A DNA stretch of 32,191 bases from Paludibacteraceae bacterium (GTDB taxonomy: Bacteria > Bacteroidota > Bacteroidia > Bacteroidales > Paludibacteraceae), in the NCBI GenBank assembly GCA_016938015.1, contig JAFGVL010000081.1, forward strand, positions 1 to 32,191, written 5' to 3'. This document shows, in pieces, positions 1 through 32,191 of the stretch (position 1 is the first letter of the stretch; every line of letters starts with the position of its first letter). The notes below the pieces were generated by a model. It did not search any database, was not told where the DNA came from, and saw only the letters and a list, made by a program, of their open reading frames with translations. The position numbers were made by a program, and so were the translations under genes.

Positions 1-1791
1 TGTTTCCCATTTTACTTCGTTACGAGCATGTAATTCTACTTCGCTGAGTACGCCGGTTTTGGTAAACAACTCAATGCTTTGTTTAGAAGTATAGGCTTCA
101 ATAATTTTAGGCACACTGGTTTCGCAATCTAATCCACGTTTAGCGGCTTCTTTTTTCCATTCTTCGCTGTATCCGTTTCCATCAAAGCGGATAGCTTTAG
201 AGGCTTTGATATAGGCTTTAATAACGTCGAAAATGGCTTTTTCTTTGGTACTGCCTGCGTGCATTTTTTTATCCACTTCGGCTTTGAATTCAATTAATTG
301 AGCAGCAACGGCTGTGTTTAAAGCTGCCATTGCAGAGGAGCAGTTGGCCGATGAGCCTACGGCACGGAACTCAAAACGGTTTCCTGTAAACGCAAAAGGA
401 GAAGTGCGGTTACGGTCGGTATTGTCCAAAAACACTTCAGGTAGGTGACCAATACCCAAACTAAGTTTCTTTTTATCGCCCATTACGATGGCTTCTTCGC
501 TGTTACTGTTTTCTAATTTATCCAGTATTTGAGTTAGTTGTGTCCCCAAGAAAGCTGATACAATAGCAGGAGGTGCTTCGTTGGCGCCCAAACGGTGTGC
601 GTTTTGAGCGGTCATGATAGATGCTTTTAACAAGGCATTGTGTTTGTGTACCGCCATTAAGATGTTTACCAAAAAGGTAACAAATTGCAAGTTTTCTTCG
701 GGAGTTTTTCCCGGAGTTAATAATCCTACGCCGGTATCAGTTCCGAGCGACCAGTTATTGTGTTTACCCGACCCATTGATACCTGCAAAAGGTTTTTCAT
801 GTAGGAGTAATCGAAAACCATGACGGCGTGCCACTTTTTTCATAATGGACATAATCAATAAGTTTTGGTCGACCGACAAGTTACATTCTCCGAAAATAGG
901 AGCCAATTCAAATTGGTTAGGAGCCACTTCATTGTGTCGGGTTTTTAATGGAATGCCGTATTTGTAGCCTTCAAACTCAATATCTTTCATATAGGCAGCC
1001 ACACGCGAAGGTACAGCTCCAAAATAATGGTCGTCTAATTGCTGATTCTTGGCCGATTCGTGCCCCATTAAGGTTCTGCCGGTTAGTAATAAATCCGGAC
1101 GAGTAGCATACAAGCCTTCGTCAATTAAGAAATATTCTTGTTCCCAGCCTAAGTAAGCGGTTACTTTTTTTACTCTGGGATCGAATAGTTGGCACACCGC
1201 TGTAGCTGCTTTATCAACAGCGTTGATAGCTTTTAATAAAGGGGCTTTTAAATCGAGCGATTCGCCTGTATAGGAAATAAATATAGTAGGGATACAAAGG
1301 GTGTCGTCAACCACAAATGCGGGTGAAGAAGGATCCCATGCGGTATATCCGCGGGCTTCAAAAGTACTGCGTATGCCTCCATTAGGAAAAGAAGAAGCAT
1401 CCGGTTCTTGTTGAGCCAATAATTTGCCCGAAAAGTTTTCGATAATGCTTTCTCCGGGACCGCCATCATAGTCGATAAACGAATCATGTTTTTCTGCAGT
1501 TCCGTCGGTTAAAGGCTGAAACCAGTGCGTATAGTGAGTTGCGCCTAATTCCATTGCCCACATTTTCATGCCCGAAGCAACTTCATCGGCGGTACTTAAT
1601 CCTAATGTTTCGCCTTTATCTATGGCATTTTTCAATGCTTTTAAAGTGTCTTTAGATAGGTACCTCGCCATGGTTGAGCGGGTAAAAACATATTTCCCAT
1701 AGTATTCGGAAGTTAATTTTCCCGGAGCAGAAACTTGCAAAGCCTTCTTTTTAAAGGCCTCTTCTACTGCATTAAATCTTAATGTTGACAT
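1..1791 (-). CDS. glnN: Glutamine synthetase type III (GlnN), C-terminus cut by window edge
   Basis: ATP-dependent condensation of glutamate and ammonium into glutamine in the cytoplasm. Reading from ATG at 1791, the frame stays open for 597 codons to the window edge, against about 725 residues for the usual GSIII subunit, so roughly the last 130 residues lie outside. The N-terminus begins MSTLRFNAVEEAF and continues with a GSIII-type segment containing SEYYGKYVF, different from the shorter GSI and GSII enzymes. The last codons in the window encode ELHARNEVKWET, which fits the C-terminal part of GSIII. It lies downstream of two PII-ammonium channel pairs in the same direction, so this is an ammonium uptake and fixation block. 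A TATATTTG box about 85 nt upstream is a possible promoter. Family assignment is recognition from sequence; confidence is high. Confidence 0.93.
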   Translation of the reverse strand, partial: MSTLRFNAVEEAFKKKALQVSAPGKLTSEYYGKYVFTRSTMARYLSKDTLKALKNAIDKGETLGLSTADEVASGMKMWAMELGATHYTHWFQPLTDGTAEKHDSFIDYDGGPGESIIENFSGKLLAQQEPDASSFPNGGIRSTFEARGYTAWDPSSPAFVVDDTLCIPTIFISYTGESLDLKAPLLKAINAVDKAATAVCQLFDPRVKKVTAYLGWEQEYFLIDEGLYATRPDLLLTGRTLMGHESAKNQQLDDHYFGAVPSRVAAYMKDIEFEGYKYGIPLKTRHNEVAPNQFELAPIFGECNLSVDQNLLIMSIMKKVARRHGFRLLLHEKPFAGINGSGKHNNWSLGTDTGVGLLTPGKTPEENLQFVTFLVNILMAVHKHNALLKASIMTAQNAHRLGANEAPPAIVSAFLGTQLTQILDKLENSNSEEAIVMGDKKKLSLGIGHLPEVFLDNTDRNRTSPFAFTGNRFEFRAVGSSANCSSAMAALNTAVAAQLIEFKAEVDKKMHAGSTKEKAIFDVIKAYIKASKAIRFDGNGYSEEWKKEAAKRGLDCETSVPKIIEAYTSKQSIELFTKTGVLSEVELHARNEVKWET

Positions 1792-1875
1792 AACAGATAC
1801 GTTTTTTAGTAACTCTTTTTTATAAAAGAGTTAGTGTTAGTATAATTTGAATAAATTTTTATTAATCATGCTTTA

Positions 1876-1883
1876 CAAATATA
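1876..1883 (-). promoter_or_regulatory. Possible -7 box for glnN
   Basis: On the minus strand this reads TATATTTG, a full match to the Bacteroidota TAnnTTTG element. It would give a leader of about 75-80 nt before the glnN ATG at 1791. No good TTTG box is seen at the expected -33 distance, so the call is tentative. Confidence 0.4.
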
Positions 1884-2168
1884 AAAAGTGTTTTTATTAA
1901 CTGGAAAAAAACAGAAATAAATTATAAAAAAGATGTAAAAAATATCAAAGTGTAATATTATAACAAGTAAAAATGTCAAAATGTTTAATTCTATAAAAGA
2001 TTTTTTAGTAAATGGTGTATTTCAAAATGTCATTTAGATAGTAAAAAATAAATATAGATTAAAATTTATTGTCCAAATAGCTGTCTTTTTGCATATCTTG
2101 AAGTTTAAAACAACCCATTACTCATTTTTTAACACTTATTTTATGTTGTGCGGCATGTTTTTTTAAGA

Positions 2169-2209
2169 AGGGAAGAGGAATTTTTAAGTACATGTTATTC
2201 CTCTTCCCT
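2169..2209 (-). terminator. Hairpin behind amtB1
   Basis: A 13-bp perfect stem (2169-2181 with 2197-2209, core GGGAAGAGGAAT) has a 15-nt loop and starts about 20 nt after the amtB1 stop. On the minus strand it is followed by TTCTT rather than a long T tract, so termination may be partial and could allow some read-through into glnN. Confidence 0.55.
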
Positions 2210-2227
2210 ATAAAAAGTTGTAAGGTA

Positions 2228-3595
2228 TTAATCGAAAGTAGTGTAAGCTGTTTCGTTGTGCATTGATTCATCTAAACCAATTGCTTCGTCTTTGTCGCTA
2301 GCTCTTATGCCTACCAATTTATCGGTAATTTTAAATAGAATGTAAGTCATAATGCCCGAAAATGCTATGGTTGCAATGACAGAGATTGCTTGTATGCCGA
2401 ACTGACTCCAGTTGCCATAAAACCCGCCACTATAGGCTGCTTGGATAGCAGGCGAAGCAAATAGTCCGGTAGCTAAAGCTCCGATAATACCGCCAATACC
2501 ATGTACTCCAAAAGCATCTAACGAATCGTCGTAACCCAATTTTGGTTTTACAATAGCAACCATAAAGAAACAGATTAACGATACGAGTAAGCCGATGAGC
2601 AAAGCTCCGCTTATATCTACAAAACCTGCTGCGGGAGTAATGGCAACCAAGCCGGCAACAGCACCGGTACTAATACCTACTACGGTAGGTTTTTTGCCAA
2701 CAATCCAATCGAGAATAGCCCATGTTAATGCTGCTGTAGCTGCTGCAATATGAGTTACCATAAATGCACTTCCGGCTAAACCGTCGGCAGCCAATCCGCT
2801 ACCCGCATTGAATCCCATCCATCCAAACCACAGTAAAGCGGCTCCAATAGCAACAAATGGAATGTTGTGTGGTGGTAGAGCATGCCCTTTATAATCACGA
2901 CGTTTGCCTAACATAATGGCTGTAACAAGAGCAGCTATACCCGCATTAATGTGCACTACCGCACCTCCGGCAAAGTCGAGTGCCCCCATTTTAAACAACC
3001 AGCCATCGCCACTCCAAACCCAATGTGCCACAGGGTTATACACTAGTATTGCCCAAAGCAAACTGAACAACAAAAATCCTTTAAACTTGATGCGTTCGGC
3101 AAAGGCTCCAATAATAAGTGCGGGGGTAATAATAGCAAACATACATTGGAACATAATAAACACTACGTGAGGGATTGTTCCTATGGTTCCACCATCTGCT
3201 GTTGGTTGAGAATGAGAAATAAAATAAGGACTTAAATCGCTGATGTTGATGTTTTTTAAGAAAGCCCAGTCAAATCCACCGATAAATGGTTTAAGCGCTT
3301 CTATTGAGTTGCTCCCAAAGGCGTTGCTGTAGCCAAACATAACCCATTCAATACTGATAACGGCAACCAATATAAATACTTGCATAAACACGCTCAGTAC
3401 GTTTTTTCTACGAACCAAACCTCCATAAAATAAGGCAAGTCCGGGAATAGACATAAGTAATACAAATGCTGTGGCAACAATCATCCATGCGGTGTCTCCT
3501 GCGTTGATGGTCGGAGTAATCGTAGTTTCTTGTGCCAATGCCGGCAAACTAATTAAAGTGAGCAAGGCTATAAGGGATATGATATATTTTTTCAT
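2228..3595 (-). CDS. amtB: Ammonium transporter AmtB-like (copy 1, with signal peptide)
   Basis: Inner-membrane ammonium channel of the Amt/Mep/Rh family, 455 residues. An N-terminal signal peptide ending near PALAQ (residues 1-21) precedes the hydrophobic core. Family landmarks are visible: the Asp in DFAGG (about D207), the first pore His in VVHINAG (about H215), the FGWMGFNAGS segment near 257-266, and the second pore His in FGVHGIGG (about H365). The C-terminal cytosolic tail, where PII docks in characterised members, ends in ETAYTTFD. The gene starts 29 nt after glnK1 and is probably cotranscribed with it from the promoter near 4008-4039. It differs from amtB2 in having a cleavable leader and a longer extracytoplasmic region, so it is not a recent duplicate. 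Confidence 0.95.
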   Translation of the reverse strand: MKKYIISLIALLTLISLPALAQETTITPTINAGDTAWMIVATAFVLLMSIPGLALFYGGLVRRKNVLSVFMQVFILVAVISIEWVMFGYSNAFGSNSIEALKPFIGGFDWAFLKNINISDLSPYFISHSQPTADGGTIGTIPHVVFIMFQCMFAIITPALIIGAFAERIKFKGFLLFSLLWAILVYNPVAHWVWSGDGWLFKMGALDFAGGAVVHINAGIAALVTAIMLGKRRDYKGHALPPHNIPFVAIGAALLWFGWMGFNAGSGLAADGLAGSAFMVTHIAAATAALTWAILDWIVGKKPTVVGISTGAVAGLVAITPAAGFVDISGALLIGLLVSLICFFMVAIVKPKLGYDDSLDAFGVHGIGGIIGALATGLFASPAIQAAYSGGFYGNWSQFGIQAISVIATIAFSGIMTYILFKITDKLVGIRASDKDEAIGLDESMHNETAYTTFD

Positions 3596-3624
3596 GACAA
3601 TTATTTTTTAGTAGTGTTACAATT

Positions 3625-3969
3625 TTATTTAATATAGAGCGATTCCGGACCATCTTCTCCGTTGCGAATACGGTAGGAATTTTCTATGTCCATAACGAAT
3701 ATTTTACCGTCTCCGGCTTCGCCTGTTCTTGCTGCATTCATAATTGCCTTAATTGTTTTTTCGGCATTTTGATCGCGTACTACTATCGAAAGCATTCTGC
3801 GTTGAATGTAACTCGATTGAAATACTTGCCCGCGTACAATTTGGTCTTCGGTACTTCTTCCCAAACCGGTAATGTCCCAGTAAGAGAACCATTGTATGTC
3901 TACTCCATAAAGCGCTTGCTTTACATCTTCAAATTTAGACACTCGGATAATTGCTTCGATTTTTTTCAT
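3625..3969 (-). CDS. glnK: PII nitrogen regulatory protein (GlnK-like, copy 1, Phe in T-loop)
   Basis: A 114-residue PII signal protein, a trimeric sensor that in characterised systems blocks the partner ammonium channel when nitrogen is plentiful. It starts MKKIEAIIR and carries the PII C-terminal signature around TGEAGDGKIFV. In the T-loop the position equivalent to E. coli Tyr51 (the uridylylation site) is Phe50 in RGQVF, so modification at that residue is impossible. The Gln39 equivalent, used for 2-oxoglutarate binding in classical PII, is Ser. The gene sits directly upstream of amtB1 (29-nt gap), the standard glnK-amtB arrangement. A near-consensus promoter lies just upstream. How it senses nitrogen is an open inference. 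Confidence 0.95.
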   Translation of the reverse strand: MKKIEAIIRVSKFEDVKQALYGVDIQWFSYWDITGLGRSTEDQIVRGQVFQSSYIQRRMLSIVVRDQNAEKTIKAIMNAARTGEAGDGKIFVMDIENSYRIRNGEDGPESLYIK

Positions 3970-4007
3970 TTGTATAAATTTTAGTAGTGGAACTCATAAA
4001 CACAACG

Positions 4008-4039
4008 CAAAGATATTACATAATATACATATAAACAAA
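4008..4039 (-). promoter_or_regulatory. Bacteroidota-type promoter of glnK1-amtB1
   Basis: On the minus strand a TTTG box (4036-4039) is followed after 20 nt by TATCTTTG (4008-4015), a match to the TTTG / TAnnTTTG consensus with ideal spacing. Transcription would start near 4000, about 30 nt before the glnK1 ATG at 3969. This is the best promoter in the window and makes glnK1-amtB1 independent of the upstream glnK2-amtB2 unit. Confidence 0.7.
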
Positions 4040-4154
4040 TTAAATGCAATAAAAAGACATTTAAAACAATAAAAAAATATCAAAAAGAAAGCATAATAAA
4101 GATAAATATATCAAAAAGTAATTATTTGAAGTCGTGGTAAGAGGGTAAAAAAGA

Positions 4155-4187
4155 GAAAGGTTGTCCAATTTTTTTGGACAACCTTTC
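4155..4187 (-). terminator. Terminator behind amtB2
   Basis: A 14-bp perfect stem (4155-4168 with 4174-4187, core AAAGGTTGTCC) with a five-base loop starts 16 nt after the amtB2 stop. On the minus strand it is followed by TCTTTTTT. This is a good intrinsic terminator separating the two ammonium channel units. Confidence 0.8.
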
Positions 4188-4202
4188 TTTAACTTTTTAG
4201 TC

Positions 4203-5432
4203 TTAGTTAAATGCAGTTTCGCCATGTTCGTAAACATCCAAACCTTCTTCTTCAATAGTCTTAGATACCCTTAGGATGCCTAATTTTTTCAATATAAAGA
4301 ATAAAATTAAACCACAGCCAAATGCCCATCCGAAGAATGTTGCTACACCTATTGCTTGTACGCCTAATAAGCTAGCTCCGTGTCCGTAGAACAATCCTTC
4401 AGAAGTTGAAAATAGCCCTACGGCTAATGTTCCAATTGCACCGCTAACACCATGTACTGAAATAGCCCCTACAGGATCATCAACCCTCAAAATTTTATCG
4501 AAAAATTCTACTGCAAAAGGGAGTACAAATCCAGCAATTACCCCAATAAGTACAGCTCCGATAGGATCAACTGCGTCGCAACCGGCTGTAATACCAACCA
4601 ACCCCGCTAATGCACCATTTAAAGAGATTGATAATACAGGACGTTTGTATCGAACCCAAGCAACTAACATTGCAGTAATTGCTCCAGCAGCAGCTGCTAA
4701 GTTCGTGGTAATTGCAATGTGTCCAATAGCAATTGCATTGCTTGTTCCAGAGGCAGCAAGTTGAGAGCCTGGGTTAAATCCAAACCATCCGAACCATAAA
4801 ATAAATACCCCTAATGCACCTAATAACAAGTTATGTCCGGGTATTGCTTTTGCTTTTCCGTCTTTTCCATATTTGCCTATACGAGGGCCAATAATAGCCG
4901 CACCGGCTAAACCTACCCAACCACCAACAGAGTGTACAATGGATGAACCAGCAAAATCATGGAATCCTATTTCTTTTAACCAACCGCCACCCCAAGTCCA
5001 GTGACCTGAAATAGGATAAATGATTACTGAAATAACAATAGTAAAGATTAAATAGGCTTTAAATTCAGTTCTTTCTGCCATTGCTCCCGATACAATTGTA
5101 GCTGCAGTAGCACAAAATACAGTTTGAAAAAATAAGTCGGCATAACCAGGGTAATTATACCCTTCAGCAAATCCTTTTAAAGCTTCATCGCCACCTGAAA
5201 ACAGAGTGAAGTCCCAGCCATACATTATTCCGTATCCGATAAACCAATAAAGCAATGAACCAATACAAAAGTCCATTAAATTTTTCATAAGAATGTTAGC
5301 TGTATTTTTTGAACGAGTAAAACCAGCTTCGACCATTGCAAATCCAGGTTGCATAAACATAACCAAGAACCCGGTAATGAGTAGCCAGATGGTATCTATC
5401 CCTCTGACTGTTTCTAAAATTTGTTCTTCCAT
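4203..5432 (-). CDS. amtB: Ammonium transporter AmtB-like (copy 2)
   Basis: A second Amt-family ammonium channel, 409 residues, without the cleavable leader of copy 1; the first membrane segment begins near residue 12. Landmarks: FMQPGFAMVEAGF in the first helices, the Asp in HDFAGS (D159), pore His in IVHSVGG (H167), FGWFGFNPGS (about 214-223), and the second pore His in ISVHGVSG (H327). The C-terminal tail ends DVYEHGETAFN, similar to the copy 1 tail, which suggests both interact with PII proteins. It follows glnK2 with a 21-nt gap and precedes a strong terminator. The porin gene lies upstream on the same strand, so the unit is probably porin-glnK2-amtB2. Divergence from copy 1 suggests distinct affinity or regulation (inference). 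Confidence 0.95.
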   Translation of the reverse strand: MEEQILETVRGIDTIWLLITGFLVMFMQPGFAMVEAGFTRSKNTANILMKNLMDFCIGSLLYWFIGYGIMYGWDFTLFSGGDEALKGFAEGYNYPGYADLFFQTVFCATAATIVSGAMAERTEFKAYLIFTIVISVIIYPISGHWTWGGGWLKEIGFHDFAGSSIVHSVGGWVGLAGAAIIGPRIGKYGKDGKAKAIPGHNLLLGALGVFILWFGWFGFNPGSQLAASGTSNAIAIGHIAITTNLAAAAGAITAMLVAWVRYKRPVLSISLNGALAGLVGITAGCDAVDPIGAVLIGVIAGFVLPFAVEFFDKILRVDDPVGAISVHGVSGAIGTLAVGLFSTSEGLFYGHGASLLGVQAIGVATFFGWAFGCGLILFFILKKLGILRVSKTIEEEGLDVYEHGETAFN

Positions 5433-5453
5433 TATCGTAATTTTTTAATTTTT

Positions 5454-5813
5454 TTAATATTTTTCATTTTCAGCGTTGTATAAGGCAATGTCGCCGGCTT
5501 CTCCAGTTCTAATTCTTACTGCATCATCAACGGGAATAATAAAAATTCTTCCATCGCCAATTTCCCCTGTTTTTGCAGCCTCTTCTATTGCTTTTACCGT
5601 TTTTGTAACATTTTTGTCTCTTACGATAATGCTGATTAGAATTCTTTCAATATAGCTTGTGTCGTATTCTATTCCACGGTATATGCGACTTTGTTTTGCC
5701 TTTCCAACACCCCTCACTTCGTAGTAAGAATACCATTCGATATCGATGTTATTTAAAGCTTCCCTGACATCGTCGAATTTTGTTTTGCGGATAATCGCAT
5801 CAATTTTTTTCAT
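5454..5813 (-). CDS. glnK: PII nitrogen regulatory protein (GlnK-like, copy 2, Tyr in T-loop)
   Basis: PII signal protein of 119 residues if started at the ATG at 5813, which gives the family-standard MKKIDAIIRK. A longer frame from 5849 would add 12 residues, but its start lies at the edge of a stable hairpin (5850-5878) and the extension has no family support. The T-loop reads RGIEY, with Tyr50 at the place of E. coli Tyr51, unlike copy 1. The C-terminal signature is around TGEIGDGRIFI. The Gln39 equivalent is Ala, again different from classical GlnB/GlnK. It pairs with amtB2 21 nt downstream. Expected role: gating amtB2 in response to nucleotides or nitrogen state (family knowledge). Confidence 0.95.
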   Translation of the reverse strand: MKKIDAIIRKTKFDDVREALNNIDIEWYSYYEVRGVGKAKQSRIYRGIEYDTSYIERILISIIVRDKNVTKTVKAIEEAAKTGEIGDGRIFIIPVDDAVRIRTGEAGDIALYNAENEKY

Positions 5814-5849
5814 AACTTTTATGGTTAAATTTTGAATGTGATTCTCCAT

Positions 5850-5878
5850 TCGGCTTCGGAAAAAAATTCCGAAGCCGA
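5850..5878 (-). terminator. Hairpin between porin and glnK2
   Basis: A 12-bp perfect stem (5850-5861 with 5867-5878, core CGGCTTCGGAA) closes a loop of five identical bases. It lies between the porin stop and the glnK2 start. No T tract follows the stem on the minus strand, so it may be an attenuator or RNA-processing hairpin that sets the porin to channel ratio rather than a full terminator. Confidence 0.5.
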
Positions 5879-5906
5879 TAGAGATTTTTATTATTTTAAT
5901 TGATTA

Positions 5907-6650
5907 TTAAAAGGTGATGCCGGCTACTAAATAGGCATCTTCTGTTCCCGGATTGATACCAATCACACCATACACAGGGAGGCTAAAGTTTTCGCTGAAT
6001 TTGATTTCTTTGCTTGCTTTAAATCCGATATTGGTAATGTTAAATCCTTCGTTGCCAAAACCATAGGCATTTGATGCTCCATCGCTGATTAAAAGACCTC
6101 CTACAAAAAGTTTAGCATTAGGAAGAATTGGATAGGCCAATTCAACATAGCTTGAGAGTCCTTGTTCGCCTACTGAATTTAAGTCGGCTCCCAGCAACAT
6201 GGTATTAACAGAAACACTCAGTGGAAATTTTTCCACCCCTGCAAAGTTTAACGACAACTCGTATACATGGTCGGTAGTTAAGGGGTCGTAATTAAAGTAC
6301 GATTGCGTAAATAGCCAGTTGTAATCGGTTATTGTAGCCGAAAAGGCACCCACTGCATAAGTTAGATAGAAGTCAACTTCTTTGGCCGTGCCGATTAAAT
6401 TTGTGGATCCCCAGGCGCCAATTGTCAAACCTCCATAGGTAAAAGAAACGGTAGGTTGTATATTAGCTCCCGGATTTTGAGCAAATCCGCGCCATACGTA
6501 AGAGCTTACTAAATCGGCTCCGGCAGTAAAAGAGCCGGTAGTTTTTTCTTCTTCAGCTGTTTCGTGAATGCCTGCACTAGCAGTAATAGAAATAGACATG
6601 AATAATAAGCCCAACAGGACTTTCGCTGTAATTTTTTTTAAGGGTTTCAT
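5907..6650 (-). CDS. TorF-family putative outer-membrane porin
   Basis: A 247-residue exported protein. Residues 1-27 form a signal peptide (ending about ITASAG). The mature part begins with a TorF-like stretch, SFTAGADLVSSYVWRG, followed by alternating hydrophobic strands with Gly/Tyr/Trp turns, and it ends in an aromatic residue (AGITF) as expected for an outer-membrane beta-barrel. Members of this family often sit beside ammonium channel genes in Bacteroidota; here the gene lies upstream of glnK2-amtB2 on the same strand with about 90 nt between. The plausible role is outer-membrane passage of a nitrogen source feeding AmtB2. The substrate is not shown by sequence. Confidence 0.8.
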   Translation of the reverse strand: MKPLKKITAKVLLGLLFMSISITASAGIHETAEEEKTTGSFTAGADLVSSYVWRGFAQNPGANIQPTVSFTYGGLTIGAWGSTNLIGTAKEVDFYLTYAVGAFSATITDYNWLFTQSYFNYDPLTTDHVYELSLNFAGVEKFPLSVSVNTMLLGADLNSVGEQGLSSYVELAYPILPNAKLFVGGLLISDGASNAYGFGNEGFNITNIGFKASKEIKFSENFSLPVYGVIGINPGTEDAYLVAGITF

Positions 6651-7076
6651 ACGATTTTGGTTTTAATACATTATTAATTACAATTATATAAGATGAAAGA
6701 AGCCAACTTGTTTCTTTATTCCGGAATTAAGAAGTAATTAGTTCTTTCTTTATGCTCTTATTTTCTTTTGTAAAATTAATAAATGATATTAAAACAGCAA
6801 ATAATATAACAAAAAAATATCAAAATAATTAAAAATATAACATAATGTAAAGTAAAAACATAAAAAAGGTATCAAAAAGACAAAATTGATTTGTGTTTTA
6901 TGGAGGTATAACACCTTAACTTCTTTCATTATGAAAGCAAGATTTTTTACTTTTTTTGAAAAATGACTGTGTTTGGGTAATTTTTTAGTGTGTTAATTGT
7001 ATTTTAACACTTTTTTTGGGTGTTTTTATGTTGTAAAGCATAAAACAAAGGTTCTAAAGAGGGGAAATGAGTAAAT
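6651..7076. other. AT-rich spacer upstream of the porin
   Basis: This 426-bp stretch must hold the porin-glnK2-amtB2 promoter, but I found no full TTTG / TAnnTTTG pair on the minus strand. A weak hairpin of about 9 bp with one bulge (7021-7045, ATG loop base) lies roughly 30 nt behind the amidotransferase stop and may act as its terminator. No small gene is supported. Confidence 0.5.
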
Positions 7077-8939
7077 TTAGTACGAGCGAATATCTTTTCC
7101 TTCTATATAATTAATGTAGGCATTATTAACTACTCGATTTCCACCGGCAGTAGGGTAATTGCCCGAAAAATACCAATCGCCCGTATTATTGGGGCAGGCT
7201 TGGTGTAGGCTTTCAAGATCTTGAAAAACAATTTCTACCTTTGCGTGTATTCCTTTTGGTGTAAGCATTTCTGCTATCTTAGCAGAAATTTGTTCGTTGG
7301 TAAACGGGTGGTATATTTCTCGCACATAGTTAACCAACTGTTCTTTAGGAAGTGCTTGTTGTGCTTTACATTTATTGTACACTTCGTTAATTATATGCTT
7401 GTTTCCTGTTTCGTTTAACAACTCGATGGTTGCTTTAAAGGCAATGAACTCACTCATGCGAGACATGTCGATACCATAACAATCGGGGTAGCGTATTTGA
7501 GGCGAAGAAGATACAATTACAATTTTTTTAGGCCCTAAGCGGTCAAGAATTTTGATAATGCTTTGTTTTAGGGTAGTGCCTCTTACAATTGAATCGTCGA
7601 TAACCACTAAATTATCTTTTCCTTGTACAATAGAACCGTAGGTAACATCGTAAACATGTGCAGCAAGGTCGTTTCTACCGGAATCTTGTGCAATAAAGGT
7701 ACGCAGTTTAATGTCTTTTAACGCCACTTTTTCAATGCGTGGACGTTTATTTAAAATGCGAATAATTTCATCTGTAGAGAGAGAATCTTTATTGTCGTGT
7801 ATAAATTTCTTTTTTTCTTCTATCATATTATTTTGCAGGCCTTTAAACATTCCGTAGAAAGCGATTTCTGCAGTGTTAGGGATAAATGAGAATACGGTAT
7901 TATCCAAATCATTATCGATAGATTTTAAGATGCGAGGGGTAAGCAGTTCTCCTAATTTTTTTCGTTCGGAATAGATATCTTGATCGCTTCCACGCGAAAA
8001 ATAAATGCGTTCGAAAGAGCAGGGCGTTACTTTTTCGGGTCTACGAATCTGTTCCAAAATGATTCGTCCGTCTTTTTTAATAATCAAAGCTTCTCCCGGA
8101 TTGATTTCGTGAACAGATTCTATGGGGATATTTAAAGTGGTTTGTATTACAGGGCGTTCGCTGGCGGCAATTACAATCTCATCATCGGCGTAATAAAATG
8201 CGGGACGAATGCCCCAGGGGTCGCGAAAAACAAACGAATCGCCATGACCTAAAATGCCACAAATAGTATAACCACCGTCCCACGAAGCAGAAGAGCGACG
8301 AATGATGTTGCCGATATTTAAAGAGCTTTCAATTTTTTCGGTAAGATGTTCGGTTGTTTTGCCAAACTCTTGGTAGGCATGTTCTACTTCTCGTTCCAAA
8401 AAATGCCCCATTTGTTCTAACATAATAAAGGTATCGCCATAGTCACGCGGATGCTGTCCTTGCGACACTAATTTATCAAAAACCTCATCTACATTGGTCA
8501 GATTAAAATTTCCGGCAAGTATCAGGTTGTTCGATTTCCAATTATTTCGACGAAGAAAAGGGTGTACATACGATATGCCATCTCTGCCGGTGGTACTGTA
8601 TCGCAAATGACCAAGATACACTTCGCCTGCAAACGGCAAGTTTTCTTTTGCCCAATTGGGGTCCGAAATAAGGTTTTCGTTATACTTGGAGTAGGTGGAA
8701 TTAACTTTTGAAAAAAGTTGGTCGATGGCATCGGCGCCTAGTGCCCTTTCGCGCGAAATATATTCTTTACCGGGTTCAACATTGAGTTTTACGGAAGCAA
8801 TACCGGCACCTTCTTGTCCTCGGTTGTGTTGCTTTTCCATCAATAAATACAGTTTTTGAAAACCATATTGCCAAGTGCCGTATTTTACTTGGTAATACTC
8901 AAGTGGCTTTAAGAGCCTAACCATTGCTATTCCGCACAT
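7077..8939 (-). CDS. PurF-type glutamine amidotransferase / phosphoribosyltransferase, long form
   Basis: A class II glutamine amidotransferase fused to a phosphoribosyltransferase, as in amidophosphoribosyltransferase (first step of purine synthesis: PRPP plus glutamine to phosphoribosylamine). The start at 8939 gives MCGI, placing the nucleophile at Cys2. Other visible features are HNRGQEGAG (38-46), HLRYSTTG (111-118), DPWGIRPAF (240-248), and the PRPP loop VVIDDSIVRGTT (445-456). It is 620 residues, over 100 longer than typical PurF. The extra length lies partly in a charged segment around 365-410 between the glutaminase and PRPP parts. Many Bacteroidota carry a second, long PurF-like protein of this kind. 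Whether it is the purine enzyme or a paralogue cannot be decided here. Confidence 0.85.
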   Translation of the reverse strand: MCGIAMVRLLKPLEYYQVKYGTWQYGFQKLYLLMEKQHNRGQEGAGIASVKLNVEPGKEYISRERALGADAIDQLFSKVNSTYSKYNENLISDPNWAKENLPFAGEVYLGHLRYSTTGRDGISYVHPFLRRNNWKSNNLILAGNFNLTNVDEVFDKLVSQGQHPRDYGDTFIMLEQMGHFLEREVEHAYQEFGKTTEHLTEKIESSLNIGNIIRRSSASWDGGYTICGILGHGDSFVFRDPWGIRPAFYYADDEIVIAASERPVIQTTLNIPIESVHEINPGEALIIKKDGRIILEQIRRPEKVTPCSFERIYFSRGSDQDIYSERKKLGELLTPRILKSIDNDLDNTVFSFIPNTAEIAFYGMFKGLQNNMIEEKKKFIHDNKDSLSTDEIIRILNKRPRIEKVALKDIKLRTFIAQDSGRNDLAAHVYDVTYGSIVQGKDNLVVIDDSIVRGTTLKQSIIKILDRLGPKKIVIVSSSPQIRYPDCYGIDMSRMSEFIAFKATIELLNETGNKHIINEVYNKCKAQQALPKEQLVNYVREIYHPFTNEQISAKIAEMLTPKGIHAKVEIVFQDLESLHQACPNNTGDWYFSGNYPTAGGNRVVNNAYINYIEGKDIRSY

Positions 8940-9197
8940 AAAAAAGCGTATTTGTTATCGGTTGATTGGAGGTAAAATAACGAAAAATAAAATTACAACT
9001 AGTTTTTATTCAAGTTAAACCGTTGTGTGCATTATATCTTTTTTTGGATTTCAGATTTACATTAGTAGTAATACTTGCCAAAAATAAGAACAAAGAGAAA
9101 CTGTTCTCTTTAAAAATAAATCAAAATGATAAAATTTTGCCGCATCAAAATTAATAAAAAGCAACGTAATTGCAATCTTAAAAAAAGTTTTTCTAAT

Positions 9198-11123
9198 TTA
9201 TAACTTTTCTACCTCGTCCAACCACATTTTGGCAGAAGCATCGCTTGGCATACGCCAATCGCCTCGTGGAGAAAGATTTATGGAGCCCACTTTAGGTCCG
9301 TCGGGCATGCAGGAGCGTTTAAATTGTTGACTGAAAAAGCGTTTGATAAATACCTTGAGCCATTTTTTGAGGGCTGCTTCATCGTACTTGCCACGAAATG
9401 CGTGCTTGGCTAAAAAGAAAATTTTTGCCGGACGAAACCCAAAGCGTAACATATAATACAAGTAGAAGTCGTGTAACTCATACGGGCCTACTAAGTCTTC
9501 GGTTTTTTGAGCAATATTGCCTTTGTTATCGGTAGGCAATAACTCAGGACTAACAGGAGTATCAATCACATCCAACAGTGTTTTTTTTGCCGCTTGCTCT
9601 ATTTTATTATCGGCTACCCATTTTACCAGATATCGCACCAATGTTTTGGGGATGCCTGTATTTACGGCATACATACTCATATGGTCGCCGTTGTAGGTAG
9701 CCCATCCTAAGGCTAGTTCCGACATATCTCCAGTGCCAATAACCAAGGCATTTTGCTGATTGGCAAGGTCCATAAGGATTTGGGTACGCTCGCGTGCTTG
9801 AACATTTTCGTAGGTAATGTCCAACTCGCCTTGGTGATTTATATCTTTAAAATGCTGGTTGCATGCTTCAATGATGCTTATTTCTTGCAGCGATACACCA
9901 AGGGTTGTAATCAGTTCAATAGCATTATTGTACGTTCTTTCTGAAGTGCCAAAGCCGGGCATGGTAATGCCTTGAATGTTTTTTCGGTTAATACCCAATT
10001 TATCGCATGTTTTTACGCAAACCAACAAAGCCAGTGTAGAATCTAAACCTCCGGAAATGCCAATTACTAATTTATCAATCCCTGTGTGATGTAAACGTGT
10101 AGCCAAGGCATTTACTTGGATATTAAAAATCTCGTGGCAACGGTCGTTTAACTCCAAACCGGTTGGGATAAATGGAAACGGGAATACGTCGCGGTTTAAT
10201 ACAAAGCGTTTGTAAATAGGCATTTCGAATGCCACTGTTCTAAAATTATAGTCGCCTTTTTGAGTGGATAAGCCTTGCATAAAGCCACTGTTTTTTTGCC
10301 GATCGATGCTGAGGCGTTCTATATCAATATCGTTAATTACTAATTGTTCTTTAAGTGAGAAGCGTTCGTTTTCGGCAAGAATAGTTCCGTTTTCACATAC
10401 AATGGCGTTGCCGGAAAAAAGCAAGTCGGTGCTCGATTCGCCAAAACCGGAAGATACATACACATAACCCGCCATACAACGTGCTGATTGTTGTGTAATA
10501 AGCTGTTTGCGGTAGGTATGTTTACCAATCAGTTCGTTCGAAGCAGAGAGGTTAAATAGCAATTGAGACCCCGCCAAAGCATGGTAACTGCTTGGTGGCA
10601 GGGGAGTCCAAAAATCTTCGCAAATTTCAACAGAAAAAGTAAGCGTATCGTTACTAAAAAGAATATCGTTACCTAATGGAACTCGTTGTCCGCAGATAAA
10701 CAATTCTTTTCGAACGGCATCTTGAGCCGAAGAGAACCAACGTGATTCGTAAAATTCGTTGTAAGAAGCCAAGTAGTTTTTAGGAACAATGCCCAATAAC
10801 TTTCCCCACTGAAATACCGCTGCCGAGTTAAATAATTGGTTTCTTGATTTTACCGGTAAGCCAACAATACATATAATGGAGTCATTCTTTGTAGCTTCCA
10901 ATAAATCGCTTAAACTTTTTTCGGCTTCATCAAGCAACAGCTGATTATGGAATAAATCGGCACAAGTATAAGCGGTAATGGCTAATTCAGGGAAACAGAT
11001 TAGTTGTACTTCTTCCTTTACAGCCTGTTTAATCAAGCCTAATATGCTTGCTGTATTCGATTTGCAATCGGCCACTTTTACCGAAGGGATGGCTCCTGCT
11101 ACTTTTATAAATCCGTGGTTCAT
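9198..11123 (-). CDS. nadE: Glutamine-dependent NAD+ synthetase
   Basis: The last step of NAD+ synthesis, amidating nicotinate adenine dinucleotide with ammonia from glutamine. The 641-residue protein has two domains. An N-terminal nitrilase-type glutaminase (about 5-290) shows the triad Glu46 (CFPELAIT), Lys115 (VPKNY) and Cys168 (EICEDFW). A C-terminal synthetase (about 330-641) carries the ATP-binding loop SGGLDS (357-362) and GTGDMSELALGW. The length fits the long glutamine-dependent class rather than the short ammonia-dependent NadE. Start at 11123 gives MNHGFIKVAG and leaves 39 nt to the upstream DUF4139 gene on the same strand, so they could be cotranscribed, although no functional link is known. 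Confidence 0.95.
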   Translation of the reverse strand: MNHGFIKVAGAIPSVKVADCKSNTASILGLIKQAVKEEVQLICFPELAITAYTCADLFHNQLLLDEAEKSLSDLLEATKNDSIICIVGLPVKSRNQLFNSAAVFQWGKLLGIVPKNYLASYNEFYESRWFSSAQDAVRKELFICGQRVPLGNDILFSNDTLTFSVEICEDFWTPLPPSSYHALAGSQLLFNLSASNELIGKHTYRKQLITQQSARCMAGYVYVSSGFGESSTDLLFSGNAIVCENGTILAENERFSLKEQLVINDIDIERLSIDRQKNSGFMQGLSTQKGDYNFRTVAFEMPIYKRFVLNRDVFPFPFIPTGLELNDRCHEIFNIQVNALATRLHHTGIDKLVIGISGGLDSTLALLVCVKTCDKLGINRKNIQGITMPGFGTSERTYNNAIELITTLGVSLQEISIIEACNQHFKDINHQGELDITYENVQARERTQILMDLANQQNALVIGTGDMSELALGWATYNGDHMSMYAVNTGIPKTLVRYLVKWVADNKIEQAAKKTLLDVIDTPVSPELLPTDNKGNIAQKTEDLVGPYELHDFYLYYMLRFGFRPAKIFFLAKHAFRGKYDEAALKKWLKVFIKRFFSQQFKRSCMPDGPKVGSINLSPRGDWRMPSDASAKMWLDEVEKL

Positions 11124-11162
11124 AACTAGTTATTAATAGGGATGTAAAGATACACAATTTAT

Positions 11163-12788
11163 CTAGTCCGTTATCACAATTTTCCCTTTCGGATACTGTA
11201 CCAAATATTTCAGAATAATCTCTTTATTTTGTTTTGGTGCTAATTCCACTTTCCACTCAATTTCACCCGTTTCTTTGTTCCATTTTCCGCCTGAAAGTTC
11301 GATTCCTTCTACCTTAATTTCTTCGTTCTTAGAAAGTGGAAGTTGGTCTAATATGCGAATTGTTACTTTCTCTTCTTTGTTGTTTTTTACGGTAATTTTC
11401 CAGCCCAATTGTTCTTTTTTGGTATTACCGAAAAATGATTTGCTGTTAAATTCTTTGATTTTATCGCGTTTGATAGATAAGCCTTGGTCTGCACCAAAAG
11501 ATACATCCAGCGTGTCGTTAAACTGTTGTGTGTTGATAGAAGAGGTGCCTACAAAAGCATTTTCAAAATACAGGTTTACCTCTCCGCTTTGTAAGCCCAA
11601 ACTAAACCAGTCTGTAATTTTACCCATTAAATAAACTTTGTCCGAAAGTTTGGGGATACTTTTATATTCATAGGTACAAGGAATTTCTGTTTCACGAAAA
11701 CGAATTAGGTTCGGTTTCCCTTCCGATTTTACCGATTGGGGCTCCTCTACCTCAAAGCTTACGGAGGTTTGTTTTTGCGAAATTTGGGTTTCAGGGATAG
11801 AAACATCCATACCGTTAATTTTATCGTTTAGTTGGCTTGAAGCCACACCATAACCCATTACTACCATTTCGTCCGGTTCCATATTAACAGCACTTTTGGC
11901 TTTCCGATAAACCGGTTGAGGAGCCGGATTGTAGTAATTTAGATAGAACGGATAAAGTGTAGGAACCAGTGTTGATTGTTGCGTTTGAGCAGTAGAAAGG
12001 CTTAGCTTGACGTTTTTCCAATCCTCGCCCGTATTTTGTTGGATATTGGCTTTGTACGAAAGGTTTAACGGTTTTTCAATACTTTCAAAACGGATATCGT
12101 AGGTTGGGTACCACGAAGCATTGTCCACTAAATACGATAGTTTAACGGTAGCCATTCGTTCTACTTTCGAGTTGACAAGTACCGTAATAATGCCAGTGGG
12201 TTGTTGCGTATTGCTGGTAATTTCTGCCATCTGTTTGTTGTAAATAGTTAGAGAGTCTCGAAGGGAGCGTAATTTTCTGTTATTTTGAAGTGTTTCTGTA
12301 CGAATACCTTCAATAGCACTTAAATAATAAGCACTTATGTTTTTAAAACTTTCGGGCGTAAGAGCAGTTTTATCGTTTAGTTTTTGGTTAGATTGAAAAT
12401 ACTCTGTTTTTTGCTTCAAAAGCAATTCTTTGTTTTCAGCTTCTTCAATTTCTAATTTAGTGGCTTTTATTTTTTCGTTTAACTTGTTTGTACGTTGGTT
12501 TACTTTACCAACATTTATATAATCCAACTCGTAATTTACATTTAAAATGGTAAACGAGCCGTCTCCATCTACACGAATGCTTTCTTTGCGAATATTGGGA
12601 GATAATCCGGTAAATTTTAACAACAATTTATCGGCATACAAATTAACTTTTGCTTCCCGATACGCTTGTGCCTCGTAAGGAAATACGACCACTTTTTTCA
12701 GTTCCGATGAAATTTCTTTTTCAGTTTGTGCCGAAATACTTACCAGTGCCAATGAGGAGGCTAGTAGAGATACTAAAGTTTTTTTCAT
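11163..12788 (-). CDS. DUF4139 / mucoidy-inhibitor-A-like exported protein
   Basis: A 541-residue exported protein with a signal peptide (1-20, ending SISA). The order is an N-terminal DUF4140-like domain (about 30-130), a helical coiled-coil-like stretch rich in Lys/Glu (95-190), then a DUF4139 beta-rich domain (about 215-541) with WYPTYDIRF and GEDWKNVKLSLST and a typical WKVELAPKQNKEI end. Function is not established for the family; the MuiA name comes from distant relatives. An insertion in the DUF4139 domain (about 290-335) contains DEMVVMGYGV, which resembles the start of the SusC/TonB-dependent receptor plug. The neighbours nadE and dnaG give no pathway hint. Confidence 0.8.
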   Translation of the reverse strand: MKKTLVSLLASSLALVSISAQTEKEISSELKKVVVFPYEAQAYREAKVNLYADKLLLKFTGLSPNIRKESIRVDGDGSFTILNVNYELDYINVGKVNQRTNKLNEKIKATKLEIEEAENKELLLKQKTEYFQSNQKLNDKTALTPESFKNISAYYLSAIEGIRTETLQNNRKLRSLRDSLTIYNKQMAEITSNTQQPTGIITVLVNSKVERMATVKLSYLVDNASWYPTYDIRFESIEKPLNLSYKANIQQNTGEDWKNVKLSLSTAQTQQSTLVPTLYPFYLNYYNPAPQPVYRKAKSAVNMEPDEMVVMGYGVASSQLNDKINGMDVSIPETQISQKQTSVSFEVEEPQSVKSEGKPNLIRFRETEIPCTYEYKSIPKLSDKVYLMGKITDWFSLGLQSGEVNLYFENAFVGTSSINTQQFNDTLDVSFGADQGLSIKRDKIKEFNSKSFFGNTKKEQLGWKITVKNNKEEKVTIRILDQLPLSKNEEIKVEGIELSGGKWNKETGEIEWKVELAPKQNKEIILKYLVQYPKGKIVITD

Positions 12789-12848
12789 TATGGCTGTTTT
12801 TTGGTTACACTAGATAGATGCAATTTGCATAAAAAGTTGGCAGTTTTT

Positions 12849-14798
12849 TTAAAATTTTATAATTATTCTTTCTCCGAGTTCTTTAGATAGGGCTTTTTTA
12901 ACTTCGTTTAATGCGTTAAGTTCATGCATCAATTCGTCCATACGAGTAGCATTTTTTTCATCGTTGGCTATTTTCATTTCTTGCATTTTTTCGGATATCC
13001 TGTGTAGAATAATTTTGTTCTTAAATTCGTATACTGCTTTGGGCACCAAGTGGTGTAAATGGTCGGTTTCTTTATCTAACTGTTTGGCTTGAGTGGCGCT
13101 TAAGGTGTATTTATCGGTGGCAAGGTTCAAAGCCAGCTGACTTATAGCCGGATTTGGATGCTTTAAAAAATGGTTTTCGGCTTTAAAATCAGGGTGGTGC
13201 AATTGGTTTTTTGCATTTTCGAGTAATAAAGCATGCAGTGGGTTGTATAAAGACAGCTCGTCCGCTTCCAATTCGTTGCAAATATAGGCTATAACTGTTG
13301 GGTTGTTTTCTGTTGTTGCCTCCGTTTTTTTTGGGAATAAGTTTAGTTCTCCGTAGCGAACAACATAACGTAATAAATTTAATTCTTGTTGGTCGAAGTT
13401 ATTTTCAACAGTTTGTGTTGTGTTTATAGGTATATTTTCCTGTGGAAAATGTTTTTTCTCTTTATAGGCTAATCCAAGTTCTTTTTCTCGGGCATCTCTT
13501 TTTAGTTTGTTTATTTCGTTGTACAACACATTTTCGTTGATGCTCATTAAAATGCTACATTCTTTTATGTAAACAGAACGAATAATATTATCCGGAATAA
13601 CTGAGATGCTACGTACAATATCGGTAATTAAATGAGCACGTTTAATCGGGTCGTTACCAGCATCTTCAAGTAAGAGCTTTGCTTTAAAGCTGATAAAGTC
13701 GAGGCTGTTTTGTTCGATGTAAGCAATAAAATCGGAGGCGTTTTGTTTTTTGGCAAACGAGTCGGGGTCTTCGCCCTCGGGTAATAAGACTACTTTTACG
13801 TTCATGCCTTCTTCCAACAACATATCAATGCCTCGAATAGAGGCTTTTATTCCTGCGGCATCGCCATCGTAAATAACAGTAATGTTGGGAGTAAAACGGT
13901 GAATGAGCTTTATTTGTCCTTGTGTGAGCGATGTGCCCGATGAGGCTACCACATTTTCAATACCCGATTGATGCATCGAAATAACATCGGTATAGCCTTC
14001 TACTAAAAAGCAGCGGTCATTTTTAACTATGGCTTGTTTGGCAAAAAATATTCCGTATAATTCGTTACTTTTATGGTACACTTCTGATTCGGGCGAATTA
14101 AGGTACTTCGCCATTTTATCGTCTTTTTTCAGAATACGACCACCAAAAGCCACAATTTTACCTGAAATAGAATGTACCGGAAATAGAACCCTTCCACGAA
14201 AACGATCGGCTAACGAGTTGCCTGTTTCGCTTTCGAGCGTTAATCCGGTTTTTACTAAATATTCTTTTTTATAGCCTTGTTTTATAGCTTCTTGGGTAAA
14301 CGCATCGCGTTGGTCGAGGCTATATCCTAATTGAAATTTTTTAATGATAGCCTCGCTAAAACCTCGCTCTTTGAAATAACTTAGTCCGATTGATTTGCCA
14401 TCAATATGTTCATGCAGTAAGGTAGAAAAATATTTTTGAGCATAGGCATTTACTACCAACATACTTTCGCGGTCGTTTTGGGTAGCCAGTTGTTCTGCAG
14501 TCATTTCTTTTTCAACTACCTCTATATTGTATTTTTTAGCAAGGTGTTTAAGAGCTTCGTAGTAATTGAGTTGCTCTATTTCCATGATAAAATTAACGGC
14601 ATTGCCTCCTTTGCCGCAACCAAAACATTTACAGATTCCTTTGGCGGGCGATACTGTAAACGAAGGTGTTTTTTCGTTGTGAAATGGGCACAGACCAATT
14701 AAGTTAACGCCTCTTTTTCGGAGGGTAACATAATCTGAAACAACTTGTTCTATTTGCGCTGCTTCAATAATTCGGTCTATGGTGGCTAAGTCAATCAC
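12849..14798 (-). CDS. dnaG: DNA primase DnaG
   Basis: Synthesises RNA primers for DNA replication together with the replicative helicase. The 649-residue protein shows an N-terminal zinc-binding domain with CPFH (Cys37, His40) and CxxC (Cys58, Cys61), a central RNA polymerase domain starting near 120, and a TOPRIM core with Glu267 in VEGYTD and YDGDAAG (Asp311, Asp313). The C-terminal helicase-interacting part (from about 450) is poorly conserved, as usual. Start at 14798 gives MIDLATIDRIIEAA, the expected N-terminus. It is not in the rpsU-dnaG-rpoD arrangement. It is divergent from the cation transporter gene at 14968. Confidence 0.97.
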   Translation of the reverse strand: MIDLATIDRIIEAAQIEQVVSDYVTLRKRGVNLIGLCPFHNEKTPSFTVSPAKGICKCFGCGKGGNAVNFIMEIEQLNYYEALKHLAKKYNIEVVEKEMTAEQLATQNDRESMLVVNAYAQKYFSTLLHEHIDGKSIGLSYFKERGFSEAIIKKFQLGYSLDQRDAFTQEAIKQGYKKEYLVKTGLTLESETGNSLADRFRGRVLFPVHSISGKIVAFGGRILKKDDKMAKYLNSPESEVYHKSNELYGIFFAKQAIVKNDRCFLVEGYTDVISMHQSGIENVVASSGTSLTQGQIKLIHRFTPNITVIYDGDAAGIKASIRGIDMLLEEGMNVKVVLLPEGEDPDSFAKKQNASDFIAYIEQNSLDFISFKAKLLLEDAGNDPIKRAHLITDIVRSISVIPDNIIRSVYIKECSILMSINENVLYNEINKLKRDAREKELGLAYKEKKHFPQENIPINTTQTVENNFDQQELNLLRYVVRYGELNLFPKKTEATTENNPTVIAYICNELEADELSLYNPLHALLLENAKNQLHHPDFKAENHFLKHPNPAISQLALNLATDKYTLSATQAKQLDKETDHLHHLVPKAVYEFKNKIILHRISEKMQEMKIANDEKNATRMDELMHELNALNEVKKALSKELGERIIIKF

Positions 14799-14917
14799 TC
14801 TTTTTGAAATGAACTACGAAGATATAAAAAAATGTAGGTAGAATGAAGGAATACGGCAGGAGTTATACACAAGATATAAAGAAAAGAATTTGATAGAATG
14901 ATAGCATGTGCTTTCTT

Positions 14918-14948
14918 TTTGTTTCTTGCCAACTTTTACATAGCTTTA
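14918..14948 (+). promoter_or_regulatory. Possible promoter of the cation transporter operon
   Basis: A TTTG box (14918-14921) is followed after 19 nt by TAGCTTTA (14941-14948), one base off the TAnnTTTG consensus. The ATG of the transporter lies about 20 nt further on. Spacing is good, so this is a reasonable candidate. Confidence 0.45.
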
Positions 14949-14967
14949 CATGGATAAAAATTAAACG

Positions 14968-15966
14968 ATGGAGATTCAGGATTCGGAAATTAAACTTACC
15001 GTACAAAAGCGTATTGTAGCTGTTTCGGTACTTATTTTTGTAGGAAAACTTATTGCGTTTTATGTCACTAATTCCGTAGGGATATTAACCGATGCGTTGG
15101 AGAGCATTGTAAATGTGTTAACGGGTTTTCTTACCGTTTACAGTATCAGTGTGTCGTTAAAACCTAAAGACGCCGACCATCCTTTTGGTCACGGAAAAGT
15201 TGAATCGCTTTCTGCTTCTGTAGAAGGTTTTTTGATTTTTTTAGCCGGCATTATTATCATTTTTGAAGCAGTAAAACGCTTGTTTATACCTAGTGAAATT
15301 CAGGAATTGGGGGTAGGTATTTTTATTGTAGCAGCCGGAGGAGTACTAAATTATTTGTTAGGTATGTATAGTATTAGAACCGGCAAAAAGCACAATTCCA
15401 TCGCATTAGTAGCCGGAGGGAAACACTTGCATTCCGATTTTTATTCAACAATAGGTTTGGTAATTGGTTTGATACTTTTGTGGATAACAAAAATTGTGTG
15501 GTTGGATAGTGTAATTGCTATAATTTTTGGAGGAATTATTATTTATACAGGTTTTAAAATTTTAAAAGAAACAACTTCTAATTTAATGGATCGGGCTGAT
15601 TTTAAAATTGTGGAAGAACTAACCAATATATTGTGGAAAAATAAACAGGAAAATTGGGTGGAAATGCACAACCTAAAGTTATTGAAATATGGCGACAGGT
15701 ATCATATTGATTGTGATTTAGTAGTGCCTTGGTATTTAAATATCAAGGAAGCACACAAAGAAGGCGATAAGCTTAAAGAAGTTATTTTAGAAAATTACCA
15801 CGAATCGATAGATTTTACAGTGCATATGGATGCTTGTTTTCCCGACATGTGCCATCAATGTGCTAAAAAAGATTGTTTGCACCGACAATTTCCTTATACT
15901 GACGAGGATGTGTGGACAGTGGAAATTGTTACTGCAAAGAGAAGTGTGCATTCACCCTCCTCCTAA
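14968..15966 (+). CDS. Cation diffusion facilitator (CDF) transporter with Cys/His-rich tail
   Basis: An inner-membrane divalent-metal/proton antiporter of the CDF family, 332 residues. It has about six membrane segments in the first 210 residues, the DHPFGHGK loop motif (70-77), and a HxxxD metal site in the fifth helix (His153, Asp157 in KHLHSDF). The first-half site reads TDALESIVN, with Glu45 and Asn49 in place of the more common His/Asp pair. The cytosolic C-terminal domain (about 210-295) continues into a tail with DACFPDMCHQCAKKDCLH (four Cys and two His), which could bind a soft metal. The substrate cannot be read from sequence. The gene is first in a likely operon; the next gene starts 16 nt after its stop. 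Confidence 0.9.
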   Translation: MEIQDSEIKLTVQKRIVAVSVLIFVGKLIAFYVTNSVGILTDALESIVNVLTGFLTVYSISVSLKPKDADHPFGHGKVESLSASVEGFLIFLAGIIIIFEAVKRLFIPSEIQELGVGIFIVAAGGVLNYLLGMYSIRTGKKHNSIALVAGGKHLHSDFYSTIGLVIGLILLWITKIVWLDSVIAIIFGGIIIYTGFKILKETTSNLMDRADFKIVEELTNILWKNKQENWVEMHNLKLLKYGDRYHIDCDLVVPWYLNIKEAHKEGDKLKEVILENYHESIDFTVHMDACFPDMCHQCAKKDCLHRQFPYTDEDVWTVEIVTAKRSVHSPSS

Positions 15967-15982
15967 TTCTAAAGATTGATTG

Positions 15983-16792
15983 ATGAGATTAAATTTTTTT
16001 ATAGCAAGTTTAACTGCTTTGTTTACATTGGTTTCTTGTGAAAAACAATCGTTAGAGACAACTTACTTTTGCCCCCAAATCGGACAAACTTTCGAATGGC
16101 GCTTAGATAGTATTGGTTTGGATGAAGTGAAAGATTATCATTGTGCTATCATAGATATTGATGCCTTCTCTGCCAGCAAGGAGTTGGTGGATGCTTTTCA
16201 CAAACAAGGCATTAAAGTGATTGCTTATGTGTCGGTGGGTACGATAGAGAATTACCGTCCGGATGCAGCATTTCTTCCTGCCGAAGTGATTGGCAACATT
16301 TACCCCGATTGGCCCGACGAAAAATTTCTAAATATTCGTGAAATTGACAAGCTAAAACCGTTTATTCAATCGCGCTTTGATATGATTAAAGCCAAGGGTT
16401 TTGATGGCATCGAACCGGATAATTTGGATGGTATGTACGAAAACAACGGTTTCAATTTAACGCTGGAAGATACCGAAGCTTTTTGTGCATGGATTATTGA
16501 AGAAGCCCATAGCCGTGGTCTCTGCATCGGACAAAAAAATACGGAGGAATTAGTGCCCAATCTTTACACTAAATTCGACTTTGCTTTAACCGAAGATATA
16601 TTTAACACCAATACACAAGGCGATTACAGCTTATATATTTCTGCAGGTAAACCTGTTTTTTCTGCTGAATATACTGATGTGATGAGTCCGACCGAATTTA
16701 GTATAAATGTTTGCCCCAAAGCCAAAGCCTTGCATTATTTTGCTTTTTTAAAACAACGTGATTTAAACCGATGGACCTATGATTGCAATTAA
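15983..16792 (+). CDS. GH114-like putative endo-alpha-1,4-polygalactosaminidase, lipoprotein
   Basis: A 269-residue predicted lipoprotein. The ATG at 15983 is preferred to the in-frame TTG three bases upstream. A leader ends in LVSC (Cys19). The fold looks like a GH114/DUF297 TIM barrel: an early IIDIDAFS strand, VIAYVSVGTIENYRP (about 74-88) and the acidic cluster GFDGIEPDNLDGMY (about 138-151), which carries the likely catalytic acids. Characterised relatives cut galactosamine-containing polymers, so a role in surface or biofilm polysaccharide turnover is possible. The last 14 nt overlap the start of the next gene, suggesting coupled translation. Its place after a metal transporter gene is unexplained. 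Confidence 0.8.
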   Translation: MRLNFFIASLTALFTLVSCEKQSLETTYFCPQIGQTFEWRLDSIGLDEVKDYHCAIIDIDAFSASKELVDAFHKQGIKVIAYVSVGTIENYRPDAAFLPAEVIGNIYPDWPDEKFLNIREIDKLKPFIQSRFDMIKAKGFDGIEPDNLDGMYENNGFNLTLEDTEAFCAWIIEEAHSRGLCIGQKNTEELVPNLYTKFDFALTEDIFNTNTQGDYSLYISAGKPVFSAEYTDVMSPTEFSINVCPKAKALHYFAFLKQRDLNRWTYDCN

Positions 16793-17234
16793 AAAACTAA
16801 TTTTTGCGCTTGTCGCAGTTTGCCTATTTGCCTTTAATGGCAGAGCTCAAACTTCTGTAAATGTGTATCCACTGAACAATGCATTTGGATTTAAGTTTAA
16901 TGGAGATAAGAAATTTTCTCCTGAGATTCGACTTGATTTTCAGGTGGATATGGTCGGTGGTGAAAGCAATGTATATGTAAATCCGGAGTTATTCGGGTTG
17001 TTTAATTTTTTTCGCGAAGAGCAATTTGTAATATATTGCGGGCTGGGAGTAGGCGCAGCTATTTATAATCAGGCAAGTAATAATTTTACTTGTTCATTAC
17101 CGTTGGGGGCAAGCTATTTTTTTGGAACACAAAAACGCTTTGGTGTGTTGGCAGAGTGTGGATTGAAAGTTGCCCCAGGGGCGCAGGTTAAGTTAAACTC
17201 GTATGCTTTAGGAGGATTGGTTTTACGTTTTTGA
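16779..17234 (+). CDS. Small exported protein, probable outer-membrane beta-barrel
   Basis: A 151-residue protein with a signal peptide (1-24, ending NGRAQ). The rest alternates short hydrophobic strands with Gly/Asn turns (VIYCGLGVGAAIYN, FGVLAECGLKV, YALGGLVLRF) and ends in Phe, which suggests an outer-membrane beta-barrel of about eight strands. I do not recognise a named family. It overlaps the GH114-like gene by 14 nt and is the last gene of the transporter operon. The function is unknown. Confidence 0.75.
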   Translation: MIAIKKLIFALVAVCLFAFNGRAQTSVNVYPLNNAFGFKFNGDKKFSPEIRLDFQVDMVGGESNVYVNPELFGLFNFFREEQFVIYCGLGVGAAIYNQASNNFTCSLPLGASYFFGTQKRFGVLAECGLKVAPGAQVKLNSYALGGLVLRF

Positions 17235-17309
17235 GAATAATAAAATTTAATTTAGGTGTTAATTTCTAAATATAAATAGGATATTTGTGAAAATTTTAAA
17301 TGTGTAATA

Positions 17310-18023
17310 ATGAAAGAAAAAGAACTAATTGAAGATGTTGTAAATTTTTTTGAAAAAAATATTTTTATGCCGCATATTGAAACGTCTTTGAAAAAACACA
17401 GCAGATTAAAAGCATATAATATAAATCCTATTGTAGTAAAATACTTATCTAAAGTTTTAGATGATAAATATAGTCCTGAAGGTGTTGCAAAGGCACTTTA
17501 TTATCCTCGTGTTTTGGGCACATCTATTAATACTTCATTTGGTACACGTATTCAAGATATGTTTGTTGAATTAGGGATAGCCGAAGGTTCCTTAATTAAA
17601 GGGATGGATATTGAATTTATTGATAGAGTTGACAATAGAAAAAAATGGTGTCAGCTCAAGTCTGGCCCTAATACAATAAACTCAGAAGATGTTGCTCCTC
17701 TTATTAGGAAGTTTACAGATACAATTAATTTAGCTAGAACAAATAAAGCACTAAAGGGGATAAGCAATACTGATTTTATCGTTGGCGTTTTATACGGGGA
17801 AGAACCAGAGCTTAGCATGCATTATAAAAAAATTAATGAAACACATCCAGTAATTATAGGAGAAGATTTTTGGTATAGAATAACCGGATTTGAAGATTTT
17901 TATAAACATTTAGTGGTTGCTTTACATAAATGCATTGAATCTTTAAACACAAAAGAATTTTTTCAAAAGGGATGTGATGACTTAGCCTGCGAGATTAAGA
18001 ACTCCCCTTTGTTTAGGTTTTAG
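17310..18023 (+). CDS. Type II restriction endonuclease (PmeII-like)
   Basis: A 237-residue restriction enzyme expected to cut DNA at a site protected by the neighbouring cytosine methyltransferase. The conserved block from LGTSINTSFGTR (69-80) to KSGPNTINSEDV (117-128) matches what I know of PmeII-family type II endonucleases. A PD-(D/E)xK-like active site is visible as Asp100 in GMDIEFID and QLK (115-117), with Gln in place of the usual acidic residue. Recognition sequence not determinable. It converges on the methyltransferase gene, and the last 42 nt of both overlap. The gene is AT-rich compared with neighbours and the pair interrupts otherwise chromosomal genes, so horizontal gain is likely. 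A GATATTTG box just upstream (near 17280) is a weak promoter candidate. Confidence 0.8.
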   Translation: MKEKELIEDVVNFFEKNIFMPHIETSLKKHSRLKAYNINPIVVKYLSKVLDDKYSPEGVAKALYYPRVLGTSINTSFGTRIQDMFVELGIAEGSLIKGMDIEFIDRVDNRKKWCQLKSGPNTINSEDVAPLIRKFTDTINLARTNKALKGISNTDFIVGVLYGEEPELSMHYKKINETHPVIIGEDFWYRITGFEDFYKHLVVALHKCIESLNTKEFFQKGCDDLACEIKNSPLFRF

Positions 18024-19253
18024 TTCTTCATAGTATTTATTAAGAAAACTTATAATAGCAAAACCTACTTCTTTTGCTAGATTAACAGGAACTGCATTCC
18101 CAATTTGTTTGTATTGTTGGGCTGTAGAGCCTGAAAATATCCATTCATCAGGAAAAGTCTGTATTCGAGCATATTCACGTACCGTAAATGGTCGGGTTTC
18201 ATCCGGATGACATCTTTCTGTTTGTTTCTGTGCCGGACTACAAGTTAAAGTTAAGCAAGGTTCATCCCATCCAATTCTTCTTGCCATACCGGTTTTCCCT
18301 CCACCTAAATAAAAACTTTGACCCATAAATTCTTTTTGAATATCTAAAGGTAGATTTCTCCAATATCCTTTTGGTGGCACTAAATCTAAAATTTCTTTTT
18401 TCCTTTTTGGATATTTTACTCCTTCGGAATTAGGAACGTCGAAATCAAATAAATCTCCTTTTTTAAGAGCATCTTTTAATGTATATATTTTTTTGTAAGG
18501 TTTAGGGTATTCAAATTTTGTAACAATATCTTTTCGTACTCCCACTAAAATTAATCGTTCTCTTTTTTGAGGAACTTTATAATCAATCGCTTTAAGTATT
18601 TGAATAGGCATAATATTATACCCAATTTCATCTAAGATTGAAATCATTCCTTGGAGTGTTCTTCCATTTTCGTGGCTAAGTAAACCTCTAACATTTTCAC
18701 CTATACAAATGGGAGGATTTACTTCTTTAACCACACGTGCAAATTCATAAAATAAAGTGCCTCGTGCATCATTTAATCCTAATTTTTTACCGGCATAACT
18801 AAAAGCTTGACATGGGAAACCGCCTGTAACAACATTTACTTTATTGTGATACTCAGAAAAATCAAAGGATTTTATATCTCCTTCCAACACATTCCAGTTT
18901 GGTCTATTTTTTCTAAGTGTGGCGCAAGCCCATTTATCAACATCATTTAATGCGACACAGTTTAACCCCGCTTTTTCTAAGCCTATAGCTAATCCTCCTG
19001 CTCCTGCAAAAAGTTCTATAACCGAGTATTTACTGGTTGGTTCAACAAAGTTTGTTTGTTTGTCAGAGCTCGTTGAAGAAATAAACTCGTTGAATAATAA
19101 TTCAACTTGTGCTTTATCATAAACTCTATACTTGCTAATAGGTTCGCGAAGGGCAAGAAGTTTTCCTTCTCTATCCCACCGTCTAAGAGTTTCTTTACTT
19201 TTACCTATAAGTTCAGCTGCTTCTGATAATGATATGTATTCTTTCATAACCAT
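17982..19253 (-). CDS. DNA cytosine-5 methyltransferase with N-terminal helix-turn-helix domain
   Basis: Modification half of the restriction pair, 423 residues. Residues 1-57 form a MerR/excisionase-like helix-turn-helix (SLSEAAELIGKSKETLRRWDREG, split as two helices, followed by a YRVYD wing). The catalytic domain follows: motif I FAGAGGLAIG (82-91), catalytic PCQ (147-149, nucleophile Cys148), ENV (186-188), QKRERL (229-234), a target-recognition part around 270-350 and motif X near GNAVPV. Start could be 19253 or the second ATG at 19247. Fused DNA-binding domains in such enzymes can repress their own or the nuclease gene (family knowledge). AACCAT repeats cover this start. The 3' end overlaps the nuclease gene by 42 nt. 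Confidence 0.93.
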   Translation of the reverse strand: MVMKEYISLSEAAELIGKSKETLRRWDREGKLLALREPISKYRVYDKAQVELLFNEFISSTSSDKQTNFVEPTSKYSVIELFAGAGGLAIGLEKAGLNCVALNDVDKWACATLRKNRPNWNVLEGDIKSFDFSEYHNKVNVVTGGFPCQAFSYAGKKLGLNDARGTLFYEFARVVKEVNPPICIGENVRGLLSHENGRTLQGMISILDEIGYNIMPIQILKAIDYKVPQKRERLILVGVRKDIVTKFEYPKPYKKIYTLKDALKKGDLFDFDVPNSEGVKYPKRKKEILDLVPPKGYWRNLPLDIQKEFMGQSFYLGGGKTGMARRIGWDEPCLTLTCSPAQKQTERCHPDETRPFTVREYARIQTFPDEWIFSGSTAQQYKQIGNAVPVNLAKEVGFAIISFLNKYYEELKPKQRGVLNLAG

Positions 19254-19292
19254 ATATATTAACCTTACACAATGGTTACAAATATAATGGTT
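19248..19292. promoter_or_regulatory. Possible promoter and operator of the methyltransferase gene
   Basis: On the minus strand TATATTTG (19279-19286) is a full match to the -7 box. Around it lie AACCAT (19248-19253, overlapping the start codon) and two inverted ATGGTT copies (19272-19277 and 19287-19292). The outer pair extends to AACCATATATA against a reverse complement of AACCATTATAT. Such dyads could bind the helix-turn-helix of the methyltransferase itself. No clear -33 box. Confidence 0.35.
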
Positions 19293-19336
19293 TTTCTAAC
19301 TAAAAAAAGATTCTTCTAAGAATATTTTTCAACAAA

Positions 19337-19370
19337 GAAGCACGAAAAAGATAATCCTTTTTCGTGCTTC
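19337..19370 (-). terminator. Terminator behind the CoA-transferase gene
   Basis: A 14-bp perfect stem (19337-19350 with 19357-19370, core AGCACGAAAAAG) with a six-base loop starts about 28 nt after the stop codon at 19399. T-rich sequence flanks it on the minus strand. It insulates the methyltransferase gene from the upstream gene. Confidence 0.8.
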
Positions 19371-19398
19371 AGTAGTTTTATAAAAAATCTAATTCTTT

Positions 19399-20706
19399 TT
19401 ATTTACATACAAACCGATAATGCGATCCAAATCTTTCAAAAGCTGCTTTCTCTAATTCTTCTCTTACACTAGGGTCAGCAACAGAAGTAATTAACTTAGC
19501 GCGTTCTTGCAAGGTTTTTCCATATAAATTTACCGCTCCATGTTCTGTTACAAACCAATGCATGTGATTACGGGAAGTTACAACACCTGCTCCTAAGGTT
19601 AATGTAGGTGATATTTTACTCAATCCTTTTTTAGTAACAGAAGGCATGGCAATAATTGGTTTTCCTCCTTTTGAACGAGATGATCCGTAAATAAAATCAA
19701 CTTGTCCGCCAACGCCCGAATAGTGTTTTGTTCCAATGGAGTCAGCACAAACTTGTCCGGTAATATCAATTTGTAGAGCGGTGTTGATTGCAGTCATTTT
19801 TGAAAGTTGAGAGATGACAAATGGATCGTTTGTGTAACCTACATCTTGCATCAATACTTGAGGGTTGTTGTTCACAAAATCGTACACATGTTGTGAACCC
19901 ATTAAAAAAGTAGCTACTAATTTACCTCGGTCAATTTCTTTACTAGCTCCATTTATAACCCCTTTTTCAACCAATTCTAATACGCCATCGGCAAACATTT
20001 CGGTATGCACACCTAAGTTTTTATGATTACCTAAACAGGCCAAAACAGCATTTGGAATAGCTCCAATACCCATTTGTAAGCACGCTCCATCTTCTATTAA
20101 TTCGGCACAATGTTTACCAATAGCAATTTCAGTTTCATCGGGAGTCGAAAAATGTGCCGGTTCAAGCGGTGTATTATCTTCAACAAAAATATCAATCATG
20201 CTTAAAGGAATCATGGCATCGCCTAAAGCTCGAGGTACATTTTTATTAATCACTGCAATGGTATAATCCGATGTTTCGATAGCGGCTAAAGTTGCATCTA
20301 CTGATGTTCCTAAAGAAACATATCCGTGTTCGTCTGGTGGGCAAACTTGCACCATAGCCACATTGCATTTTAATATTCCGGAACGATACAATTTTTGTGT
20401 TTCACTTAATAATACAGGGATATAATCTGCATAACCTGCTTGAACACTTTTTCGGGTATTTCCTCCTACAAAGAATGCATCATGTTGAAAAACTCCTTCA
20501 AATTCAGGTTCTGCATAAGCAGCTGCTCCTTCAGTGTGTAGGTGATGAATATGCACGTCTTTTAATTCGCCGGCACGACCGCGGTCGCACATAGCACTAA
20601 CTAATACTTGAGGTACACTGGCTACCGAACTCAAATGCACATGGTCGCCCGATTTAATGGCTTTTACCGCTTCTGCTGCTGATACAGCTTTGTAAGTTAA
20701 TTGCAT
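19399..20706 (-). CDS. Acetyl-CoA hydrolase / CoA-transferase family protein
   Basis: A 435-residue class I CoA-transferase of the acetyl-CoA hydrolase / 4-hydroxybutyrate CoA-transferase family, cytosolic, moving CoA between acetate and other acyl groups. The likely catalytic Glu236 is in GVHTEMFADG, and a GIGAIPNA loop (213-220) is present. The C-terminal half contains GVGGQVDFIYGSSRSKGG and the final domain with MHWFVTEHGAVNLYG, typical of the family. A butyryl-CoA:acetate or 4-hydroxybutyrate substrate is possible, but sequence alone does not settle it. The gene stands alone: a possible promoter lies at 20747-20754 and a terminator follows. Confidence 0.92.
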   Translation of the reverse strand: MQLTYKAVSAAEAVKAIKSGDHVHLSSVASVPQVLVSAMCDRGRAGELKDVHIHHLHTEGAAAYAEPEFEGVFQHDAFFVGGNTRKSVQAGYADYIPVLLSETQKLYRSGILKCNVAMVQVCPPDEHGYVSLGTSVDATLAAIETSDYTIAVINKNVPRALGDAMIPLSMIDIFVEDNTPLEPAHFSTPDETEIAIGKHCAELIEDGACLQMGIGAIPNAVLACLGNHKNLGVHTEMFADGVLELVEKGVINGASKEIDRGKLVATFLMGSQHVYDFVNNNPQVLMQDVGYTNDPFVISQLSKMTAINTALQIDITGQVCADSIGTKHYSGVGGQVDFIYGSSRSKGGKPIIAMPSVTKKGLSKISPTLTLGAGVVTSRNHMHWFVTEHGAVNLYGKTLQERAKLITSVADPSVREELEKAAFERFGSHYRFVCK

Positions 20707-20746
20707 AATTATATGTTGTTTTTAAATTGTTTACAAATAGGAGATG

Positions 20747-20754
20747 CAAAAGTA
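20747..20754 (-). promoter_or_regulatory. Possible -7 box of the CoA-transferase gene
   Basis: The minus strand reads TACTTTTG, a match to TAnnTTTG, about 40 nt before the ATG at 20706. No clear TTTG box at -33. Confidence 0.45.
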
Positions 20755-20881
20755 AACTATTTCAGTTAAATTGATAATTATTTAAAAAAAATTAATAGTT
20801 CTATTTGAAAGTATTTCAGAGTTTTGAAAAAAATAAACGAATAAAAAGTACAACTCCATTAAAGAACACGTTTATAGGTTT

Positions 20882-20909
20882 TTTGTTTTATAAAAAACGA
20901 CTATGTTTG
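20882..20909 (+). promoter_or_regulatory. Promoter of the small Ala/Lys-rich protein gene
   Basis: TTTG (20882-20885) and TATGTTTG (20902-20909) match the Bacteroidota promoter boxes, with a slightly short 16-nt spacer. The ATG follows about 28 nt later. Confidence 0.55.
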
Positions 20910-20937
20910 TATAAACAAATTAAACAACTACCAAATT

Positions 20938-21201
20938 ATGATAAAAAAAATGAGTTCGTTGATTGTTGTTGCTTTAGTAAGTACAACAATTGTATTGGCA
21001 CAAGCTCCCGATGCAAAAGGACAAGCAAAAAAGGAAAATAAAAAAGAAGTAAAAGCGGCAAAAGCTCAACAAAAAATTGTGGTAGACCCTCAATCTGAAG
21101 TAGCTAAAGAAGAAGCAACAACTAAAGGCAAATCAGAAGCCGCAAAAACAAATGCTGCTGCAAAAAAACAAGTAAAAGCGGCAACTCAAGAAGCAAAATA
21201 A
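20938..21201 (+). CDS. Small exported Ala/Lys-rich protein
   Basis: An 87-residue protein with a signal peptide (1-21, ending VLAQ). The mature part is almost entirely Ala, Lys, Glu, Gln and Thr, with no Cys or aromatic residue. It has repeated KKEVKAAKAQQK / AAAKKQVKAATQ-type stretches and should be highly charged and helical or disordered. I recognise no family. The gene has its own promoter and a strong intrinsic terminator, so it is a real, separately expressed unit and probably abundant. Low complexity proteins of this kind may bind nucleic acid or cell-wall polymers, but that is speculation. A second ATG three codons in (after MIKK) is an alternative start. Confidence 0.75.
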   Translation: MIKKMSSLIVVALVSTTIVLAQAPDAKGQAKKENKKEVKAAKAQQKIVVDPQSEVAKEEATTKGKSEAAKTNAAAKKQVKAATQEAK

Positions 21202-21220
21202 AGAATTAAAAAAGTTTTCT

Positions 21221-21254
21221 AAAAAAGTCTTCGGTATATACGGAGACTTTTTTT
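21221..21254 (+). terminator. Intrinsic terminator of the small Ala/Lys-rich protein gene
   Basis: A 13-bp stem with one G-T pair (21221-21233 with 21241-21253, core AAGTCTTCG) and a 7-nt loop ends in a run of seven T. It lies 20 nt after the stop and ends about 30 nt before the M16 protease start. Confidence 0.88.
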
Positions 21255-21285
21255 ATTACCTTTATGCCTCAAATACATTAAACAT

Positions 21286-24081
21286 ATGCAAACAAACAAA
21301 TTGTTGGTAGTGGGTTTTCTTATTTCTGTTACGAACTTATTTGCTCAACAAATACCTATTGATTCCGCTATTCGTTACGGTAAATTAGAAAACGGATTGA
21401 CTTATTATATACGTTATAATAATAAGCCCGAACAACGCGCAGATTTTTATATAGCACAAAATGTAGGGGCTATTTTAGAAGAAGATCATCAAAATGGTCT
21501 AGCCCATTTTTTGGAACACATGGCCTTTAATGGCACCAAAAATTTCCCGGGAAAAACGATGTTGAATTATATGGAAATCATTGGGGCGCAATTTGGAACC
21601 AATATCAATGCCTATACTTCGTTGGATGAAACTGTGTATATGTTGCGCAGTATTCCAACTACACGACAAAGTATTGTAGACAGTTGTGTATTGGTGCTGC
21701 ATGATTGGTCAAGTTTTATAAGTCTCCAAGAGAAAGAAATAGAAAAGGAAAGAGGTGTTATTTTGGAAGAATGGCGCACCGGAGCCAATGCTAACCGACG
21801 CATGTGGAAAGAAAGCAATAAACTAAAATATCCGGGTTCGCAATATGCAAAAAGAGATATAATTGGCGATACGGCAGTAATCAATAATTTTACTTACGAG
21901 GCCTTACGCTCGTATTACAAAAAATGGTATCGACCAGATTTGCAGGCTATTATAATTGTGGGAGATATAGATGTTAATCAGATGGAACAATCTGTAAAAC
22001 GAATTTTTGCAGATATTCCTAAGCCTATTAATCCGGCAGAACGCATTATTTATCAAATACCTGATAATCAAGCCCCCATCATTTCTATTGTTACCGATCC
22101 TGAAGCTAAATTTAGCCGATTCGGGGTTGAATATAAACACTCAGCTCAAACAGATGCGTTTAAAAAAACCACTCAAAGTTATACCTTAACTATTATAAAT
22201 GCTCTAATTTCAAACATGTTAACCGCTCGTTTGGATGAGGCTTCAAAAAAAGCCGAAACATCGTTTATAGAAGGTGGAGCATTTTATGGAGATATTGCAC
22301 GTTCTAAAGATGCTTTTCAAATTATTGTACATGCCAAACAAGGGGAGGAGAAAAAAGCATTTAGCGATTTGTTGTTAGAAATTGAACGCCTCAAACAATT
22401 TGGTTTTACGTCCTCGGAATTTGAAAGGGCTAAAAAAGACTTGTTGGCATCTTACGAAAAAAGTTACAACGAACGCGATAAGCAAAAAAGTGCCGGTTTT
22501 GTACGTGAGTATATAGGGCATTTTCTTCAGTTAGAAGCAATACCCGGTATTGCATGGGAATTTGAAGCTGCCAAAAAAGCTTTTCAAGAGGAAATAACAT
22601 TGGAAAAAATAAATAAAACTGTGAAAGGATATATTACCGACACTAATTTGGTAATAGATATCTCCGGTCCCCAAAAAGAAGGTGTTGTATTGCCCACTAA
22701 AGAAGAGATTATCACTGCTTTAAGCCATTCTTCAACAGCAAAATTAAGTCCGTATGAAGAAAAGATATCTAATAAGCCTTTGATGGCAAAAAATCCTTTG
22801 CCCGGAAAGATTGTGAGAGAAACTACCAACGAAATACTAGGTACTACTGAATGGCTATTGAATAATGGTGTAAAAGTGGTATTAAAACCAACCAACAATA
22901 AAGACGACGAATTACTTTTTTCTGCCTTTAGTGATGGAGGTATTTCTTTGGTACAAAAGCTGAATGAATTACCTTCTGCTCATTTAGCGGATGCTATAAT
23001 TGATAATAATGGTATTGGAAAATTCTCTGCTATCGAATTGGAAAAAATGCTTGCCGGTAAAATGGTTTCTGTTTCTCCCTATATTTCAGTCTATTCAGAA
23101 GGACTAAAAGGGGGTTCTTCGGTAAAAGATGTAGAAACATTGTTGCAGCTTTCCTACTTGTATTTTACTGCTCCACGCAAAGATAACAGTGCTTTTGAGG
23201 TGCAAATGAATCAATACAAAACCGCATTGGCTAATGTGCAAATGGATCCGCGCACTTCCTTTAAAGACAGTGTAAGCTTGTTGTCTACCAACTATCATCC
23301 GCGTGCTGTTTTGATGAATATGAAAACATTGGAACAGGTAAATCAAAAAACAGCATTGAAAATTTACAAACAACGCTTTGCCAATCCGGCCGATTTTACC
23401 TTTGTGTTTGTAGGAAATATCAATATGGATAGCATTAAACCGCTTATTCTTGCGTACATAGGAGGGTTAAAAACTACTGCCGATAAAGAGAACTGGAAAG
23501 ATAATAATGTGCGCTATCCGCTTGGTAAAAAAACCTGTGATTTTGATAGAGAAATGAAAGTTTCTAAATCTTCTGTGTATATATTACTATCAGGAGGATT
23601 ACCGTATAATTTAACCAACCGTGTACATTTTGATGCCTTGGCCGATATTTTAGATATTCGCTATACAGAAACTATTCGCGAAGAAGAAGGGGGAACGTAT
23701 GGCGTACGAGTTCGTGCCGGTGTAACTAATCAACCGCAAGAACAAGTAACGCTTAGTATTCAATTTGACACCGACCCTATCAAAAGAGAAAAGTTATTAA
23801 AATTGGTTTATCAACAATTAGATAGCATACTAGTAAATGGCCCGTTGCAGAAAGATTTACAAAAAGTAAAGTTAAATTTGATAAAGCAACACAAAGAAAA
23901 TCTGGAAGAAAACTCTTGGTGGCTTAGAGCAATAAATTTATATGAAGAAGATGGTATTAACTTGGTAAAAGATTATGCCGATGAGGTTAATAAACTATCT
24001 GCCGAATCTATCAAAGAATCGTTGAAAGCGCTTATGATACAGCAAAATAGGTTGGAAGTGTTTATGAATCCTAAAAAGTAA
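21286..24081 (+). CDS. M16 family zinc metallopeptidase (pitrilysin-like), exported
   Basis: A 931-residue exported zinc protease. A signal peptide (1-20, ending NLFAQ) precedes the first M16 domain, which shows the inverted zinc motif HFLEH (74-78) and the downstream ligand Glu155 in EIEKERGVILEEW, with the spacing typical of the family. A second, inactive M16-like half follows (about 510-931) with the R/Y motif around EEEGGTYGVRVRAG near residue 800. The enzyme probably sits in the periplasm and degrades peptides; the clam-shell two-half form is usual for the 900-residue class. The ATG at 21286 is well placed after the upstream terminator; a TACCTTTA box near 21257 is a weak promoter candidate. 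Confidence 0.95.
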   Translation: MQTNKLLVVGFLISVTNLFAQQIPIDSAIRYGKLENGLTYYIRYNNKPEQRADFYIAQNVGAILEEDHQNGLAHFLEHMAFNGTKNFPGKTMLNYMEIIGAQFGTNINAYTSLDETVYMLRSIPTTRQSIVDSCVLVLHDWSSFISLQEKEIEKERGVILEEWRTGANANRRMWKESNKLKYPGSQYAKRDIIGDTAVINNFTYEALRSYYKKWYRPDLQAIIIVGDIDVNQMEQSVKRIFADIPKPINPAERIIYQIPDNQAPIISIVTDPEAKFSRFGVEYKHSAQTDAFKKTTQSYTLTIINALISNMLTARLDEASKKAETSFIEGGAFYGDIARSKDAFQIIVHAKQGEEKKAFSDLLLEIERLKQFGFTSSEFERAKKDLLASYEKSYNERDKQKSAGFVREYIGHFLQLEAIPGIAWEFEAAKKAFQEEITLEKINKTVKGYITDTNLVIDISGPQKEGVVLPTKEEIITALSHSSTAKLSPYEEKISNKPLMAKNPLPGKIVRETTNEILGTTEWLLNNGVKVVLKPTNNKDDELLFSAFSDGGISLVQKLNELPSAHLADAIIDNNGIGKFSAIELEKMLAGKMVSVSPYISVYSEGLKGGSSVKDVETLLQLSYLYFTAPRKDNSAFEVQMNQYKTALANVQMDPRTSFKDSVSLLSTNYHPRAVLMNMKTLEQVNQKTALKIYKQRFANPADFTFVFVGNINMDSIKPLILAYIGGLKTTADKENWKDNNVRYPLGKKTCDFDREMKVSKSSVYILLSGGLPYNLTNRVHFDALADILDIRYTETIREEEGGTYGVRVRAGVTNQPQEQVTLSIQFDTDPIKREKLLKLVYQQLDSILVNGPLQKDLQKVKLNLIKQHKENLEENSWWLRAINLYEEDGINLVKDYADEVNKLSAESIKESLKALMIQQNRLEVFMNPKK

Positions 24082-24097
24082 TAGTATTTAGTGAGGG

Positions 24098-24127
24098 GTT
24101 TACTTAATGTGATATTTTGAGTAAAAC
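24098..24127. terminator. Possible shared terminator between convergent M16 and mnmA genes
   Basis: Imperfect stem of 9-10 bp with one bulge (24098-24107 with 24117-24127) in the 46-nt gap between convergent genes. It is weak and lacks a long T run on either side. Confidence 0.35.
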
Positions 24128-25177
24128 TCATACGATTATTCCTCCACCTAACACAATCTCCTCTTTGTAGAACGCAGCCGCTTGCCCGGGTGCAATGGCT
24201 TCTAATGGATTGGCAAGTTCCACCTTAAGCAACCCATTTTCCAATTTGATAACCCGACTTGGAGTAGCTTGTTTGCGGTATCGTATTTTTGTAATAATAT
24301 CAAAGTTTTTTGTGAAGTCGGATTCGTTAATCAAATTCCACTCTTTGAGAAGAAACTCGGTTTTATATAAACTGCTTAAGGGCGCAAGAACAACCGTGTT
24401 AGTTTGAGGAACGATTTCCTTTACAAATACTGCACGGTTAAGGTGAATGCCTAAGCCCCTTCGTTGACCTACCGTGAAAAAAGGATAGCCTTCGTGTGTG
24501 CCTAAAACAATTCCGTTTTCATCTACAAAATTTCCTTTTTTAAATTCAAATTTAGGAGCATATTGACGTAAAAACGGACGATAATTATCTGCACAAAAGC
24601 AAACGCCTAAGCTGTCTTTTTTAGTGGAAATTGTTTTAAATCCTTTTTTATCAGCAATTTCGCGTACTTGTTTTTTAGTGAGTGAACCTAAAGGGAATAT
24701 TATTTTGCGTAATATAACTTGAGGTAAGCCCCATAAAAAAAACGATTGGTCTTTATCCTGATCTATGCCTTGTGCAATGTGATAAAAGCCTTTTCGTTCA
24801 ATTATATTACAATAATGTCCGGTGGAAATAGTTTTGCAATTCAAATTTTCGGCTAGCTTAAAAAGCAGTTGCCATTTAACTTGATTGTTGCATTTTACAC
24901 AAGGAACAGGGGTGTGCCCAACTAAATATTCGTTAATAAAGTAATCTACAATCTCGGTTTTGAAGCGATTACGTGCATCGTATACAAAATGCTCTATGCC
25001 AATAGTTTTAGCCAAGCTTTGTGCTTCTTTCAATTGTTGAGATGAAGTAGCGTTCTCCCAAAATTGAAAAGTAACTCCAATAACTTTATATCCTTGCTCT
25101 TGTAATAACATCGCTGCAACGGAGCTATCCGTTCCGCCCGACATTCCAAGAAGACATGTTGGCTTAACAAGAGTCAT
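24128..25177 (-). CDS. mnmA: tRNA-specific 2-thiouridylase MnmA
   Basis: Inserts sulfur at U34 of tRNAs for Lys, Glu and Gln, using ATP and a persulfide carrier. 349 residues. The ATP-binding loop SGGTDSS is at 13-19. The catalytic cysteines are visible as VPCVKC (Cys93, Cys96) and GVCFC (Cys193, Cys195). The tRNA-binding and C-terminal beta-barrel parts follow (FFTVGQRRGLGI near 232, then PGQAAAFY near the end). The gene converges on the M16 protease. A TATCTTTG box (25201-25208) lies about 24 nt before the ATG. The rest of the window has two tRNA genes, but neither is a known MnmA substrate. Confidence 0.95.
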   Translation of the reverse strand: MTLVKPTCLLGMSGGTDSSVAAMLLQEQGYKVIGVTFQFWENATSSQQLKEAQSLAKTIGIEHFVYDARNRFKTEIVDYFINEYLVGHTPVPCVKCNNQVKWQLLFKLAENLNCKTISTGHYCNIIERKGFYHIAQGIDQDKDQSFFLWGLPQVILRKIIFPLGSLTKKQVREIADKKGFKTISTKKDSLGVCFCADNYRPFLRQYAPKFEFKKGNFVDENGIVLGTHEGYPFFTVGQRRGLGIHLNRAVFVKEIVPQTNTVVLAPLSSLYKTEFLLKEWNLINESDFTKNFDIITKIRYRKQATPSRVIKLENGLLKVELANPLEAIAPGQAAAFYKEEIVLGGGIIV

Positions 25178-25200
25178 AGATTAGTGGTAATTTGTTTATG

Positions 25201-25208
25201 CAAAGATA
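25201..25208 (-). promoter_or_regulatory. Possible -7 box of mnmA
   Basis: The minus strand reads TATCTTTG, the most common form of the Bacteroidota -7 box, about 24 nt before the ATG at 25177. No obvious -33 TTTG. Confidence 0.5.
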
Positions 25209-25262
25209 ATGAAATGGGGTTGAAAGTTACTTTCTTAATTTTTGAATCTAATTTGTGCACAA

Positions 25263-25301
25263 AAAAACGCAAAGAAAGGAACTGTTTTTCTTCGCGTTTT
25301 T
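25263..25301 (-). terminator. Hairpin terminator behind the 33-residue peptide gene
   Basis: A 15-bp stem with one mismatch (25263-25277 with 25287-25301, core AAAAACGC...GCGTTTTT). Both outer ends are T-rich on the outgoing strand, so it can work in either direction. It lies between the small membrane peptide gene and the mnmA promoter. Confidence 0.65.
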
Positions 25302-25401
25302 ACATAATTCTTTTAAAAGGTTTAGATAAACCCTTGTTCAATTACTCTGCATAAATAGATGTTATTGATAATAGAATGAAAACGAACCATCAACAAATGA
25401 T

Positions 25402-25503
25402 TTATTTACGGTCGTTTTCGGGGGTGTTAGTTATAATTACAATTCCTATGATAGCAGATAAAACAATAATGCCAAAAATAAATATGTCAATAGAATAAGT
25501 CAT
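25402..25503 (-). CDS. Candidate 33-residue single-helix membrane peptide
   Basis: The frame from ATG at 25503 encodes 33 residues: a short polar N-terminus (MTYSID), a long hydrophobic helix (FIFGIIVLSAIIGIVII), and a charged tail TNTPENDRK before TAA. This is the layout of a bacterial small membrane protein. It sits in a 449-bp gap between hsp20 and mnmA and is followed by its own hairpin terminator at 25263-25301. There is no strong ribosome-binding site, but most genes here lack one. I know no family for it. Low complexity makes homology hard to judge; expression is unproven. Confidence 0.45.
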   Translation of the reverse strand: MTYSIDIFIFGIIVLSAIIGIVIITNTPENDRK

Positions 25504-25582
25504 GATCTTCGTTTTTTAAGATGATACAAAAATCAATATTACTTATAGTATATGTATTGCATGAAAATTAATAGTTTAATAA

Positions 25583-25623
25583 AATTAGGTGACAATAAAT
25601 GGGGTTTTATTGCCACTCTAATT
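25583..25623 (-). terminator. Terminator behind hsp20
   Basis: A stem of about 16 bp with one bulge and one mismatch (AATTAG-GTGACAATAAA against its partner) starts four bases past the hsp20 stop. On the minus strand it is followed by TTTTATT. Confidence 0.65.
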
Positions 25624-25626
25624 GAG

Positions 25627-26073
25627 TTATGCAATGTCAATTAATTTGACCGGTTTTGGTTTTGCCTCTTCTCGTTTTGGAATAGAAATTTTAAGTATGC
25701 CATTGTTGTATTTAGCTTCAATTTTATCATTCTCAACAAGTTCGGGCAAGGCAAATGTTCTGCTAAAACTACTGTAACTAAACTCTTTCCGAGTATACCG
25801 TTCGCCTTCTTTTTGTTCGCTTTCTTTTTTGTTTTCAGCAGAAATAGTTAAGTAATTGTTGTTTAGTTCCACCTTGAAATTTTCTTTTTCCATTCCGGGA
25901 ACAGCCATTTCTACCTCGAATTGGTCTGTAGATTCTTTTATATTCACGCTAGGTAAGGTGGTGTTTGGATCGGAATAATTGTTTTGTTTCCAATCAGCCC
26001 AATCGTGATTAAAGAATTCATTAAAAAAGTTAGACCAGGTTGGGTAGTTCTCATTTCTTCTAATAAGCGTCAT
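25627..26073 (-). CDS. Small heat-shock protein, Hsp20/alpha-crystallin family
   Basis: ATP-independent chaperone that holds unfolding proteins in the cytoplasm. With the ATG at 26073 it has 148 residues. A longer in-frame start at 26085 exists, but GGAGG (minus strand 26079-26083) sits five bases before the 26073 ATG, and MTLIRR is the usual N-terminus in Bacteroidota. The alpha-crystallin domain runs from about LPSVNIKES to ISIPKREE, with the AVPGMEKENFKVEL strand and the NNGILKISIPKRE end typical of the family. The C-terminal extension has KPVKLIDIA, an I/V-x-I/V-like anchoring motif. It has its own terminator. It is probably heat-inducible, but no operator was found. Confidence 0.95.
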   Translation of the reverse strand: MTLIRRNENYPTWSNFFNEFFNHDWADWKQNNYSDPNTTLPSVNIKESTDQFEVEMAVPGMEKENFKVELNNNYLTISAENKKESEQKEGERYTRKEFSYSSFSRTFALPELVENDKIEAKYNNGILKISIPKREEAKPKPVKLIDIA

Positions 26074-26078
26074 AACAA

Positions 26079-26083
26079 CCTCC
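26079..26083 (-). promoter_or_regulatory. Shine-Dalgarno site of hsp20
   Basis: GGAGG on the minus strand, five bases before the ATG at 26073. Such sites are rare in this AT-rich Bacteroidota genome; it decides the start and implies high translation. Confidence 0.7.
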
Positions 26084-26230
26084 ATTTTTAATAAAGTTAA
26101 ACAATTAATATTTTTGAGATAGTTCTTTCAATTCTTTTGCCAATTGTTTTACTTCAATTGCAGAAATGCTCAAAAACATCAGATAATCAAATAGATAAGA
26201 TTTTTTAGTGGGTAATTGGAGAGCTTTTGT

Positions 26231-26273
26231 TAAAGTGAAAAATTGTCATAAAAGCTGTCAATTTTTCACTTTA
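26231..26273 (-). terminator. Terminator hairpin at the end of the msrB-msrA gene
   Basis: A perfect 15-bp inverted repeat (26231-26245 with 26259-26273, core AAAGTGAAAAATTG) with a 13-nt loop. It overlaps the TGA stop codon of the Msr gene, so the hairpin begins inside the last codons. Confidence 0.7.
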
Positions 26274-27303
26274 GGATATCTTTAAAACCCTGTTGAAATT
26301 TGCGAACTTTTGGCATGATAATAAGTCGGCAATAGGGTTCATTGCTATTGTCATTGTAGTAATTTTGGTGGTAATTTTCGGCTTTATAAAAAGTTTTGAG
26401 AGGAGCTATTTCTGTAACGATAGGGTGTTTAAAAACTTTTTCGTTGTTAAATGCGGCTATCATTTTTTCAGCTATTGTTTGTTGTGCACTATTGCTGTAA
26501 AATATAACTGAACGATATTGAGTGCCTACATCATTACCTTGGCGATTGAGTGTGGTGGGATCGTGTGAGGTAAAGAATACATGCAGTATTTCTTCTAAGC
26601 TTATTTTACGAGTATCAAAAACTACTTGTACTACTTCTGCATGGCCGGTGTTGCCTTCGCATACTTCATTATACTTCGGATTTTCGGTATGCCCACCTGA
26701 ATATCCCGAGCTTACTGCAATAACGCCTTCCAATCGTTGATAAATAGCTTCTATACACCAAAAACAACCTCCTCCCAGTGTAATGCTATCGGTGTAGTTT
26801 TTTGTATCTGCTTCGGGAACAAACTCTAACGAAATAGAATTAACGCAGTAACGTATTCCTGTTTCGGTTGGACCATCGTTAAATACATGCCCCAAATGAC
26901 CACCACATCGAGCACACATAATTTCTGTACGTGACATACCCAACGAATTATCTACCGCAGTTTTAATAGTGCCGGCTTTAATTTCTTTATCGAAACTTGG
27001 CCATCCACAATGCGAATCGAACTTGGCATCGGAGCTAAAAAGTTCGTTGCCACAGGCACTGCAATGGTAAACTCCTTTATCTTTAATTAAAAGCAATTTG
27101 CCTGTATACGGACTTTCGGTGCCTTTTTCGCGGAGAATATAATATTGTTCGGGAGTGAGTTCTTTTTTCCACTCTTCATTGGTTTTATTTATTGTTGCAT
27201 CCATAGTTGTAGTGTCTGAGTTATTTATTTCAGTTGATCTTGGTTGAGCACAAGCCGTTAAACTTTGTAGCATCAATACTATTATGAGATGAGCCGTCTT
27301 CAT
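26266..27303 (-). CDS. msrAB: Exported MsrB-MsrA methionine sulfoxide reductase fusion, lipoprotein
   Basis: Repairs oxidised methionine, MsrB acting on the R and MsrA on the S epimer. The 345-residue protein starts with a lipoprotein leader ending LTAC (Cys18), placing it in the periplasm. The MsrB domain (about 43-165) has zinc cysteines CSAC (81, 84) and CARC (130, 133), and the catalytic Cys153 in RYCVNS. The MsrA domain (about 172-335) follows with GGGCFWC (Cys180 catalytic, Cys183) and ends in a normal C-terminus. The order B then A is common in Bacteroidota. It stands alone; a TATCTTAG box near 27320 is a weak promoter candidate. Confidence 0.95.
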
Positions 27304-27371
27304 AGAAGTAAAACAGTACTAAGATACGAATTGTTGTGTTAGGATGGTTAAATATTGATAAAAAAGAGGTT

Positions 27372-27442
27372 CACGCAAAGAGCGCAAAGCCAATACGCAG
27401 AGGGCGCAAAGAAAAATAAATAAACTTTGCGCTCTTTGCGTG
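27372..27442. repeat. GCAAAG palindromic intergenic repeat
   Basis: A perfect 18-bp inverted repeat (27372-27389 with 27425-27442, CACGCAAAGAGCGCAAAG and its complement). A third, imperfect direct copy (27395-27411, two mismatches) lies inside the loop. It is in the gap between the Msr gene and rnhB. The arms are made of repeated GCAAAG units. Similar GCAAAG-rich palindromes recur in Bacteroidota intergenic DNA (from general knowledge). It may serve as a terminator for rnhB, whose stop is about 20 nt away. Confidence 0.8.
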
Positions 27443-27464
27443 TTCTTTTCTTTACGTGGAATAT

Positions 27465-28067
27465 TTAGAATGGAATCTCCAACTGATTATCCAACAGCTG
27501 ATAGCTCATCCGATGATAGGGAGTTACGCCATGTTTACGAATTCCGGCTCGGTGTTTTTTGGTGGGATAACCTTTGTTGTTTTTCCAATCGTAGAGAGGA
27601 AATTCTTCGTGCAATTGTTGCATATAATCGTCACGATACGTTTTCGCAAGAATAGAAGCTGCCGCTATGGGCATAAATTTTCCATCTCCTTTCACGATGG
27701 TGGTATGTGGAATATCGTGGTATTTTTTAAACCGATTGCCATCAATCAATAAATGTTCCGGACGAATTTGTAGTTGATCAATAGCACGGTGCATAGCTAA
27801 AATAGAAGCATTTAGGATGTTTATGGTATCAATTTCTTGAGCCGAAACAATACCCACCGCCCATGCCAGGGCTTGTTCTTCAATAATAGGGCGTAATGCG
27901 TAGCGTTGTTTGTCGGTAAGCTGTTTGGAGTCGTTAAGTAAGTCGTTGCTAAAATCGGGAGGTAAAATAACTGCTGCTGCAAATACCGAACCTGCTAAAC
28001 ACCCTCTGCCGGCTTCGTCGCAACCGGCTTCGAGTAATCCTTTTTTATATGAAAGTTCAAGTGGCAA
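27465..28067 (-). CDS. rnhB: Ribonuclease HII
   Basis: Removes ribonucleotides and RNA from RNA-DNA hybrids. 200 residues, normal length. The catalytic acidic residues are seen in [13 protein letters not shown] (Asp17, Glu18), the third Asp in LLIDGN (Asp109), and the fourth in [11 protein letters not shown] (near 145). The GYPTKKHR stretch near the C-terminus is typical. Only 36 nt separate it from the HD-domain gene upstream on the same strand, so the two may be cotranscribed. Confidence 0.97.
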
Positions 28068-28103
28068 ATGAGTTAAAAGTTGAATGGTAAGAAATACAGT
28101 TGT

Positions 28104-28670
28104 TTAATATTTCAAAAATATATTTCGGTATATATCTCGTCCGCTTTTACTGCTTACTAAGTGGTCGAACAGATAATCCGCTTGTCCTAAATCGTAATAG
28201 CCTTCCAGCAGGTTAACTATTAAATCGGCTTCTGCTAAAATTTCAAATCCCATTTCTTTCAATTTTTTTTGATGATGGTGTAAACCAACCACTTCGGCTA
28301 AAAGTTTTTTATCTTCTTCGGAAATGGGGTAGTTGGCAAGTAATTGAGCGGCAACTATTTTGCCTTCCTTTTCTTGGTTGGGAGCATTGGTATTGCCGTA
28401 CTTATTTTTGGCATTGGGACAGCCAATATCGTGCAATAGAGCTGCCATTTCTATTAAAGCTTGTCGGTGTTCGTCGTATCGTTCCAACTTAGCAAGCAAT
28501 TGTGCAAAATTATGTACCGCTTCGGTATGCCCGATTTGACTCAAATCTGTCGAAGCAAAATATTCTATCACTTCTTTATGAAGTTTTGTAATTAACAACG
28601 GCCAATCCCAGGAAGGAGTATTTGACATTTCGCTTTCTTTTGTTTTATTCATATCATTTTTGAGAATCAT
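28104..28670 (-). CDS. HD-domain phosphohydrolase-like protein
   Basis: A 188-residue cytosolic protein with the HD metal-binding signature: His48 (GHTEAVHNF), the His-Asp pair in LLHDIG (80-81), further histidines in GLHHHQK (131-133) and Asp149 (EADLIVNLLEG). This places it in the HD superfamily that hydrolyses phosphate esters or nucleotides, but the substrate is unknown. The start is uncertain: ATG codons at 28670, 28652 and 28628 are all in frame, and the family homology seems to begin after the last. No ribosome-binding site separates them. It lies 36 nt upstream of rnhB. Confidence 0.88.
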   Translation of the reverse strand: MILKNDMNKTKESEMSNTPSWDWPLLITKLHKEVIEYFASTDLSQIGHTEAVHNFAQLLAKLERYDEHRQALIEMAALLHDIGCPNAKNKYGNTNAPNQEKEGKIVAAQLLANYPISEEDKKLLAEVVGLHHHQKKLKEMGFEILAEADLIVNLLEGYYDLGQADYLFDHLVSSKSGRDIYRNIFLKY

Positions 28671-28708
28671 AAAAATGAACAGCCTGATGACGAATCTTTT
28701 TAATCTCG

Positions 28709-28728
28709 CCCCTCAAGTGGTTGCGGGG
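28709..28728 (-). terminator. Hairpin behind the M28 peptidase gene
   Basis: A short GC-rich stem (CCCC and CAA pairing with TTG and GGGG, one mismatch, GTGG loop) begins just after the stop at 28731. On the minus strand it is followed by AGATTAAAAAG, so the T tract is poor. Confidence 0.4.
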
Positions 28729-28730
28729 AT

Positions 28731-29732
28731 TTATTCCCTCTCTTTATAAATAACCCCCAACAAGGTTTGTCCAACAGCCTTTAAAGTTGTTTTATCAATG
28801 TTTTCCATTGTATCGTTTTGCGTGTGCCAAAAATCACCAAATCCATTTTCATCGTAATGAATAATATCGATGGTTGGAATGCCTATGATTTGGTTTATTG
28901 GTAGGTGATCGTCAGTAATAGCTCCTCCTTGTTTGTTTACAAAATAAGTGTCAAATCCATTTGCTGTTGCTTCGTTCCATACTTTTTCCACTACATGAGG
29001 AGCATAGTACATAGAATGTTGCTCTTTAGGGAAGGTGGCATTGGGTACGCCAACCATATCTAACAAAATGCCATAACGAGCCCTGTATCCGGGCACATGC
29101 GGATTTTTTGCCCAATACTGTGAGCCCAAACACCACGATTTTTCAGTTTTTTCGCCTTCATACCATTCGGGTTCGCCATAATCTTCCATATCTACAAACA
29201 AGATATCGATTCCTACGGTGGTTTTTTGAGCCTGTAGCTGACGGGCAATTTCCATTAATACGCCAACCCCGCTTGCGGCATCATTTGCGCCTAATACAGG
29301 CTTTTTGTGGTTGGCAGGGTTCGGATCGTGGTCGCTCCATGGCCTACAATCCCAATGGGCAAGTAAAAGGATGCGAGTAGTTTTTTCGGGATTAAATGAT
29401 GCAATAATATTACGAGCCTTGAGTGTAGTACCATCCCATCCTATTAAATCAGCCTTTTGCACAGTAATTTGTCCTCCAAAACGAGTCATTTCTTTTAGTA
29501 AGTAATCACCACATTTTTTGTGCGCTTTGCTGTTGGGAGTGCGCGGGCCGAAATCTACTTGTGCCTGAATATATTCGTAAGCAGAATCGGCATTAAAAGT
29601 AGGAATGGAAATAACTAGAGAGTCTGTAGTTGTTTTCTCCTTAAGTTCTTTTTTTTGGGGGGTACATGAAAACTGAATAAGGCTGAAAAAAGAAAAAAAT
29701 ATGCCTACAGATGCTATTCTTGAAAAGTTCAT
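28731..29732 (-). CDS. M28 family metallopeptidase, glutaminyl-cyclase-like, lipoprotein
   Basis: A 333-residue exported enzyme of the M28 family, close to glutaminyl-peptide cyclotransferases. The leader ends FSC (Cys23), a weak lipobox. The zinc ligands are visible in order: HWDCRPWSDHDP (His126), GANDAASG (Asp151), DMEDYGE (Glu183 or Glu187), LLDMVG (Asp225) and FWHTQND (His near 307). It may close N-terminal glutamine into pyroglutamate on exported proteins, or act as an aminopeptidase; the families are hard to separate. Bacteroidota lipoprotein QCs are known. It stands alone on the minus strand; the tRNA locus begins beyond its start. Confidence 0.88.
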   Translation of the reverse strand: MNFSRIASVGIFFSFFSLIQFSCTPQKKELKEKTTTDSLVISIPTFNADSAYEYIQAQVDFGPRTPNSKAHKKCGDYLLKEMTRFGGQITVQKADLIGWDGTTLKARNIIASFNPEKTTRILLLAHWDCRPWSDHDPNPANHKKPVLGANDAASGVGVLMEIARQLQAQKTTVGIDILFVDMEDYGEPEWYEGEKTEKSWCLGSQYWAKNPHVPGYRARYGILLDMVGVPNATFPKEQHSMYYAPHVVEKVWNEATANGFDTYFVNKQGGAITDDHLPINQIIGIPTIDIIHYDENGFGDFWHTQNDTMENIDKTTLKAVGQTLLGVIYKERE

Positions 29733-29852
29733 AGTTTAAAAATGAGATGGTAAAACTTTAAAAATGTGTTGCTAAAGTACAGCATAATTTATACAGAAAC
29801 GATAAAAATTACAAATTTTTACGCAAGTGTTCTAAAAAATAAAAAAATGACT

Positions 29853-29860
29853 TATATTTG
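29853..29860 (+). promoter_or_regulatory. Promoter -7 box of the tRNA-Gly/tRNA-Leu locus
   Basis: TATATTTG is a full match to the TAnnTTTG box and is followed by GCAGTC, the context typical of Bacteroidota tRNA promoters. Only a degenerate -33 (GTGTT near 29827-29831) is present. The transcript would run through the tRNA-Gly fossil before the two real tRNAs. Confidence 0.65.
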
Positions 29861-29919
29861 CAGTCTCAAATTTAAAAAGGAACTGAAGAGTCAGCCTACT
29901 TTGTTGAATAAATTGAAAT

Positions 29920-29991
29920 GCGAAAGTAGTTCCGATGGATTGGGACACGACCTTGCCCAAAGGTTATTAATACACCGACCTTGGCAAGTTC
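29920..29991 (+). pseudogene. tRNA-Gly 5' fossil
   Basis: The start is identical to the real tRNA-Gly: GCGAAAGTAG (29920-29929), then a changed D-arm (TTCC...GGGA, which still could pair), then a match to CACGACCTTGCC in the anticodon stem and loop. After that the sequence falls apart. At 29975-29988, CCGACCTTGGCAAG is the reverse complement of part of the real anticodon arm (30054-30067). There is no T-arm or 3' acceptor strand, so it cannot make a tRNA. It is probably the result of a tandem duplication of the tRNA 5' part followed by decay or template switching. Confidence 0.7.
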
Positions 29992-30023
29992 AGATATTTC
30001 TCATTTGTTGAATAAATTGAAAT

Positions 30024-30096
<73 letters not shown>

Positions 30097-30136
30097 CAAT
30101 GTTTGAGCAAGCATGTTTTTGGGACGAAGAAGTTTA

Positions 30137-30180
30137 TCCCGATGACGAAGGAAATCGGGAAGTCCCGTCTTTCGCTCAAT
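30137..30180 (+). repeat. Duplicated tRNA-Gly 3' tail preceded by a small palindrome
   Basis: The last 15-16 nt of tRNA-Gly and the following CAAT (20 bp, 30081-30100) are repeated exactly at 30161-30180, 80 bp downstream. The copy is preceded by an inverted repeat TCCCGAT...ATCGGGA (30137-30143 with 30154-30160). The copy has no 5' half, so it is a tail fragment. Confidence 0.85.
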
Positions 30181-30208
30181 AAGGAACGTAAGTTCCTAGT
30201 CTACGGAC

Positions 30209-30292
30209 GCCCGGATGGTGGAATTGGTAGACACGCAGGACTTAAAATCCTGTGGCTTCACGGCTGTGCGGGTTCAAGTCCCGCTCTGGGTA
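30209..30292 (+). tRNA. tRNA-Leu (anticodon UAA)
   Basis: 84 nt, class II tRNA with a long variable arm. The acceptor GCCCGGA pairs with TCTGGGT (two G-T pairs). The anticodon stem CAGGA pairs with TCCTG around loop CTTAAAA, giving anticodon TAA. The variable arm spans about TGGCTTCACGGCTG. The T-arm is GCGGG TTCAAGT CCCGC. The discriminator is A; no CCA is encoded. It is likely cotranscribed with tRNA-Gly and followed by a terminator. Its 3' end is duplicated twice downstream. Confidence 0.96.
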
Positions 30293-30293
30293 C

Positions 30294-30320
30294 AAAGAGA
30301 GTTAATAGCTCTCTTTTTTT
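30294..30320 (+). terminator. Terminator of the tRNA-Gly/tRNA-Leu transcript
   Basis: AAAGAGAG (30294-30301) pairs with CTCTCTTT (30309-30316) around a 7-nt loop, running into a T tract. The same hairpin, with one base changed, is duplicated at 30833-30859. Confidence 0.85.
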
Positions 30321-30334
30321 ATTTTTAAAAAGCT

Positions 30335-30577
30335 ATGTTATATACTGTTTATGCTATAAGAAGTATTGAAAGGAACTATATTTATGTAGGAATGACATCC
30401 AATTTGTTGGAGCGGCTACATCGTCATAATAGTGGATACGAAAGGACAACAAAACCGTATGCACCATTCCTATTGTTGTATGAAGAAAAATGTGCTGATC
30501 GTTTAACTGCCAGACATCGAGAAAAATATTTGAAATCAGGAGTAGGAAAGGAATTCTTAAAAAGTTTAGAGAAGTGA
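30335..30577 (+). CDS. Small GIY-YIG nuclease domain protein
   Basis: An 80-residue stand-alone GIY-YIG domain. The two signature tripeptides are TVY (4-6) and YVG (17-19), followed by the conserved Arg27 (NLLERLHRHN) and the metal-binding Glu63 (RHREKYLKS). All expected catalytic positions are therefore present. Length matches the common 80-100-residue UvrC-N-terminal-like/YhbQ-type proteins that are multicopy in many Bacteroidota, often beside tRNA genes (general knowledge). It starts about 15 nt after the tRNA-Leu terminator and ends six nt before a tRNA-Leu 3' fragment. It has no clear promoter of its own. Likely a DNA endonuclease; a homing or mobility role is an inference from its position. 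Confidence 0.85.
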   Translation: MLYTVYAIRSIERNYIYVGMTSNLLERLHRHNSGYERTTKPYAPFLLLYEEKCADRLTARHREKYLKSGVGKEFLKSLEK

Positions 30578-30583
30578 ATGACA

Positions 30584-30649
30584 TGTGGCTTCAGGGTTGT
30601 GCGGGCCTGCCTGTCGGCAGACAGGTTCAAGTCCCGCTCTGGGTACAAA
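30584..30649 (+). pseudogene. tRNA-Leu 3' fragment with palindromic insertion
   Basis: 30584-30605 matches tRNA-Leu 30251-30272 with two changes (variable arm and first T-stem strand). 30626-30649 matches 30273-30296 exactly. Between them, a 20-bp near-palindrome (CCTGCCTGTC GGCAGACAGG, 30606-30625) is inserted exactly between the T-stem and T-loop. The 5' half and anticodon are missing, so this cannot be a functional tRNA. Confidence 0.85.
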
Positions 30650-30685
30650 AAATCCCTCTTAATGTTTTGATTAAGAGGGATTTTT
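30648..30685 (+). terminator. Strong hairpin terminator behind the tRNA-Leu fragment
   Basis: A perfect 16-bp stem (30648-30663 with 30670-30685, core TCCCTCTTAAT) with a six-base loop. Both ends are A/T runs, so it works on either strand. It differs from the original tRNA terminator. Confidence 0.85.
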
Positions 30686-30742
30686 ATATTTTGAAGGTGT
30701 ACTAAAAGTGTACTATATTAACTTTTTCTAAAACTAAGAACC

Positions 30743-30822
30743 ACTCGCTGCCGCACGATTTCATCGTGTGGTAATATATCATTACTTACTTTACCATGCG
30801 ATGAAATTGCGCGGCAGCGGTG
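30743..30822. repeat. Long imperfect inverted repeat ending at a tRNA-Leu tail copy
   Basis: 29-nt arms (30746-30774 and 30791-30819) match as inverted repeat with four differences, and extend by CAC/GTG past a one-base bulge. The arms contain CGCTGCCGC, ATTTCATCG and TGGTAA. The loop is about 16 nt. The right arm abuts the duplicated tRNA-Leu 3' end at 30822. It has no coding capacity; it looks like a non-autonomous palindromic element. Confidence 0.8.
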
Positions 30823-30860
30823 CTCTGGGTACAAAGAGAGTTAATAGCTTTCTTTTTTTA
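30822..30860 (+). repeat. Second duplicated tRNA-Leu 3' tail with terminator copy
   Basis: 39 nt matching 30283-30321 with a single change (TAGCTC to TAGCTT), covering the last 10 nt of tRNA-Leu, the spacer and the terminator hairpin. The change weakens the stem. Confidence 0.88.
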
Positions 30861-30862
30861 TA

Positions 30863-30894
30863 AAAAAAGCTTATCATTTACGATAAGCTTTTTT
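30863..30894. terminator. Bidirectional terminator at the end of the tRNA locus
   Basis: A perfect 13-bp stem (30863-30875 with 30882-30894, core AAGCTTATC) with a six-base loop and A/T-run ends. It ends five bases from the stop of the minus-strand MauE-thioredoxin gene and also closes the plus-strand locus. Confidence 0.85.
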
Positions 30895-30898
30895 AGTT

Positions 30899-31798
30899 CT
30901 ATTTTTCAAAGAAATTTAGTATTTCTTCTTCATTTAAATCTCTATAGCCGTACTTCTTTTTTACTTGGCCATTTTCTAATAGAAGTATTACCGGCATTTG
31001 ACCATCTGTTATCCGCAGAAATTGATTTGCATCCATTGTTTCGTAGGCAAAACGTGTGCTGTTTGTTGTGGTAAAGAATTTTTCGATTCGCTCTTCATCT
31101 CCCCAAAAAATAATTGAAAAGGCGGATTCTTTTTCACTTATTTTTTCTGCAATTACAGTTAATTTTTTAGAAGAAAGCTTGCAAAAACGACAGCCGGTAC
31201 CGTAAAAACAAATTACTTGTTTACCTTGTAAAGTTCCTTTTTGGGTTAAATATTCTTGTAGCGCTTGTTCGTTATAGCTTGTTTTATTGGCATAAGCCGA
31301 GATATTAAAATTGTCGGGTGGAGACACACTAAATGGAATAGCCAAACTAACAACTATGCCGAGTATGGTGGCGGCTGTTTTAAATCTGTACGAAGATGGT
31401 TTGTGTTGTTTTAGTACCAGCAATACAAACCCCATGATAACTAAATTTTTAATAATGGAGTTGGTATGAGAAATTTCTAAAACATCGCCAAAGCAATGGC
31501 AATTTTCGGGGTTTTGAGTAAAAATAAGGTATACCAAAAAAATGATAAAAGACAGTAGCATGGCAAGTGTACTTAATGCTACCAATTTAATGTAAGCGTT
31601 TAAAATAAATAGCACACCCAACAGTAACTCAAATCCTATTACTATGCGAGCAAATAAAAACGAAAGAGGTAAGCTTAAAATATTAAAACTGTATATATAG
31701 ATCTCAAAAGAATCTATTGAGAGGAGTTTTGATAGCGCTGAAAAAATAAAAATAATACCGGTAAGTATGCGCAAGGCAGTTATAATAGGTTTTTTCAT
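30899..31798 (-). CDS. MauE/DoxX-like membrane protein with thioredoxin-like domain
   Basis: A 299-residue fusion. The first 155 residues hold four or five membrane helices of the MauE/DoxX redox type, with a conserved PENCHCFGD motif (Cys100, Cys102) in the loop after the third helix. After a final helix near 140-157, an extracytoplasmic thioredoxin-like domain (about 175-299) carries CRFC (Cys203, Cys206) in FYGTGCRFCKL and a cis-Pro-like DGQMPVILLLENG. It probably passes electrons from the membrane domain to the periplasmic thioredoxin-like domain for disulfide or thioether chemistry (inference). Such fusions are common in Bacteroidota. It is alone on its strand and is preceded by the lipoprotein gene at 31928. 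Confidence 0.88.
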   Translation of the reverse strand: MKKPIITALRILTGIIFIFSALSKLLSIDSFEIYIYSFNILSLPLSFLFARIVIGFELLLGVLFILNAYIKLVALSTLAMLLSFIIFLVYLIFTQNPENCHCFGDVLEISHTNSIIKNLVIMGFVLLVLKQHKPSSYRFKTAATILGIVVSLAIPFSVSPPDNFNISAYANKTSYNEQALQEYLTQKGTLQGKQVICFYGTGCRFCKLSSKKLTVIAEKISEKESAFSIIFWGDEERIEKFFTTTNSTRFAYETMDANQFLRITDGQMPVILLLENGQVKKKYGYRDLNEEEILNFFEK

Positions 31799-31871
31799 TT
31801 AAAAATAGTTATTTAAAGGCTTGGTATAAGCCAATTTTAAGCATATTGTCGGGATAAAAGTAAGTTATGTA

Positions 31872-31903
31872 TAAAAAAAGAGCTGTACTTAAAAAAGTAC
31901 AGC
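31872..31903 (-). terminator. Terminator behind the small lipoprotein gene
   Basis: GCTGTACTT (31882-31890) pairs with AAGTACAGC (31895-31903) around a four-base loop; on the minus strand the stem is followed by TCTTTTTTTATA. It ends the lipoprotein transcript before the MauE-thioredoxin gene. Confidence 0.8.
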
Positions 31904-31927
31904 CTTTAATTTTTTTGTGATTGTTAG

Positions 31928-32128
31928 TTATTTTTCAACACAAGAAATAGTACCGGTAGGAACACGGATACCTAATACTTCTGTTGTGTACAACTCATCA
32001 CATTCTTCGTCAGTAGTTTCAGTAGTTACAGTGCCATCCCAATCTGTACATGTACATTCTTTTTCTTTAGAACAGCTTGTTAAAGCTAATAAACCTACAA
32101 CACCAAAAACAAATAATAACTTTTTCAT
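31928..32128 (-). CDS. Small cysteine-containing lipoprotein
   Basis: A 66-residue protein with a clear lipoprotein leader, MKKLLFVFGVVGLLALTSC (Cys19). The mature part has four more Cys (25, 27, 43, 63) in a short acidic sequence with CTCTDWDG and a TTETTDEECDE stretch, so two disulfides are likely. I recognise no named family. Small Cys-containing lipoproteins of this type occur in Bacteroidota near redox proteins. It lies upstream of the MauE-thioredoxin gene on the same strand, but a good terminator separates them. No promoter was found in the 63 nt left in the window. Confidence 0.75.
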   Translation of the reverse strand: MKKLLFVFGVVGLLALTSCSKEKECTCTDWDGTVTTETTDEECDELYTTEVLGIRVPTGTISCVEK

Positions 32129-32191
32129 AATAAATGTAGTAAAATAATATGCTTACTCTTGTTTGGTTTTCAGCTTCCCCAAAACAGACAA

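Follow-up and report, generated by a model that had tools for sequence, protein, structure and literature searches.

A small gene for a GIY-YIG nuclease in a Paludibacteraceae genome lies between an intact tRNA-Leu gene and additional pieces of the same tRNA, which raises the question of how this arrangement came about. The window analyzed here (the whole stretch of DNA, 32,191 nucleotides) is contig C3 of a draft assembly of 2.0 Mb. The original prediction, made from the sequence alone, was that the nuclease may cut a tRNA gene and be copied in along with a tRNA tail, restoring the target in the manner of integrases but without any integrase. The comparisons described below indicate that the feature is likely a mobile mini-element in which a single small GIY-YIG nuclease gene is combined with a piece that replaces part of the invaded tRNA gene.

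The tRNA-Leu locus and its empty counterparts

The window contains a tandem pair of intact tRNA genes, tRNA-Gly (30024-30097) and tRNA-Leu(taa). The latter is followed by a terminator, denoted T1, by the ORF for the 80-aa GIY-YIG protein and, a few bases past the stop codon of this ORF, by the 3' half that originally completed this tRNA-Leu and is now displaced; this half leads into a terminator, T2, that differs from T1. Because the native 3' part is found downstream, we read the intact tRNA-Leu gene as a mosaic of a native 5' part, up to approximately position 30250, and a replacement 3' part brought by the element (approximately 30251-30293). No second gene is present within the insert, where the other listed ORFs are short overlapping frames, and an Rfam search of the segment 29800-30900 at the gathering threshold detected no group I intron, only two tRNAs. 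No recombinase gene is found between the copies of the direct repeat, and the locus does not qualify as an integrative element with a tyrosine recombinase.

Two genomes of the same genus, G002 and G003, contain the orthologous tRNA-Gly/tRNA-Leu locus without the nuclease, and share the upstream peptidase gene with the window (72.9 and 74.3% identity, respectively, in tblastn). The window segment 30648-30740 aligns with the sequence that follows tRNA-Leu in these genomes (score 30.5 for G002 and 40.5 for G003; none of 1000 shuffles was as good), and a 25-nt segment of the flank in the window matches G003:C3:287177-287201 at all 25 positions, a few dozen bases past the tRNA-Leu of that genome. 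T1 shows no clear alignment with the same flanks (37 and 121 of 1000 shuffles were equally good). The flank of the empty sites thus matches the sequence behind the displaced half rather than T1, and therefore the native 3' half and its terminator have been pushed downstream. This sequence comparison shows that what was inserted into the tRNA gene is a replacement tRNA half, T1 and the nuclease gene, approximately 330 bp in all. MAFFT alignment of the occupied and empty loci placed the empty ones on the upstream copy, which masked the displaced flank, so that local alignment with shuffles was employed instead. A third genome of the genus, G001, was left uncounted: it has Gly-Leu pairs without a nuclease, but the upstream gene is absent from the stretches examined.

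Table 1. Features of the tRNA-Leu locus and its surroundings (positions in the window)
Feature	Position	Strand	Evidence or remark
Likely older scar: 5' tRNA-Gly fragment with leader, D-arm altered, upstream of intact tRNA-Gly; no nuclease left	29900..29991	+	Matching arrangement in G002
Likely older scar: tRNA-Gly 3' fragment with TCCCGAT..ATCGGGA palindrome (30137-30160); no nuclease left	30137..30180	+	Similar arrangement in G002
Intact tRNA-Leu(taa)	30209..30293	+	ARAGORN; Rfam tRNA, 58.5 bits
Terminator T1 and spacer, element-carried, between restored tRNA and nuclease gene	30294..30334	+	No clear alignment to the flank after tRNA-Leu in empty G002/G003
GIY-YIG nuclease ORF, 80 aa, catalytic domain only	30335..30577	+	Pfam PF01541 match
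Displaced native 3' half of tRNA-Leu, tRNA position ~43 to 85	30584..30646	+	Followed by flank orthologous to empty sites
20-nt palindrome P1 inside T-loop of displaced half	30606..30625	.	Palindrome pattern search
Native terminator T2 and native downstream flank	30648..30720	+	30648-30740 aligns to flanks after tRNA-Leu in G002/G003
Large imperfect palindrome, 29-nt arms, 86% complementary, beside distal tRNA fragment	30746..30819	.	
Distal remnant: last 11 nt of tRNA-Leu and second copy of T1	30822..30861	+	39/40 identical to 30283-30322; origin unexplained

Most of what had been predicted for this locus held. The direct repeat of the tRNA-Leu 3' end (its last 11 nt) and its terminator, originally described as 39 bp with one mismatch, comprises 40 nt, 39 of them identical, with a start-to-start spacing of 539; the small GIY-YIG gene between the copies is intact (PF01541), and a further tRNA-Leu 3' fragment and palindromes are indeed located there. 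The empty tRNA-Leu site in relatives, proposed as a check, was found, and restoration of the target without an integrase was borne out, the insert being the nuclease ORF, a tRNA half and a terminator. The placement of the element boundary at the distal repeat copy failed: the true junction is the middle tRNA fragment, followed by the native terminator and flank. The claim that the nuclease cuts a tRNA gene remains an inference, without biochemistry.

Polymorphism of the same kind was found at a tRNA-Arg(acg) site within a single genus. At least 20 genomes of this genus were searched, and stretches were taken from 17, of which 15 were readable; the site is occupied in 5 of these (G132, G314, G308, G311 and G315) and empty in 10 (G232, G301, G303, G305, G310, G316, G304, G307, G302 and G313). 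Outside this count are G312, cut 11 bp before the tRNA, G317, with no tRNA in the stretch, and G306, G309 and G318. The occupied allele consists of the native promoter, tRNA positions 1-22, a palindrome, the next tRNA positions, the nuclease gene and a complete tRNA. For another locus, L213, Algoriphagus sp. (G297) and Belliella (G300) contain matches to the flank and the tRNA-Leu but none, at the DNA level, to the L213 nuclease at that place; we read these sites as empty, but a diverged nuclease would escape a DNA match. A tandem array in G251 (L118) was dropped as an empty-site case: the tRNA 5' half is absent, and a search of the genus yielded no clean site.

A family of small nuclease genes next to tRNA genes

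The window protein belongs to the GIY-YIG superfamily by its match to PF01541 (E-value 4.6e-14; 52.9 bits against a cut-off of 22.6). Residues Y6, Y17, G19, R27 and E63, which we take to be the catalytic residues of GIY-YIG, are invariant across 19 aligned sequences; a conserved Glu is named in an earlier survey (PMC1564403). AlphaFold2 predicts a bare GIY-YIG domain (mean pLDDT 95.4) without a separate DNA-binding part. The nearest solved sequences are UPF0213 (1zg2, E-value 6.2e-16), SLX1 and the I-TevI catalytic domain, and the fold matches agree with these relatives, only the first passing an E-value of 0.001. The nuclease is under purifying selection, with a median dN/dS of 0.16 (range 0.05-0.37) in 36 pairs with 70-98% identity and dS of 0.1-1.5. 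No match to the window protein was detected in 50,697 phage records at an E-value of 1e-3, or in plasmid and viral-contig collections, so that carriage by phages or plasmids finds no support in these collections.

To survey related genes, a profile was constructed from 19 of 33 small GIY proteins, picked as the short, mostly tRNA-linked kind. Among 247 genomes of the order to which the window belongs, 126 contain a match at an E-value of 1e-7 or better. This search contributed 87 stretches, and further matches exist beyond those taken, so that the number of loci is a lower bound. A separate scan with the window protein alone provided the best 80 of 143 loci. The resulting collection (L001-L271) comprises 271 non-redundant small GIY ORFs with no residual duplicates.

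An intact tRNA gene is located within 150 bp of 177 of the 271 ORFs; given that the profile was built from the tRNA-linked kind, this fraction describes that subfamily and not small GIY genes at large. The tRNA lies upstream of the nuclease gene in 90 cases (hereafter type A), downstream in 76 (type B) and on both sides in 11, and there was no opposite-strand tRNA within 150 bp of any of the 177 ORFs. The gap is 30-60 bp in 68 of 101 type A cases and 3-15 bp in 46 of 87 type B cases; in 18 of the latter, the ORF extends into the tRNA. On the far side of the nuclease gene, a fragment of the adjacent tRNA is present in 151 of 188 cases (81/101 for type A and 70/87 for type B), whereas in the control, tRNAs of other isotypes reached the score threshold in only 25 of 564 comparisons. 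Therefore, chance does not sufficiently account for the repeat, and the excess of fragments of the adjacent tRNA that had been suggested as a check proved large. The predicted restoration of a 3' tRNA tail held only in part: nearly half of the family restores the 5' half instead. These far-side counts include tRNAs of unknown type and selenocysteine calls, which were left out of the inner-edge and perfect-stem counts given below.

The profile score is at least 60 for 252 ORFs. An intact tRNA nearby is lacking for 76 of these, but 57 of the 76 are within 300 bp of a tRNA fragment, compared with 6 of 216 control windows; the other 19 of the 252 have neither an intact tRNA nor a fragment in the vicinity. 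Another 19 ORFs score below 60; 18 of these lack a near tRNA, and 9 of the 18 have a fragment. No tRNA was found within the 3.2 kb examined at 13 control loci where the GIY domain is part of a frame of UvrC size. Eight longer stand-alone small GIY loci (L002, L005, L006, L007, L011, L014, L016 and L017), for which UPF0213 identity is not established, likewise have no tRNA within 150 bp and differ in this respect from the window gene. At least L007 and L014 overlap the 19 ORFs without a tRNA or fragment.

Tandem copies, that is, two or more within 800 bp, are present in 35 of 221 locus-strands, with the repeated units mostly about 300-450 bp apart. By analogy with the phage T6 SegB nuclease discussed below, such copies would be expected if breaks at the tRNA cause amplification.

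tRNA isotypes, mirror forms and palindromes

Among the nucleases retrieved with the window protein only, 76 of 88 are located at a tRNA, and for 74 of these 76 it is tRNA-Leu, with various anticodons. In a tree of 168 nuclease proteins, the tRNA isotype requires 31 changes, compared to 78-88 with shuffled labels, and Leu alone requires 5 compared to a shuffled mean of 56. Single branches of this tree are unreliable (84 columns for 168 rows, with 91 of 165 inner branches open). For 140 of 164 nucleases, the closest relative from another genome is associated with the same isotype (shuffled labels gave a mean of 45 and a maximum of 66); when Leu is excluded, this holds for 63 of 86. Eighteen genomes have nucleases at two or more isotypes; of the 43 nucleases in these genomes, 40 resemble one of the same isotype from elsewhere more than one of a different isotype from their own genome; when the same 43 were compared with equal-sized samples of other isotypes from other genomes, 38 favored the same isotype. 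Four mislabelled cases (L104_1870, L138_162, L256 and L263) were included in the count of changes on the tree and dropped from the nearest-relative and within-genome tests. The members of the Leu clade come from Bacteroidota, Ignavibacteriota, four CPR lineages and two Pseudomonadota MAGs, for which misbinning is possible. These counts show that, across Bacteroidota, Ignavibacteriota and CPR, nuclease lineages track the tRNA isotype more than the host.

Type A elements displace the 3' part of the tRNA, and type B elements displace the 5' part; in the type B loci that were read, native promoter-like sequence precedes the displaced 5' part, and the intact tRNA closely follows the nuclease gene. 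For the Leu lineage, the displaced piece has its inner edge within positions 24-40 in 35 of 43 type B loci and positions 28-43 in 14 of 24 type A loci (a few rows are pseudo-tRNA calls), so that the junctions lie around the anticodon. For other isotypes, the junction is more variable, and in many Val elements, almost the complete tRNA is displaced, a palindrome having taken the place of its anticodon arm.

Carried tRNA sequence is seen at L235. There, the nuclease gene and a complete tRNA-Leu are enclosed by the 5' piece (upstream) and the 3' piece (downstream) of a native tRNA-Leu; the acceptor ends of the two pieces pair with one another, and the acceptor stem of the complete tRNA-Leu is different. 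The acceptor strands of the restored and displaced copies are identical in 48 of 53 type A and 46 of 60 type B loci, and some of the remaining ones are mis-registered by a palindrome. In 28 of 44 type A and 17 of 50 type B loci, several of which are tandem arrays, the similarity of the flanks beside the two tRNA copies exceeds the 95th percentile of the controls; in the remaining type A loci, including the window, L088, L090, L098, L150 and L204, the terminator carried by the element differs from the native one. Identical acceptor strands are as compatible with transfer from a near relative or copying of the host's own gene as with donor pieces; taken together with the like flanks, they fit copying within one lineage better than pieces from distant donors. 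Most of the genomes are draft MAGs, and some repeats could be assembly faults; the pattern is also present in named isolates.

The displaced halves are often rewritten by palindromes. In the 79 loci from the window-protein scan, the P1 pattern was counted 70 times in the 61 kb that lie within 250 bp of the nucleases and 3 times in the other 329 kb, and 58 of these loci have at least one of three palindrome patterns within 250 bp of the nuclease. For the 141 other loci, the occurrences inside and outside this range (118 and 255 kb, respectively) are 18 and 5 for P1, 79 and 21 for P2, and 17 and 12 for P3, and 63 loci have some palindrome of the three patterns near the nuclease. Perfect stems of at least 7 are found in 27 of 79 type A and 19 of 64 type B displaced segments, compared with 2 of 79 and 2 of 64 intact tRNAs and with 0 and 3 shuffled sequences. 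We do not claim that a palindrome is always present, since most displaced segments lack such a stem. The exact P1 pattern, which overlooks 19-nt variants such as that in G004, occurs only once in the 2.0-Mb assembly of the window, within the displaced tRNA-Leu half, so that accidental landing of a dispersed palindrome family is unlikely for this genome; in G048, P1 is dispersed, with 24 copies. A fixed palindrome orientation, mirrored between the two types, could not be established (26 forward, none reverse and 21 symmetric for type B; 1, 2 and 6 for type A, which is too few). The palindromes might block recutting of the displaced half, block loss of the element via recombination between the halves, or regulate the nuclease transcript; RNA hairpins occur at several T4 endonuclease genes, including segB (PMC2988022). 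Each of these roles is only a possibility, and protection or stabilization of the element by the palindromes is inferred.

Inferred homing, its precedents and its rivals

Homing driven by the nuclease is the mechanism best supported by these observations, by inference and without any cleavage or mobility assay. In the proposed cycle, the nuclease would break a tRNA gene that is still unoccupied and belongs to one isotype; for the Leu lineage, the break would fall in the anticodon region. Repair from an occupied copy by recombination would then insert the nuclease gene along with a fresh 3' half and terminator (type A, as in the window) or, alternatively, with a fresh 5' half (type B). The host would retain one functional tRNA, and the original half would persist past the nuclease gene as a pseudo-tRNA, in many cases altered by a palindrome. 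In 177 of 177 cases, the nuclease gene is on the strand of the tRNA, and it is therefore probably expressed by read-through from the tRNA promoter, which is likewise an inference. The coexistence of occupied and empty alleles in close relatives, a hallmark of free-standing homing endonucleases, is observed here. With respect to another such hallmark, destruction of the recognition site, the tRNA sequence is restored at the occupied site, and in the displaced half the sequence is frequently broken up by a palindrome. Among the points that weigh against the homing view are these: the isotype specificity remains unexplained for a domain of 80 aa without a separate DNA-binding part, and the restored tRNA seems to recreate the target, so that self-cleavage would have to be avoided by means that are not seen.

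The closest published principle that we found is that of the fungal mitochondrial mORFs, which carry a replacement 3' end of their target and are known from atp6 of Allomyces and from atp6, atp9, cox2 and nad3 of Glomus (PMC3630166). Here, too, an endonuclease gene lies within a gene, the gene end it brings keeps the target whole, and the native end is displaced downstream; a carried target end and a displaced native end, which characterize mORFs, are both present. The differences are that the host replicon is a bacterial chromosome, the target is a tRNA gene of a single isotype, the window insert is only about 330 bp, a mirror form with the 5' half exists, and the displaced half is often marked by a palindrome. 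The elements thus function in the manner of mORFs but are not classed with them, as mORF targets are protein-coding genes of fungal mitochondria. The closest enzyme precedent is SegB of phages T4 and T6, a GIY-YIG homing endonuclease with a free-standing gene among clustered tRNA genes (PMC13096335; PMC2988022). SegB cuts within tRNA genes, with the motif RAWTSGAAC at 23 of 83 sites, and causes the tRNA locus in which it resides to be amplified in tandem (PMC13096335). The two share a GIY-YIG gene located beside tRNA genes, but SegB is phage-borne and lies between tRNA genes, and no carried or displaced tRNA half is described in the sections that bear on it. The window nuclease does not qualify as SegB, there being no phage or viral match to the window protein; the SegB sequence itself was outside this comparison. 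Integrative elements that insert at tRNA genes also rebuild the tRNA from an end they carry, and a direct repeat remains, but in the present case the insert has no recombinase and is far smaller, and either half can be restored. The Tsy transposon, which contains a GIY-YIG gene, was set aside as a parallel: it targets comM and uses a tyrosine recombinase (PMC10293859). In the examined parts of the 2006 survey of GIY-YIG proteins (PMC1564403), "bacteroid", "flavobacter" and "cytophaga" are absent, and "tRNA" appears three times in other contexts. We found no description of tRNA-borne GIY-YIG elements in bacteria in the open-licence literature searched, which does not exclude a description elsewhere.

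The main rival explanation, which remains possible, is that the protein is an SLX1-like structure-specific nuclease without isotype specificity that acts on cruciforms formed by tRNA arms and palindromes, and that the element spreads by ordinary homologous recombination through the carried tRNA piece, with homology providing the isotype fidelity. This scenario is compatible with SLX1 being the next solved relative after UPF0213, by both sequence and fold, with the protein being a bare catalytic domain, and with the enrichment of palindromes in displaced halves. It is at odds with the segregation of nuclease lineages by isotype even within single genomes, which pure homology would not require, and with the lack of a perfect stem of at least 7 in most displaced segments. 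An explanation without any mobility, in which tRNA pieces were copied by slippage or unequal crossing-over around a nuclease gene resident next to the tRNA, is largely contradicted and appears very unlikely. Nearby copies are indeed common, and like flanks accompany both tRNA copies at many loci (the fractions given above, and G004), but local duplication is at odds with empty orthologous sites with readable junctions, with T1 not being the native terminator, with isotype clades that span phyla, and with the complete, different tRNA at L235.

The arrangement could also be viewed as the remnant of an integrase-borne island that used the tRNA 3' end as its attachment site and lost the integrase, direct repeats of the tRNA 3' end being the usual mark of such islands. 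We reject this explanation as all but excluded: where units repeat, they are mostly about 300-450 bp apart, and the window insert contains no other gene or recombinase; nearly half of the family restores the 5' half; the Leu-lineage junctions are mostly around the anticodon; and the identical layout recurs in many genomes. A role that serves or addicts the host, for example, a tRNA-cleaving toxin with the pseudo-tRNA as a decoy, or an anti-phage function, finds some support in displaced copies that resemble a cloverleaf with an altered anticodon arm and are reported by ARAGORN as tRNAs of unknown type. Such a role is nevertheless very unlikely, given that GIY-YIG enzymes are known as DNA nucleases, many of the pseudo-tRNAs are mere halves, and occupancy is patchy within a genus.

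On the homing interpretation, which we prefer, a bolder reading can be put forward, namely, that these genes represent an undescribed class of bacterial selfish elements: an autonomous unit of about 300-400 bp with a single enzyme of 80 aa, one tRNA isotype per lineage over several phyla, either half restorable, and palindrome marking of the displaced half as a programmed step of the cycle that would serve self-protection or block excision. At present, we see as much reason to doubt this reading as to accept it. The small GIY-YIG genes, which are present in about half (126/247) of the searched genomes of the order to which the window belongs, are easily overlooked. If most of them are tRNA-gene parasites, they would be, in our judgment, among the smallest autonomous mobile elements known, would explain the tRNA fragments and odd pseudo-tRNAs in these genomes, and would reshape tRNA genes while leaving a functional copy. 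The isotype-specific lineages offer a natural panel for the study of how a bare nuclease of 80 aa picks a tRNA gene and why the restored target remains uncut. In general, this family of elements looks like a little-noticed kind of selfish DNA.

Sequences flanking tRNA genes in the window and its genus

The tRNA-Gly gene of the window is flanked on both sides by tRNA-Gly fragments, which probably represent scars of older elements; a similar layout is found in G002, a genome of the same genus.

tRNA-Gly fragments in the window
Feature	Position	Location	State
tRNA-Gly 5' fragment	29900-29991	upstream of tRNA-Gly	arm altered or palindromic; no nuclease
tRNA-Gly 3' fragment	30137-30180	downstream of tRNA-Gly	arm altered or palindromic; no nuclease

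Past the native flank of tRNA-Leu lies a large, imperfect palindrome adjoining an extra tRNA-Leu end and a second copy of T1, the terminator brought by the nuclease element (30746-30861). Comparison of this region with four genomes of the genus yielded only short matches, apart from the T1 copy itself. In G003, another genome of the genus, a short sequence located shortly 3' of tRNA-Leu (C3:287177) recurs about 7.5 kb downstream, at 294668 (89% over 28 nt), and this pair could reflect an island integrated after the tRNA gene.

Arrays, spread and palindrome abundance

Locus L118 (G251:C13:72200-76500) comprises five full-length, near-identical nuclease units spaced by about 395 bp, each with a tRNA-Val 3' piece; no intact tRNA is present at the site. 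Nucleases of the Leu lineage, the family members found at tRNA-Leu genes, are encoded also at L222, L226, L255 and L256, on contigs that bear the names of CPR bacteria (Nomura-, Sacchari-, Doudna- and Spechtbacteria), and L256 carries a palindrome in the D-loop resembling its Bacteroidota counterpart. The exact pattern of P1, the palindrome within the displaced tRNA-Leu half, occurs 24 times in the G048 draft genome versus 0-2 times in each of five other genomes searched, so its abundance is strongly variable.

Pseudo-tRNAs and annotation

In the pseudo-tRNAs of L015 (G038:C3), L013 (G060:C20) and L104 (G229:C1), the anticodon arm is swapped for a palindrome. Because ARAGORN calls several of these a tRNA of wrong or unknown type, such palindrome-armed pseudo-tRNAs might contaminate tRNA annotation.
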